From contig NZ_CP030771.1 in the NCBI RefSeq assembly GCF_006088715.1, positions 6,880,001 to 6,944,000 of the forward strand: a DNA stretch of 64,000 nucleotides. The letters run 5' to 3'. The position numbers and the translations under genes are program-made. Position 1 is the first letter of the stretch, and the number at the start of each line of letters is the position of its first letter. The notes under the pieces are model-generated. The model saw only the letters and a program-made list of their open reading frames with translations. It was not told the DNA's origin and made no database searches. This DNA comes from Streptomyces sp. YIM 121038. Its GTDB lineage: Bacteria > Actinomycetota > Actinomycetes > Streptomycetales > Streptomycetaceae. This document shows, piece after piece, positions 1 through 64,000 of this stretch.

Positions 1-1752
<1,752 letters not shown>

Positions 1753-1835
1753 GTTGCTCGCGTTCACTGTGTTGGTTCTGAAACCACGAACAACCCCATA
1801 CTTCGGTGTGGTGCGGTAGTTCACAGTTTCATAGT

Positions 1836-1954
1836 GTTTCGGTGGTCATAGCGTGAGGGAAACGCCCGGTTACATTCCGAACCCGGAAGCTAAGCCTTAC
1901 AGCGCCGATGGTACTGCAGGGGGGACCCTGTGGGAGAGTAGGACGCCGCCGAAC
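1836..1954 (+). rRNA. 5S ribosomal RNA
   Basis: A complete actinobacterial 5S gene of about 119 nt, starting GTTTCGGTGG and ending GCCGCCGAAC, with the loop-C segment CCGAACCCGGAAGCTAAGCC. It lies about 83 nt after the 23S end, the usual rrn order. It is followed 10 nt later by a long terminator hairpin. Confidence 0.97.
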
Positions 1955-1964
1955 AAAATTTGAT

Positions 1965-2008
1965 AAGAGCTGGTCCCTGAACTTCGGTTCAGGGACCAGC
2001 TCTTTTTT
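1965..2008 (+). terminator. rRNA operon intrinsic terminator
   Basis: A perfect 18-bp stem (1965-1982 with 1987-2004) closed by a TTCG tetraloop and running into a T tract (2003-2008). This is a textbook factor-independent terminator directly after 5S. Confidence 0.95.
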
Positions 2009-2054
2009 GTTTTGCGTTACTTCCCGTTCACGTTGCGCGATCAGCATCCGTCAC

Positions 2055-2732
2055 ATGGGGACAGAAGCGTTGCTCAGAGCGGCAGGCGTAGGCAGCGGCG
2101 ACGAGGTCGTCGTACCCGCGTACGGGAGTTCCTCGGTCGCCGAAGCCGTGATCTCCGCGGGAGCCATGCCGGTGTTCGCGGACATCGAACCGGCCACGTA
2201 CTGCCTCGACGCCGACGCGGTCGACGCCGTCCGCACCGAGCGCACGGCGGCCGTCGTCGTCGTACGGCGCTTCGGGGGCCGGGCCGACATGCCGCGGATG
2301 CACGCGCTCGGACAGCGGCACGGGATGCTGGTGCTCGAAGAAGGTGAGCAGGGCGCGACGTACGACGACGTCGCACGGCGACGGACGCACGCCGCGTACC
2401 TCACCGCCCGCCTCAAGGGCGTGCACACCCCCGCCGGCGGCGAGAGCCACAGCTACCAGCAGTACGTCGTCCGCGTGCCCGGCAACGGGCGGCCGGACCG
2501 GGACGCCTTCGCGCGGGTGCTGCGGGCCAAGGGAGTCGACTGCCGGGTGCCCGTGAAGACGCCGCTGCACCGGACGCCGCAGTTCTGGCGGGACGTGGAG
2601 CTGCCGCAGACGGAGCGGGCCGCGGACGAGACGCTGGCGCTGCCCGTCGACGCCTGGCTGTCCCGGCGCGACCTCCAGCGGATCGTATCGGCGTGCAACG
2701 CGCTCGGGGGATTGCTCCAGCCGGCGTTTTAG
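2055..2732 (+). CDS. shortened DegT/DnrJ/EryC1/StrS aminotransferase-like protein (probable relic)
   Basis: The 225-residue product begins inside the family motif that normally sits near residue 45-60 (MGTEALLRAAGVGSGDEVVV), continues through the PAYGSSSVAEAV and FADIEP segments, and ends with the family C-terminal part (YQQYVVRVPG, CRVPVKTPLHRTPQFW). About 100 residues are missing in the middle: the sequence passes directly from EEGEQGATYDD to ARRRTHAAYLTARLKG, which removes the segment that carries the PLP-binding lysine. The N-terminal 45 residues are also missing, because the rRNA terminator lies directly upstream. ATG 2055 has no Shine-Dalgarno sequence. PLP-dependent catalysis is therefore not expected. 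It may be a decaying gene cut by the rrn operon, or a small repurposed protein. Whether it is expressed is unknown. Confidence 0.6.
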   Translation: MGTEALLRAAGVGSGDEVVVPAYGSSSVAEAVISAGAMPVFADIEPATYCLDADAVDAVRTERTAAVVVVRRFGGRADMPRMHALGQRHGMLVLEEGEQGATYDDVARRRTHAAYLTARLKGVHTPAGGESHSYQQYVVRVPGNGRPDRDAFARVLRAKGVDCRVPVKTPLHRTPQFWRDVELPQTERAADETLALPVDAWLSRRDLQRIVSACNALGGLLQPAF

Positions 2733-2819
2733 CCACCGGAGCAGGGTGGTTCGAGACCACCGGATGTTCGGGTATGATTTATTTCGTTGCCGCGCGGAAA
2801 ACCGCGAAAGGCGCAACTG

Positions 2820-2895
2820 GCCCCTATAGCTCAGTCGGTAGAGCGTCTCCATGGTAAGGAGAAGGTCAGCGGTTCGATTCCGCTTGGGGGCTCCA
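2820..2895 (+). tRNA. tRNA-Thr (anticodon GGT)
   Basis: A 76-nt cloverleaf with a genome-encoded CCA. The acceptor stem pairs 2820-2826 with 2885-2891 (one G-U), the anticodon stem is TCTCC/GGAGA with loop ATGGTAA, giving anticodon GGT (Thr codon ACC, common in high-GC genomes). The T-arm contains GGTTCGATTCC. A hairpin terminator follows. Confidence 0.97.
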
Positions 2896-2901
2896 TTCGA
2901 A

Positions 2902-2938
2902 AAGGCCACCGCCTCACAGGCGGTGGCCTTCTTCGTTT
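2902..2938 (+). terminator. terminator after tRNA-Thr
   Basis: A 13-bp perfect stem (2902-2914 with 2918-2930, 3-nt loop) followed by CTTCGTTT. It can serve both the tRNA and, read the other way, the phosphatase gene whose stop is at 2989. Confidence 0.8.
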
Positions 2939-2988
2939 CCCGGGCCGGCCTCCGTGCCCTTTCACGGCACGGCGACCAGCCTGTGAGT

Positions 2989-5649
2989 TCAGCTGTGGAG
3001 TTCCGGGACGCGCATCGCCAGGATCGCCATGTCGTCCGACGGCGCGTCCGTGGCGAAGCGCTCCACCGCGCGCATGATGCGCGCCGCCACCGCGCCCGCC
3101 GTGAGCCCCGTGCAGGTCGTGAGGACGTCCGCGAGACCGTCGTCGCCCAGCATGCGGGTGCCCTCGCGGCGCTCGGTGACGCCGTCGGTGACGCAGAGCA
3201 GGACGTCGCCCGGGTCGAGCGTCATCGTCTGCTCGTACAGATCGAGGTCCTCCATGACGCCGAGGAGCGGCTGCGGCTCCGCGTACGGCTCGACCGTGCC
3301 GTCCTGGCGCAGGCGCAGCGGCAGTGGATGGCCCGCACAGACGATCTTCAGGACCGCGGAGCCGTCCTCCTGGGGCCGCAACTCGCCGTACAGGAGGGTG
3401 AGGAAGCGGCTGCGGGCGCCCTCGTCGAGGATCGCCGCGTTCAGGCGCTCCAGGACCGCGGGGCCGCCGAAGCCCTCGCGGGCGAGGAGGCGCAGCGCGT
3501 GCCGGGCCAGGCCCGTCACGGCGGCCGCCTCGGGGCCGGTGCCGCACACGTCGCCGATGGCGAAGCCGTAGGCGCCGTCGCTGATGGGGAACAGGTCGTA
3601 GAAGTCGCCGCCGACCTCGTTGCCCTCGCCCGCCGCGCGGTAGATGACGTCGACCTCCACGCCGGGGACCTGGGGCAGGCCGGGCGGGAGCAGGCTGCGC
3701 TGGAGGGACTGGCTGATGGCCGTGCGCTCCGAGTACAGGCGGGCGTTGTCCAGGGCCAGGGCGGCCCGGCGGGACAGGTCCTCGGCGAGTTCCAGGATCT
3801 CCTGGCGGAAGTGCTCGTCGGCGGGCTTGCCGAGCGTGAGCATGCCGATGACGCGGTTGCGGGCGACCAGGGGCAGGACGACCGTCTCGCCGCCCACCGC
3901 GGACGCCGTGGACAGCGAGGTGCCGATGCCGCCCATGGTGGACACGGGCTCGCCGAGGCCGAGGTTGCGCATGGAGTTGCGCAGCGCCGACTGGTGGGCG
4001 GCCTCGGACGGGGCCTTCCAGATGCGGGCGCCCGGGGTGGGCACCGGTTCCGGCGGGTCGACCTTCTTGAGGAGCGCTTTCAAGCCGTCGATGCGCTCCT
4101 CGTCCTCGTGCAGGACGTACGAGAGGTACGGCTCCGAGGCCTGGTCGGCGATCGTGTAGACGGCGCACCAGGTGGCGAGCGTGGGGACCGTCATCTGTGC
4201 CATGAGCGCGAGGGTCTGGTCCCGGTCGAGCGTACCCGCGAGCAGGTCGGAGGCCTCGACGAGGAAGGAGAGGGAGCCGCGGCGCAGCCGCTGCAGATCG
4301 CCGAGCCGGGCCGACTCGATGCCGAGGGCGATGCGGTCGGCGGCGAACTGCAGGCGCAGGGCCTCCTCGTTCGAGTACCGGTTCGGCGCCTCGGCGGCGA
4401 CGCCGAGGGAGCCCGTGAGGCGGCCCTCGACCTTCAGGGGGACCGTGACGACCGAGCGCATGCCCGTGCTCTTCAGGAGGGGCACCGCGTCCGGGACGAC
4501 CGTGAGGTCCTCGTGGACGGCGGGCATGCGGGCGGAGCCGTAGCGTCCGGTGCCCGCCTCCACGGGGACGCGGGCGAAGCGCTGGCGGGCGGAGGGCAGG
4601 CCGGTGGAGGCGCGTACTTCCAGTTCCGTCTCGTCGTCCGTGGCCAGGAGCAGGAAGGCCGCGTCGCCGTCGAGCATGTCGCGGGCGCGCTCGACGGTGC
4701 GCTGGAGCAGGCCGTCCAGGTCCTCGGGCGTGGGGGTGCCGATGAAGACCTCGAAGGGGTCGGCGGCGTGCGGCTCGCTCAGGGCGCCGGACTCCGGCGA
4801 CGGGCCGCGCAGCGGGGTCTGCAGGACGGCGCGCTCGTCGTCGCGTACGAGCAGACAGACCGTGGATGGCTCGCCGTCCGTATCGCGGACGCGCAGGTGG
4901 GAGGCGTAGACGGGGGTGACGCGGCCGTCGGCGTCGCGGATGCCGTAGCTGCCCTCCCAGCGCGAGAGCTGGAGGGCGTCGGCGATGCCGGTGCTGGTGC
5001 CCGGGGTGTGCGGCCAGGCGGCGAAGTCCGTGAGGGGCTTGCCCGTGACCTGCTCGGCGACGTACCCGAAGAGTTCCTCCGCGTCCTCGTTCCAGGCGGA
5101 GATGGCGCCCGCGCGGTCGATCTGGACGACGGCGACGCGGACCCGGCCGTCGGTGATCGGGAGCAGGTCGGGCGGCAGCGTGGGGCCGGCGGCGCGGGTG
5201 CCCACGGGGCGGTCGGGCAGGTCGAGTTGGAACCAGACCTGCTTGTGCGTGGGGGTGTAGTCAACGCCCCAGCGGGTGGCGAGCGCGGCGCAGAGCTGGA
5301 GGCCGCGGCCGCCCTCGCGGTCGGGGCTGCCCATGGTCGCGGGGGAGTTCTGGAGGGGGATCTCGCGCTCGGGATAGCGGTCGGAGACCTCGATGCGGAC
5401 GGTGTCGTCGGTGCGCAGGCACTGGACGTCGGCGGCGGTGCCCGCGTGGACGACGGCGTTCGTGACCAGCTCGCTGGTCAGCACGACCGCGTCGTCGACG
5501 ATGTCCGAAAACCCCCACCCCTGAAGGGTGTCCCTGACGAACGAGCGGGCCGTCGCGACGGAACGCCCGACGGGTTCGAAAGTCGCAGCCGCGCGCGCGG
5601 TGATCACAGAGCTCCTCGTCCGTTGTCCCCCGGGAATCTGCAGTCCCAT
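2989..5649 (-). CDS. SpoIIE-family serine phosphatase with ATPase, PAS and GAF domains
   Basis: An 886-residue multidomain cytoplasmic signalling protein. In order: an anti-sigma-type HATPase domain (about 20-145, with TSELVTNAVVHA and GGRGLQL), a PAS domain (about 165-270), two GAF-like regions (about 300-460 and 480-650) and a C-terminal PP2C/SpoIIE phosphatase with the metal motifs GGDFYDLFP, GDVCGTGPEA, TDGVTERR and APSDDMAIL. Such proteins join kinase-like and phosphatase modules and usually act on anti-anti-sigma factors in partner-switching control of stress sigma factors; the target here is unknown. Start ATG 5649 was chosen because GGAGGGG lies 10 nt upstream; an in-frame GTG at 5691 is possible. 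The gene is divergent from osaA, so the 256-bp gap must hold both promoters. Confidence 0.93.
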   Translation of the reverse strand: MGLQIPGGQRTRSSVITARAAATFEPVGRSVATARSFVRDTLQGWGFSDIVDDAVVLTSELVTNAVVHAGTAADVQCLRTDDTVRIEVSDRYPEREIPLQNSPATMGSPDREGGRGLQLCAALATRWGVDYTPTHKQVWFQLDLPDRPVGTRAAGPTLPPDLLPITDGRVRVAVVQIDRAGAISAWNEDAEELFGYVAEQVTGKPLTDFAAWPHTPGTSTGIADALQLSRWEGSYGIRDADGRVTPVYASHLRVRDTDGEPSTVCLLVRDDERAVLQTPLRGPSPESGALSEPHAADPFEVFIGTPTPEDLDGLLQRTVERARDMLDGDAAFLLLATDDETELEVRASTGLPSARQRFARVPVEAGTGRYGSARMPAVHEDLTVVPDAVPLLKSTGMRSVVTVPLKVEGRLTGSLGVAAEAPNRYSNEEALRLQFAADRIALGIESARLGDLQRLRRGSLSFLVEASDLLAGTLDRDQTLALMAQMTVPTLATWCAVYTIADQASEPYLSYVLHEDEERIDGLKALLKKVDPPEPVPTPGARIWKAPSEAAHQSALRNSMRNLGLGEPVSTMGGIGTSLSTASAVGGETVVLPLVARNRVIGMLTLGKPADEHFRQEILELAEDLSRRAALALDNARLYSERTAISQSLQRSLLPPGLPQVPGVEVDVIYRAAGEGNEVGGDFYDLFPISDGAYGFAIGDVCGTGPEAAAVTGLARHALRLLAREGFGGPAVLERLNAAILDEGARSRFLTLLYGELRPQEDGSAVLKIVCAGHPLPLRLRQDGTVEPYAEPQPLLGVMEDLDLYEQTMTLDPGDVLLCVTDGVTERREGTRMLGDDGLADVLTTCTGLTAGAVAARIMRAVERFATDAPSDDMAILAMRVPELHS

Positions 5650-5905
5650 GGTGCGGCCGCCCCTCCGATGCCCGCTGAATATGTGTGCCACCGCCCTGGC
5701 CGGGCAGGACCGGGGTGGTTGGACAGCCGGATGCCAGGTTACTTACCTTCGCCGTCCATGCTGATGCCGGTCGCCAGTGTTTCCGCCCGGAGGGTGTGCG
5801 GACGGTGTGCGAAGCTGCCGAACTGTTATGGCCTGGTTCGGCCGTGGTGAAACACTGGGCAGGCTTGAGACGAGCAGTACGGTCGACCCTTGCGGGAGGG
5901 ACACA

Positions 5906-11419
<5,514 letters not shown>

Positions 11420-11421
11420 CG

Positions 11422-11453
11422 GAGCGTGGCCGCCGCCCCGTCCGCGGCCGCTC
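11422..11453 (+). terminator. weak hairpin after osaA
   Basis: GAGCGTGGCCGC (11422-11433) can pair with GCGGCCGCTC (11444-11453), with one bulge and no T tract. It is a possible weak terminator or processing site between osaA and osaB. Confidence 0.35.
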
Positions 11454-11720
11454 CCGTGGACCATCGGTGAGGCGTCCGGAGGAGCCGCACCGCTACGCGG
11501 AGTTGCTGACAGAGTGTGGCCGACGCCGTGTAGAACCGCGGTATTCGGGGAACCTTCTGGTCCGCCACTGCGTTTCTGCTACGTGCACAGTGACATCGCG
11601 GTGACAGGGTGTGGCGACGGGCGGGGTGCGGCTACCATGACCGGCACAAGGACGGACGACGCAAGAAAGTCGTCCTCTGGGGCGGCGCCCGGTGTACCGC
11701 CGGGGCGAGGAGGGCGGGCC

Positions 11721-12404
11721 ATGGTGCAGAAGGCCAAGATCCTCCTGGTCGATGACCGGCCGGAGAATCTGCTGGCGCTGGAGGCCATCCTCTCTGCGCT
11801 CGATCAGACGCTGGTGCGGGCATCGTCCGGGGAGGAAGCGCTCAAAGCGCTGCTGACGGACGACTTCGCGGTCATTCTCCTGGACGTCCAGATGCCAGGC
11901 ATGGACGGCTTCGAGACCGCGGCGCACATCAAGCGGCGGGAGCGGACCCGGGACATCCCGATCATCTTCCTCACGGCGATCAACCACGGCCCGCACCACA
12001 CGTTCCGGGGGTACGCGGCCGGCGCCGTGGACTACATCTCCAAGCCCTTCGACCCGTGGGTCCTGCGCGCGAAGGTCTCGGTGTTCGTCGAGCTGTACAT
12101 GAAGAACTGCCAACTGCGCGAGCAGGCGGCCCTGCTGCGCCTCCAGCTGGAGGGCGGTGGCAAGGCGGCGGCCGAGGACGCCAAGGAGCCCGCCAACCTC
12201 CTGGCCGAACTGTCCGCGCGGCTCGCCGCCGTTGAGGAGCAGGCCGAGGCCCTGTCCAAACAGCTCGACGACGACTCCGCCGACGCGGCGGCCGTCGCCA
12301 CGGCAGCCCATCTCGAACGCAAACTCACCGGTTTGCGCAGGGCTCTTGACGCCCTGGAACCGGGCACCGGCAGCGGCGCGCCGTCGGTGCCCTCACAGAA
12401 CTGA
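11721..12404 (+). CDS. osaB: response regulator with coiled-coil tail (OsaB-type)
   Basis: A 227-residue protein: an N-terminal receiver domain (about 5-125) with the acidic pair DD at 11-12, phospho-acceptor D55 in VILLDVQMPGMDG, a T in FLTA and the lysine of SKPF, then a C-terminal helical segment rich in Ala, Leu and Glu (about 135-220) that looks like a coiled coil. It has no DNA-binding domain. It is the expected partner of the hybrid kinase osaA, so the output is likely protein-protein contact within a multistep phosphorelay. Start ATG 11721 has GAGGAGG at 11707-11713, 7 nt upstream. An upstream in-frame ATG at 11637 lacks a good ribosome-binding site. A -10-like TACCAT at 11632-11637 suggests its own promoter. 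Confidence 0.93.
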   Translation: MVQKAKILLVDDRPENLLALEAILSALDQTLVRASSGEEALKALLTDDFAVILLDVQMPGMDGFETAAHIKRRERTRDIPIIFLTAINHGPHHTFRGYAAGAVDYISKPFDPWVLRAKVSVFVELYMKNCQLREQAALLRLQLEGGGKAAAEDAKEPANLLAELSARLAAVEEQAEALSKQLDDDSADAAAVATAAHLERKLTGLRRALDALEPGTGSGAPSVPSQN

Positions 12405-12738
12405 CGGCGGCCCTTGGGCGGCCGTCCGCGTGGTGCCCACGGCGGCCCGCGCGGGGCCCACGGCCGCCTGCGCGATGCCCATGGCTGTCGCGTCACGGTG
12501 ACCGCGACTGTCGCGTCCCGGTGCCCGGCGTCGCCGCACCACCGTGCTGGGCACTGCCGCACAGGCGACGGAAGCGATGGTTCCGTACGATGCGTCGGTG
12601 GCTCCCGGCATCTGCCGTGAGCCTTCGTCAGCCGTCCTGTGAAGCCTCGTCAGTTCGCCGCCCGTGCCAGGGCGACACAAACGGGTGAAGCAGTAGGCAC
12701 ACGTGTCCACCGTCGCCTCCCCCGGTAATCTCACACCC
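12405..12738. other. osaB-ftsK intergenic region, imperfect GC-rich repeats
   Basis: A 334-bp gap. About 12427-12485 holds three imperfect copies of a unit resembling GCCCACGGCGGCCCGCG, which can fold into alternative hairpins and may end osaB transcription. No convincing ORF, RNA gene or full promoter is visible apart from the TAATCT hexamer before ftsK. Confidence 0.5.
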
Positions 12739-12739
12739 A
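12726..12739 (+). promoter_or_regulatory. candidate -10 element for leaderless ftsK transcript
   Basis: TAATCT at 12726-12731 ends 7 nt before ATG 12739. No Shine-Dalgarno sequence precedes that ATG, so transcription would begin at or beside the start codon. The -35 box is not clear. Confidence 0.5.
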
Positions 12740-15516
12740 TGGCCTCACGTCAGCCCGCAGCCAAGAAGACGCCCGCGAAGAAGGCGGCCGCGCCGACCAA
12801 GGCTCCGGCGAAGAAGGCCGCCGCCAAGAAGCCGCCGGCCAAGAAGGCCGCGGCGAAGAAGGCGCCCGCCAAGAAGGCCGCGGCGCCCAAGAAGCCCGCC
12901 CCGAAGCCGACGCCGGGCCCCACCAACGGCCTCTACCGCCTGGTTCGCGCCATCTGGCTCGGCATCGCGCACGCCGTGGGCGCGATGTTCCGCGGCGTGG
13001 GCCGCGGCGCCAGAGGACTGGACCCCGCGCACCGCAAGGACGGCCTCGCGCTGCTCCTCCTCGGCATCGCCCTGATCGTCGCGGCGGGCACCTGGTCCAA
13101 TTTGCGCGGCCCCGTCGGCGACCTCGTCGAGATACTGGTGACCGGCGCCTTCGGACGGCTCGACCTGCTCGTGCCGCTCCTTGTCGCGGGCATGGCCATG
13201 CGCCTCATCCGCCACCCCGAGAAGGTCGACGCCAACGGCCGCATCGTCATCGGCCTGTCCGCGCTGGTCCTCGGCGTGCTCGGGCAGGTGCACATCGCCT
13301 GTGGCTCGCCCGCGCGCGGGGACGGCATGCAGGCCATAAGGGACGCGGGCGGCCTCGTCGGCTGGGGCGCGTCGACGCCCCTGACCAAGGCCATGGGCGA
13401 GGTCCTCGCCGTGCCGATGCTGGTCCTGCTGACGATCTTCGGCCTGCTGGTCGTCACCGCGACCCCGGTCAACGCCATCCCGCAGCGCCTGCGTGCGCTC
13501 GGCGTGCGCCTCGGCGTCATCGAGGAGCCCGCCACGTCGGAGGAGTACACGGAGTACGCCGAGTACAGCGAGGACGACGAGCGGTACGACGACCAGTGGC
13601 GCGAGGCGCTGCCCGCGCGCCCCCGCTCCCGGGGCCGCAGGCGGCCCGCTGACGGCCTCCAGGAGCCCTCCCCGGACCAGGCCGAGGAAGAGGCCCTCTC
13701 CAAGCGCCGCAGGCCCCGCCGGGCCTCCGTGCAGCCCCCCGCGGACCGCCCCATGGACGCGGTGGACGTGGCCGCCGCCGCGGCCGCCGCGCTCGACGGG
13801 GCCGTGATGCACGGCATGCCGCCGTCGCCGCTGGTCGCGGACCTCACGCAGGGCGTCTCCGTGGAGCGCGCCCCGCAGGACCCGTCCGGGCCCGTGCCTC
13901 CCGCGCGGGGGGCGGACGTCGTGCCGGGCCGCAAGACCGGGGCCGAGGAGCCCGCGCGCACCGGCGTCCCCGACCTGACCAAGGCCGCGCCGGACGAGCC
14001 GCGCGACCTGCCCCCGCGCGCGGAGCAGCTCCAGCTCTCCGGGGACATCACGTACTCGCTGCCGTCGCTCGACCTCCTGGAGCGCGGCGGCCCCGGCAAG
14101 TCCCGCAGCGCCGCCAACGACGCGGTCGTGGACTCGCTGTCGAACGTCTTCACGGAGTTCAAGGTCGACGCCGTCGTCACGGGCTTCACGCGCGGCCCGA
14201 CGGTCACGCGCTACGAGATCGAGCTCGGCCCCGCCGTGAAGGTCGAGAAGATCACGGCGCTCGCCAAGAACATCGCGTACGCCGTCGCGTCGCCGGACGT
14301 CCGGATCATCTCGCCGATCCCCGGCAAGTCCGCGGTCGGCATCGAGATCCCGAACACCGACCGCGAGATGGTCAACGTCGGCGACGTGCTGCGCCTCGCG
14401 GACGCGGCCGAGGACGACCACCCCATGCTCGTCGCGCTCGGCAAGGACGTCGAGGGCGGCTACGTCATGGCCAACATGGCGAAGATGCCGCACATCCTGG
14501 TGGCCGGAGCCACCGGTTCCGGCAAGTCGTCCTGCATCAACTGCCTGATCACTTCGATCATGATAAGAGCGACGCCCGAGGACGTCCGGATGGTCCTCGT
14601 CGACCCCAAGCGGGTCGAGCTCACCGCGTACGAGGGCATCCCGCACCTGATCACGCCGATCATCACCAACCCCAAGCGGGCCGCCGAGGCGCTCCAGTGG
14701 GTCGTGCGCGAGATGGACCTGCGCTACGACGACCTCGCGGCGTTCGGCTACCGCCACATCGACGACTTCAACCAGGCCATCCGCGAGGGCAAGCTCAAGA
14801 CGCCCGAGGGCAGCGAGCGCGAGCTGAAGACCTATCCGTACCTGCTGGTGATCGTCGACGAGCTCGCCGACCTGATGATGGTCGCGCCGCGCGACGTCGA
14901 GGACTCGATCGTGCGCATCACCCAGCTCGCGCGCGCGGCCGGCATCCACCTGGTGCTCGCCACCCAGCGGCCCTCCGTGGACGTCGTGACCGGTCTGATC
15001 AAGGCGAACGTGCCCTCCCGGCTCGCCTTCGCCACCTCCTCGCTCGCCGACAGCCGCGTCATCCTCGACCAGCCCGGCGCGGAGAAGCTCATCGGCAAGG
15101 GTGACGGGCTCTTCCTGCCGATGGGGGCGAACAAGCCGGTCCGCATGCAGGGCGCCTTCGTGACCGAGGACGAGGTCGCGGCGGTCGTACAGCACTGCAA
15201 GGACCAGATGGCGCCGGTCTTCCGCGACGACGTCACGGTGGGCACCAAGCAGAAGAAGGAGATCGACGAGGACATCGGCGACGACCTCGACCTGCTGTGC
15301 CAGGCGGCGGAGCTGGTCGTCTCCACCCAGTTCGGGTCCACGTCGATGCTCCAGCGCAAACTGCGCGTCGGCTTCGCCAAGGCCGGCCGCCTCATGGACC
15401 TCATGGAGTCGCGCAACATCGTGGGTCCGAGCGAGGGGTCGAAGGCTCGTGATGTTCTCGTGAAACCTGATGAGCTGGATGGAGTGCTCGCCGTACTCCG
15501 CGGGGAGGCTTCTTAG
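12739..15516 (+). CDS. ftsK: DNA translocase FtsK/SpoIIIE
   Basis: A 925-residue septal DNA pump that clears chromosomes from closing septa; in Streptomyces it acts at sporulation septation. The N-terminus is an unusual Lys/Ala/Pro tail of about 55 residues with repeated AKKA units, followed by four membrane helices (about 105-250), a Pro/Glu/Arg-rich linker (about 270-450), the alpha-beta motor with Walker A GATGSGKS at 590-597 and Walker B LLVIVDELADLMM (about 705-717), and a C-terminal winged-helix gamma domain (about 855-920) that would read orienting sequences. Start ATG 12739 is preferred over GTG 12703 because the TAATCT hexamer lies 7 nt upstream. It is the first gene of a co-directional stress and division block that runs to clgR. 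Confidence 0.96.
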   Translation: MASRQPAAKKTPAKKAAAPTKAPAKKAAAKKPPAKKAAAKKAPAKKAAAPKKPAPKPTPGPTNGLYRLVRAIWLGIAHAVGAMFRGVGRGARGLDPAHRKDGLALLLLGIALIVAAGTWSNLRGPVGDLVEILVTGAFGRLDLLVPLLVAGMAMRLIRHPEKVDANGRIVIGLSALVLGVLGQVHIACGSPARGDGMQAIRDAGGLVGWGASTPLTKAMGEVLAVPMLVLLTIFGLLVVTATPVNAIPQRLRALGVRLGVIEEPATSEEYTEYAEYSEDDERYDDQWREALPARPRSRGRRRPADGLQEPSPDQAEEEALSKRRRPRRASVQPPADRPMDAVDVAAAAAAALDGAVMHGMPPSPLVADLTQGVSVERAPQDPSGPVPPARGADVVPGRKTGAEEPARTGVPDLTKAAPDEPRDLPPRAEQLQLSGDITYSLPSLDLLERGGPGKSRSAANDAVVDSLSNVFTEFKVDAVVTGFTRGPTVTRYEIELGPAVKVEKITALAKNIAYAVASPDVRIISPIPGKSAVGIEIPNTDREMVNVGDVLRLADAAEDDHPMLVALGKDVEGGYVMANMAKMPHILVAGATGSGKSSCINCLITSIMIRATPEDVRMVLVDPKRVELTAYEGIPHLITPIITNPKRAAEALQWVVREMDLRYDDLAAFGYRHIDDFNQAIREGKLKTPEGSERELKTYPYLLVIVDELADLMMVAPRDVEDSIVRITQLARAAGIHLVLATQRPSVDVVTGLIKANVPSRLAFATSSLADSRVILDQPGAEKLIGKGDGLFLPMGANKPVRMQGAFVTEDEVAAVVQHCKDQMAPVFRDDVTVGTKQKKEIDEDIGDDLDLLCQAAELVVSTQFGSTSMLQRKLRVGFAKAGRLMDLMESRNIVGPSEGSKARDVLVKPDELDGVLAVLRGEAS

Positions 15517-15808
15517 AGGTCCGGAAACACCGCACAAGCACAGGGTCTGACCTCGTACGACGGCCGGGAGCGCCGGGTACGGGGGCCGTCTGGCCCGTAC
15601 GGGGGCCGAGCTCACCCGTACGGGAACGCAGGCAACCGTTTCCCCTCGGCGTACGTCAAGTTGAGGGAAGCGCAAGACCGTGTCCCCCCGTCAGGATGTC
15701 CGGCCATTCTGATGGCGTACAAAGTCCGTCCGCCCGGTTGCCCCACCCTTTCTCAGCCCCCCTAGACTGAATGTCCGGCAGGTGGCTACACGCTCGAAAG
15801 GCGCACCC
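15517..15808. other. ftsK downstream spacer with GTACGGG repeats
   Basis: A 292-bp gap. Between about 15575 and 15627 there are three copies of a GTACGGG(G) unit that could pair with GGCCC segments between them and act as an ftsK terminator. The rest is ordinary spacer before the promoter at 15738-15768. Confidence 0.45.
15738..15768 (+). promoter_or_regulatory. candidate promoter for the RodZ-like gene
   Basis: TTGCCC (15738-15743), a 19-bp spacer and TAGACT (15763-15768) resemble a vegetative HrdB-type promoter, and would give a short leader that contains the GAAAGG ribosome-binding site of the next gene. Confidence 0.5.
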
Positions 15809-16705
15809 GTGTCCATCGGCAACTCCCCTGAAGACGACCGCCCTTCAGACGACCGCCCCGCAGACGACCGCGCCGTCGCGGACGGGCCCGCGGAAAGCCC
15901 TGCCCAGGAGCGTCCCGCGGAGGACCGTCCCCCGATCGGCCGTGTGCTCCGGCAGGCGCGCATCGACGCGGGCCTGACCGTCGACGAGGTCAGTACGACC
16001 ACCCGGGTGCGCATCCCGATCGTGCACGCGATCGAACAGGACGACTTCTCCCGCTGCGGCGGCGACGTCTACGCGCGCGGGCACATCCGTACGCTCGCCC
16101 GCGCCGTCCGCATCGACCCCGCCCCGCTGCTCGCCCAGTACGACGAGGGGCGCGGCGGACGGCCCCCGGCGCCGACCCCGGCCGCGCCGCTGTTCGAGGC
16201 CGAGCGGATCCGCTCCGAGCCGCGCCGGCCGAACTGGACGGCGGCCATGGTCGCCGCCATCGTCGCCGTGATCGGCTTCGTCGCGTACACCGCGTTCAGC
16301 GGCGGGGACGACGACGGCTCGTCGCAGCAGGTCGCCGAGGGCTCCACGCCCACCAGCAGCAAGCCCGCCGAGAAGCCGAGCCCCTCCAAGCCCGCCGACC
16401 CCAAGCCGGACCCCTCGGACAGCGCCATCGCCGGTGTGCCCCGGGACAAGGTGACCGTCAAGGTCGACGCCTCCGACGGGCGCAGCTGGATCTCGGCCAA
16501 GGACCACAACGGCCGGCTGCTCTTCGACGGCCTGCTCAAGCAGGGCGAGTCCAAGACCTTCCAGGACAAGCAGAAGATCCACCTCGTGCTCGGCGACGCC
16601 GGTGCGATCAGCCTCTTCGTGAACGGCAAGCAGGTCGAGAACGAGTTCGAGCCGGGCCAGGTGGAGCGCCTCACGTACACGAAGGGCGACCCGGAGGTCG
16701 GCTGA
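15809..16705 (+). CDS. RodZ-like helix-turn-helix membrane protein
   Basis: A 298-residue protein with an N-terminal Cro-like HTH (about 40-105: [20 protein letters not shown], then [20 protein letters not shown] and the typical [10 protein letters not shown]), one membrane helix (about 145-165), a Ser/Pro/Lys-rich extracytoplasmic linker and a C-terminal DUF4115-like beta domain (about 210-298). This is the architecture of RodZ, which ties the cytoskeleton to wall synthesis; in actinomycetes lacking a rod-type elongasome its role is less certain. GTG 15809 is chosen because GAAAGG lies 7 nt upstream; an in-frame GTG at 15782 has no ribosome-binding site. It lies between ftsK and rimO, a conserved actinobacterial order. 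Confidence 0.88.
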
Positions 16706-16799
16706 CCAGCGGCGTCCCAGGACCCTTGACCAGCGCCCGTCGCGAGCCCAGGAACCCTGGCGGCGGGCGCCGACGCATGGACGAAGTAGTCTTGAGACC

Positions 16800-18299
16800 A
16801 TGCCCGAACGCCGCACTGTCGCCCTTGTCACGCTCGGCTGCGCCCGTAACGAGGTGGACTCGGAGGAGCTCGCAGGCCGCTTGGAGGCGGACGGCTGGGC
16901 CCTCGTGGAGGACGCCGAGGAAGCGGATGTCGCCGTCGTCAACACCTGCGGCTTCGTCGAAGCCGCCAAGAAGGACTCCGTCGACGCCCTGCTCGAAGCC
17001 AATGACCTGAAGGGCCACGGCCGCACCCAGGCCGTCGTGGCCGTCGGCTGCATGGCCGAGCGCTACGGCAAGGAGCTGGCCGAAGCGCTGCCCGAAGCCG
17101 ACGGCGTCCTCGGCTTCGACGACTACGCCGACATCTCCAACCGCCTCCAGGTCATCCTCGGCGGCGGCAGTGTCGAGGCGCACACTCCGCGTGACCGCCG
17201 CAAGCTCCTGCCGATCAGCCCGGCCGAGCGCCAGGAGGCCGGCGCGGAGGTCGCCCTGCCCGGGCACGCCCCGGTCGACCTGCCGGACGGCCTCGCGCCC
17301 GCGTCCGGGCCGCGCGCGCCGCTGCGCCGCCGCCTCGGCACGAGCCCCGTGGCCTCCGTGAAGCTGGCCTCCGGCTGCGACCGCAGATGCTCGTTCTGCG
17401 CCATCCCGTCCTTCCGCGGCTCGTTCATCTCGCGCCGCCCCTCGGACGTGCTCGGCGAGACGCGCTGGCTCGCCGAGCAGGGCGTGAAGGAGATCATGCT
17501 GGTCTCCGAGAACAACACCTCGTACGGCAAGGACCTCGGCGACATCCGCCTCCTGGAGACGCTGCTGCCCGAGCTCGCGGCCGTCGACGGCATCGAGCGG
17601 GTGCGGGTGAGCTACCTCCAACCCGCCGAGATGCGCCCCGGCCTGATCGACGTCCTGACGTCGACGGAGAAGGTCGTGCCGTACTTCGACCTGTCCTTCC
17701 AGCACTCCGCGCCCGGCGTCCTGCGGGCCATGCGGCGCTTCGGCGACACCGACCGCTTCCTGGAGCTGCTCGACACGATCCGGAGCAAGGCGCCGCAGGC
17801 CGGTGTGCGCTCCAACTTCATCGTGGGTTTCCCCGGCGAGTCCGAGGCCGACGTGGCGGAGCTCGAGCGCTTCCTCACCGGCGCCCGCCTGGACGCCATC
17901 GGCGTCTTCGGCTACTCCGACGAGGAGGGCACCGAGGCGGCGACCTACGAGCACAAGCTCGACCAGGACGTCGTCGACGAGCGGCTCGCGCGCGTGGCGC
18001 GCCTCGCCGAGGAGCTGACGTCCCAGCGCGCGGAGGAGCGCGTCGGCGAGCGCGTCGAGGTCCTCATCGAGGCCGTCGACGACGAGGAGGGCGCCATCGG
18101 CCGGGCCGCGCACCAGGCCCCCGAGACCGACGGACAGATCCGTTTCGTGGACTCCGCCCCTGGGGACGGCCTGGAGATCGGCCGTATGGTCGTGGCAAAG
18201 GTCGTCGGCACGGAGGGCGTGGATCTGTTGGCTGAGCGGTGCGAGGTCCTGGAGGCTTCCGACCGACCCCATGGAGCCGGTGAAGGGACGGGCAGATGA
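16800..18299 (+). CDS. rimO: ribosomal protein S12 methylthiotransferase RimO
   Basis: A 499-residue radical SAM enzyme that adds a methylthio group to an aspartate of ribosomal protein S12. The N-terminal UPF0004 domain shows [21 protein letters not shown] and VGCMAERYG, whose cysteines ligate the auxiliary cluster. The radical SAM cluster motif CxxxCxxC is C193-C197-C200 ([16 protein letters not shown]). A C-terminal TRAM domain covers about 405-480. The N-D-V-S-type LGCxxN and FCAIPxxRG signatures favour RimO over MiaB, and a separate miaB is present at 51731. There is an insertion of about 35 residues before the radical SAM core, common in actinobacteria. ATG 16800 is 7 nt after a TAGTCT hexamer (16787-16792) and lacks a Shine-Dalgarno, so a leaderless mRNA is likely. 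The stop overlaps pgsA by 4 nt. Confidence 0.96.
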
Positions 18300-19114
18300 C
18301 CCAGGTCCCGGCATCCGCGGCGGGCGGCTCCGGCGCGCCCGGCGCGAAGCCGGTGCGCGGCGGGAAGCTCGGCGCCGCCGCGATGGACCAGGCCAGTCTG
18401 TGGAACGTCGCGAACCTGCTGACCATGATCCGGCTGCTGCTCGTGCCCGGATTCGTGATGCTGCTGCTCGCCAACGGCGGATACGACCCGGCGTGGCGCT
18501 CCTTCGCCTGGGCCGCCTTCGCCATCGCCATGATCACGGACCTGTTCGACGGGCATCTGGCGCGTACGTACAACCTGGTCACGGACTTCGGCAAGATCGC
18601 CGACCCCATCGCGGACAAGGCGATCATGGGCGCCGCCCTGATCTGTCTGTCCTGGCTCGGGGACCTGCCGTGGTGGGTGACCCTCGTGATCCTCGGACGC
18701 GAGCTGGGGATCACGCTGCTGCGGTTCTGGGTGATCCGCTACGGCGTCATTCCGGCCAGCCGCGGCGGCAAGATGAAGACGCTGGCCCAGGGCACGGCCG
18801 TCGGGATGTACGTCCTGGCGCTGACCGGGCCGCTGGCCACGCTGCGGTTCTGGGTGATGGCGGTGGCCGTCGTGCTGACCGTGGTGACCGGGCTCGACTA
18901 TGTGAAACAGGCCGTGGTGCTGCGGCGGCGGGGCATGGCCGAGGCTGCTGTCGCGCCTGGGACTGCTGGGACGTCTGAGGCTGTTGTGGCAGCTGAGGCT
19001 TACGAGGTCTCCGAGGTCGCTGCGGCCCCCCAGGGCGCCGCGGCCCCTCAGGGCTCCGACGGCTCTGATGTCGCCGAGACCTCCGAGGCAGGGGAGCCGG
19101 GGGCGGCCAAGTGA
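18296..19114 (+). CDS. pgsA: CDP-diacylglycerol-glycerol-3-phosphate 3-phosphatidyltransferase
   Basis: A 272-residue integral membrane enzyme that makes phosphatidylglycerol phosphate from CDP-diacylglycerol, the first committed step to phosphatidylglycerol and cardiolipin. The CDP-alcohol phosphotransferase motif is clear: [20 protein letters not shown] followed by ADPIADK, with all acidic residues present. About five or six membrane helices span 40-205. The N-terminal 30 residues and the last 65 (Ala, Val, Glu-rich) are low-complexity extensions beyond the usual length of about 200. Its ATG overlaps the rimO stop (ATGA) and its own stop overlaps the cinA start (GTGA), so the three genes are translationally coupled. 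Confidence 0.94.
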
Positions 19115-19776
19115 CGTCCCCGGGGCCCTCTGGAAAGGCGGCGGCCGTGGCGGCTGCCGGGCCGGGAGACGCTGCCGTCGCGGAGGCGGCGGCAGGGGCC
19201 GCGGCCGAGGTGCTGCGGCTGCTCGGCGAGCGGGGTGAGACCCTGGGTGTCGCCGAGTCGCTGACCGGGGGCCTCGTGGCCGCCGAGGTGACGGCCGTAC
19301 CGGGGGCCTCACGGGTCTTCCGGGGGTCCGTGACCGCGTACGCGACGGAGCTCAAGCGGGAGGTCCTCGGGGTCGACGGCGACCTGCTCGCCGCCCGCGG
19401 GGCCGTGGACGCCGAGGTCGCCCTCCAGATGGCGGCCGGGGTGCGGCGGCTCCTCGGGACGGACTGGGGGATCGCGACGACGGGCGTCGCCGGGCCCGAG
19501 GCACAGGACGGGCAGCCGGTGGGGACGGTTCACGTGGCGGTTTCCGCAGGTGCGGGAGGCGCGGCCGGTTCTGCCGAGGTCGTTCCCGGCGTTGCGGATG
19601 CTGGTTCCCCGCTTCGCTCTGAGGGGAAAGTAGCGACTCTGCGGTTGAACGGAAACCGTACGGAAATCCGTATGGAGAGCGTCCGCGGCGTGCTATGCCT
19701 GCTCCTAGAGCAGCTCTCCGGCGAACGCGCCGGGAACGAGCGCGCACAGGATACGGAACAGAACGGGGGGACTTGA
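19111..19776 (+). CDS. cinA: CinA C-terminal family nicotinamide-nucleotide amidase
   Basis: A 221-residue protein consisting of the CinA C-terminal (PncC) deamidase domain only, which converts NMN to nicotinate mononucleotide for NAD salvage. Visible motifs are GVAESLTGGLVAAEVT, SVTAYATELKREVLGV and GIATTGVAGPEAQDGQPVGTV. An Ala/Gly-rich N-terminal extension of about 40 residues precedes the domain. There is a divergent insertion at about 150-175 and a hydrophilic tail, so it is longer than the 160-residue stand-alone form. GTG start in a 4-nt overlap with pgsA. Confidence 0.9.
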   Translation: MTSPGPSGKAAAVAAAGPGDAAVAEAAAGAAAEVLRLLGERGETLGVAESLTGGLVAAEVTAVPGASRVFRGSVTAYATELKREVLGVDGDLLAARGAVDAEVALQMAAGVRRLLGTDWGIATTGVAGPEAQDGQPVGTVHVAVSAGAGGAAGSAEVVPGVADAGSPLRSEGKVATLRLNGNRTEIRMESVRGVLCLLLEQLSGERAGNERAQDTEQNGGT

Positions 19777-19885
19777 TGTTTGCAGCCCTGAGTGAACACG
19801 ACATCGCTCCCCGCACGGCCGCCGCGCGAGGCGGTACGGTGGGGCGTGAAGGATGCGGCTACGCGGTCCGAGGAGGGAGCCACCG

Positions 19886-20260
19886 ATGATTCTGCTCCGT
19901 CGCCTGCTGGGTGACGTGCTGCGTCGGCAGCGCCAGCGCCAGGGCCGTACTCTGCGCGAAGTCTCCTCGTCCGCCCGAGTCTCACTCGGCTATCTCTCCG
20001 AGGTGGAGCGGGGGCAGAAGGAGGCTTCCTCCGAGCTGCTTTCCGCGATCTGCGACGCGCTTGACGTACGGATGTCCGAGCTCATGCGAGAAGTGAGCGA
20101 CGAGCTCTCGCTCGCCGAGCTGGCCGAGTCGGCAGCGGCCACGGAACCGGTGCGGGCACCGGTCCGCCCGATGCTCAATTCCGTCTCGGTGACCGGCGTG
20201 CCACCGGAACGGGTCACGATCAAGGCACCCGCGGAGGCGGTCGACGTCGTCGCGGCGTGA
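19886..20260 (+). CDS. clgR: XRE-family regulator ClgR
   Basis: A 124-residue regulator: an N-terminal Cro/CI-type HTH (about 8-68: [36 protein letters not shown]) and a short C-terminal tail that ends VDVVAA. ClgR activates clp protease and lon genes in actinomycetes, and it is itself degraded by ClpP through a C-terminal AlaAla, which fits the terminal AA here. Position after pgsA-cinA matches the actinobacterial order (pgsA, cinA, clgR). ATG 19886 has GGAGGGAG 6 nt upstream. The 109-bp gap from cinA may hold a promoter of its own; autoregulation is known for the family. Confidence 0.9.
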
Positions 20261-20283
20261 CCTGCGGGTGACCAGACGTGCTG

Positions 20284-20316
20284 AAGGCCCTGGCCGGGTG
20301 TTCCGGCCGGGGCCTT
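20284..20316 (+). terminator. clgR terminator hairpin
   Basis: A 14-bp stem, 20284-20297 with 20303-20316 (one T-G pair), 5-nt loop, 24 nt after the clgR stop. No T tract, as is common in Streptomyces. Confidence 0.8.
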
Positions 20317-20453
20317 CGCTGTCCCCGCGACGGTACGCGGCGCCCTGAGCGGGCGGCGGTACGCGGCGCCCCGGGCGCCGGTGCCCATGGCGGGGGCACA
20401 CGAGCGCCTGCTTTCCGAAGTGGCCGTAGTAGTGCCGGTGCGCGATGGTTGAT

Positions 20454-20478
20454 GGGTGTTCGGCCCGGATGCGGGTAA
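20454..20478 (+). promoter_or_regulatory. candidate SigB-type promoter of dps
   Basis: G-N2-T at 20454-20457, a 15-bp spacer and GGGTAA at 20473-20478 match the Streptomyces SigB pattern GNNT-N14-16-GGGTAY except for the last base. It lies 50 bp before the dps start. Confidence 0.45.
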
Positions 20479-20527
20479 CCGCGTGGTCGAACACGCCTGG
20501 ATGACCCCGTGTAGCCGGAGGTGACCG

Positions 20528-20998
20528 ATGTACGTCGTCAAGAGTCCGCTGCCCGACGCAGATCTGAAGACGGTGTCCGAGGCCCTGCAGGGCGCGCTCG
20601 TCGACCTCGTCGACCTGTCCCTGATCGCCAAGCAGATCCACTGGAACGTGGTGGGGCCGCGCTTCCGCTCCATCCACCTCCAGCTCGACGAGGTCGTCGA
20701 CACCGCACGGCTGCACTCCGACACGGTCGCGGAGCGGGCCTCGACGCTCGGCGTCTCGCCCGACGGCCGCGCGGCCACCGTGGCGGGCAGCAGCGGCATC
20801 GGCGCCGTCCCCGAAGGCTGGGTCAAGGACACGGACGCGGTGGGCACGCTCGTGGCCGCCCTCGGCGCGGTGATCACGCGGATGCGCGAGCGGGTGAACG
20901 CCACCGGCGACGCCGACCCGGTGAGCCAGGACATCTTCATCGGCATCACGGCCGACCTGGAGAAGCACCACTGGATGTTCCAGGCCGAGAACGGATAG
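20528..20998 (+). CDS. dps: Dps-family DNA-binding/iron-storage ferritin
   Basis: A 156-residue Dps protein. These form 12-subunit shells that oxidise ferrous iron at inter-subunit sites and condense DNA under stress. The ferroxidase-type residues are in KQIHWNVVGPRF (His), and in LQLDEVVDTARLHSDTVAERAST (Asp, Glu). The C-terminal helix DIFIGITADLEKHHWMFQAE is typical. No long Lys-rich tail is present, so DNA binding may be weak. This is probably the orthologue of one of the several Streptomyces dps genes (position suggests DpsB). ATG 20528 follows GGAGGTG at 20518-20524, close but usable. It has its own promoter. Confidence 0.93.
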   Translation: MYVVKSPLPDADLKTVSEALQGALVDLVDLSLIAKQIHWNVVGPRFRSIHLQLDEVVDTARLHSDTVAERASTLGVSPDGRAATVAGSSGIGAVPEGWVKDTDAVGTLVAALGAVITRMRERVNATGDADPVSQDIFIGITADLEKHHWMFQAENG

Positions 20999-21133
20999 CG
21001 GCTCCGCACCGGTGGGGCGCCCGTCCGTGGGGACGGGCCGGTCGACGGCGCTCGCGCACCCTCGGTGCGCCCGGTGCGCCCTGCCGCCGGGGGACGGGCC
21101 GGGTCTAGCGTCGTCTGGCGGGAGGTGACAGCC

Positions 21134-21490
21134 GTGGCGGGGCGCGTCCTGCGGTGGACCTCGGCTCTCGGGCTCGCCGCGCTGTGGTGGTGGGCGGTGC
21201 TGCGGCTCGCGGTGACGCCCGACGCGGGGGCCCTGGAGGGCACGATCGCCGCCGGGGGCTGGGGGCTGAGCCTGCTGCCCGTGCACTGTGTGCCCAAGGA
21301 GCGGGCGCTGGGGGTGGCGCGGCCGCGTCGGCGCGGGACCGGGTCACGGCGCGAGGTGGTGGGGACGGAGCATGCTGGGGCGCGGGGGCGCGCGACTGCC
21401 CGGGCGTGGGGGCGTGACCGGCCGGGGCGCGGCTCCGCTACCAAGGCATCGCCACGCCGCCGTTGGGGCGGAGGATCTGGCCGGTCGTGA
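21134..21490 (+). CDS. small hypothetical protein with one membrane helix
   Basis: GTG 21134 has GGAGG 8 nt upstream (21121-21125) and would give 118 residues. The first 60 residues look like a real protein: a hydrophobic segment (TSALGLAALWWWAVLRLAV) and a conserved-looking tail GGWGLSLLPVHCVPKERA. The remaining part is Arg/Gly-rich and overlaps the 3' end of the convergent SDR gene by 53 bp, so it may be a read-through after loss of the original stop. No function can be assigned. A shorter product of about 60-70 residues is the usual form in relatives as far as I can recall. Confidence 0.5.
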   Translation: MAGRVLRWTSALGLAALWWWAVLRLAVTPDAGALEGTIAAGGWGLSLLPVHCVPKERALGVARPRRRGTGSRREVVGTEHAGARGRATARAWGRDRPGRGSATKASPRRRWGGGSGRS

Positions 21491-22214
21491 ACGCCGCCGC
21501 GTCCGAGGCCAGGTACAGCACGGCATGGGCGACGTCCTCCGGCTCGCCGACGCGGCCGAGCGGCGACCTCCGGGCCATGAGGCCCTCGGTGTGGGCCCGC
21601 GCCGCGGCGTCGTGGCGGTCGGTCATCGGCGTACGGATCCAGCCCGGTGCCACGGCGTTGACGCGGATGCCGTGCGGTCCGACCTCGGTGGCCAGCGTCT
21701 TCGTCAGCTGCACCACCGCGGCCTTCGAAGCGCCGTAGCAGAGCAGGCCGGGGCCTCCCGTGTCCACGGCGCCCGACGCCATCGTGACGATGCTGCCGCC
21801 CGAGCCCGCCTCGATCATCACGCGGGCCGCCGCCCGGCAGGCGTACAGGACTCCCTTGAAGTTCACGCCCAGGACCCGGTCGAGGTCCTCCTCGCGGGTC
21901 GCCAGGACCGTACTGCTGTGCATGATCCCGGCGATGGCGGCCAGGACGTCGACGCGGCCCGTCGCCGCGGCCGCGTCCGCCACGGCCTGCGCCACCTGCG
22001 CCCGGTCGGTGACGTCCAGGAGGCGCGGGTGGGCGGTGCCGCCGGTCTCCTTGATGAGGGCGGCCGTCTCGTGCAGGCCCGGCGCGTCCCGGTCGGCGCA
22101 GTGCACCGCGGCTCCCGCCCGCGCGAGCAGGACGGCACTGGCGCGGCCGATGCCGCTCGCCGCGCCGGTGACGAACGCGGTGCGGCCGGTGAGGTCGTAC
22201 GCCGTGAGGGGCAT
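21438..22214 (-). CDS. short-chain dehydrogenase/reductase (SDR)
   Basis: A 258-residue classical SDR oxidoreductase using NAD(P). The Rossmann motif is TGAASGIG (about 16-23), with NxxG-type IAGIM at about 95, the catalytic Ser in VTMASGAV, Tyr-Lys in YGASKAAV and the PG motif VAPGWIRTPM. The Asp after strand 2 (CADRDAP) suggests preference for NAD. The substrate is unknown. The start ATG 22214 is preceded by a strong promoter whose -10 ends 6 nt upstream and by a 13-bp palindrome, so the mRNA is probably leaderless and operator-controlled. Its 3' end overlaps the small gene on the other strand. Confidence 0.92.
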   Translation of the reverse strand: MPLTAYDLTGRTAFVTGAASGIGRASAVLLARAGAAVHCADRDAPGLHETAALIKETGGTAHPRLLDVTDRAQVAQAVADAAAATGRVDVLAAIAGIMHSSTVLATREEDLDRVLGVNFKGVLYACRAAARVMIEAGSGGSIVTMASGAVDTGGPGLLCYGASKAAVVQLTKTLATEVGPHGIRVNAVAPGWIRTPMTDRHDAAARAHTEGLMARRSPLGRVGEPEDVAHAVLYLASDAAAFTTGQILRPNGGVAMPW

Positions 22215-22249
22215 GACGGGACCGTAGGAGAGAGCTGACGGACCGTCAA
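22215..22249 (-). promoter_or_regulatory. SDR promoter with palindromic operator
   Basis: On the minus strand TTGACG (22249-22244), a 17-bp spacer, TACGGT (22226-22221) and 6 nt to the ATG form a near-consensus promoter. The palindrome TGACGGACCGTCA (22236-22248, 6-1-6) overlaps the -35 box, as expected for a TetR-type repressor site. It also overlaps the last bases of the glycosylase gene. Confidence 0.75.
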
Positions 22250-23076
22250 TTGGTGGGGGTGGGGCGGTTTCCGGGCCGGGGCGCCGGTCCTCGCTGGCAG
22301 GTCGGGCACCAGTACGTCGGGCGCTGGCGGGAGCCGTCGCCCTGGTCCGCCGTCCGTACGGGGGTGCCGCAGCGCAGACAGGGGCGCGGTGCCCGGCCGT
22401 ACACGTACAGCCGTCGGCCGGGGCGGGGGACGCCCGTGGTCGTGCGGTCGGGGCGGTCGCGATTGGCTTCCAGCAGCTTCTTGGCGAGGGCGGGCAGCCG
22501 GTCCGCCGTGTCGGCGGGGAGTTCGCCGATCGGCAGCCAGGGGGTGACGCCGAGCAGGAAGCACAGCTCGCTCTTGTAGATGTTGCCGATGCCCGCGAGG
22601 TTGCGCTGGTCGAGCAGGGCCTCGCCGAGGGCGCGCTCGGGGGCCGTGAGGAGGTTGCGCAGGGCCTGGCCGGGGTCCCAGTCGGGGCCGAGGAGGTCGG
22701 GGCCCAGGTGGCCGACGGCGCGCTGTTCGTCGGCGGTGCGGAGCAGTTCGAGGACGGGCAGGCGGTAGCCGACGGCCGTGCGGTCGGCGGTGGCGAGGAT
22801 GGCCCGGATCTGGTGGGCGGGTCCGCCGCGCCAGCGTTCGTCCGGGGCGTAGACCTTCCACGAGCCGTCCATGCGCAGGTGCGAGTGGAGGGTGAGGCCG
22901 CCCTCCACGCGGGTGAGCAGGTGCTTGCCGCGAGGGGTGACGTCCAGGACGGTGCGGCCGGTCAGGTCGGCCGTGGCCAGCTTGGGAACGCGGAGGTCGG
23001 AGCGCGTGAGGGTGTGACCGGCCAGGGCCCGGTGGAGGCGGCGGGCCGTCTGGTGGACTGTGTCTCCTTCGGGCAT
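22246..23076 (-). CDS. nei2: Fpg/Nei-family DNA glycosylase (endonuclease VIII type)
   Basis: A 276-residue base-excision repair glycosylase/AP lyase. The catalytic N-terminus MPEGDTVH is intact (Pro after Met is the nucleophile, followed by Glu). The helix-two-turn-helix shows LDQRNLAGIGNIYKSELCFL with the conserved Asn, and the C-terminal zinc finger has four cysteines (CLRCG ... YWCPTCQ). The PEGD N-terminus is typical of actinobacterial Nei enzymes rather than Fpg (PELPE). It presumably removes oxidised pyrimidines. The gene follows lhr in the same direction across a 320-bp repeat-bearing spacer. A 24-bp tandem duplication directly abuts the start codon. Confidence 0.93.
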   Translation of the reverse strand: MPEGDTVHQTARRLHRALAGHTLTRSDLRVPKLATADLTGRTVLDVTPRGKHLLTRVEGGLTLHSHLRMDGSWKVYAPDERWRGGPAHQIRAILATADRTAVGYRLPVLELLRTADEQRAVGHLGPDLLGPDWDPGQALRNLLTAPERALGEALLDQRNLAGIGNIYKSELCFLLGVTPWLPIGELPADTADRLPALAKKLLEANRDRPDRTTTGVPRPGRRLYVYGRAPRPCLRCGTPVRTADQGDGSRQRPTYWCPTCQRGPAPRPGNRPTPTN

Positions 23077-23124
23077 GGGGACAGGGTGTCACTTGGGGGT
23101 GGAGACAGGGTGCCACTTGGGGGT
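23077..23124 (-). repeat. 24-bp tandem duplication at the nei2 start
   Basis: Units 23077-23100 and 23101-23124 differ at two positions. Each contains, on the minus strand, a CACCCTG element; the proximal one ends 6 nt before the nei2 ATG and could be a weak -10, so the duplication may copy part of the promoter. Confidence 0.75.
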
Positions 23125-23396
23125 GGGGTGGGGGGTTGGTCCGGTGCTGGACCACGGCCTTCCTGGTGATGGGCTGGTAGGCCGCCATGGGCCGCCACGG
23201 GCCAGCACCGTCTAGCACCGGCCGGATCGACGGCTGCCGCGGGCCGCCACCGGCTAGCACCGGCAGGATCGGACGGGCGCTGCGGGCCTCGGGCTGGCAG
23301 GTCGCTCCAGGGCCCTGGGCGCAAGGCCGCCCCGGACCCGGGCCGCAAGGTCGCCCCAGGGCCGGGCCGGGACCGCCGCCCCGGTGTCCACCGGGG
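23125..23396. other. lhr-nei2 spacer with imperfect repeats
   Basis: No gene. Around 23188-23275 a unit containing GGGCCGCCAC, TAGCACCGGC and GGATCG occurs twice in imperfect form, and around 23300-23365 a GCAAGGxCGCCCC unit is repeated. It may fold into the lhr terminator. Confidence 0.5.
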
Positions 23397-28076
<4,680 letters not shown>

Positions 28077-28223
28077 GGACCCATCGTGCACCCCGCCACT
28101 GACAATGGCCCTGACCTGTGTGAACGGCATTCCCTCAGCGGCGCGGACGGCGTTTGTCGTCCGGCCGTGCCCCGTGCGCCGGGGCACGGCCGCCGAGCCG
28201 GTGCCGCGGGCCGGGAAATGGTT

Positions 28224-28238
28224 TGCGCCACTGGCGCA
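28224..28238 (+). promoter_or_regulatory. 15-bp palindrome upstream of AraC-type gene
   Basis: TGCGCCACTGGCGCA is a perfect 7-1-7 inverted repeat that ends 10 nt before the start codon. CAGAAT at 28237-28242 could be the -10, so a protein bound here would block the promoter. Confidence 0.6.
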
Positions 28239-28248
28239 GAATGGCGGC

Positions 28249-29157
28249 ATGACAGGTTCGGCTGAGCGGGCGCGGCACTGGACCTACGCCGAGCTGCCCG
28301 GCGTCGACCTGCTGCGGGCCCGCTACGTCCGCAAGACCTTCGTGCGGCACACCCACGAGCACTTCGTCCTTGCCGCGGTCACCGAAGGCGTCGACGTCTT
28401 CCACCACACCGGCGCCGACCGGCACGCGGGCCCCGGGATGCTCGCCCTGATCAACCCCGACACCTCGCACACCGGGCGGGGCGGAGGGCCCGAGGGCTGG
28501 CGGTACGGAGCGGTGTACCCGGCGCCGGAGCTGGTCGCGGCGATCGCCGCGGAGACGACGGCCATCCGCGGTACGCCCGGCTTCGTCCAGCCCGTGTTCG
28601 AGGACGCGCACGCGGTGACCCTCGTCCACCAGGTGCTGCGCGCCGCCGAGGAAGGCAACGCCCTGGCCGCCGACACGTTCCTGCGGATCACCGTGACCCG
28701 GATGCTGCGGCTCAACGGCGGCGCCCTGCCGGAGCGGACCGTGCGGTCGGCGGGCCACCGCGTCGCCGCACGCGCGCGTGCCGTCCTCGAAGCGCGCCTC
28801 ACCGACCCGCCGAGCCTGGACCGGCTGGCCGCCGACCTCGGCGTCGGGTCCTTCGCCCTGCTGCGCGCCTTCCGCGACGCGTACGGCATGCCGCCGCACG
28901 CCTGGCTCACCGACGTGCGCGTGCGCCGCGCCCGCCACCTCCTGGACACCGGTACGACGCCCGCCGACGCGGCCGTGGCCGTCGGCTTCACCGACCAGCC
29001 GCACCTCAACCGCCACTTCACCCGCATCGTGGGCGTGCCCCCGGGCGCGTACCAGCGGGAGCGCAAGAACGTACAAGACCGTCCGGGCGGGCTCCTCGTA
29101 GCGTCCTCGACGTGGCAGAACGAACATCACCCGCAGACATCAACAGCGCGGACATAA
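28249..29157 (+). CDS. AraC-family transcriptional regulator
   Basis: A 302-residue regulator with an N-terminal cupin-like ligand domain (about 10-160: HTHEHFVLAAVTEG, GMLALINPDTSHTG) and a C-terminal double HTH (about 190-285: LDRLAADLGVGSFALLRAF, then the second helix pair ending VAVGFTDQPHLNRHFTRIVG-type signature). The last 46 bp overlap azlC in another frame, so it very likely controls the azlCD exporter; this AraC-AzlCD grouping is common in actinomycetes. No Shine-Dalgarno precedes ATG 28249, and a palindromic candidate operator lies just upstream. The effector may be a branched-chain amino acid or analogue, by inference from the exporter. Confidence 0.92.
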   Translation: MTGSAERARHWTYAELPGVDLLRARYVRKTFVRHTHEHFVLAAVTEGVDVFHHTGADRHAGPGMLALINPDTSHTGRGGGPEGWRYGAVYPAPELVAAIAAETTAIRGTPGFVQPVFEDAHAVTLVHQVLRAAEEGNALAADTFLRITVTRMLRLNGGALPERTVRSAGHRVAARARAVLEARLTDPPSLDRLAADLGVGSFALLRAFRDAYGMPPHAWLTDVRVRRARHLLDTGTTPADAAVAVGFTDQPHLNRHFTRIVGVPPGAYQRERKNVQDRPGGLLVASSTWQNEHHPQTSTART

Positions 29158-29924
29158 CCAGCCGCGTCGACCCGCTCGACGCCTCCCCGGACGGGGCGGC
29201 GGCCTCCGCGGCCGATGCGGAGGCCGTCTCGGACCGTCCGGACTCCGCCGTCGTCCGTGACGCTCTCGGCGTCGGCATCGCCGTCGGCCTCTCCGGATTC
29301 GCTTTCGGCGTGACCTCGGCGGGCAGCGGCCTCACCGTGCTGCAGACCTGTGCGCTGAGCCTCCTGGTGTTCACGGGGGCCTCACAGTTCGCCCTGGTGG
29401 GTGCGCTCGCCGGGGGCGGGAACCCGTTCACCGCGGCGGCGGGCGCGTTCTTCCTGGGCGTGCGCAACGCGTTCTACGGGCTGAGGCTCTCCCAATTGCT
29501 GGCCCTCCCGCGCGCGGTGCGGCCGTTCGCGGCCCACTGGGTGATCGACGAGACCGCGGCCGTGTCGCTAGCGCAGCGCGGACGGCGGGGCGCCCGCATC
29601 GGCTTCACCGTGACGGGGCTCAGCCTCTACGCGCTGTGGAACCTGACCACCCTCGCGGGCGCGGTCGGCGCCGAGGCGATCGGGGACACCGACGCCTGGG
29701 GCCTCGACGCCGCGGGCCCCGCGGTCTTCCTCGCACTCCTCGCGCCGATGGTCAGGGCCACCCGGGAGCGCACGGTCGCCGCCGTCGCGGTCCTCCTGGG
29801 ACTCGGACTGCTGCCCGTGCTGCCCGCGGGCGTACCGGTCCTGGTGGCCGCGCTCGCCGTGCCGATCGTCCTCTACGGAGAGGGCCTCCGCGCACAGCGC
29901 GCGACCCCAAGGGGCGACCGTTGA
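29112..29924 (+). CDS. azlC: AzlC-family branched-chain amino acid exporter, large subunit
   Basis: A 270-residue membrane protein of the AzlC family (LIV-E type exporters) with about six to seven helices between residues 50 and 255. Family features are the GFAFGVTSAGSGLTVLQTCA and FTGASQFALVGALAGGGNP segments, and the FFLGVRNAFYGL motif. The first 45 residues are a polar Ala/Asp/Ser extension. It works with AzlD. GTG 29112 lies 7 nt after TAGCGT (29099-29104) inside the end of the AraC-type gene, so a separate leaderless start is possible besides read-through from the regulator. Confidence 0.93.
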   Translation: MAERTSPADINSADITSRVDPLDASPDGAAASAADAEAVSDRPDSAVVRDALGVGIAVGLSGFAFGVTSAGSGLTVLQTCALSLLVFTGASQFALVGALAGGGNPFTAAAGAFFLGVRNAFYGLRLSQLLALPRAVRPFAAHWVIDETAAVSLAQRGRRGARIGFTVTGLSLYALWNLTTLAGAVGAEAIGDTDAWGLDAAGPAVFLALLAPMVRATRERTVAAVAVLLGLGLLPVLPAGVPVLVAALAVPIVLYGEGLRAQRATPRGDR

Positions 29925-29958
29925 ACATCGCGACCCAAAGGGGCAACCGTTGAACATC
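29901..29958 (+). repeat. 29-bp tandem duplication carrying RBS and start
   Basis: 29901-29929 and 29930-29958 are two copies with two mismatches. The first contains the azlC stop; the second contains the AAAGGGG ribosome-binding site and TTG start of azlD. The TTG of the first copy is not in frame with azlD (29-bp shift). Confidence 0.9.
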
Positions 29959-30258
29959 TGGACGGCCATCGCCGTGACCGCCGTCAGCTGCTACGCGGTC
30001 AAGCTCGCGGGACTCCTGGTGCCCGCCGGAGCCCTGGAGCGGCCTCTCGTGAAGCGCATGGCCGCCCTGCTGCCGGTCGCGCTGCTCGCCGCCCTCACCG
30101 CCCAGCAGGCCTTCGCCGACGGCCGGACCCTGGTGCTCGACGCCAAGGCCGCGGGGCTCGCGGCGGCCGTCGTGGCGCTGCTGCTGCGCGCGCCGTTCCT
30201 GGTCGTCATCGCCGCAGCCGTCGCCGTCACGGCGGGCGTGCGGGCACTCACGGGGTGA
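29950..30258 (+). CDS. azlD: AzlD-family branched-chain amino acid exporter, small subunit
   Basis: A 102-residue membrane protein with four hydrophobic segments and the AzlD signature VSCYAVKLAGLLVP and ALLAALTAQQAF. It pairs with AzlC to export leucine-type amino acids or their analogues. The TTG start at 29950 has AAAGGGG about 6 nt upstream and lies in the second copy of a 29-bp tandem duplication, 25 nt after the azlC stop. Convergent with the next gene. Confidence 0.92.
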   Translation: MNIWTAIAVTAVSCYAVKLAGLLVPAGALERPLVKRMAALLPVALLAALTAQQAFADGRTLVLDAKAAGLAAAVVALLLRAPFLVVIAAAVAVTAGVRALTG

Positions 30259-30286
30259 CGGCCGGGCCGCCACCCCGGGGGCCGGC

Positions 30287-31243
30287 TCAGCCGATCGGCC
30301 GCCCGTGCGCGGCGAGCGTGCGCAGGGCCTCGATCGTCACGATCGGCCGCCACTCCAGAGCGGTGCCCGGAGCCCACTGCCGCCACCGGATCGGCCAACC
30401 GCCGTCTTCTTGCTGGTCGTTCACGAGGAAGTCCAGGGAGCGCGCCATCTCCTCGTCCGTGAACCAGGAGCGGGCGAGCGAGTCGGGGGACTTCGCGAAG
30501 TCGTGGGCGAAGTGGTGCTCACCCGGCGCGTACCCCTCGGGCACCGGATACGCGGCGGCCCGCTCCGGCTCCAGGGCCATGAGGCGCTGCTCGCGCACCA
30601 GACGGCCGAGCCGGTCGGCCGCCGCCTCCGCGCGCGGGCGGTCCGGTGCGCCGTCCAGGAAGGCGACCGCCGCCTGGACCTCGTACGGATGCGACTTCTC
30701 CAGGGACTCCACGGCCTGCCAGCAGAAGTCGGTGGCCCGGAACAGCCAGGCGTGCCAGACCTCGTTGCGGTGCAACAGGCCCACCACGGGCCCGGTGGCG
30801 AGCAGCTCGCTCGGCGGGTCGTCCACCACGGGCACGAACGGCGCCAGGGGGTAGCCGCGCTGGCTCGGATGGATCGCCGGCAGGGCACCGTCGGCCGTCG
30901 ACACCGAGGTCAGATAGCGGCACACGCGCTCCACCCGCAGCCCGCCGCAGCGGCCGATGGAGTCCAGGACCCGCAGCGCGTGACCGGTGTGCAGCGGCTG
31001 GCTGACGGGTCCGCGCAGATCGGGTTCGAGCGCGTGGCCGTACCCGCCGTCCGCGTTGCCGTACGCGGCGAGGGCCGTTTCCACCGTGTCGGCGCCGTCG
31101 CCGCTGTCCGTGCCGTCCGTGCCGTGCAGGAAGTGGTACGCGAAGCGTCGCTGTTCGAGGACGCGCGCGGTGAGCCAGACGAACTGTTCGGCGCGCGCGA
31201 GCGGGGAGGACGCGGCGTGCGGGGACGCTCCGTTTTCGGCCAT
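30287..31243 (-). CDS. hypothetical protein with prenyltransferase/cyclase-like alpha-toroid repeats
   Basis: A 318-residue soluble protein. Segments such as YGNADGGYGHALEPDLRG and LVNDQQEDGGWPIRWRQW resemble the QW-type repeats of squalene cyclase and prenyltransferase alpha-alpha toroids, so a six-helix toroid fold is plausible. I see no DxDD or other catalytic terpene-cyclase motif, so cyclase activity is doubtful. It has no signal peptide or membrane helix. Start ATG 31243 lies 6 nt after a TACCGT hexamer (minus strand 31255-31250) and has no Shine-Dalgarno, suggesting a leaderless mRNA. It is convergent with azlD and divergent from DUF3046; neighbours give no clue to its job. Confidence 0.75.
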   Translation of the reverse strand: MAENGASPHAASSPLARAEQFVWLTARVLEQRRFAYHFLHGTDGTDSGDGADTVETALAAYGNADGGYGHALEPDLRGPVSQPLHTGHALRVLDSIGRCGGLRVERVCRYLTSVSTADGALPAIHPSQRGYPLAPFVPVVDDPPSELLATGPVVGLLHRNEVWHAWLFRATDFCWQAVESLEKSHPYEVQAAVAFLDGAPDRPRAEAAADRLGRLVREQRLMALEPERAAAYPVPEGYAPGEHHFAHDFAKSPDSLARSWFTDEEMARSLDFLVNDQQEDGGWPIRWRQWAPGTALEWRPIVTIEALRTLAAHGRPIG

Positions 31244-31322
31244 GTTCCGACGGTAGGGCGGAATGCGCCGCCGACAAGCCCTCCGGGCTCGGCTGCACTC
31301 TCAGGGGCGCGATACTGGACGC

Positions 31323-31517
31323 ATGCGGTTGACGGTCTTCTGGCAGCGAATGGCAGCCCACTTCGGCGCGGGGTACGCGGACTCCTTCGCGCGCGACCAC
31401 GTGATGTCCGAGCTGGGCGGACGGACGGTGCACGAAGCACTGGACGCGGGCTGGGAGGCGAAGGAGGTCTGGCGGGCGGTGTGCAAGGCCGTGGACGTAC
31501 CGGCCGAAAAACGCTGA
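31323..31517 (+). CDS. DUF3046 small protein
   Basis: A 64-residue protein of the actinobacterial DUF3046 family: MRLTVFWQRMAAHFGAGYAD, then ARDHVMSELGGRTVHEALDAG and a final KEVWRAVC helix. It commonly lies just upstream of recA in Streptomyces. Function is unknown. GATACT (31311-31316) ends 6 nt before ATG 31323, no Shine-Dalgarno, so the transcript is likely leaderless. An upstream in-frame start at 31263 is less likely. Confidence 0.85.
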   Translation: MRLTVFWQRMAAHFGAGYADSFARDHVMSELGGRTVHEALDAGWEAKEVWRAVCKAVDVPAEKR

Positions 31518-31689
31518 TCCACGGAGGCGACGAGATGGCCCTCCGGGGGCCGAGAGGTGTCCCCGGGGCGAGCACGCGGAGCCCCGCGCGGGCGCGCGGA
31601 GACCGCGGCGCCGCGTGCGGGATGTGAGGAGCGCCGCGAACAGGCGGGGGCGACGGCCGATCGCCGCCCCCGTGGGCGAGACTGGCACG

Positions 31690-32922
31690 GTGGCACCCAC
31701 AGACGACACCGCGCAGATCACCTCCGAGGCCATGACGCCGCCCGGCACCACGCCGCCCGCCCAGCCCCCCGCCGGGGCCGGGGAGGGACGTGGCCCGGGC
31801 ATGCCGCGCTGGCTGCCGCGTGCCATGGTGCTCGCGCTCGCCCTGGTCGCCTGTTTCCAGCTCGGCAGCTGGGCCTTCCACCAGCTGACCGGACTGCTGA
31901 TCAACATCCTGATCGCGTTCTTCCTGGCGCTCGCCGTCGAGCCCGCCGTGAGCTGGATGGCGGCGCGCGGGCTGCGCCGGGGCCTGGCCACGGGCATCGT
32001 CTTCCTCGGCGTGATCATCGCCACCGCGGGCTTCATCACGATGATGGGCTCGATGCTCGCGGGCCAGATCGTCGACATGGTCGAGGACTTCCCGGACTAC
32101 CTGGACAAGGTCATCCGCTGGATCAACCAGACCTTCGACACGGACCTGTCCCGCGTCGAGGTCCAGGACAGCCTGGTCCACTCCGACTGGCTGCGGAAGT
32201 ACGTACAGAACAGCGCCAGCGGCGTCCTGGACGTCTCCGCGCAGGTGCTCGGGGGCCTCTTCCAGCTCCTGACGATCCTGCTGTTCTCGTTCTACTTCGC
32301 CGCCGACGGGCCCCGGCTGCGGCGCGCGCTGTGCTCCGTGCTCCCGCCCGCCAAGCAGGCCGAGGTGCTGCGCGCCTGGGAGATCGCGGTCAACAAGACC
32401 GGCGGCTACCTCTACTCGCGCGGCCTGATGGCACTGATCTCCGGGATCGCGCACTACATCCTGCTGCAGATCCTCGAAGTGCCCTACGCCCCCGCCCTCG
32501 CGGTGTGGGTGGGCCTGGTGTCGCAGTTCATCCCGACGATCGGCACGTACCTGGCGGGCGCCCTGCCGATGCTGATCGCCTTCACCGTCGACCCCTGGTA
32601 CGCGGTGTGGGTGCTGGGCTTCGTGGTCATCTACCAGCAGTTCGAGAACTACGTCCTGCAGCCCAAGCTCACCGCCAAGAGCGTGGACATCCACCCGGCG
32701 GTCGCCTTCGGGTCGGTCATCGCGGGCACGGCGCTGCTCGGCGCGGTCGGCGCCCTGATCGCCATCCCGGCGGTGGCGACGCTGCAGGCGTTCCTCGGGG
32801 CGTACGTGAAGCGGTACGACGTCATGGACGACCCGCGGGTGCACGGACACCGCCGCCGCGGCGGCACGCCCCTGCTCGACCGGCTGCGGCGCGCGCTGAC
32901 GCCTCCGGGGCGCGAGGGCTGA
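31690..32922 (+). CDS. AI-2E family (PerM/YdiK-like) transporter
   Basis: A 410-residue membrane protein of the AI-2E/PerM family. A polar Pro/Thr-rich N-terminus of about 40 residues is followed by helices at about 45-65, 70-90, 95-120, a long polar domain (about 120-190), and a C-terminal group with the family signatures GLVSQFIPTIGTYLAGALPM and YQQFENYVLQPKLTAKSVDIHP. Family members include AI-2 exporters and Na+/H+ antiporters, so the substrate cannot be named. GTG 31690 lies 6 nt after GAGACT (31678-31683) and lacks a Shine-Dalgarno. Confidence 0.9.
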   Translation: MAPTDDTAQITSEAMTPPGTTPPAQPPAGAGEGRGPGMPRWLPRAMVLALALVACFQLGSWAFHQLTGLLINILIAFFLALAVEPAVSWMAARGLRRGLATGIVFLGVIIATAGFITMMGSMLAGQIVDMVEDFPDYLDKVIRWINQTFDTDLSRVEVQDSLVHSDWLRKYVQNSASGVLDVSAQVLGGLFQLLTILLFSFYFAADGPRLRRALCSVLPPAKQAEVLRAWEIAVNKTGGYLYSRGLMALISGIAHYILLQILEVPYAPALAVWVGLVSQFIPTIGTYLAGALPMLIAFTVDPWYAVWVLGFVVIYQQFENYVLQPKLTAKSVDIHPAVAFGSVIAGTALLGAVGALIAIPAVATLQAFLGAYVKRYDVMDDPRVHGHRRRGGTPLLDRLRRALTPPGREG

Positions 32923-33016
32923 GGGCTCCGCGGGGCCGCGTTCCGCCGGACCCCGACGGCTGAAGCGCGGGTTCCGCTCATGGGTCGACCCGTCGGGCGC
33001 GCCTGGCGTGGTGCGC

Positions 33017-33046
33017 TTGACAGCAAAATCGAACATCCATTCTTAT
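33017..33046 (+). promoter_or_regulatory. recA promoter with LexA-type SOS box
   Basis: TTGACA at 33017-33022 is a perfect -35. A -10-like TCTTAT occurs at 33041-33046 (18-bp spacer). TCGAACATCCATTCTT (33029-33044) is a close match to the actinobacterial LexA/SOS box (GAAC-N4-GTTC) and covers the spacer and -10, so LexA would block polymerase. Confidence 0.85.
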
Positions 33047-33130
33047 GGGGGCTCCGGCGGCGTCGTACCGGGGGTTCGCGGGGGGATTCCCGGGTGCGCC
33101 GGTGGGTTGCGGCGGGCCGAGGGGCCTGAG

Positions 33131-33139
33131 TTATCCACA
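33131..33139 (+). promoter_or_regulatory. DnaA-box consensus in recA leader
   Basis: TTATCCACA is the classical 9-mer DnaA box, here in the leader between the SOS promoter and the recA start. Streptomyces origins prefer TTGTCCACA, so function is uncertain. Confidence 0.4.
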
Positions 33140-33228
33140 GGCCGGACGGGCGTCGGGGCGCATTGTCAGTGGCAGGCGTTAGCGTCTTTGACGTGAAGCG
33201 ATCGACTCAAGCAAACCGGGTGGAACCC

Positions 33229-34353
<1,125 letters not shown>

Positions 34354-34356
34354 GCC

Positions 34357-35076
34357 GTGACGCGACGTACCGACTGGGCGGAGCACACGGACCCCCCGGG
34401 AGGCGGCCACTGGAGTGGCGGCGGACCGGAGGGGGCGGGTGCCGAAGCCGACGGCCCGTGGAGCGGCGACCAGGAGGGCCGGGGCGGCCGCCGTCGGCGG
34501 CGCGGCGGCTTCGGCAGCCACCAGGACAGCGGTTCCCCGTCCTCGTCGAGGGCCGAGAACGGGGAACCGCCCTCGGGGGATCCCGCTGAGCGGGCGCGAG
34601 GCATCTGTTTGCGCCTGCTCACCGGGACGCCCCGCACGCGCAAACAGCTGGCCGACGCCCTGCGCAAGCGGGACATCCCCGACGACGTGGCGGACGAGGT
34701 GCTGTCCCGCTTCGAAGAGGTCGGCCTGATCAACGACGAGGCCTTCGCGGACGCCTGGGTCGAGTCCCGGCACCACGGCCGGGGCCTCGCCCGCCGGGCC
34801 CTGGCCCGCGAGCTGCGGACCAAGGGCGTGGACGCGACCCTGATCGACGAGGCCGTCGGCCAGCTCGACGCGGAGCAGGAGGAGGCCACCGCCCGCGAGC
34901 TCGTGGCCCGCAAGCTGCGCTCCACCCGCGGCCTCGACCGCGACAAGCGGCTGCGCCGCCTCGCGGGCATGCTCGCCCGCAAGGGCTATCCGGAGGGCAT
35001 GGCGCTGCGCGTGGTCCGCGAGGCGCTGGAGCAAGAGGGAGAGGACACGGAGGACCTCGGGTACGAGAGCCTCTGA
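34357..35076 (+). CDS. recX: regulatory protein RecX
   Basis: A 239-residue RecA modulator that binds and caps RecA filaments. The RecX core (about 75-225) shows LLTGTPRTRKQLADALRKRD and the three-helix repeats ending RLAGMLARKGYPEGMALRVVREAL. The first 70 residues are Gly/Arg-rich and disordered, so the protein is longer than the usual 150-180. GTG 34357 begins 3 nt after the recA stop, so the genes form an operon under the SOS promoter and are translationally coupled. Confidence 0.95.
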   Translation: MTRRTDWAEHTDPPGGGHWSGGGPEGAGAEADGPWSGDQEGRGGRRRRRGGFGSHQDSGSPSSSRAENGEPPSGDPAERARGICLRLLTGTPRTRKQLADALRKRDIPDDVADEVLSRFEEVGLINDEAFADAWVESRHHGRGLARRALARELRTKGVDATLIDEAVGQLDAEQEEATARELVARKLRSTRGLDRDKRLRRLAGMLARKGYPEGMALRVVREALEQEGEDTEDLGYESL

Positions 35077-35230
35077 GCGGACACCGGACCCACCGGGGCC
35101 GTCGCCCGCCGGACCCACCGGGGCGTCGCCTCGGGAGGACCTCCGGCGGTGAGGTCCGACGGGCCTCCGGGTGCGGCCCCGGCCCGAGGCGCCCGAGGTC
35201 CCGGGTGATCCCCGAAGCGAGATCCCTGTA

Positions 35231-35246
35231 GGGGGGTTAACCCCCC
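35231..35246. promoter_or_regulatory. 16-bp perfect palindrome
   Basis: GGGGGGTTAACCCCCC, flanked by TGTA on the left and GTACA on the right, so the symmetry nearly continues. It lies 60-75 bp before the ArsR-type start. Confidence 0.65.
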
Positions 35247-35269
35247 GTACAAGACGCCTGGTTGCCACC

Positions 35270-35289
35270 GTGCACAGGAACCTGTGCAC
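35270..35289. promoter_or_regulatory. 20-bp perfect palindrome, probable operator of ArsR-type gene
   Basis: GTGCACAGGAACCTGTGCAC is a perfect 9-2-9 inverted repeat ending 16 nt before ATG 35306, a suitable place for autoregulation by the ArsR-type product. Confidence 0.7.
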
Positions 35290-35305
35290 AGGCGACTGTG
35301 TACGC

Positions 35306-36103
35306 ATGGTTCACCACCAGGGCAGAAGCGAGGGGCGCGCCCCCAGCGGGGCCGCGAAAGATGGTCCGGTCGCGAAGTCCGGTCCCCCCGTCGGGTCCGG
35401 CCGCGCCGGGGCCGACGAGACCGGTCGCGCCGACGGCGCCGTGCCCGCTCCCGAAGAGCTGAGTGACCTGAAGGTCCTCAAGGCGCTGGCGCAGCCCCGG
35501 CGGCAGCAGATGCTCCAGCACCTCACCGTGCACGGGCCCGCCACGTCCGCGACCCTGGCCCGGGCCCTTGGCCTCAACACCGGGGCGACGAGCTACCACC
35601 TGCGCGAGCTCGCCCGGTACGGCTTCGTCGAGGAGACGGACGGCGCCGGGCACGGGCGCGAGCGCTGGTGGCGTGCGGTGCCCGGGGACCGGCGCTTCCC
35701 GCCGCGCAGTCGGCAGAACGCCGAGACGCGGCTCGTCATGGACGAGCTGAACCACCTGTCGTACGCCGCCGACCTGGAGCTCTTCGAGCAGCTCCAGCGC
35801 GAGAGCGGCGGCGCCGAGGCCGACGAATGGGCCGACGCCTTCCCGTACTCGCGCGGCACGATGCGGCTGACGGTGGCCGAGCTGCGCGACTTCTTCGAGG
35901 AGTACATCGCCCTCCTCAACCGCTACAAGCGCTCCGACGGAGACACCCCGCCCGGGGCCCGCACCGTCCTCACCCGCCTCCTGGCCTTCCCCGCACCGAC
36001 GGACGCACCGGTCGCCGGGCCGGCCGCCGCACCGTCGGACGCCGGGGCGGCCGTCCCTCCGGGCACCCCCGACGACAACAGAAGAGAGACCGAGACCTCA
36101 TGA
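35306..36103 (+). CDS. ArsR-family winged-helix regulator
   Basis: A 265-residue regulator. A disordered polar N-terminus of about 50 residues is followed by a winged helix (about 53-115: LKVLKALAQPRRQQMLQHL, then ATLARALGLNTGATSYHLRELARYG and the wing). A helical C-terminal domain (about 140-215) probably dimerises or senses a ligand; no metal-binding cysteine cluster is visible, so it is not a simple metal sensor. Start ATG 35306 has no Shine-Dalgarno. The stop overlaps the permease start (ATGA), so both are co-translated; the two palindromes upstream suggest strong autoregulation. The family often controls drug or ABC efflux genes. Confidence 0.87.
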   Translation: MVHHQGRSEGRAPSGAAKDGPVAKSGPPVGSGRAGADETGRADGAVPAPEELSDLKVLKALAQPRRQQMLQHLTVHGPATSATLARALGLNTGATSYHLRELARYGFVEETDGAGHGRERWWRAVPGDRRFPPRSRQNAETRLVMDELNHLSYAADLELFEQLQRESGGAEADEWADAFPYSRGTMRLTVAELRDFFEEYIALLNRYKRSDGDTPPGARTVLTRLLAFPAPTDAPVAGPAAAPSDAGAAVPPGTPDDNRRETETS

Positions 36104-38646
36104 TGCTGCGCTACGCACTACAGACGATCCGCGACCGGAAGGGCGGGTTCCTGGGTGCCTTCGTCGCGTTGATGTGCGCCGCCGCGCTCATCACGGCCTG
36201 CGGCACGCTCCTGGAGACGGGCCTGCGCGGCACCATCCGCCCCGAGCGCTACGCCGCCGCCCCCGTGCTCGTCTCCGCCGATCAGAACGTGCACCAGACC
36301 ACCGTCAAGCACAAGAAGGGCAAGACGAAGGTCAAGCACAAGGCGAAGCCGATCGCCGAACGGGCCTGGCTGCCGCGCGAGGTCACCGAGCGGCTCGAGG
36401 GCGTGCCGGGCGTCGGCACGGTCGTACCCGAACTGACCTTCCTGGCGCAGCCGTTGACGCCCGCGGCCAGTGACCCGGACCGTCCCGCGTACGGGCATGC
36501 CTGGTCGTCGGCCTCCCTCGCGCCCTTCCGGATCGTCGACGGACGCGCCCCGCGCGCCGCGGCGGACCTGGTCGTCGACCGCGGCCTCGCCGAGCGCGCC
36601 CGGCTCAAGCCCGGTGACCGGCTCACCGTCCAGTCGACGCGGGCTCCGCGTACGTACCGTGTCTCGGGCATCGCCGCCCCGGACGGCGGCGGGGCTGCCC
36701 TCGCGCACCAGACCGCACTGTTCTTCTCCGACCGCGAGGCCGAGCGGCTCGCCGACCACCCCGGCCGGGTCACCGCCCTCGGTGTCCTGCCGGCCGACGG
36801 CACGTCCGCGCAGGCGCTCAAGGGGGCGGTCAAGGAGGCCCTCGACGGTACGACCGCGCAGGTCAGCAGTGGTGACGGCCGTGGCTCCGTCGAGTTCCTC
36901 GACGCGGCGGGCGCACGGGTGAAGCTCGTCAGCATGGGCGGCGCGATGGGCGGGACGTCCCTGCTCGTCGCCGTGCTCGTGGTCGTCGGCACCTTCGCCC
37001 TGTCCATCCAGCAGCGTTACCGCGAACTGGCTCTGCTGCGGGCCATCGCCGCCAGCCCGAAGCAGCTCCGCAAGCTCCTCGGCCGTGAGGCGCTCCTCGT
37101 CGGGGCGGCCGCCGGCGTCCTCGGCTCGCTGGCGGGCATCCCGCTCGGAGGGCTGCTGTACGGGAAGTTCATCGACGAGGGAGTGGTTCCGGCGACGCTC
37201 GACCGGGTCGTCAGCTTCTTCCCGCCGCTCGTGGCCGTCGCCGCGACGCTGTTCGGCGCCTGGGCGGCCGCGCGCGTCTCCGCCCGACGCATCGCCCGCA
37301 TCCGCCCCGGGGAGGCCCTGGCCGAGGCGAGTGTGGAGCGTACGCGGCTCTCCTGGGTGCGCATCGCCGCCGGTCTGCTCCTCCTCGCGGGCGGTGTCGT
37401 CCTCGTGCTCGTCCTCAGCGTGCTGCGGACCGAGCCCGCGTCGACTCCCGTCACGTTCCTGGCCGTTGTGGTGCTCGCTTCGGCCGTCGCTCTGCTCGGC
37501 CCGCTCGTCGTCCGGGCGTCGGCCGCCGTGCTCGGCCGGGTGCTGCGGCTCACCGGCCCGGTCGGGCGGCTCGCGCACGCCAACCTCCGGGGGAACGCCG
37601 CCCGCATGGCCGCCGCCGTCACCCCGCTGGTGCTGCTCATCGGCATGACGTGCACGGTCCTCTTCACGCAGCCCACCCTCACGGCCGCCGCCCGTGCCGA
37701 GGCGCGCGACGGTGTCCGGGCGGACTGGTCGCTCGCCGCGCAGGGCCCCGGCGTACCGGCGGCGGCCGCGCGGCGGCTGCGGGCGGCCGAAGGCGTCGAG
37801 GCCGTCACCGAGGTCGTCCGCACCACGGTGCGCGTCGGGCTCGACAAGTACCCGGCGCAGGGCGTGACTCCGGCGGGCCTCACCCGCACCTGGGACCCGG
37901 ACGTCACCGCGGGCTCGCTGGCGTCCTTCGGCGCGGGTGACGTCGCCGTCAGCGAACTGGCCGCCGACCGACTCGGCCTGAAGCCGGGCAGCAGCCTTAA
38001 GCTCACCCTCGGCGACGGCACACCGGCCACCCTGAAGGTCGGCGCCGTCTACGCGCGCGGGCTCGGCTTCGGCGATCTGACCCTGGCGCACGACCTGGTC
38101 GCCCGCCACGTCGACAACCCGCTCGCCGCCACGGCCCTCGTCAGGAGTGACCGTACGAAGAATCAACTCGCGGCGACCCTGCGGGAGTTCCCGAACGTGC
38201 GGGTGGATTCCCCCGACGCCGTCGACCGTCTCCAGGCCGAGCGCGGCCAGTCGAGCGCCGACGTGAACCTCCTCGCCATGGGGCTCGTGCTGGCCTTCAC
38301 CGCGATCGCCGTCGTCAACACGCTCGCGATGTCGGTCTCGGAGCGGGTCCGGGAGTTCGCGCTGCTGCGCCTCGCGGGCGCCACGGGCCGCCAGGTCCGG
38401 GGGATGCTGCGTACCGAGGCGCTGTCGGTCCTGCTCATCGCGACCGCCCTGGGCAGCGGGATCGCCCTCGCCGTCCTGACCGCGTTCAGCGTCGGCATGA
38501 CCGGTTCCGCCGCCCCCGTGGTCCTGCCGCTGCTGTACGTCGCCGTGGTCGCCGTGGCGGGGCTGCTCGCCCTGATGGCGACGGCGCTGCCCGGCCGCGC
38601 CGCTCTGAAGCCGCTGCCGGTCACGGTCGCGTCGGCCAAGGAGTAA
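36100..38646 (+). CDS. FtsX-type ABC transporter permease
   Basis: An 848-residue membrane protein with the MacB/FtsX plan: one N-terminal helix (about 15-37), a large extracytoplasmic domain (about 38-280), three helices (about 285-410), two more helices, a second extracytoplasmic domain (about 530-700) and three C-terminal helices (about 720-840). The cytoplasmic repeats RYRELALLRAIAASPKQLRKLL and RVREFALLRLAGATGRQVRGML are the coupling segments for an ATPase. A Lys-rich stretch (KHKKGKTKVKHKAK, about 67-80) sits in the first outer domain. No ATPase gene is adjacent, which is unusual. Its ATG overlaps the regulator stop by 4 nt. Substrate unknown; lipid, peptide or drug export is typical. 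Confidence 0.93.
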   Translation: MMLRYALQTIRDRKGGFLGAFVALMCAAALITACGTLLETGLRGTIRPERYAAAPVLVSADQNVHQTTVKHKKGKTKVKHKAKPIAERAWLPREVTERLEGVPGVGTVVPELTFLAQPLTPAASDPDRPAYGHAWSSASLAPFRIVDGRAPRAAADLVVDRGLAERARLKPGDRLTVQSTRAPRTYRVSGIAAPDGGGAALAHQTALFFSDREAERLADHPGRVTALGVLPADGTSAQALKGAVKEALDGTTAQVSSGDGRGSVEFLDAAGARVKLVSMGGAMGGTSLLVAVLVVVGTFALSIQQRYRELALLRAIAASPKQLRKLLGREALLVGAAAGVLGSLAGIPLGGLLYGKFIDEGVVPATLDRVVSFFPPLVAVAATLFGAWAAARVSARRIARIRPGEALAEASVERTRLSWVRIAAGLLLLAGGVVLVLVLSVLRTEPASTPVTFLAVVVLASAVALLGPLVVRASAAVLGRVLRLTGPVGRLAHANLRGNAARMAAAVTPLVLLIGMTCTVLFTQPTLTAAARAEARDGVRADWSLAAQGPGVPAAAARRLRAAEGVEAVTEVVRTTVRVGLDKYPAQGVTPAGLTRTWDPDVTAGSLASFGAGDVAVSELAADRLGLKPGSSLKLTLGDGTPATLKVGAVYARGLGFGDLTLAHDLVARHVDNPLAATALVRSDRTKNQLAATLREFPNVRVDSPDAVDRLQAERGQSSADVNLLAMGLVLAFTAIAVVNTLAMSVSERVREFALLRLAGATGRQVRGMLRTEALSVLLIATALGSGIALAVLTAFSVGMTGSAAPVVLPLLYVAVVAVAGLLALMATALPGRAALKPLPVTVASAKE

Positions 38647-38718
38647 GGGGCGGTAAGCAAGGGCGGGCGCCCCTTACTCACGCTCCTACGGGAGCGCGGT
38701 ACGGGGCGCCCACGCGTG

Positions 38719-38776
38719 CCCGGGAACCCGTACGCGGCCCGGGAACGCGTGGGCGGCCCCGGGAACGCGTACGCGG
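38719..38776. repeat. three tandem 19-20-bp units
   Basis: 38719-38737, 38738-38756 and 38757-38776 are imperfect copies of CCCGGGAACGCGTACGCGG, in the gap between two convergent genes. They may fold as part of a terminator. Confidence 0.75.
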
Positions 38777-38790
38777 AGGGAAGAGGGCAG

Positions 38791-39243
38791 TCATTCGGTG
38801 ACGGGGAACCCGGCCGCCTTCCAGGCCTGGAAGCCACCGACGAGGTCGGTCGCGTGCCGCAGCCCGAGCTGGCGCAGGGAGTGGGCCGCGAGGCTCGACG
38901 CGTAGCCCTCGTTGCAGACGATGACGATCTCCAGGTCGTGGCTGACGGCCTGGGGGGCACGGTGGCTGCCCTGGGGGTCGAGGCGCCACTCCAGTTCGTT
39001 GCGTTCGACGACCAGCGCCCCCGGGATCAGGCCGTCGCGCTCGCGCAGTGCCGCGTACCGGATGTCGACAAGGAGGCCACCGGACCGGTCGATCTCGTGC
39101 GCCTGGCGGGGCGTGACCCGGTCGAGGTCGCGCCGTACGCGCTCCAGGAACTCTTCTATGCCCACGGGTGCGAGCGGCTCGTCGGCGGTCGCCGAGGCCG
39201 CCGGTACACCCGGGATTCCGTTCAACTCAAGGCCCGCACTCAC
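38791..39243 (-). CDS. rhodanese-like sulfurtransferase
   Basis: A 150-residue single rhodanese domain (about 35-150). The active-site loop is C110-NEGYAS, with the persulfide-carrying cysteine present. LLVDIRYAALRERDGLIPGAL and LVGGFQAWKAAGFPV are family signatures. It would move sulfane sulfur from a donor such as a persulfide to an acceptor. Its ATG overlaps the stop of the cysteine dioxygenase gene by 4 nt, so the two are translationally coupled; together they probably handle cysteine-derived sulfur. Confidence 0.92.
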   Translation of the reverse strand: MSAGLELNGIPGVPAASATADEPLAPVGIEEFLERVRRDLDRVTPRQAHEIDRSGGLLVDIRYAALRERDGLIPGALVVERNELEWRLDPQGSHRAPQAVSHDLEIVIVCNEGYASSLAAHSLRQLGLRHATDLVGGFQAWKAAGFPVTE

Positions 39244-39791
39244 TGCCAGTCCTCCGGACGCTCGACGTGCTCAAGGCGTAGCACGTCACCGGTGCGGCTG
39301 TAGCGGCGGATCCGTGGAAGTGGCGGATAGTACGCGTGCACGGAGACGGCGTGCTCCGTAGGGGACTCGTTGAGCACCTCGTGCACGTGGTTGCGGCCGA
39401 ACGCCCGTCCCTGTCCGGCGGGCAGTTGCCGCTCGCGGTCGATGCCTTCGGTGAGTTCCAGGGTCTTCCAGCCGTCGGTGGGCAGCCGGGCGGCGAGGGA
39501 GTTCTCCTTGAGGGCGCCCGACGCGGTGGTGAAGGCGCCGACCGACTCGGCGTGGTCGTGCCAGCCGGTACCGGTGCCGGGCGGCCACCCGATGAGCCAG
39601 GCCTCGCTGCCGCCGGGCCCGTCCAGGCGCACCCAGGTGCGGCCCTCGGGGTCGAGGGGGAGCGAGGCGACGAGATCGGTGTCCGCGGCGGCGCGGCGCA
39701 CGAAGTGGAGGAGGTCGGCCGAGGTGGGCGGGGCCACCCGGGAACCGGCGGGGGAGGGCAAGGGGGCAGGGCTGGAGACAGACGCTGACAT
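39240..39791 (-). CDS. cysteine dioxygenase family protein
   Basis: A 183-residue cupin enzyme that would oxidise L-cysteine to cysteine sulfinate with mononuclear iron. The iron ligands are H78 and H80 in GWHDHAES and H135 (H137 nearby) in NHVHEVLN. The GxAW and PPGTGTGWHDH segments match bacterial cysteine dioxygenases. ATG 39791 (MSASVSS) is chosen because the upstream extension to 39893 reads through the leader peptide region in another frame. A leader peptide rich in Cys lies 71 nt upstream on the same transcript, pointing to regulation by cysteine supply. Forms an operon with the rhodanese. Confidence 0.9.
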   Translation of the reverse strand: MSASVSSPAPLPSPAGSRVAPPTSADLLHFVRRAAADTDLVASLPLDPEGRTWVRLDGPGGSEAWLIGWPPGTGTGWHDHAESVGAFTTASGALKENSLAARLPTDGWKTLELTEGIDRERQLPAGQGRAFGRNHVHEVLNESPTEHAVSVHAYYPPLPRIRRYSRTGDVLRLEHVERPEDWQ

Positions 39792-39861
39792 GGGACCGTC
39801 CTGGGAGTTCGCGGAACGGCGCGCCGACGACGGGCGCGCGAGAAGGGTGGTGATGGCGAAT

Positions 39862-39948
39862 TCAGCAGGACGGCTGACACACACAGCCCGCATAGCGGAC
39901 GAGGTCCATGTGGACCCTCCGCCACAAGCGGACAGCGGTGTCGGTCAT
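39862..39948 (-). CDS. Cys-rich putative leader peptide
   Basis: A 28-codon ORF ending MDLVRYAGCVCQPSC, with three cysteines in the last seven residues. This matches the actinobacterial class of short putative leader peptides that precede sulfur-metabolism genes. A near-consensus promoter (TTGACC-N17-TCTACT, 39984-39956 on the minus strand) ends 7 nt before the first ATG (39948), so translation may be leaderless. A nested in-frame ATG at 39909 has GGAGGG 5-6 nt upstream and could give the 15-residue form. Ribosome stalling at the Cys codons when Cys-tRNA is scarce would alter expression of the downstream dioxygenase. That mechanism is inference by analogy with cysteine-responsive attenuation in mycobacteria. 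Confidence 0.8.
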   Translation of the reverse strand: MTDTAVRLWRRVHMDLVRYAGCVCQPSC

Positions 39949-39955
39949 GGTCCGG

Positions 39956-39984
39956 AGTAGACCATGACCGTGGGAAGTGGTCAA
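39956..39984 (-). promoter_or_regulatory. promoter of leader-cysteine dioxygenase-rhodanese operon
   Basis: Minus strand TTGACC (39984-39979), 17-bp spacer, TCTACT (39961-39956). Confidence 0.7.
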
Positions 39985-40089
39985 CTCGCTCTCAGCATGC
40001 GGTCGGACGGTCGTTTCTGGTTCAACAGCAGCTGTCTACGGGGCCTCGGACAGCCGTTTGACCCGGCCGGGAGGCCTTGGCTCGGCGGC

Positions 40090-41874
40090 CTACGGGGAGG
40101 GCTTCTTCGGCTCGTTCGATGGCCCGGTGGCGGGTTTCCCCCCGGCTGCTCGGCCACCCTTCGCATCGGAACCGGGCGTCTCGTGGGCTGTCCGGTCGGC
40201 TGCACGGGCGTCGTCGGGCTCGCTGCCCGGCTTCCCGGGGGCGGCCCCGGCGTCCTTCGGGCCGCCGTCCTCCTTCGGCGCGCCCTTCGCCCGCCCCTTC
40301 TCCGGCGTTTCCCGCACCGCCTTGCCCAGGGCCGCCTCGGCGGCCGCGTAGAGCTCCGCGGGGCGTACGCCGTTCAGCGCGGTGACCAGACGGCCGTCCG
40401 GGCGTACGAGCAGGACCGTGTGCGCCGCGGCGCCCGGGTAGCTCTCCGCGACGAGGAGCTCGGCGGGGGCCGGCAGCGCGGTCACCGCGGCGGCGAGACG
40501 GGGCATGATCCCGGCCTTCATCCAGTGCCGCCGGTCCCACACGACGGTTCCGGGCGCCACGAGCACCACGAGGAACTGGCTGAGGCCGAACCGGTCCCGC
40601 AGCCGTACGACGGAACCGTCGGGAGCCGTCACGGCGACGTCGATGACCGGGGCGCCCGACTCCGTGGCCACGAGCACCGTGGAGTCCGAGCTTCCGGGGG
40701 ACAGGGGCGAGTCGGCGTACGCCCCCGGCGCGCCCAGCTGGCCGCGCCCCACATGGCCGTCCGTGAGCAGTGCGTCCTGACCGCGTGCGGCCCCGGGAAC
40801 GTACGAACGCAGCCCACCGCCGCCGCGGAGCACGGGCAGCGACTGGTCGGCGGCGCGCAGGCGCGCGGCCACGGCGGCGCGCCGCTCGGTCTGGTAGCTG
40901 TCGAGGAGCGCGCCGCTCGCGCCGTGGTGCCAGGCGAGCGCCAGCTTCCAGGCGAGGTTGTCGGCATCCCGGAGGCCTTCGTCCAGGCCCTGGGTGCCGA
41001 CGGCGCCCAGGAGATGGGCGGCGTCCCCGGCCAGGAAGCAGCGCCCGGACCGCCAGCGGCGGGCGAGCCGGTGGTGGACCGTGTGGACGCCGGTGTCGAG
41101 CAGGTCGTACGGCGGGGTGGCGCCGCACCAGCCCGAGAGGGTCTCCCGGACGCGGGAGACGAGGGCGTCGGGCGTCACCAGGTCGCCGCGCGGCGGCAGC
41201 AGCCAGTCGACCCGCCAGACGCCGCCCGGCAGTGGACGCGCCGTCACCTCGGGGCCCCCGCCGGGCCACGGCGGGCTCCGGTGCAGCAACGCTTCGCCGG
41301 GCCAGGGAAGTTCCGTCCGCAGGGCGGCGACGGCGTGCCGCTCGACCGCGGTGCGCCCCGGGAAGCGGATGTCGAGCAGTTTGCGGACCGTCGACCGGGG
41401 GCCGTCGCAGCCGACGAGATAGCTGCCGCGCCACCAGGTGTCCTTGGGCCCGCGGGTGTGGGCCGTGAGTCCCGAGGCGTCCTGCTCCAGGGTGTCCAGC
41501 TTGCTCTCCACCGCGACCTTCACGAGCCGCTCGTCGACGATGGCGTCCCGCAGCGCACCGGTCAGCACGTGCTGCGGCACGTGCAACGGCGAGGGCATCT
41601 CGTCACTGAACGTGAGCTGCCGCATCACCTGCTTGCGCCGCATCGACCGCCAGCCGCCCCAGCGCGCTCCCGTGTCCGGGCCCCCGAAGGACACCCCGCA
41701 GAGGCGCTCGACGAGTGCCGCCGTGTCCTCCCGCAGGACGACGGTCCGCGCGGGGCGCTGCTCGTCCTTGCCGGGCCCCTCGTCCAGGACCACGGTGGGA
41801 ACCGAGTGGCGGGCGAGAGCCAGGGCGAGCGTGAGCCCCACGGGGCCCGCGCCGACGACGATCACCGGGTCCAC
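40090..41874 (-). CDS. FAD-dependent aromatic-type monooxygenase
   Basis: A 594-residue flavoprotein of the PheA/TetX (PHBH-like) class. The FAD-binding GxGxxG is IVVGAGPVGLTLALALA near the N-terminus, the DG motif is VGCDGPRSTVRKL, and the GD motif is FLAGDAAHLLGAVGTQGLDEGLRDADNLAWKLA. A thioredoxin-like C-terminal domain covers about 390-520, as in larger family members. The last 70 residues are Lys/Pro/Gly/Ala-rich and disordered. Substrate unknown; hydroxylation of an aromatic or polyketide compound is typical. GTG 41874 has AGGAGG 9 nt upstream; the longer ATG start at 42021 would overlap the glu operon terminator and is rejected. Confidence 0.88.
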   Translation of the reverse strand: MDPVIVVGAGPVGLTLALALARHSVPTVVLDEGPGKDEQRPARTVVLREDTAALVERLCGVSFGGPDTGARWGGWRSMRRKQVMRQLTFSDEMPSPLHVPQHVLTGALRDAIVDERLVKVAVESKLDTLEQDASGLTAHTRGPKDTWWRGSYLVGCDGPRSTVRKLLDIRFPGRTAVERHAVAALRTELPWPGEALLHRSPPWPGGGPEVTARPLPGGVWRVDWLLPPRGDLVTPDALVSRVRETLSGWCGATPPYDLLDTGVHTVHHRLARRWRSGRCFLAGDAAHLLGAVGTQGLDEGLRDADNLAWKLALAWHHGASGALLDSYQTERRAAVAARLRAADQSLPVLRGGGGLRSYVPGAARGQDALLTDGHVGRGQLGAPGAYADSPLSPGSSDSTVLVATESGAPVIDVAVTAPDGSVVRLRDRFGLSQFLVVLVAPGTVVWDRRHWMKAGIMPRLAAAVTALPAPAELLVAESYPGAAAHTVLLVRPDGRLVTALNGVRPAELYAAAEAALGKAVRETPEKGRAKGAPKEDGGPKDAGAAPGKPGSEPDDARAADRTAHETPGSDAKGGRAAGGKPATGPSNEPKKPSP

Positions 41875-41997
41875 GGCGCACGGCCTCCTGCCAGGACTGC
41901 CCGCGAGCGCTGGACGTACGTACAGGAAATGGCAGTTGAAACCCGGTGCACGATCACAGAACGTATGCAACCCACTGCTGGTTCCTGCGTCAAGCGA

Positions 41998-42029
41998 CGA
42001 AGGCAGTGGCGTGATCGCCACTGCCTTCG
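41998..42029 (-). terminator. gluABCD operon terminator
   Basis: A perfect 14-bp stem (41998-42011 with 42016-42029) with a TGAT loop, 67 nt after the gluD stop and 124 nt before the monooxygenase start. Confidence 0.88.
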
Positions 42030-42095
42030 TTCTTGCAGATCATCGGGTGAGCGTCCGGGAGGGCGGCTCGGGCCGTACGGGACACTGGGCGAGGG

Positions 42096-43007
42096 TCAGA
42101 TGAATCCTCCGCCCGCACCGCCTGCGCCACCCGCGCCTGTCGCCGCCGTTCCCGCGATGGTCGCCGGATCCACCACCGCGCCGGTGGACTTCTTGCCCCG
42201 CCGCAGCCGCCGCTCCAGCCAGCTCGCGAACGTCGTCAGAATGAAGTTCAGCACGATGTAGATCACCGCGACGACCGTGAAGCTGGCGATGACATTGGCG
42301 CCGTAGTAGCCGCTCATCGTGCTGACGGTCGACAGGAGCTCGGGGAAGGTCAGCATCGCGCCGCCGAGCGCGGTGTCCTTCACGATGACCACGATCTGGC
42401 TGACGATCGCGGGCAGCATCGCCGTGACCGACTGCGGCAGGAGCACGGACCGCATGGTCTGGCCCTTGCGCAGACCGATGGCCTTGGCCGCCTCGGTCTG
42501 GCCCTTGGGCAGGGCCAGGATGCCCGCCCGTACGATCTCCGCGAGCACGGAGGCGTTGTACAGGACGAGACCGGTCACGACCGCGTACATGGGCCGGTCG
42601 TCGGAGGAGACGTCGCTGTACTCGGCGAAGGCCGCGTTGGCGAACAGCATCAGGATGAGGACCGGGATCGCGCGGAAGAACTCCACGATCGTGCCGGCCA
42701 CGATGCGCACCCACAGGTGGTCCGAGAGACGCGCGATGCCCAGCACCGCACCCAGGGGCAGCGCGATGACCATGGAGTACGCGGCCGCCTTGAGCGTGTT
42801 CTCCAGGCCGGGCCAGATGTACGTCGTCCAGGACCTGCTGTCCGTGAAGAAGGGCTTCCACTTCTCCCAGTCGAGCTGGCCCTTGTCCGACAGGGCGTTG
42901 TAGACCCACCAGCCCACCAGGCCGACGGCGACCAGGAAGACCACCGAGTAGATGATGTTGCGCTGTTTGGCGCGGGGGCCCGGGACGTCGTAGAGGACGG
43001 AGTTCAT
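42096..43007 (-). CDS. gluD: glutamate ABC transporter permease GluD
   Basis: A 303-residue polar amino acid ABC permease with a helix at about 20-40, then four to five further helices, and the EAA-type coupling segment (EIVRAGILALPKGQTEAAKAIGLRKGQ, read as two adjacent pieces). The Gly-rich tail GAGGAGGAGGGF is low-complexity. It pairs with GluC in the membrane. Its ATG overlaps the gluC stop by 4 nt. Last gene of the operon. Confidence 0.94.
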   Translation of the reverse strand: MNSVLYDVPGPRAKQRNIIYSVVFLVAVGLVGWWVYNALSDKGQLDWEKWKPFFTDSRSWTTYIWPGLENTLKAAAYSMVIALPLGAVLGIARLSDHLWVRIVAGTIVEFFRAIPVLILMLFANAAFAEYSDVSSDDRPMYAVVTGLVLYNASVLAEIVRAGILALPKGQTEAAKAIGLRKGQTMRSVLLPQSVTAMLPAIVSQIVVIVKDTALGGAMLTFPELLSTVSTMSGYYGANVIASFTVVAVIYIVLNFILTTFASWLERRLRRGKKSTGAVVDPATIAGTAATGAGGAGGAGGGFI

Positions 43008-43669
43008 CGCTTGACCGCCACCTTCTTGCTGACCCAGCCGAGGATCAGGCCGGTCGGAAGGGTGAGGCAGATGAAGCCGAACGCGAAGACGGCGGCGATC
43101 GCGATCGTCTGGGCCTCGTTCTCGATCATGCCCTTCATCAGCAGGGCCGCCTCGGCGACACCGATCGCGGCGGCCACGGTGGTGTTCTTCGTGAGCGCGA
43201 TGAGGACGTTGGCGAGCGGAGCCACCACCGAGCGGAAGGCCTGCGGGAGCACGACCAGGGTGAGGACCTGCGTGAAGCTCAGGCCGATCGCGCGGGCGGC
43301 CTCGGCCTGGCCCATCGGCACGGTGTTGATGCCCGAGCGCAGCGCCTCACAGACGAAGGCGGCCGTGTAGGCGGTCAGACCGAGCACCGCCAGGCGGAAG
43401 TTGGTCGCGTCGATGGTCGACGCACCCAGGTCGATGAGCAGCGTCTGGTTCAGGCCGAGCGACGTGAACACGATGATGATGGTCAGCGGAATGTTCCGCA
43501 CGACGTTGACGTAGACGGCTCCGAAGCCGCGCATGAGGGGAACGGGGCTGACGCGCATGCCCGCCAGCACGGTTCCCCATATCAGGGAGCCGACCGCTGA
43601 GAGTCCGGTGAGTTTCACCGTCTCCCAGAAGGCCCCCCACAGGTCATAGCCTTCAAGAAAGTCGAACAC
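43004..43669 (-). CDS. gluC: glutamate ABC transporter permease GluC
   Basis: A 221-residue permease with about five membrane helices and the HisM/GlnP-type EAA loop (LRSGINTVPMGQAEAARAIG then LSFTQVLTLVVLPQAFR). GTG 43669 follows GGGAG by 3-4 nt. It is separated from gluB by 92 nt that hold a strong hairpin, and overlaps gluD by 4 nt. Confidence 0.94.
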   Translation of the reverse strand: MFDFLEGYDLWGAFWETVKLTGLSAVGSLIWGTVLAGMRVSPVPLMRGFGAVYVNVVRNIPLTIIIVFTSLGLNQTLLIDLGASTIDATNFRLAVLGLTAYTAAFVCEALRSGINTVPMGQAEAARAIGLSFTQVLTLVVLPQAFRSVVAPLANVLIALTKNTTVAAAIGVAEAALLMKGMIENEAQTIAIAAVFAFGFICLTLPTGLILGWVSKKVAVKR

Positions 43670-43718
43670 GTTCTCCCGCGCTTCCGCGTAGAGGGACAGC
43701 TTCCGCGTAGAGGGCGAA

Positions 43719-43750
43719 GGGGCGCGCCGCCATGGTGAGCGGCACGCCCC
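43719..43750 (-). terminator. internal hairpin between gluB and gluC
   Basis: A 12-bp stem with one mismatch (43719-43730 with 43739-43750), loop of 8 nt, directly after the gluB stop. No T tract. Likely a partial terminator or RNA-stabilising element. Direct copies of CTTCCGCGTAGAGGG (about 43681-43695 and 43700-43714) lie beside it. Confidence 0.7.
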
Positions 43751-43761
43751 TCACGTCCTGC

Positions 43762-44601
43762 TTACTTGACGATGTCGCCGATCTTCGGGGCGGGCTCGTT
43801 CTTGTAGCTGGCCGGGCCGAAGTTGTCCTTCACGGCCTTCTCCCACGACCCGTCCTTGACCATCGCGGTCAGCGCGTCGTTGATCTTCTTCTTGAGGTCG
43901 GAGCCCTTCTTGACGCCGATCCCGTAGTTCTCGTTGGTCATCTTGAAGCCGCCGAGCTTGAACTTGCCCTGGAAGTTCTTCTGCGCGGCGTAACCGGCGA
44001 GGATCGAGTCGTCGGTGGTGAGCGCGTCGATCGCCTTGCTCTGCAGGCCGGTCAGGCACTGCGAGTACGCGCCGTAGTTCTGGAGCTGCGCCTTGGGCGC
44101 CAGCTTCTCCTTGACGTTCTGCGCCGAGGTCGAACCGGTCACCGAGCACAGCTTCTTGCTGTTCAGGTCCTTCGGCGACGTGATCGACTTGTCGTCGGCG
44201 CGGACCAGGACGTCCTGGTGGGCGAGCAGGTACGGGCCCGCGAAGTCGACCTTCTCCTCGCGCTCCGGAGTGATCGAGTAGGTCGCCGCGATGAAGTCCA
44301 CGTCACCGCGCTGGAGCATCGTCTCGCGGTCGGCGCTCTTGGCTTCCTTCCACTCGATGTCGTCGGCCTTGTGGCCGAGCTTCTTCGCCACGTAGGTGGC
44401 GACATCGACGTCGAAGCCCTCGTACTTGCCGTCGGGCGTCTTCTGGCCGAGGCCGGGCTGGTCGAACTTGATCCCGATGGTGATCTTGTCGCCCCCGCCG
44501 GAGCCCTTGTCGTCCTTGTCGTCGTCACCGCCACACGCGGTGGCCGTGAGGGAGAGCGCGAGCAGAACGGAGGCTGCCGCGGTGACCTTGCGAACCTTCA
44601 T
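43762..44601 (-). CDS. gluB: glutamate-binding lipoprotein GluB
   Basis: A 279-residue solute-binding lipoprotein. The signal peptide MKVRKVTAAASVLLALSLTA ends in a lipobox with C near residue 24 (ATAC-GGDDD), followed by an acidic linker and the family 3 binding fold (ITIGIKFDQPGLGQ, YEGFDVDVATYVAKKLG, DFIAATYSITPEREEKVDFA). Start ATG 44601 is preferred over 44610 because AAGGA lies 8 nt upstream. It captures glutamate (aspartate) outside the cell and delivers it to GluCD. Confidence 0.95.
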   Translation of the reverse strand: MKVRKVTAAASVLLALSLTATACGGDDDKDDKGSGGGDKITIGIKFDQPGLGQKTPDGKYEGFDVDVATYVAKKLGHKADDIEWKEAKSADRETMLQRGDVDFIAATYSITPEREEKVDFAGPYLLAHQDVLVRADDKSITSPKDLNSKKLCSVTGSTSAQNVKEKLAPKAQLQNYGAYSQCLTGLQSKAIDALTTDDSILAGYAAQKNFQGKFKLGGFKMTNENYGIGVKKGSDLKKKINDALTAMVKDGSWEKAVKDNFGPASYKNEPAPKIGDIVK

Positions 44602-44697
44602 GGTGAACATCCTTCGTTTCGGCGGAGGTTGGGGGAGACGCTGCCGAGCGTCATGCGTGCGATGAGGCGTCCCGCGCGCGGGAGCGCGTGCGGCGCG

Positions 44698-45474
44698 TCA
44701 GTGGTGCAGGATCTTCGACAGGAAGTCCTTGGCACGGTCGCTGCGCGGGTTGCTGAAGAACTGGTCCGGCGTGGCCTCTTCGACGATCCGGCCGTCCGCC
44801 ATGAAGACGACCCGGTTGGCGGCCGAGCGGGCGAAGCCCATCTCGTGGGTGACGACGACCATGGTCATGCCGTCCCGGGCGAGCTGCTGCATCACCTCGA
44901 GGACCTCGTTGATCATCTCGGGGTCGAGCGCCGACGTGGGCTCGTCGAAGAGCATGACCTTGGGCCCCATGGCGAGCGCCCGGGCGATCGCCACACGCTG
45001 CTGCTGGCCGCCGGAGAGCTGTGCCGGGTACTTGTCGGCCTGGGTGCCGACGCCCACGCGGTCGAGCAGACCGCGTGCCTTCTCCTCCGCCTCCGCCTTG
45101 GCCGTCCTGCGCACTTTGACCTGGCCCAGCATCACGTTCTCGAGCACGGTCTTGTGCGCGAAGAGGTTGAAGGACTGGAAGACCATGCCCACGTCGGCGC
45201 GGAGCCTGGCGAGCTCCTTGCCCTCCTGGGGCAGCGGTTTGCCGTCGATCGTGATCGCGCCGGAGTCGATGGTCTCCAGGCGGTTGATCGTGCGGCACAG
45301 CGTCGACTTGCCGGACCCGGAGGGCCCGATCACGACGACGACTTCGCCGCGGGCGATGGTCAGGTCGATGTCCTGGAGGACGTGCAGTGCGCCGAAGTGC
45401 TTGTTGACGTTCTTCAGCACGACAAGGTCGTCCGCCGCGGGTATGGCGTCCTTGGTCACCGATACTTCGGTCAC
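44698..45474 (-). CDS. gluA: glutamate ABC transporter ATP-binding protein GluA
   Basis: A 258-residue ATPase with Walker [11 protein letters not shown]-loop [10 protein letters not shown], signature [15 protein letters not shown], Walker [13 protein letters not shown] and the switch His in VVTHEMGF. First gene of gluABCD. The start is ambiguous: GTG 45474 (VTEVSVTKD) with GGAG about 9 nt upstream gives the usual 258 residues; ATG 45489 lies directly on the AGGAGG and is less likely. Divergent from gluRK, whose response regulator is known in S. coelicolor to control this operon in response to extracellular glutamate. Confidence 0.95.
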
Positions 45475-45856
45475 GGCTTGTTGCTCCATCCTCCTCGGGT
45501 TGGGAGGACAGTAGTAACCCGGTGCGACCAGCGTCATTACATCTGAGGGGAAATTGAGCATAACGATCCGGCCGCAACCGGACACTCCGTGTGAAGAGGG
45601 CGCCCCTCGCGCGTACCGGGTGCATAACGGAACGTGTCCGTGACCCGAAGGGCCTTGACGCGGTCCTTATCCATCGGCGTGGATGCCTTGGGGTGCGAGG
45701 AAGCGCCCGGCACACCGCTGGACCCGCGCGCACGCGCGCGTACGAGACGCCTACGACAAAGGGCGTACCCCGCACGCGAGCGGGAGCGGAACGATCAGTG
45801 AACTGACGGTACGACCGATGAACTACAGGGGAGCCTATGGGCTGGAGGAGGGCCGC
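45475..45856. other. gluA-gluR divergent intergenic region
   Basis: A 382-bp gap that must hold both promoters and the GluR site. On the gluR side TGAACT occurs twice (45799-45804 and 45819-45824, 20 bp apart), a spacing that would fit two OmpR-type subunits on one DNA face. An AT-richer stretch (about 45530-45565) is a likely gluA promoter region. No ORF is convincing. Confidence 0.5.
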
Positions 45857-46549
45857 ATGAGACTGCTGCTCGTCGAGGACGACGACCACGTGGCCGCCGC
45901 CTTGTCCGCGGTCCTGGCCCGGCACGGCTTCGCCGTCACCCACGCGCGCAACGGCGAGGAGGCCCTCCAGGCCCTGCTGCCGGGCGACGCGGCGCCCTTC
46001 GGGGTGGTGCTCCTCGACCTCGGCCTGCCCGACCAGGACGGCTACGAGGTCTGCGGGAAGATCCGCAAGCGCACGCGGACCCCGGTCATCATGGTGACGG
46101 CCCGCGCCGACGTGCGTTCCCGCATCCACGGCCTGAACCTCGGAGCCGACGACTACGTGGTGAAGCCGTACGACACCGGGGAGCTCATCGCGCGCATCCA
46201 CGCGGTCACCCGCCGCCCGTCCTCGGCCGAGGCCGCCGCGGCCCCCGCCGAGACGGAGCTGCGGCTCGGCAGCGTACGCATCGAACTGCCCACCCGTCAG
46301 GTCAGCGTGGACGGTGCCAAGGTGCAACTGACCCGCAAGGAGTTCGACTTGCTCGCGCTGCTCGCCCAGCGGCCCGGGGTGGTCTTCCGCCGGGAGCAGA
46401 TCATCAGCGAGGTGTGGCGCACCAGTTGGGAGGGCACGGGCCGCACGCTGGAGGTGCACGTCGCGTCCCTGCGCGCCAAGCTGCACATGCCCGCCCTGAT
46501 CGAGACCGTGCGCGGAGTCGGCTACCGGCTCGTCGCCCCGGCGTCGTAG
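45857..46549 (+). CDS. gluR: OmpR-family response regulator GluR
   Basis: A 230-residue regulator: receiver domain (1-120) with acidic EDD at 7-9, phospho-acceptor D54 in LLDLGLP, and the Lys of VKPYD; then a winged-helix DNA-binding domain (about 135-228) with LTRKEFDLLALLAQRPG and GRTLEVHVASLRAKL. ATG 45857 has GGAGGAGG 5-6 nt upstream. In S. coelicolor the GluR-GluK pair divergent from gluABCD senses glutamate and activates its uptake; gene order and orientation are the same here. Confidence 0.92.
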   Translation: MRLLLVEDDDHVAAALSAVLARHGFAVTHARNGEEALQALLPGDAAPFGVVLLDLGLPDQDGYEVCGKIRKRTRTPVIMVTARADVRSRIHGLNLGADDYVVKPYDTGELIARIHAVTRRPSSAEAAAAPAETELRLGSVRIELPTRQVSVDGAKVQLTRKEFDLLALLAQRPGVVFRREQIISEVWRTSWEGTGRTLEVHVASLRAKLHMPALIETVRGVGYRLVAPAS

Positions 46550-46558
46550 CGGGTCCAG

Positions 46559-47989
46559 GTGCGCGCCCGTCTCCTGCCGCTGCTCATCGTCCTGATGGCG
46601 GGCGTCCTGCTGGCCCTGGGCTTCCCCCTCGCCGTGAGCGTGGCGTCGGCCCAGCAGCAGAAGGTCGTCGTCGACCGTATCGACGACACGGCGCGCTTCG
46701 CCTCGCTCGCGCAGTTCGTCACGAAGCGGCCCGCCGGTTCGCGCATGCGCGACAAGGACGAGCGGCGCGAGACCCTCCAGAAGGAACTCGACTACTACAA
46801 CGAGGTCTACGGCATCAAGGCGGGCGTCTTCTTCCGCGACAGGTACCCCATGGCGCACGCCCCGGCCGCGTGGTTCCTGCCCGGCGCGGGCCACCCCGTG
46901 AGCGACGCCTTCGACGAGGCGCTGCGCTCCCGAGGGAGCCACGACCCGCCCCAGGTGTGGCCCTGGCAGGAGGGCGGGCGCATCGTCGTGGCGTCACCGG
47001 TGATCCGCGACGGAGACGTGGTCGCCGTGGTCGTCACCGACTCGCCCACCGGGCGCATGCGCGCGAAGACCCTGCACGGCTGGCTCCTGATCGTCGCGGG
47101 CGAGTCGGCGGCGATGCTCCTCGCGGTCGGCGCCGCGCTGCGCCTCACCCGCTGGATCCTGCGTCCGGTGGGCGTCCTGGACGCGACCACGCACGACATC
47201 GCGACCGGGCGCCTAGCCTCCCGGGTCGCGGCGGCCGGCGGGCCGCCGGAACTCCGGCGCCTGGCCCGTTCGTTCAACGAGATGGCCGACCACGTCGAGG
47301 ACGTCCTGGAGCAGCAGCGCGCCTTCGTCGCCGACGCCTCCCACCAGCTGCGCAACCCCCTGTCCGCCCTCCTCCTGCGCATCGAGCTGCTCGCCCTGGA
47401 GCTGCCCGAGGGCAATGAGGAGATCGCCTCGGTCCGCACCGAGGGCAAGCGTCTCGCCCAGGTCCTCGACGACCTCCTGGACCTGGCGCTCGCCGAGCAC
47501 GCCGCGGCGGACCTCCAGCTCACCGACATCGGCGAGCTGGCGGCCGAGCGCGTGGCGTCCTGGCGGCCGCTCGCCGAGGAGCGGGGCGTCCGCCTGGAGG
47601 GGCACTGCCCGGCGACCACCGGCTGGGCGGACCCGATCGCGCTGTCCAGCGCCCTGGACGCGGTGATCGACAACGCCCTGAAGTTCACGCCGGAGGGGGA
47701 GCGGGTCGAGGTGCGGGTCGCCTCGGCCGACGCGACGACGACGGTCGTCGTCACCGACGGCGGCCCGGGCCTCACCGACGACGAACTGGCCCGCATCGGC
47801 GACCGCTTCTGGCGCAGCAACCGCCATCAGAACGTCAAGGGCTCCGGCCTCGGCCTGTCGATCTCCCGGGCGCTGCTCGCCGCGGGCGGCGGCTCCCTGG
47901 TGTACGCGCGTCACGAGCCGCACGGCCTGAAGGCGACGGTCGGGGTGCCCCGGCAGGCTCCCGCGGGCCCGCCGACGGCTAGGGCTTGA
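46559..47989 (+). CDS. gluK: sensor histidine kinase GluK
   Basis: A 476-residue membrane kinase. Helix 1 (about 5-28), an extracytoplasmic sensor (about 30-175), helix 2 (about 178-200), HAMP (about 200-250), HisKA with H262 in DASHQLRNPLSAL, and HATPase (IDNALKFTPEG, DGGPGL, GSGLGLSIS). It pairs with GluR, 9 nt upstream, and probably reads extracellular glutamate. GTG start. Its 3' end overlaps the convergent TAXI-type gene by 11 bp. Confidence 0.92.
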   Translation: MRARLLPLLIVLMAGVLLALGFPLAVSVASAQQQKVVVDRIDDTARFASLAQFVTKRPAGSRMRDKDERRETLQKELDYYNEVYGIKAGVFFRDRYPMAHAPAAWFLPGAGHPVSDAFDEALRSRGSHDPPQVWPWQEGGRIVVASPVIRDGDVVAVVVTDSPTGRMRAKTLHGWLLIVAGESAAMLLAVGAALRLTRWILRPVGVLDATTHDIATGRLASRVAAAGGPPELRRLARSFNEMADHVEDVLEQQRAFVADASHQLRNPLSALLLRIELLALELPEGNEEIASVRTEGKRLAQVLDDLLDLALAEHAAADLQLTDIGELAAERVASWRPLAEERGVRLEGHCPATTGWADPIALSSALDAVIDNALKFTPEGERVEVRVASADATTTVVVTDGGPGLTDDELARIGDRFWRSNRHQNVKGSGLGLSISRALLAAGGGSLVYARHEPHGLKATVGVPRQAPAGPPTARA

Positions 47990-48974
47990 CCGAGCGGTAG
48001 TAGCGCCGCGCGCCCTCGTGCAGCGCCAAGGGGTGCGTGTACAGGGCCGTCCGCAGGTCGACCAGTTGCGCGGCGTGCACGCGCGCGCCGATGCGGTCGC
48101 GGCTGTCGATGACCGTACGGGTCAGGCCCTCGGTGAGCTTCGGGTCGGCGCGGTCGGTGGTCACCAGGAGGTTGGCCACGGCCAGGGTGCGCACGGACGC
48201 GTTCTGCTGGGCATCGGGGTAGGCGTCGGCGGGCATGACGGCGGCCCGGTAGTAGCGCGACTCGCGGCCTTGCCGGTGCAGGGCGTCGACGAGGTCGCCG
48301 AGCGGTACGAGACGGATGCTCAGGCGCTCGGAGAGCTTCTGCACGGACGTCGTGGGCAGTCCGCCGGACCAGAAGAAGGCGTCGATCTTGTTGCGCCGCA
48401 GCAGCTCGGGCGCGGTGTCTATGCCGGCGGGCAGCGCTGTGAGGTCCTTCCTCAGGTCGAGCCCGGCGGCCTGGAGAACGCGGTCGGCGATCAGATGCAC
48501 CCCGGAGCGTGGCTGCCCGACGGCGACCTTCTTGCCGCGCAGGTCCCGCGCCGACGTGATGTCCGAGGAACGGCGCACGACGATGTGCACGTAGTCGTCG
48601 TAGAGGCGGGCACAGCCCCGCAGCCGGTCCGCTCCGGGGCCGCCGTCCAGTCGGTACTTCTCCACGGCGTCGGCCGCCGCGATGGTGAAGTCCGCCTTCC
48701 CGGTGGCCACCCGCTGCACGTTCTGCTGCGACCCCTGGCTGTTCAGGAGGTCGATGGTGACGTCCGGCATGTCCTTGGCGGCGGCGCTCCGCAGCAGGTT
48801 CCCGTACGTCTCGTAGACGGCGCCCTTGACGCCGGTGCTGAAGCTCATCCGCCCCTTGGGCGACGCGTCGCCCACCGGGAGCAGCCACCACAGGAGCAGC
48901 CCGAACACCACGAGACCCGCGGCCGAGCCCTGGAGGGCGCGCCGACGGGTGAGGTGGGGCAGGGCCGCGAACAT
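47979..48974 (-). CDS. TAXI-family solute-binding protein
   Basis: A 331-residue protein with one N-terminal membrane helix (about 18-34, after RRRAL) and a TAXI/TRAP-type periplasmic-binding fold (about 45-331: FSTGVKGAVYETYGNLLRSA, IAAADAVEKYRL, DLRGKKVAVGQPRSGVHLIA). TAXI proteins normally feed tripartite TRAP transporters, but no TRAP membrane subunits are nearby. It is convergent with gluK, overlapping by 11 bp. It could be a membrane-tethered sensor partner of a kinase instead of a transporter part. The start ATG 48974 has no Shine-Dalgarno; a CAGGAT hexamer lies 7 nt upstream. Confidence 0.85.
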   Translation of the reverse strand: MFAALPHLTRRRALQGSAAGLVVFGLLLWWLLPVGDASPKGRMSFSTGVKGAVYETYGNLLRSAAAKDMPDVTIDLLNSQGSQQNVQRVATGKADFTIAAADAVEKYRLDGGPGADRLRGCARLYDDYVHIVVRRSSDITSARDLRGKKVAVGQPRSGVHLIADRVLQAAGLDLRKDLTALPAGIDTAPELLRRNKIDAFFWSGGLPTTSVQKLSERLSIRLVPLGDLVDALHRQGRESRYYRAAVMPADAYPDAQQNASVRTLAVANLLVTTDRADPKLTEGLTRTVIDSRDRIGARVHAAQLVDLRTALYTHPLALHEGARRYYRSVKP

Positions 48975-49059
48975 GGGCGCGATCCTGCCATTTCCCTCGC
49001 CGCGGTGACCAGGGGCGGGGTCGGCCCAGCGGAAGGCCGTTCTCTTCGGGTGCCGCGTT

Positions 49060-49557
49060 CTAGCGCACCACGGCCCGGGTCAGCAGCTCGTGGAGCGTGT
49101 CCTGCTCCCGGTCCGACAGGGCGCTGAGGGGTGACTCCTTGGAGAGCGACGCCATCAGGCGCTCGCGCAGGGCGGTGCCCCGGGGGGTGAGGACGAGTTG
49201 CTTGGCGCGGCGGTCGCTGGGGTGGGGGCGGCGCTCGACGAGCCCCTGCTCCTCCAGGCGGTCGGAGACGAACGTGGCGTTGGACGGCTCGCAGCTCATC
49301 CGCTGTGCCAGCTCGCGCAGGGTCAGGGGCCCGGTCAGCTCCCGCAGCGCGACGGCCTGCGGGGCGGTCAGGCCGAGAGCGGTGGCGTGCTCGCGCACGT
49401 GCGTCTCGATCCGCCGGGCGAGGGCGTTCACGAGGCCGCAGACGCGCCAGTCGGCCGTCGGGAGGTCCTCGTCCGTCTCCGGGGCCGCCTCCGCGCTCGC
49501 GACCGCCGTACGGCCCGCCTGGCCGCCTTCCCGAGCGTTCCCGTGCGTGTTCGCCAT
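49060..49557 (-). CDS. MarR-family transcriptional regulator
   Basis: A 165-residue regulator. After a polar N-terminus of about 35 residues the winged-helix MarR fold has LTLRELAQRMSCEPSNATFV and SDRLEEQGLVERRPHPSDRRAKQLVL (DxRxK-type wing). No ligand-specific residues can be named. ATG 49557 lies 7 nt after TAGGCT; a GGGAG lies close as well. Divergent from the metallo-hydrolase gene, with a 15-bp tandem repeat between them that fits a shared operator. Confidence 0.9.
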   Translation of the reverse strand: MANTHGNAREGGQAGRTAVASAEAAPETDEDLPTADWRVCGLVNALARRIETHVREHATALGLTAPQAVALRELTGPLTLRELAQRMSCEPSNATFVSDRLEEQGLVERRPHPSDRRAKQLVLTPRGTALRERLMASLSKESPLSALSDREQDTLHELLTRAVVR

Positions 49558-49579
49558 GGCTCCCAGCCTACTCAGTCCA

Positions 49580-49609
49580 TGCAACTCAAATGGTTGCAAC
49601 TCAAATGGT
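49580..49609. promoter_or_regulatory. perfect 15-bp tandem repeat, candidate MarR operator
   Basis: TGCAACTCAAATGGT occurs at 49580-49594 and again at 49595-49609. The junction gives an inverted repeat GCAAC-N7-GTTGC. On the plus strand TTGCAA (49594-49599), an 18-bp spacer and TAACGT (49618-49623) form a promoter for the metallo-hydrolase; on the minus strand the repeats cover the -35 region of the MarR gene. Confidence 0.75.
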
Positions 49610-49685
49610 TCTAGCTCTAACGTTTTCCTCGGCGCGGCGGCATGAGGGTCGCGCCGACGGCCGAACCGACTGCCCTGGAGGCTCC

Positions 49686-50624
49686 ATGCCCACGCCCGAG
49701 AACACCGCTGACGCGCCGGTCGACGCTGTCGCACGCCCGCGTGCGGCAGACGCCGCCGAGCGGCTCCACAGGCCCGCCCGCACCCGCACGTTCCCCCTCG
49801 GTGAACTGCGCGTCAGCTATGTGGCGGACGGTGCCGTGGGCCTCAAACCCCGCGGCTGGCTGCCCGCCGCGACCGACCGCGACTGGGCGACGTACGCGGA
49901 CCACCTGGACGAGCGCGGGCACCTCGTGGCGAGCGTCGGCGGGCTGCTCGTCGAGCACGGCGACCGCGCCCTGCTGATCGACGCCGGGTTCGGCCCGCAG
50001 GCCTTCCCGGACGCCCCGGACAACCCCCTGATAGGCGCCCTGCGCAGCGGCCGGCTCCTCGACAGCCTCGACGAGCTGGGCCGCGCCCCCGGCACGATCG
50101 AGGCGGTCGCCTTCACGCATCTGCACGGCGACCACCTCGGGTGGGCCTGGAACCCCGCCCCGGGCAGCACCGAGCCCGCCTTCACCCGGGCCGCCTACCT
50201 CTTCGCGAAGCCCGAGTGGGACCAGCGCCACCTGGCCGCGAGCCACGGCGCGACCGAGGAGGTCCTGGCCGTCCTCGCGCCCAAGGTGCGCACGCTCACC
50301 GACGGCGAGGAGGTCTTCCCCGGCGTACGCGCCCTCGTGCGGCCGGGCCACACGGTGGGGCACGTGACCTTCGAGATCACCTCGGGCGGGCAGCGGCTCC
50401 TGGCCTTCGGCGACGCCCTGCACTCGCCGGTCCAGGTCGCCCACCCGGAGTGGTCGGCGGCCGTCGACCACGACCCCGGCGTCGCGGCCGAGTACCGCCA
50501 CTGGCTCGTGAACGAGCTGACCGAGCCCGGCACGCTGGGCTTCGGCGTGCACTTCGCCGACGTGGTCTTCGGCCGGGCGGAACGGGACTCCCGGGGGCGC
50601 ACGGTCTGGGCCCCGCTGCCCTGA
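49686..50624 (+). CDS. metallo-beta-lactamase-fold hydrolase
   Basis: A 312-residue MBL-fold protein with the di-metal motif HLHGDH at about 140-145 (THLHGDHLGWAW), a later His in RPGHTVGHVTF and Asp in FGDALHSP, so the metal centre looks complete. It resembles the lactonase/AHL-lactonase-like branch, but substrate cannot be named. ATG 49686 follows GGAGG by 4 nt. Divergent from the MarR-type gene, which probably represses it. Confidence 0.9.
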   Translation: MPTPENTADAPVDAVARPRAADAAERLHRPARTRTFPLGELRVSYVADGAVGLKPRGWLPAATDRDWATYADHLDERGHLVASVGGLLVEHGDRALLIDAGFGPQAFPDAPDNPLIGALRSGRLLDSLDELGRAPGTIEAVAFTHLHGDHLGWAWNPAPGSTEPAFTRAAYLFAKPEWDQRHLAASHGATEEVLAVLAPKVRTLTDGEEVFPGVRALVRPGHTVGHVTFEITSGGQRLLAFGDALHSPVQVAHPEWSAAVDHDPGVAAEYRHWLVNELTEPGTLGFGVHFADVVFGRAERDSRGRTVWAPLP

Positions 50625-50655
50625 CAGCCGCGCAGGGGTCCGTTGGGCGTGCGGC

Positions 50656-51525
50656 TCAGTCCTTGCGGGCCACGCCCGCGTACATGGCCACCTCGTCCGG
50701 CAGCGCCGCCGGATCGCCGCCGGTCCCTTCCGGGCGCCAGCGCGAGCACGAGACCACGCCGGGCTCCAGCAGGTCGAGGCCCTCGAAGAACCGGGCCACC
50801 TGGTCGGGCGTGCGCTGCGTCAGCTTCGGAGTGCCGTGCTCGTTCCAGAAGGCCACCGCCGCGTCCACGTCCGGCATCGCCGGGCTGGTGATCGTGTGCG
50901 AAAGGACCAGATGGCTCCCGGCGGGCAGGGCGTCCATGAGGCGGCGTACGAGACCGTAGGCCTCCTTGTCGTCGTCGATGAAAATCACGACCCCCAGGAG
51001 CATCAGTGCGACCGGCTCACTGAAGTCCAGGGTCCGCGCCGCGTGCTTCAGGACGCTCTCGACGTCCCTCATGTCGGCGTCCAGGTAGTCGGTGCGCCCC
51101 TCCGGGGAGCTGGTCAGCAGGGCACGCGCGTGCGTGAGGACCAGCGGATCGTTGTCTACGTAGACGATGCGTGACTCCGGGGCGATCCGCTGGGCCACCT
51201 CGTGCGTGTTGTCGGCCGTCGGCAGGCCGGTGCCGACGTCGAGGAACTGGCGCACCCCGAGGTCGGTCACCAGGTGGCGCACCGCACGGCCCAGGAACAG
51301 CCGGTCCGCGCGCGCGTAGTCACCGATCCCGGGGTGCAGCTCGCGGATGCGGTCGCCCGCCTCCCGGTCGACCGCGTAGTTGTCCTTGCCGCCGAGCCAG
51401 TAGTTCCAGATCCGCGCCGTGTGCGGCTGCGCGGTGTTGATCCGGCTCCGTACGGCGTCGGCGGCGTCCTTGGGGGACGGTTCCGGGGCGCTTGGCGGAA
51501 CCTCGGGGGAAGGGTTCCCGGTCAC
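50656..51525 (-). CDS. SAM-dependent methyltransferase, DUF574 family
   Basis: A 289-residue putative methyltransferase of the large Streptomyces DUF574 (Methyltransf_19) family: RINTAQPHTARIWNYWLGGKDNYAVDREAG signature region (read in parts), SAM-binding QFLDVGTGLPT, and YVDNDPLVLTHARALL. Substrates of this family are not well known. GTG 51525 has AGGAGG 7 nt upstream, so the longer ATG start at 51618 is rejected. Convergent with the metallo-hydrolase. Confidence 0.9.
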   Translation of the reverse strand: MTGNPSPEVPPSAPEPSPKDAADAVRSRINTAQPHTARIWNYWLGGKDNYAVDREAGDRIRELHPGIGDYARADRLFLGRAVRHLVTDLGVRQFLDVGTGLPTADNTHEVAQRIAPESRIVYVDNDPLVLTHARALLTSSPEGRTDYLDADMRDVESVLKHAARTLDFSEPVALMLLGVVIFIDDDKEAYGLVRRLMDALPAGSHLVLSHTITSPAMPDVDAAVAFWNEHGTPKLTQRTPDQVARFFEGLDLLEPGVVSCSRWRPEGTGGDPAALPDEVAMYAGVARKD

Positions 51526-51730
51526 GTGATCGCCTCCTGGCGCGAGGGGTGGGCCGGTGCGGTTGGCAACACGCAATCTAGCGGGGTGAGTTGGGTGCCC
51601 AGGACCGGACCGCCGCAAGGGAGTGCCCGGCCCGGCCGCTTGGGCACCGCTCCGAGGTGCCGGCTCCGCCGGGCCGGGGCCGCCGGGCCGCTCCGCACGG
51701 TGTACTGATCCAAGCCTTTACCCTGGACGG

Positions 51731-53254
51731 GTGAGCGGTGACGACGTGGCTGGTGGAGCAGTGGACGGATTGAAGACCTACGAGGTACGCACCTACGGGT
51801 GCCAGATGAACGTCCACGACTCCGAGCGCCTCTCCGGGCTCCTGGAGGGCGCGGGGTACGTGCGCGCCCCCGAAGGCTCCGACGGCGACGCCGACGTCGT
51901 GGTCTTCAACACGTGCGCGGTGCGTGAGAACGCCGACAACCGCCTGTACGGCAACCTCGGCCGCCTCGCCCCGAGGAAGGCCTCGCGCCCCGGCATGCAG
52001 ATCGCCGTCGGCGGCTGCCTGGCGCAGAAGGACCGGGACACCATCGTCAAGAAGGCCCCCTGGGTCGACGTCGTCTTCGGGACGCACAACATCGGCAAGC
52101 TGCCGGTCCTCCTGGAGCGCGCCCGCGTCCAGGAAGAGGCGCAGATCGAGATCGCCGAGTCCCTGGAGGCGTTCCCCTCGACGCTGCCCACGCGCCGCGA
52201 GAGCGCGTACGCGGCCTGGGTGTCGATCTCCGTCGGCTGCAACAACACCTGCACCTTCTGCATCGTGCCCGCCCTGCGCGGCAAGGAGAAGGACCGCAGG
52301 ACCGGCGACATCCTCGCCGAGATCGAGGCCCTCGTCGCCGAGGGCGTCTCCGAGATCACGCTCCTCGGCCAGAACGTCAACGCGTACGGCTCCGACATCG
52401 GCGACCGTGAGGCCTTCAGCAAGCTCCTGCGCGCCTGCGGCGCGATCGAGGGCCTGGAGCGGGTCCGCTTCACCTCGCCGCACCCGCGCGACTTCACGGA
52501 CGACGTGATCGCCGCGATGGCCGAGACGCCGAACGTGATGCCCCAGCTGCACATGCCGCTGCAGTCCGGCTCGGACCCCGTCCTGAAGGCGATGCGCCGC
52601 TCCTACCGTCAGGAGCGCTACCTGGGCATCATCGAGAAGGTCCGCGCCGCCATCCCGCACGCGGCCATCACCACGGACATCATCGTGGGCTTCCCCGGGG
52701 AGACCGAGGAGGACTTCGAGCAGACCCTGCACGTGGTCCGCGAGGCCCGCTTCGCCCAGGCCTTCACCTTCCAGTACTCCAAGCGGCCCGGCACCCCCGC
52801 CGCCGAGATGGACGGCCAGATCCCCAAGGAGGTCGTGCAGGCGCGCTACGAGCGTCTGGTGGCCCTCCAGGAGGAGATCTCCTGGGAGGAGAACAAGAAG
52901 CAGGTCGGCCGCACCCTGGACCTCATGGTCGCCGAGGGCGAGGGCCGCAAGGACGGCGCCACGCACCGCCTGTCCGGCCGCGCCCCCGACAACCGCCTGG
53001 TCCACTTCACCAAGCCGGACACCGAGGTGCGCCCCGGCGACGTGGTGACCGTCGAGGTGACGTACGCGGCGCCGCATCACCTGCTCGCCGAGGGCCCCGT
53101 GCTCGACGTGCGCCGCACGCGCGCGGGCGACGCCTGGGAGAAGCGCAACACCGCCGAGGCCGCGAAGCCGGCCGGTGTCCTGCTCGGCCTCCCGAAGGTC
53201 GGCGTCCCGGAGCCCCTTCCGGTGGCCACGGGCGGCGGCTGCAGCCTCGACTGA
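51731..53254 (+). CDS. miaB: tRNA-2-methylthio-N6-dimethylallyladenosine synthase MiaB
   Basis: A 507-residue radical SAM methylthiotransferase that adds the 2-methylthio group to i6A37 in tRNA. UPF0004 domain with [21 protein letters not shown] and GGCLAQK; radical SAM motif C170-C174-C177 ([17 protein letters not shown]); C-terminal TRAM domain (about 400-470). The YGCQMN and CIVPxxRG signatures mark MiaB rather than RimO. GTG 51731 lies 6 nt after TACCCT (51719-51724) and gives the normal length; no Shine-Dalgarno, so leaderless. The partner miaA is downstream at 55435. Confidence 0.96.
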
Positions 53255-53445
53255 CCGTTCGCGGCCGGGTGCCCCGCACGGGCACCCGGCGCGTTCCGCG
53301 TCCCGCCCCGCCTCCATCGCCTGCCCCGTCTCCTTGCCGGGGCAGGGCGCCCTGTCGAGGGCGGCCCCTGTCGGCGGGTGCTGTGTCGGCCGCGCCCCGG
53401 CGGTCGCCCTCCCCGCTGTCCGCGGGGAGCGTTACGCTGCGGATC

Positions 53446-54171
53446 ATGCTTGTCGCCGCCGCCGTCTGCCCCTGCCCGCCGCTGCTCGTGCCCGAGGTCG
53501 CCGCGGGCGCCGCGCCCGAGCTGGACGCCGCGCGCGCGGCCTGCTCGGACGCGATCGCCGTCCTCGCGGCCTCCCGGCCGGACCTCCTGGTGGTCGTCGG
53601 CCCCGCCGACCGGAGCGGCCGTGGCCCTCATGCGCAAGGCGCCCGTGGATCGTTCCGCGGCTTCGGTGTGGACCTCGACGTCACGCTGGGCGAAGCGTCC
53701 CCCGGGCAGGGCGCTGCGGCGCCGGAGCGAGAGCTCCCGACGTCCCTGGCCGTCGGCGCGTGGCTGCTCGGCCGCACGAAGTGGTCGGCCGCGCCCGTGG
53801 AGGGCCTCGGCGTGGGGGAACCGCTCGAGCCCGAGCGGTGCATCCAGAGCGGGGAGGGAATCGCCGCCCGCGCGGACCGGGTGGCGCTGCTGGTCATGGG
53901 CGACTCCAGCGCCTGCCGCACGCTGAAGGCGCCCGGCTATCTCGACGACCGGGCGGAGGGCTTCGACGCGCGCGTCGCCGAGGCCCTGGGCGCGGCGGAC
54001 GTGGCGGCGCTCAAGTCCCTGGACGCCGAGCTGGCGTACGAGCTGAAGGCCGCCGGCCGCGCCCCCTGGCAGGTGCTCGCGGGCGCCGCCGAGGGCGCGG
54101 GCCTGCGCGGAGCCCTGCTCTTCGACGACGCGCCCTACGGGGTGGGCTATCTGGTGGCGGCCTGGTCCTAG
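53446..54171 (+). CDS. class III extradiol dioxygenase subunit B-like protein
   Basis: A 241-residue protein resembling the LigB fold of class III extradiol ring-cleavage enzymes (MLVAAAVCPCPPLLVPEV, VVVGPADRSG, LLVMGDSSACRTLKAPGYLD). The iron-binding His pair typical of real dioxygenases is not evident; VCPCPP with two cysteines is in the place where a His is expected. It is found between miaB and miaA in Streptomyces as far as I recall. Function unknown. ATG 53446 lies 7 nt after TACGCT. Confidence 0.82.
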   Translation: MLVAAAVCPCPPLLVPEVAAGAAPELDAARAACSDAIAVLAASRPDLLVVVGPADRSGRGPHAQGARGSFRGFGVDLDVTLGEASPGQGAAAPERELPTSLAVGAWLLGRTKWSAAPVEGLGVGEPLEPERCIQSGEGIAARADRVALLVMGDSSACRTLKAPGYLDDRAEGFDARVAEALGAADVAALKSLDAELAYELKAAGRAPWQVLAGAAEGAGLRGALLFDDAPYGVGYLVAAWS

Positions 54172-54240
54172 GCGGGCCTGGCGGCGGCCTGACCATGAGC
54201 CGCGCCTGAGGGCGCGGCGCCCGTGGGCCGCCAGTGCCCT

Positions 54241-54570
54241 CAGCGGGCCGGTCAGCAGCCCTGGTGGGCCGTGAGCAGCCCTGGTGGGTTGCCGAGCAGC
54301 CCTGGGTGGGCCGTGAGGTCCCGGTCGGCCGCCGAGCAGCCCTGGCGGGCCCCGAGTGGCCTCGGTGGCCCGCCGACGGCTTCGGCGGGCTCACCTGGCT
54401 CTGGCGGACACCTGACGGCTTTGGTGAGCCCGTGCTGGCTCCGGCGGACACCTGACGGCTCCGGCGGACACCCGACCATGGCTCCGGCGGACACCCGACG
54501 GCTCCGGCGAGTCCGTGCTGGCCCCGCCGTACACCCGGCTTCGGTGAGCCCGCGATGGCCCCGCCGGACA
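54241..54570. repeat. degenerate repeat region between convergent genes
   Basis: Two degenerate families. About 54251-54350: GCAGCCCTGGTGGGC-like units, four copies. About 54390-54565: units of about 20-22 bp like GGCTCCGGCGGACACCTGAC, at least eight copies, some changed to GGCTTTGGTGAGCCCGTGCT. ORFs through it are Arg/Pro/Ser-rich and differ in every frame, so it is probably non-coding. No gene lies in 54172-54640. Confidence 0.8.
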
Positions 54571-54594
54571 CTTCGAAGGCCCCCCGCGCACGCC

Positions 54595-54629
54595 GACGGC
54601 CGTGAAGCTGAGCGCGCTTCACGGCCGTC
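54595..54629. terminator. bidirectional terminator
   Basis: A perfect 14-bp stem (54595-54608 with 54616-54629), 7-nt loop, 12 bp after the stop of the antitoxin-like gene on the minus strand, and usable for plus-strand read-through from 54171. Confidence 0.88.
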
Positions 54630-54640
54630 CGTCGGTGTGT

Positions 54641-54916
54641 TCAGGAGGCCGACGGGGGTGACGGCGACGACGGGGGAGTGGTGCCGTCCCCCGTGCCCTT
54701 GCCGTCGTGGCTCCCGGCGAGGCGATCCAGGGCGTCCTTCGCCTTGCCCGTCCCCGTCTGGATCTTGTCGCTGTACTTGCCCTTGGTCTTGCTGTCGACC
54801 ATCTTCGCGGCCTTGTCCAGGCCCTGGTCGATCTTGTCCCCGTGCTGCTGCGCGAGGCCGGAGACCTTGTCCTTCGCGGGGGCGAGCTTGGCTTTCAGAT
54901 TCTGCAGGAAGCCCAT
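54641..54916 (-). CDS. Rv0909/MT0933-type antitoxin-like protein
   Basis: A 91-residue protein with the MT0933/Rv0909 antitoxin family core: FLQNLKAKLAPAKDKVSGLA, IDQGLDKAAKMVDSKTKGKY, and DKIQTGTGKAKDAL. The tail is Gly/Thr/Ser/Pro-rich. ATG 54916 has AAGG 7 nt upstream. No toxin gene is adjacent; in Streptomyces these proteins are often solitary, so the antitoxin name is by family only. It follows the acidic gene 54941-55252 in the same direction with 24 bp between. Confidence 0.82.
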   Translation of the reverse strand: MGFLQNLKAKLAPAKDKVSGLAQQHGDKIDQGLDKAAKMVDSKTKGKYSDKIQTGTGKAKDALDRLAGSHDGKGTGDGTTPPSSPSPPSAS

Positions 54917-54940
54917 CGGTTCACCTTGCCTCACCGGGAG

Positions 54941-55252
54941 TCACTTGCGGGCGCCCTCACCGGCCTCGTTGTCGGCCGCTTCCTGGGCGGACTGCTGCTT
55001 GGGGATCTCCACGTTCTCCGAGGCGGCGGCCTCGGAGGCCTCCGCCTTGTCGCCCGTATCGTCCTTGCCGTCCTCGGCCTCGGCCTTCGCCTCGCTCGTG
55101 GCATCGTCCGCGGCGGCCGCCTCGGCCTCGGCGGTCTCCGTGTCATCGGAAGACTCAGCGGCGCCCTCCGGCTCCGCCGTGAGCGTCGCCGCCGCCGCCT
55201 CCTCAGTCGATGCCTCGGACTTCTTGCGACGGAACCGTGAAAAAACACCCAT
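54941..55252 (-). CDS. small acidic hypothetical protein
   Basis: A 103-residue protein. N-terminus MGVFSRFRRKKSEAS is basic and amphipathic; the rest is Ala/Glu/Asp-rich (low complexity, no Cys, no membrane helix) and probably disordered. A conserved basic start with acidic tail is typical of an orphan family in Streptomyces beside miaA. ATG 55252 has no strong Shine-Dalgarno. Function unknown. Confidence 0.72.
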   Translation of the reverse strand: MGVFSRFRRKKSEASTEEAAAATLTAEPEGAAESSDDTETAEAEAAAADDATSEAKAEAEDGKDDTGDKAEASEAAASENVEIPKQQSAQEAADNEAGEGARK

Positions 55253-55434
55253 AACTACTCCATACGTTACTCGTGTGGGCGAAATCCCGCGCCGCCCGGT
55301 GCGTCCGATTGCGTCGCCCGGGTTACCCGGCCTCGAAACCGGCGGCCGGGACCTCGCAACAGGCAACGAACCCGCAGCCGTGCCGTCACGTAGCTCGTTC
55401 GGGCAGTCGCGGCGTGATTTGCGAGACTGGGGCG

Positions 55435-56373
55435 GTGAGTAGTGCAGCCCCCGCCCCGCGGGTCATCGCCGTCGTCGGGCCCACCGCGGCCGGAAAGTCC
55501 GATCTGGGAGTCTTCCTGGCGCAGCGCCTCGGCGGCGAAGTCGTCAACGCCGACTCGATGCAGCTGTACCGAGGGATGGACATCGGTACCGCCAAGCTGA
55601 CGCCGGCCGAGCGCGCCGGCGTCCCGCATCACCTCCTGGACATCTGGGACGTCACCGAGGCCGCGAGCGTCGCCGAGTACCAGAAGCTGGCGCGCGCCGA
55701 GATCGACCGGCTGCTCGCCGAGGGCCGCTGGCCGATCCTCGTCGGCGGCTCGGGCCTGTACGTCAGGGGGGCCGTGGACCACCTGGACTTCCCCGGCACC
55801 GATCCCGCCGTGCGCGCCCGTCTGGAGGGCGAGCTGGAGCTGCACGGCCCCGGCGTGCTCCACGCCCGGCTCGCCGCCGCCGACCCCGGAGCCGCCCGAG
55901 CGATCCTGCCCGGCAACGGCCGCCGTATCGTCCGCGCCCTGGAGGTCATCGAGATCACGGGGAAGCCCTTCACCGCCAACCTGCCCAGCCACGAGTCCGT
56001 GTACGACACCGTCCAGATCGGCGTCGACGTGGGCCGCCCCGAGCTGGACGAACGCATCACCGTGCGCGTGGACCGCATGTGGGAGGAGGGGCTCGTCGAC
56101 GAGGTGCGCGCGCTGGAGGCGCAGGGGCTCAGGGAGGGGCGCACGGCATCCCGCGCGCTCGGCTATCAGCAGATCCTCGCGGCGCTCGCGGGGGAGTGCA
56201 CCGAGGAGGAGGCGCGCGCCGAAACCGTACGCGCTACCAAGCGTTTCGCGCGCCGTCAGGACTCGTGGTTCCGCCGTGACCCCCGGGTGCACTGGCTCAG
56301 CGGAGCCGCCGTCGACCGCGGGGAACTCCCCGGGCGAGCAGCGGCGTTGGTCGAACGAGCGGTCACAGCCTGA
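55435..56373 (+). CDS. miaA: tRNA dimethylallyltransferase MiaA
   Basis: A 312-residue enzyme that prenylates A37 of tRNAs reading UNN codons, making the substrate for MiaB. P-loop GPTAAGKS at 15-22, with DSMQLYRGMDIGTAK, the PHHLLDIWDVTEAASVA segment and the C-terminal RATKRFARRQDSWFRRD signature. GTG 55435 lies 6 nt after GAGACT (55423-55428) and lacks a Shine-Dalgarno, so the mRNA is probably leaderless. Divergent from the acidic gene. Confidence 0.96.
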   Translation: MSSAAPAPRVIAVVGPTAAGKSDLGVFLAQRLGGEVVNADSMQLYRGMDIGTAKLTPAERAGVPHHLLDIWDVTEAASVAEYQKLARAEIDRLLAEGRWPILVGGSGLYVRGAVDHLDFPGTDPAVRARLEGELELHGPGVLHARLAAADPGAARAILPGNGRRIVRALEVIEITGKPFTANLPSHESVYDTVQIGVDVGRPELDERITVRVDRMWEEGLVDEVRALEAQGLREGRTASRALGYQQILAALAGECTEEEARAETVRATKRFARRQDSWFRRDPRVHWLSGAAVDRGELPGRAAALVERAVTA

Positions 56374-56480
56374 TCACGTGATGGCATCGGGACGCTCCGC
56401 CGGTCATCGCGGCACCTGACGCCGTGCCATCATCGACCATCGATCGACCAGTGGAGTCCGAAGTGGGAGGGCGCGTGGCG

Positions 56481-56972
56481 ATGGAGGCCGGCCCTCGTGA
56501 CACCGCACATGACGGCGAGCGGCACACCGCTCCGGACGGAGCGCGGCTCAGCCCGGACGGCCCGGAGAGCCAGGACGTGACCGCGGGCGGCGTGACCGAC
56601 GACGGACCCTCCGAGGCGGAGCTCGCCGCGGAGCCCGAGGTCGAGGTCGAACTGCGCCCCCAGCGCCGGCTGCGCATCTGGCAGCTCGCGCCGATCGTGA
56701 TCCTCGCCGCCGTCGGCTCCCTGATGTTCGCCTTCCCGCTGGCCTTCGAGTTCGGCGACGGCGGTGCCGTGGTCGCGATGCTCGGGCTGCTCATCAGCTC
56801 CTGCGCGGCGGGCTGGGGCATGATGGCCGCCCGCCGCGTCGGCTACACCTGGCCGGGCCTGCCGGAGCGCGGCTCGGGGCGGCGCCCGGACTGGCGGGTG
56901 GTCGGCGCGTACACCCTGGTCGTCGCCACCGCCGCCGTCCTCGCGGTGTGGCGGGTGGCCCGGCTCCGCTGA
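56481..56972 (+). CDS. hypothetical membrane protein
   Basis: A 163-residue protein with an acidic N-terminus of about 75 residues and three membrane helices (about 75-95, 100-125 and 140-160). It is found between miaA and dapF in Streptomyces. No known domain is recognised. ATG 56481 has GGGAGGG about 9 nt upstream; an in-frame ATG at 56424 and GTGs lie upstream. Confidence 0.8.
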   Translation: MEAGPRDTAHDGERHTAPDGARLSPDGPESQDVTAGGVTDDGPSEAELAAEPEVEVELRPQRRLRIWQLAPIVILAAVGSLMFAFPLAFEFGDGGAVVAMLGLLISSCAAGWGMMAARRVGYTWPGLPERGSGRRPDWRVVGAYTLVVATAAVLAVWRVARLR

Positions 56973-57005
56973 GCCGGAAGGCCGCGCGGGGCCGCTCTTC
57001 CGGCG

Positions 57006-57045
57006 GTGTCGTACCCACCCCGTACGTGTCGTACCCACCCCGTAC
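57006..57045 (+). repeat. perfect 20-bp tandem duplication in the dapF promoter
   Basis: GTGTCGTACCCACCCCGTAC is present twice, 57006-57025 and 57026-57045. The second copy runs into the TACGAT hexamer (57043-57048). Confidence 0.9.
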
Positions 57046-57054
57046 GATCGAGGA

Positions 57055-57951
57055 ATGAGCACGCCGATCGCCTTCCTCAAGGGGCACGGGACCGAGAACG
57101 ACTTCGTGATCGTCCCCGACGCCGACAACACCATCGAGCTGTCCCCGGCCGCCGTGGCGGCCCTGTGCGACCGGCGCGCGGGCATCGGTGGCGACGGCCT
57201 GTTGCACGTCGTGCGCTCCGCCGCGCACCCGGACGCGCGGCATCTGGCCGACGAGGCCGAATGGTTCATGGACTACCGCAACGCGGACGGCTCGATCGTC
57301 GAGATGTGCGGCAACGGCGTGCGCGTGTTCGCGCGCTACCTCCAGCGCGCGGGACTCGTCGCCGAGGGCGACCTGGCCGTGGCCACCCGCGGCGGCGTGA
57401 AGCGCGTGCACATCGCCAAGCCCGCCACCCCCGGTGGCCCGGACGGGGACGTCACCGTCGCCATGGGCAAGGCCGTCCTCCCCGAAGGCGACGTCACGGT
57501 GTCCGTGGCCGACCGCCACTGGCCCGCGCGCAACGTGAACATGGGCAACCCCCACGCCGTCGCCTTCGTCGCCGACCTGGCGCACGCGGGCAACCTCTAC
57601 GAGCCGCCGCCGTTCACCCCGGCCACCGCATACCCGGACGGGGTGAACGTGGAGTTCGTGGCCGACCGCGCCCCCCGCCACGTCGCCATGCGCGTGCACG
57701 AGCGCGGCGTCGGCGAGACCCGCTCGTGCGGCACGGGCGCGTGCGCCGTCGCCGTCGCCGCCGCCCGCAGGGACGGCCTGGACCCCGCGGCGACCGGCGC
57801 CCCGGTGACGTACACCGTCGACGTGCTCGGCGGCACCCTGGTGATCACAGAGCGGCCCGACGGCGAGATCGAGATGACGGGCCCCGCCGTGATCGTCGCC
57901 GAAGGCGAGATCGCCCCGGAGTGGCTGGCCGCGGTCACGCGCCGAGGGTGA
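57055..57951 (+). CDS. dapF: diaminopimelate epimerase
   Basis: A 298-residue epimerase that converts LL- to meso-diaminopimelate for lysine and peptidoglycan synthesis. The two catalytic cysteines are C85 (EMCGNGVR) and C225 (RSCGTGAC), with VNMGNPHAV and the HGTENDFV N-terminus. ATG 57055 lies 6 nt after TACGAT and is preceded by GAGGA as well, so leaderless or short-leader initiation are both possible. Stand-alone gene, ended by a hairpin at 57991-58015. Streptomyces peptidoglycan uses LL-Dap, so the meso form serves lysine synthesis here. Confidence 0.96.
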   Translation: MSTPIAFLKGHGTENDFVIVPDADNTIELSPAAVAALCDRRAGIGGDGLLHVVRSAAHPDARHLADEAEWFMDYRNADGSIVEMCGNGVRVFARYLQRAGLVAEGDLAVATRGGVKRVHIAKPATPGGPDGDVTVAMGKAVLPEGDVTVSVADRHWPARNVNMGNPHAVAFVADLAHAGNLYEPPPFTPATAYPDGVNVEFVADRAPRHVAMRVHERGVGETRSCGTGACAVAVAAARRDGLDPAATGAPVTYTVDVLGGTLVITERPDGEIEMTGPAVIVAEGEIAPEWLAAVTRRG

Positions 57952-57990
57952 TGCCGGGGGCGGGCCGCTGACCGCCCGGGGGAGCGCCGG

Positions 57991-58015
57991 GCCTGCCGCG
58001 CGCGTGGCGGCAGGC
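57991..58015 (+). terminator. dapF terminator hairpin
   Basis: A perfect 9-bp stem (57991-57999 with 58007-58015), 7-nt loop, 40 nt after dapF. No T tract. Confidence 0.7.
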
Positions 58016-58421
58016 TCTGCCCGAGGTCCGGGCGCCGCCCGCCCGAAGCCGGTGAGGGCGCCGGGCTCCCGGCCTGCCGGCCCTCGGCCGGAGCGTCAGG
58101 GCGCCGCCTCTGCGCCACGTGGCCGCACCCACCCCGCGCAACGGCCCCGGGTGCCGCCGGGCGCCCGTGCGGCGGGTGAAACAGTCGAAACGGGGGCCTG
58201 CCCCGTCACGATGGCGCTCCTCCGTGTCGAATCAGTACTCGTCCCAGTCGAATCATCACTCGAAACAGCACTCCACAGAACTGTCGCTCGAATGGGTGAT
58301 CCGTTTCACGCTCGGCGAGAGCGGGTCAGCACCGCGTGATGGGCTCGGTAGCATCAAGCACCGGCCCGGACGGAGCAGGCTGCCGTTCGTACACCGCCGG
58401 TCGGAGCTGCCGGAGGTGCCC
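58016..58421. other. rshA upstream region with CGAATCA cluster
   Basis: A 406-bp gap. Four copies of TCGAA(T/A)CA-like units occur at 58227-58234, 58248-58255, 58260-58267 and 58288-58295 in a locally AT-richer stretch. TAGCAT at 58349-58354 is a candidate -10. No convincing gene. Confidence 0.55.
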
Positions 58422-60590
58422 ATGAGTGCGGAGGCCACGAATCCCGCGACGCCCGGCCCCGCGACGCCCTCGGGCCCGATCCCGGCGACAGCGGGATCCA
58501 CGGGCCAGCGGCGCCGCGCCCGCCCCCGGCTCGACCTGCGCAGACTCGGCTGGGCCGCGCTCCTCGGAACCGCCGCGCGCGGCCGCGTCCCGGACGCGAT
58601 CAGCCACGTCGCCGAGGCCCACCGCGGCCACCACCCGGACGCCGACCTGGAGCTGCTGCGCCGCGCCTACGTCCTCGCGGAGTCCTCGCACCGCGGCCAG
58701 ACGCGCAAGAGCGGCGAGCCGTACATCACCCACCCGCTCGCCGTCACGCTGATCCTGGCTCAACTGGGCGCCGAGACGACCACCCTGACCGCGTCCCTGC
58801 TCCACGACACGGTCGAGGACACGGACGTGACGCTCGATCAGGTGCGCGCCGAGTTCGGCGAGGACGTGTGCTATCTGGTCGACGGCGTCACCAAACTGGA
58901 AAAGGTCGACTACGGGGCGGCCGCCGAGCCCGAGACCTTCCGCAAGATGCTCGTCGCCACCGGCAACGACGTCCGGGTGATGTCGATCAAACTCGCCGAC
59001 CGCCTGCACAACATGCGCACCCTCGGCGTGATGCGTCCAGAGAAACAGGCGCGCATCGCCAAGGTCACCCGCGACGTGCTCATCCCGCTCGCCGAGCGGC
59101 TCGGCGTACAGGCCCTCAAGACCGAGCTGGAGGACCTCGTCTTCGCGATCCTCCACCCCGAGGAGTACGCCGCGGTCGAAGGCCTCATCGCGGCGAAGAA
59201 CGCCGACGGCGCCGACCCCCTCGCGGACATCGCCGAGGAGGTGCGCGGCGTGCTGCGCGAGGCCGGGATCGCGGCCGAAGTGCTCATCAGGCCGCGCCAC
59301 TTCGTCTCCGTGCACCGCGTGCACCGCAAACGCGGCGGGTTGCGCCCCGCCGACTTCGGGCGCCTGCTGGTCCTCGTCGGTGAGGACGCCGACTGCTACG
59401 GGGTGCTCGGCGAGCTGCACACCTGCTTCACCCCGGTCGTCGCGGAGTTCAAGGACTTCATCGCCGTACCGAAGTTCAACCTCTACCAGTCGTTGCACAC
59501 GGCCGTCGCGCGCCCGGACGGCGAGGTCGCCGAAGTCCTCATCCGCACCCACAAGATGCACCGCGTCGCCGAGGCGGGCGTCGTCGCCCTGCGCAGCCCG
59601 TACGAGCCCCCCGTGGAGGAGCAGCCCGTCGACGGCGAGCGCGCCGACCCCACCCGGCCCGGCTGGCTCTCGCGCCTCCTGGAATGGCAGCAGGCCGCGC
59701 CCGACTCCGACACCTTCTGGTCCACGCTGCGCGAGGACCTCGCCCAGGACCGCGAGATCGCCGTCTTCCGCCCCGACGGCGGCACGCTCGGGCTGCCCGC
59801 GGGCGCCAGCTGCGTCGACGCCGCCTACGCCCAGTACGGCGAGGACGCCCACGCCTGCATCGGGGCGCGTGTGAACGGCCGCCTCGCGACGCTCAGCACC
59901 GTCCTGAGGGACGGCGACTCGGTGCAGCTCCTCATGGGCCAGGACCCCACGTCGGGGCCCTCACGCGAGTGGCTCGACCACGCCCGCACCCCCGCCGCAC
60001 GGATCGCCATCCGGCGCTGGCTCGCCTCCCACCCGAGCCCGGCCGCAGGGCAGCCCGCGCCGGCACCCCCGCCGCCCGCGACCGTGCCCGCGGCGGCCCC
60101 ACGACCGCCGGTCGCGGCAGCCCTGCGCCCGGCCGCCGCGAACGTCGTGGTCGACCGGGAGGGCGCCACCGTGCGCCTCGCGGGCTGCTGTACGCCCGTA
60201 CCGCCCGACGAGGTCACGGGATTCGCGGTACGCGGCGGCGTCGTCACCGTCCACCGCGTCAGCTGTCCGGCGGTGGCGCGCATGAAGGGCGTGGGGCGCC
60301 CGGAGGTGGGCGTGCGCTGGGGGGACAGCGCCGAGTGCCGGGTCACGCTCATCGCCGAGTCGTTCGGCAGGCCGCACCTCCTCGCCGACCTCACCGAAGC
60401 CATCGCCCTGGAGGGCGCCGCCATCGTCTCAGCGACCGTGGAGCCGCCCAGCCAGCAGCGCGTCCGCCACACCTACACCCTCCAGCTCCCGGACGCCGCC
60501 CACCTGCCCGGCCTGATGCGCGCGATGCGGAACGTCCCCGGGGTGTACGACGTGAGCAGGGCGCAGCACCGGGCCGCGGCCACGCCCTAA
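58422..60590 (+). CDS. rshA: RSH-family (p)ppGpp synthetase/hydrolase RshA
   Basis: A 722-residue second RSH protein besides RelA, which is expected elsewhere. HD hydrolase domain (about 75-230) with H104 and H128-D129 (LLHDTVEDTD) intact; synthetase domain (about 260-400) with D311, YGVLGELHTCFTPVVAEFKD, PKFNLYQSLHTAV and EVLIRTHKMHRVAEAGVVA; TGS domain (about 440-510); ACT domain (about 640-720). Compared with E. coli RelA/SpoT, the Arg in D-x4-R (position +5 from the catalytic Asp) is Leu and the Gln of EIQIRT is Leu, so synthetase activity may be weak or altered. ATG 58422 follows GGAGG by 5 nt. Confidence 0.92.
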   Translation: MSAEATNPATPGPATPSGPIPATAGSTGQRRRARPRLDLRRLGWAALLGTAARGRVPDAISHVAEAHRGHHPDADLELLRRAYVLAESSHRGQTRKSGEPYITHPLAVTLILAQLGAETTTLTASLLHDTVEDTDVTLDQVRAEFGEDVCYLVDGVTKLEKVDYGAAAEPETFRKMLVATGNDVRVMSIKLADRLHNMRTLGVMRPEKQARIAKVTRDVLIPLAERLGVQALKTELEDLVFAILHPEEYAAVEGLIAAKNADGADPLADIAEEVRGVLREAGIAAEVLIRPRHFVSVHRVHRKRGGLRPADFGRLLVLVGEDADCYGVLGELHTCFTPVVAEFKDFIAVPKFNLYQSLHTAVARPDGEVAEVLIRTHKMHRVAEAGVVALRSPYEPPVEEQPVDGERADPTRPGWLSRLLEWQQAAPDSDTFWSTLREDLAQDREIAVFRPDGGTLGLPAGASCVDAAYAQYGEDAHACIGARVNGRLATLSTVLRDGDSVQLLMGQDPTSGPSREWLDHARTPAARIAIRRWLASHPSPAAGQPAPAPPPPATVPAAAPRPPVAAALRPAAANVVVDREGATVRLAGCCTPVPPDEVTGFAVRGGVVTVHRVSCPAVARMKGVGRPEVGVRWGDSAECRVTLIAESFGRPHLLADLTEAIALEGAAIVSATVEPPSQQRVRHTYTLQLPDAAHLPGLMRAMRNVPGVYDVSRAQHRAAATP

Positions 60591-60593
60591 GGC

Positions 60594-60677
60594 GGCGACC
60601 TCCTGAGAAGGACCGTGGCGATGTCCTGAGAAAGGACCGTGGCGGTGTCCTGACAGAGCCGCGGCGACGTCTTGGAG
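60594..60677 (+). repeat. imperfect 22-24-bp tandem units after rshA
   Basis: 60594-60616, 60617-60640, 60641-60662 and a partial fourth at 60663-60680. Each starts GGCG and contains TCCTGAGAAAGGA-like symmetry. Located 4 bp after the rshA stop, they may be a terminator array or RNA-stabilising element. Confidence 0.75.
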
Positions 60678-60835
60678 CAGTGAGGGCGCCCTCCGGTCCC
60701 GCCGCGCCCCAGCGGGCTCCGATCCGCTCGTCCCGCCGCGCCGCTGAGGCATCCGGCCACCCCCGCCCCGACTCGTTCGAGTGGCCCGGCGCGCGTCATC
60801 ACGGCACGGAAGGCAGGCGCTGATAGCGGTAGTTC

Positions 60836-62386
60836 ATGCTGCTCACCCCACGCCCCAAGGCCACGAGGACCACGGCCGCGCGGCCGAAGACCGTGCGCGT
60901 CGCCATCGCCCTCCTCGCGACCGCCGCCTCCGCCGCCCTGCTCGCCGCGAGCGTCCCGCAGCCCGCCGCCCCGCTCGGCATCGGCGACCGGCTCTTCCCG
61001 CACCTCGGCAACCCGGGATACGACGTCCTGGAGTACGACATCGCCTTCACGTACAGCGGGGACAACGCCAAGCCGCTCGACACGGTCACGAAGATCGACG
61101 CCCGCGCCACCGCCCCGCTGGAGCGGATCAACCTCGACTTCTCGCAGGGCGAGGTGCGCTCCGTCGACGTCAACGGCGCGCCCGCCGCCTTCGACAGCAG
61201 CGGCGAAGACCTCGTCGTCACCCCCCACGCGCGCGTGGAGCGCGGCCAGCGCCTGCGGGTCACCGTCCGCCACACCAGCCACCCGGTCGGCGGCAAGGAA
61301 GAGGGCGGCTGGGTACGCACCGCCGACGGCCTGGCCATGGCCAACCAGGCCGACGCCGCACACCGCGTCTTCCCCTGCAACGACCACCCGGCCGACAAGG
61401 CCCGCTTCACCTTCCGCGTCAGCGCCCCCAAGGCGCTCACGGCCGTCGCCAACGGCGTCCCACTGGCCACGACGCGCGCCGGGGCCACCACCACGTGGGC
61501 GTACCGCACCGAACACCCCATGGCCACCGAGCTGGCGCAGGTCTCCATCGGCCGGTCCACGGTGCTGCACCGCACCGGCCCGCGCGGCCTCCCCATGCGG
61601 GACGTCGTACCGACCAAGGGCCACAAGAAGCTGGAGCGGTGGCTCAAGAAGACGCCCGGCCAGATCGCGTGGCTGGAGGGCAAGGTCGGCCGCTACCCGT
61701 TCGAGAACTACGGCCTGCTCGTCGCCGACGCCCAGACCGGCTTCGCACTGGAGACGCAGACGCTGTCGCTCTTCGAGAAGCAGCTGTTCACGCGGCCCGA
61801 GTTCCCGGAGTGGTACGTGGACACGATCATGGTCCACGAGCTGGCGCACCAGTGGTTCGGCGACAGCGTCAGCCCGCGCACCTGGTCCGACCTGTGGCTC
61901 AACGAAGGGCACGCCACCTGGTACGAGGCCCTCTACGGCGAGGAGAAGTCCGGGCACGAGCTGCGCACGCGCATGCGCGAGGCCTACCGGTACTCGGACC
62001 AGTGGCGCGCCGCGGGCGGCCCGCCCGCCGCCCCCAAGGCGCCCAAGCCCGGGGAGAAGATCAGCCTCTTCCGGCCCGTCGTGTACGACGGCAGCGCGCT
62101 GGTGCTCTACGCGCTGCGGCAGGAGATCGGACGGGCCGCCTTCGAGAGCGTGGAGCGCGCGTGGGTGCGCGCCCACCGCGACGGAACCGCGACCACGGCC
62201 GACTTCACGCGCCTGGCCTCCCACGTATCGGGCCGGGACCTGCGCGAGTTCTTCGCCGCCTGGCTGTACGGCACCAAGACACCGCCGATGCCGGGCCACC
62301 CGGACTGGACGTCGGAGGCCCCGGGCAAGAAGCAGGCGGGCCGGGCGGGCGGCGGGTCGGGCGCCGCCGGGCACACCCACCACTGA
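60836..62386 (+). CDS. M1-family metallopeptidase, exported
   Basis: A 516-residue zinc aminopeptidase of the M1 (PepN-like) family. N-terminal signal/anchor (about 15-42) after a basic start; the catalytic zinc site is H334-E335-H338 (HELAHQ) with E357 in NEGHA, and the catalytic Tyr region in VYDGSALVLYALR. GAMEN-like exopeptidase motif appears as GFALETQT, changed from the canonical one. It likely works outside the membrane. ATG 60836 lies 6 nt after TAGCGG. It follows rshA after a repeat array. Confidence 0.9.
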   Translation: MLLTPRPKATRTTAARPKTVRVAIALLATAASAALLAASVPQPAAPLGIGDRLFPHLGNPGYDVLEYDIAFTYSGDNAKPLDTVTKIDARATAPLERINLDFSQGEVRSVDVNGAPAAFDSSGEDLVVTPHARVERGQRLRVTVRHTSHPVGGKEEGGWVRTADGLAMANQADAAHRVFPCNDHPADKARFTFRVSAPKALTAVANGVPLATTRAGATTTWAYRTEHPMATELAQVSIGRSTVLHRTGPRGLPMRDVVPTKGHKKLERWLKKTPGQIAWLEGKVGRYPFENYGLLVADAQTGFALETQTLSLFEKQLFTRPEFPEWYVDTIMVHELAHQWFGDSVSPRTWSDLWLNEGHATWYEALYGEEKSGHELRTRMREAYRYSDQWRAAGGPPAAPKAPKPGEKISLFRPVVYDGSALVLYALRQEIGRAAFESVERAWVRAHRDGTATTADFTRLASHVSGRDLREFFAAWLYGTKTPPMPGHPDWTSEAPGKKQAGRAGGGSGAAGHTHH

Positions 62387-62617
62387 TCAAGGTCCCGCAC
62401 AGCCTGGGGGACGGCGTTTCGCCAGGTGGCAGGCGTGGCAATAACCCAGGTGACGAGACGGGCCGTCCCGTGCAACCATCTTCAGGTCGACGGCGCGGCC
62501 CGTCCGGGACATCCCCTCGGGGAGATCTCAGGGGCGGTTCCGTCCGGTCCGGGGAATCCCGGGGCGGTCGTGTGCGTTGTCGGATGTGACGGGTGGCGCC
62601 GTCGCTCGCGAGACGCC

Positions 62618-62656
62618 GCCGCACCCAGGGTGCGGCAGGGGACGGTAGCCGTCCCC
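62618..62656 (+). terminator. two adjacent hairpins before hflX
   Basis: GCCGCAC...GTGCGGC (62618-62636) and GGGGACGG-TAG-CCGTCCCC (62638-62656) are two perfect hairpins one base apart, 41 nt before hflX ATG. They may end M1 transcription or shape the hflX leader. Confidence 0.6.
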
Positions 62657-62697
62657 AAGGCGCCCCGCATCGGATTCCCATCGACGTAAAGGACCCA

Positions 62698-64000
62698 ATG
62701 ACCTCCTCTTCTTCCTTTTCCCAGGACGCACAGAGCTTCGTGCAGAACTACCCCGAAGGTCTTCGGGCCGATGCCCTGATGGAAGAGGACGTCGCCTGGA
62801 GCCACGAGATCGACGGAGCACGGGACGGCGAGCAGTTCGACCGTGCCGAGCGTGCGGCGCTGCGCCGCGTCGCGGGCCTCTCCACCGAGCTCGAGGACGT
62901 CACCGAAGTCGAGTACCGACAGCTCCGCCTGGAGCGCGTCGTCCTCGTCGGCGTCTGGACCTCCGGAACGGTTCAGGACGCGGACAACTCCCTCGCCGAG
63001 CTGGCCGCCCTCGCGGAGACGGCGGGCGCCCTCGTGCTCGACGGTGTCGTGCAGCGCCGCGACAAGCCGGACCCGGCCACGTACATCGGCTCCGGCAAGG
63101 CCCTGGAGCTGCGGGACATCGTGCTCGAGACCGGCGCGGACACGGTCGTGTGCGACGGTGAGCTGAGCCCCGGCCAGCTGATCCACCTCGAAGACGTCGT
63201 CAAGGTCAAGGTGATCGACAGGACCGCCCTGATCCTCGACATCTTCGCCCAGCACGCCAAGTCCCGAGAGGGCAAGGCCCAGGTCGCCCTGGCCCAGATG
63301 CAGTACATGCTGCCGAGGCTCCGCGGCTGGGGTCAGTCGCTGTCCCGGCAGATGGGCGGCGGCAAGGGCGGCGGCCTCGCCACCCGTGGCCCCGGTGAGA
63401 CCAAGATCGAGACGGACCGGCGACGGATCCGCGAGAAGATGGCGAAGATGCGCCGGGAGATCGCGGAGATGAAGACGGGCCGCGAGATCAAGCGCCAGGA
63501 GCGCAAGCGCAACAAGGTCCCCTCGGTCGCCATCGCCGGATATACGAACGCGGGCAAGTCCTCGCTGCTCAACCGCCTCACGGGCGCGGGCGTCCTGGTG
63601 GAGAACGCGCTGTTCGCCACCCTCGACCCCACCGTCCGCAGGGCCGAGACGCCGAGTGGCCGTCTGTACACCCTGGCGGACACCGTCGGATTCGTCCGGC
63701 ACCTGCCGCACCACCTGGTGGAGGCGTTCCGCTCCACGATGGAGGAGGTCGGCGAGTCCGATCTGATCCTGCACGTGGTCGACGGCTCGCATCCCGCCCC
63801 CGAGGAGCAGCTCGCCGCCGTGCGCGAGGTGATCCGCGAGGTCGGCGCGACCGACGTCCCCGAGATCGTGGTGATCAACAAGGCGGACGCCGCCGATCCG
63901 CTGACCATCCAGCGACTGCTGCGCACGCAGCGGCACGCGATCGCGGTCTCCGCGCGCACGGGCGCGGGCATCGAGGAGCTGCTCGGGCTCATCGACGCCG
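62698..64000 (+). CDS. hflX: GTPase HflX (3' end outside window)
   Basis: At least 434 residues are visible, reading open to the window end. HflX is a ribosome-associated GTPase/ATPase that rescues stalled or hibernating 50S/70S particles under stress. The N-terminal HflX domain (about 60-230: RLERVVLVGVW, ATYIGSGKALEL, DGELSPGQLIHLED) leads into the G domain with G1 GYTNAGKSS at about 281, G3 DTVGF and NKAD at about 395-400. ATG 62698 follows AAAGGA by 4 nt. The upstream leader contains two hairpins. Confidence 0.95.
   Translation, partial: MTSSSSFSQDAQSFVQNYPEGLRADALMEEDVAWSHEIDGARDGEQFDRAERAALRRVAGLSTELEDVTEVEYRQLRLERVVLVGVWTSGTVQDADNSLAELAALAETAGALVLDGVVQRRDKPDPATYIGSGKALELRDIVLETGADTVVCDGELSPGQLIHLEDVVKVKVIDRTALILDIFAQHAKSREGKAQVALAQMQYMLPRLRGWGQSLSRQMGGGKGGGLATRGPGETKIETDRRRIREKMAKMRREIAEMKTGREIKRQERKRNKVPSVAIAGYTNAGKSSLLNRLTGAGVLVENALFATLDPTVRRAETPSGRLYTLADTVGFVRHLPHHLVEAFRSTMEEVGESDLILHVVDGSHPAPEEQLAAVREVIREVGATDVPEIVVINKADAADPLTIQRLLRTQRHAIAVSARTGAGIEELLGLIDA

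Follow-up and report, generated by a model that had tools for sequence, protein, structure and literature searches.

Why should a gene whose product is predicted to degrade cysteine be headed by a leader peptide with clustered Cys codons, and would such a leader raise the expression of the gene when cysteine is scarce or when it is plentiful? These questions are raised by a locus within a stretch of 64,000 nucleotides of the genome of Streptomyces sp. YIM 121038 (hereafter the window), in which a short leader precedes the genes for a cysteine dioxygenase (CDO) and a rhodanese-domain protein.

Organization of the cysteine dioxygenase locus

The 28-codon Cys leader, its promoter and the CDO and rhodanese genes were all found where the original prediction had placed them (Table 1). 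The overlap between the CDO stop codon and the rhodanese start was confirmed, the GTG start at 39243 sharing GTGA with the stop. The leader indeed lies directly before the CDO gene, but the gap between the leader and the CDO ATG (39791) measures 70 nt instead of the 71 nt given earlier. To call the promoter near-consensus was generous, as its -10 box reads TCTACT. A simple sigma-70 scan flagged no promoter in the interval 38500-40500, missing this one because of that -10 sequence. However, the boxes themselves are well conserved. In the window they are separated by a spacer of 17 nt, with 7 nt between the -10 box and the leader ATG, and the pattern TTGAnn-N17/18-T[GC]TA[CA]T-N6/7-RTG was present in all 80 aligned sequences (the window and 79 relatives). 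Among these, the -10 box was TGTACT in 56, TCTACT in 23 and TGTAAT in 1, the leader started with GTG in 64 and with ATG in 16, and the distance from the -10 box to the start codon was 7 nt in 78 and 6 nt in the other 2. Because the promoter and its spacing to the start codon have been kept in all 80 sequences, the leader mRNA is probably leaderless, with transcription starting at or beside the leader start codon.

By family, the window CDO is a cysteine dioxygenase type I that is predicted to act on L-cysteine, and the solved structures nearest to it are named cysteine dioxygenase. Residues H78, H80, H137 and Y154 are invariant in the window CDO and 7 relatives; guided by the structure alignment, we take the three His residues to be the metal ligands and Y154 to be the distal Tyr. 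A relative of the rhodanese was detected by tblastn at 75 of 80 CDO loci (the best 80 of 458 loci). An intrinsic terminator between leader and gene, as expected for a classical transcription attenuator, was not found: the only terminator-like site in 38500-40500 lies on the other strand (39999-40014). Likewise, none of 4227 Rfam models matched the span 39700-40050 at E-values up to 5.

Table 1. Positions in the window of the genes, signals and predicted RNA elements of the CDO locus.
Feature	Position	Strand	Basis or remark
-35 box TTGACC	39979..39984	minus	read directly from the window sequence
-10 box TCTACT, with TG one base upstream of the box	39956..39961	minus	read directly
Leader ORF MTDTAVRLWRRVHMDLVRYAGCVCQPSC, 28 codons	39862..39948	minus	NF042934 match; kept in relatives
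Predicted 13-pair hairpin inside leader, codons W9 to Y19	39893..39924	minus	fold and frozen codons
First Cys codon C22	39883..39885	minus	Cys in 115/117 Streptomyces sequences
Key Cys codon C24, UGU	39877..39879	minus	TGT in 117/117 Streptomyces CDO leaders
Predicted anti-Shine-Dalgarno CCGUCCUG, codons P26, S27 and first two bases of C28	39866..39873	minus	pairs with 39796-39803 in the model
Second helix (predicted), 5' arm UUCGC	39856..39860	minus	window fold
Predicted G+C-rich hairpin between leader and CDO	39819..39839	minus	window fold; variable in relatives
Second helix (predicted), 3' arm GCGAA	39808..39812	minus	window fold
CDO Shine-Dalgarno region CAGGACGG	39796..39803	minus	masked by the leader end in the model
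Cysteine dioxygenase (CDO) type I, 183 aa	39240..39791	minus	PF05995, 160.3 bits (cut-off 23)
Rhodanese-domain protein	38791..39243	minus	PF00581, 46.7 bits; start overlaps CDO stop

Conservation of the leader peptide

The leader scored 37.1 bits against NCBIfam model NF042934 (cis_reg_atten, 'putative leader peptide'), above the curated cut-off of 27, and 16.7 bits against NF042933 (the Ms5788A family), below its cut-off of 45. Three of its 28 codons encode Cys near the stop (C22, C24 and C28). In a set of nearest relatives (the top 80 among 458 CDO loci confirmed in the genome collection), a pattern search found the leader before 79 of the 80 CDO genes. At the remaining locus (L078), the upstream half has given way to other sequence, so that MDLARYAGCVCRPSC is what is left of the leader. 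An order-wide draw of 60 evenly sampled genomes gave 46 CDO matches in 44 genomes, and the leader was present at 38 of 38 orthologues (69-100% identity, counting the copy in the window). The species of this draw and of the nearest-relatives set partly overlap, and their 117 sequences comprised only 112 distinct ones. As for the other matches of the draw, two CDO loci of another family (62-63% identical) carry a diverged leader with GCLCCA, one truncated CDO has no leader, and none of five matches with at most 47% identity has a leader of the NF042934 kind, two of them having a polycysteine ORF. A draw within the family comprised 150 genomes, 91 of which matched; other genera accounted for 60 of the matches, and 40 of these were examined. 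The leader was found at 35 of these 40 loci (33 by the first pattern and 2 by a wider one), in some cases up to 440 nt from the CDO gene, while five loci had no leader within about 2 kb upstream.

The leader is thus real and conserved, and it is a member of a known leader family. This bears out the view that a Cys-codon leader of actinobacterial kind precedes the CDO-rhodanese pair, and the search for the leader-CDO link across Streptomyces that had been proposed as a check shows the link to be conserved in the genomes examined. The RNA model R1, with which the element was sought under stricter filters in 148 genomes of the class, matched in 11, of which 9 were Streptomyces; the two matches outside this genus were taken to be chance hits, as no leader was seen nearby by eye. 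Within the mostly open-access literature that was searched, we found no published data on the leader-CDO pair.

A second cysteine dioxygenase gene and other Cys leaders

In the same genome, six matches to NF042934 lie above the cut-off, and three further ones were read below it. The genes behind these leaders encode a cysteine synthase (after a small sulfur-carrier-like ORF), a nitrite/sulfite reductase, a sulfatase, a two-rhodanese protein, an ABC permease nearest SsuC, a flavin reductase and a protein of the dicarboxylate-symporter family, and another leader precedes a luciferase-like monooxygenase nearest alkanesulfonate monooxygenase. These functions are assigned by family only, the NCBIfam matches being below cut-off apart from cysKM. 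Amid these genes, which mainly relate to sulfur acquisition, CDO is the odd one out in degrading cysteine, as judged by its family.

The genome contains two more matches to PF05995 (L020 and L021). Upstream of L020 lies the ORF MLANLALSVTRNSGSAGAAPARCRCTCACACSSC, with six Cys codons that are all TGT. In a draw of 61 Streptomyces genomes, 58 had such a second CDO (59 matches), and a polycysteine ORF was present upstream at 30 of 30 second-CDO loci inspected (the best 30 of the 59 matches). These leaders contain 4 to 7 Cys each, with TGT used for 131 of 163 Cys, and a loose pattern found a TTGAC-type box at a fitting distance at the 30 loci. By comparison, among 318 stretches of 420 nt from the window, a single one contained an ORF with at least three Cys in its last 14 codons, and none contained one with four. 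Three of the second-CDO polycysteine peptides matched no NCBIfam model. Polycysteine ORFs also occur at L193, which is another Streptomyces paralogue, and at L192, a CDO of another family with 47% identity, in that case at 348 nt. The idea that paralogous CDO genes lack leaders was thus rejected, the polycysteine ORFs at L020, L192 and L193 being invisible to a pattern of the NF042934 type. No clear polycysteine ORF was seen upstream of the paralogous loci L021 (the third gene of the genome), L194, L195 and L196. On the sequence evidence, two diverged CDO genes of Streptomyces are each headed by a Cys leader, and these leaders are unrelated in sequence.

Codon use and nucleotide constraint within the leader

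A cluster of three Cys codons had been singled out in the original prediction. The cluster is present, but its last member is less conserved and the codon that is fixed is C24. C28 is TGC or TGT in 103 of 117 sequences, and its TG belongs to the predicted anti-Shine-Dalgarno element described below; given this variation, C28 was rejected as the sensor. The C22 position is Ala or Ser in several other genera, and leaders of the class other than those of CDO share the doublet to which C22 belongs (GCLC, TCLC), for which reasons C22 was rejected as a mark of CDO leaders.

The key Cys codon is TGT not only in Streptomyces (Table 1) but also in 35 of 35 CDO leaders of other genera. Furthermore, the last Cys of the motif was TGT in all 57 distinct Streptomyces leaders of this class, which were found by pattern at 58 loci of 26 Streptomyces genomes and include 7 CDO leaders. 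It was also TGT in 26 of 26 leaders from a class-wide set, in which the pattern caught 26 and missed 2 of 28 loci, three of the loci being from Streptomyces. The remaining Cys codons inside the motif of the class-wide leaders were TGT in 7 and TGC in 32 cases, and the background usage of TGT was 204 of 921 Cys codons (long ORFs of the loci and the window, passed through a rough frame filter). The leaders are related to one another, and the counts of UGU are accordingly not independent. The codons flanking UGU differ between leader classes, and a shared RNA pairing is therefore not an obvious cause of its fixation. Slower reading of UGU by tRNA(Cys) may be offered as a guess. No report of a fixed UGU in such leaders was found in the literature searched, where the closest text concerns a proteobacterial cysS uORF in which UGC prevails.

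Constraint at the nucleotide level is not limited to this codon. Across 80 sequences, the leader codons CGG, GTC, GGC and UGU are invariant, and the rare codons AGG, CAT and TAT predominate at their sites. The pairwise synonymous difference per codon was 0.09 in the 14 degenerate codons of the leader versus 0.30 in CDO, where none of 147 windows of 16 codons was as low as the leader. The near-frozen synonymous sites imply selection on a feature besides the peptide, and candidates for the selected element are a hairpin within the leader and a pairing between the leader end and the Shine-Dalgarno region of CDO. The freezing of codons is only partly unique to the CDO leaders: by eye, sir (13) and cysA (11) leaders also vary little.

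In the predicted 13-pair hairpin, 99 percent of 1456 pair cells were standard (112 sequences), with almost no variation, and since the hairpin barely varies, covariation neither supports nor refutes it. The covariation term of RNAalifold was -0.09, and among 76 cases the only neighbouring pair that varies (columns 51-191) showed 24 compensated and 24 broken ones. Inspection by eye showed that, in place of the UUCGC/GCGAA arms of the second helix, some diverged sequences have UGAUC-CGC with a matching GCGAUCA. An internal start at M14 (GGAGG-N6-ATG), considered as a hidden ribosome-binding site, was rejected as not general, the ATG being CTG or another codon in several diverged Streptomyces and in most leaders of other genera.

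Predicted masking of the Shine-Dalgarno region

In the window fold, the leader end pairs with the Shine-Dalgarno region of CDO. The positions of CCGUCCUG and CAGGACGG form standard pairs in 856 of 888 cells, or 96 percent (111 sequences). The cost of opening the six-base core of this Shine-Dalgarno was calculated with ViennaRNA, with a ribosome placed on the leader according to its A-site codon. Over 112 sequences, the mean cost fell from 10.5 kcal/mol for the ribosome-free RNA to 8.1 when C22 occupied the A site, to 5.5 for the C24 UGU and to 4.6 for the stop codon. At C24 the drop was at least 2 kcal/mol in 96 and at least 4 kcal/mol in 73 of the 112 sequences, and the cost rose at UGU in 5. 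When the leaders of 48 sequences were recoded synonymously, the mean cost fell from 10.8 for the native sequences to 7.5 for the recoded ones. However, 17.6 percent of the recodings reached the cost of the native sequence, and only 11 of the 48 natives exceeded all 15 of their own recodings. In the model, native masking is thus above chance on average, but not in each sequence. The element that defines a translational attenuator, a masked Shine-Dalgarno that is freed by a ribosome, is therefore found in silico, with a recoding control that is only partly clear.

In other genera, the CDO leaders were flat on average (7.1 to 6.5 kcal/mol in 34 leaders with guessed starts). Drops of 3 kcal/mol or more were seen in 5 of these 34 (L213, L215, L218, L221 and L224, likewise with guessed starts), and in L213 the drop comes already before UGU. 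In L221, the leader end and the Shine-Dalgarno both differ in their letters but still pair, and the cost falls from 9.8 to 4.9 (start guessed). As for the other leader groups, whose starts and Shine-Dalgarno sequences were located by script, the Shine-Dalgarno cost without a ribosome was 4.1 kcal/mol for sir (13 leaders), 4.9 for cysA (11) and 5.3 for cysO (13), and with a ribosome at UGU it was 3.7, 3.8 and 5.2, respectively. The remaining groups, with 1 to 3 sequences each, opened at UGU by no more than 1.2; among them, the sulfatase leader (11.0 and 11.2) and the flavin reductase leader (8.2 and 8.3) were costly throughout. The built-in anti-Shine-Dalgarno of the Streptomyces CDO leader thus appears to be absent from the other leader groups modelled. 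The Shine-Dalgarno of the second CDO is also predicted to be unmasked (mean of 5.5 kcal/mol at all ribosome positions, 30 loci), which implies that a CDO gene can have a Cys leader without masking.

Proposed switch and alternative explanations

With modest confidence, we favour the view that the conserved leader acts as a translational attenuator that is opened by a ribosome. Transcription would start at or beside the leader start codon, as its conservation suggests, giving a leaderless mRNA. When the leader end carries no ribosome, CCGUCCUG is predicted to pair with CAGGACGG, and CDO would be poorly translated. A ribosome paused with the C24 UGU in its A site would cover CCGUCCUG and free the Shine-Dalgarno, so that CDO and the coupled rhodanese could be made. 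In the weakest step of this scheme, a shortage of Cys-tRNA(Cys) would lengthen the pause and the switch would be on at low cysteine, in the same direction as is assumed for sulfur-assimilation genes. Since a pause equals the on state in the model, low Cys-tRNA should switch CDO on, but we hold this direction with only about half of the confidence that we place in the attenuator as such. Cysteine is the likely signal, given the polycysteine leader, unrelated in sequence, that heads the second Streptomyces CDO at all 30 loci inspected. If the direction is right, CDO would join the sulfur-acquisition set, serving for example in sulfite release from thiol, instead of disposing of surplus cysteine. 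It is metabolically odd for a cell to make an enzyme that degrades cysteine while this amino acid is scarce.

The original prediction had expected the reversed logic, with expression when Cys-tRNA is plentiful. The model lends this no support, as the Shine-Dalgarno is closed without a ribosome and open with one at UGU or at the stop codon. A reversed response could nevertheless arise if, at low Cys-tRNA, the ribosome waits at C22, where the site is largely closed, and reaches UGU and the stop only when Cys-tRNA is plentiful, so that CDO would be made at high cysteine. C22 is indeed a Cys in nearly all Streptomyces sequences (115/117), and with this codon in the A site the Shine-Dalgarno is less open than with UGU. 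With the 3' edge of the ribosome at +12, +15 or +18, the cost was 10.6, 8.2 or 5.8 for C22 and 6.6, 5.3 or 5.3 for C24; the difference is clear at +12 and +15 but nearly gone at +18 (5.8 versus 5.3). The argument from a stall at C22 weakens because of this dependence on the ribosome edge and because C22 has been lost in several genera that retain UGU, while doublets of its type are found in other leaders. Moreover, a ribosome that goes on to stall at UGU would open the site, so that long stalls at C22 and busy initiation would be needed, and the direction comes to hinge on initiation and pause times. On the physiological side, the catabolic role of CDO by family and the presence of Cys leaders at both CDO genes fit a control by cysteine supply. 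As far as the available parts of two studies on feather degradation go, in which keratin releases cysteine, CDO mRNA was up 50.2- and 8.3-fold in Streptomyces SCUT-3 in feather medium, and 21.65- and 6.36-fold in S. shaoguanensis on feathers at 96 h, when cysteine, cystine and thiols were increasing. However, the sulfate-reduction genes of S. shaoguanensis were likewise up at 96 h, after falling. These data cut both ways on direction, and the accessible text of neither study specifies the leader-bearing CDO. Altogether, we consider a reversed response unlikely.

We consider it rather improbable, and slightly more so than a reversed response, that control is exerted through Rho or mRNA decay, where a ribosome at the leader end would shield the pyrimidine-rich stretch after the stop and Rho would end the transcript upon its departure. 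In 112 sequences, the 20 nt that follow the stop consist of 76 percent pyrimidine and 18 percent G, and 17 pyrimidines in 20 are reached by 12 percent of these tracts versus 0.2 percent of the 20-mers of the window; yet the enrichment is only moderate, since pyrimidines make up 68 percent of the entire intergenic stretch. The sulfur-acquisition and second-CDO leaders, which show no masking relieved by the ribosome, must be served by another route, which might operate here as well, and a Rho mechanism has been proposed for terminator-less cys leaders of mycobacteria (Seliverstov et al. 2005, PMC1262725, as far as its accessible text shows). It would, however, leave the matched CCGUCCUG and CAGGACGG unexplained. 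Very improbable, in our view, is a leader that serves as an entry point only, drawing ribosomes to the operon without sensing cysteine. In the model any ribosome near the leader end opens the site, and the part of PMC4833913 available to us argues for reinitiation at leader genes in Actinobacteria, but the peak given there, at 10-11 nt, lies far below the 70 nt that separate leader and CDO. An entry point becomes less likely still because the second CDO has an unrelated Cys-rich leader and because UGU is fixed, neither of which it would explain.

Comparison with known leaders and significance

With the other NF042934 leaders, the window leader shares the peptide motif RR-x-H-x-D-L-x-R-x5-C. 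It differs from them in that the members read mostly precede sulfur-acquisition families, whereas this one precedes CDO, and in that a ribosome at the Cys codon is not predicted to open the Shine-Dalgarno in the other groups modelled. The polycysteine sORFs of mycobacteria (Ms5788A, NF042933), which Canestrari et al. reportedly described in 2020 as leaderless, with Cys codons near the stop and a cysteine-related operon downstream, can be likened to the window leader in the placement of their Cys codons and probably also in their leaderless start. However, they control cysteine-making genes, whereas the window leader precedes a gene that by family degrades cysteine. In the latter respect the leader resembles TnaC, the tryptophanase leader, which also precedes a gene degrading the amino acid that the leader names; TnaC differs in sensing free tryptophan and in working through Rho.

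The accessible part of Seliverstov et al. describes Cys leaders upstream of cys/cbs operons in Mycobacterium, Propionibacterium and Bifidobacterium, which, like the window leader, have their Cys codons close to the stop and lack an evident terminator; no CDO is named in that text, and the word dioxygenase is absent from it. A further likeness is with uORFC-8-2, the cysS attenuator of Rhodobacterales (PMC8632094), which, according to the portion of that article available, is a uORF with conserved Cys codons that acts through ribosome-mediated attenuation. It has an intrinsic terminator and tandem Cys codons with UGC dominant, in contrast to the fixed UGU of the window leader.

Only tentatively would we extend these observations to a wider picture, in which Cys-codon leaders, unrelated between the two, govern both Streptomyces CDO genes, and UGU, the less-used Cys codon in these G+C-rich genomes, is preferred for sensing. 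In the window kind, the last Cys of the conserved nascent-peptide motif would be held as UGU throughout the class and, in Streptomyces, wired to CDO through the anti-Shine-Dalgarno, and CDO would be a sulfur-salvage enzyme of the cysteine-starvation set.

These findings place a catabolic enzyme, in two diverged copies, behind leaders of a kind known from cysteine-making genes. The proposed switch makes a sharp prediction on the direction of the cysteine response, and if CDO is truly made at low cysteine, its role in Streptomyces will have to be reconsidered. Should the fixation of UGU prove functional, it would represent a rare instance, spanning a bacterial class, of an amino-acid sensor in which the choice between synonymous codons plays a part.

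Cysteine codons in the leaders of Streptomyces

The second cysteine dioxygenase (CDO) gene of Streptomyces was preceded by a polycysteine leader ORF of its own in all 30 loci, comprising the second CDO locus of the window's own genome and its counterparts across the genus (the best 30 of 59 matches). These leaders, which show no relation to the NF042934 family, contain 4 to 7 Cys codons each, with TGT predominating. On average over the 30 loci, no masking of the CDO Shine-Dalgarno sequence by the leader was predicted.

In the NF042934 leaders, the final Cys of the motif was encoded by TGT in every sequence read (L001-L009, L102-L150, the class-wide loci L250-L277 and the CDO leaders), and the remaining Cys codons of the motif were mostly TGC in the class-wide leaders.

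Features with coordinates
Feature	Position	Locus
23S rRNA gene (window begins within the gene), then 5S rRNA, then a tRNA	1-2892	window
Polycysteine leader ORF of the second CDO	no more than 520 nt ahead of the matched CDO sequence	L020, L283-L311

PMC8079986 describes metL, the leader before metNIQ in Streptomyces lividans (MSTTSDRTPATEATTTPGARCMCRRMCAF), as methionine-dependent; the sequence given there has three Cys close to its end.

Incomplete CDO loci and leaders outside the genus

At L078 (about 2600-2835), the only one of the 80 closest CDO loci with a partial leader, other sequence occupies the place of the promoter and the upstream half of the leader. It contains an inverted repeat, CCCGGCCTGAAGGCCGGG, which we take to resemble the end of an insertion sequence, and a 15-codon ORF (MDLARYAGCVCRPSC) still begins with ATG. 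In one Streptomyces genome (L191, G042:C1:3706900-3708700), the match to this CDO was limited to the C-terminal part (query 115-183) and no leader was found at this partial gene.

L192, drawn like L191 from the order, has a short ORF encoding LCCCLCC (TGT for 4 of the 5 Cys) about 350 nt upstream of a CDO from another family (47% identity). In one other genus (L210, L214, L234-L239 and L243), inspection by eye revealed leaders ending in GCG CGC TGA followed by G+C-rich bases. Also judged by eye, these bases and the stop codon region form a candidate hairpin around the stop, which may replace Shine-Dalgarno masking in these leaders.
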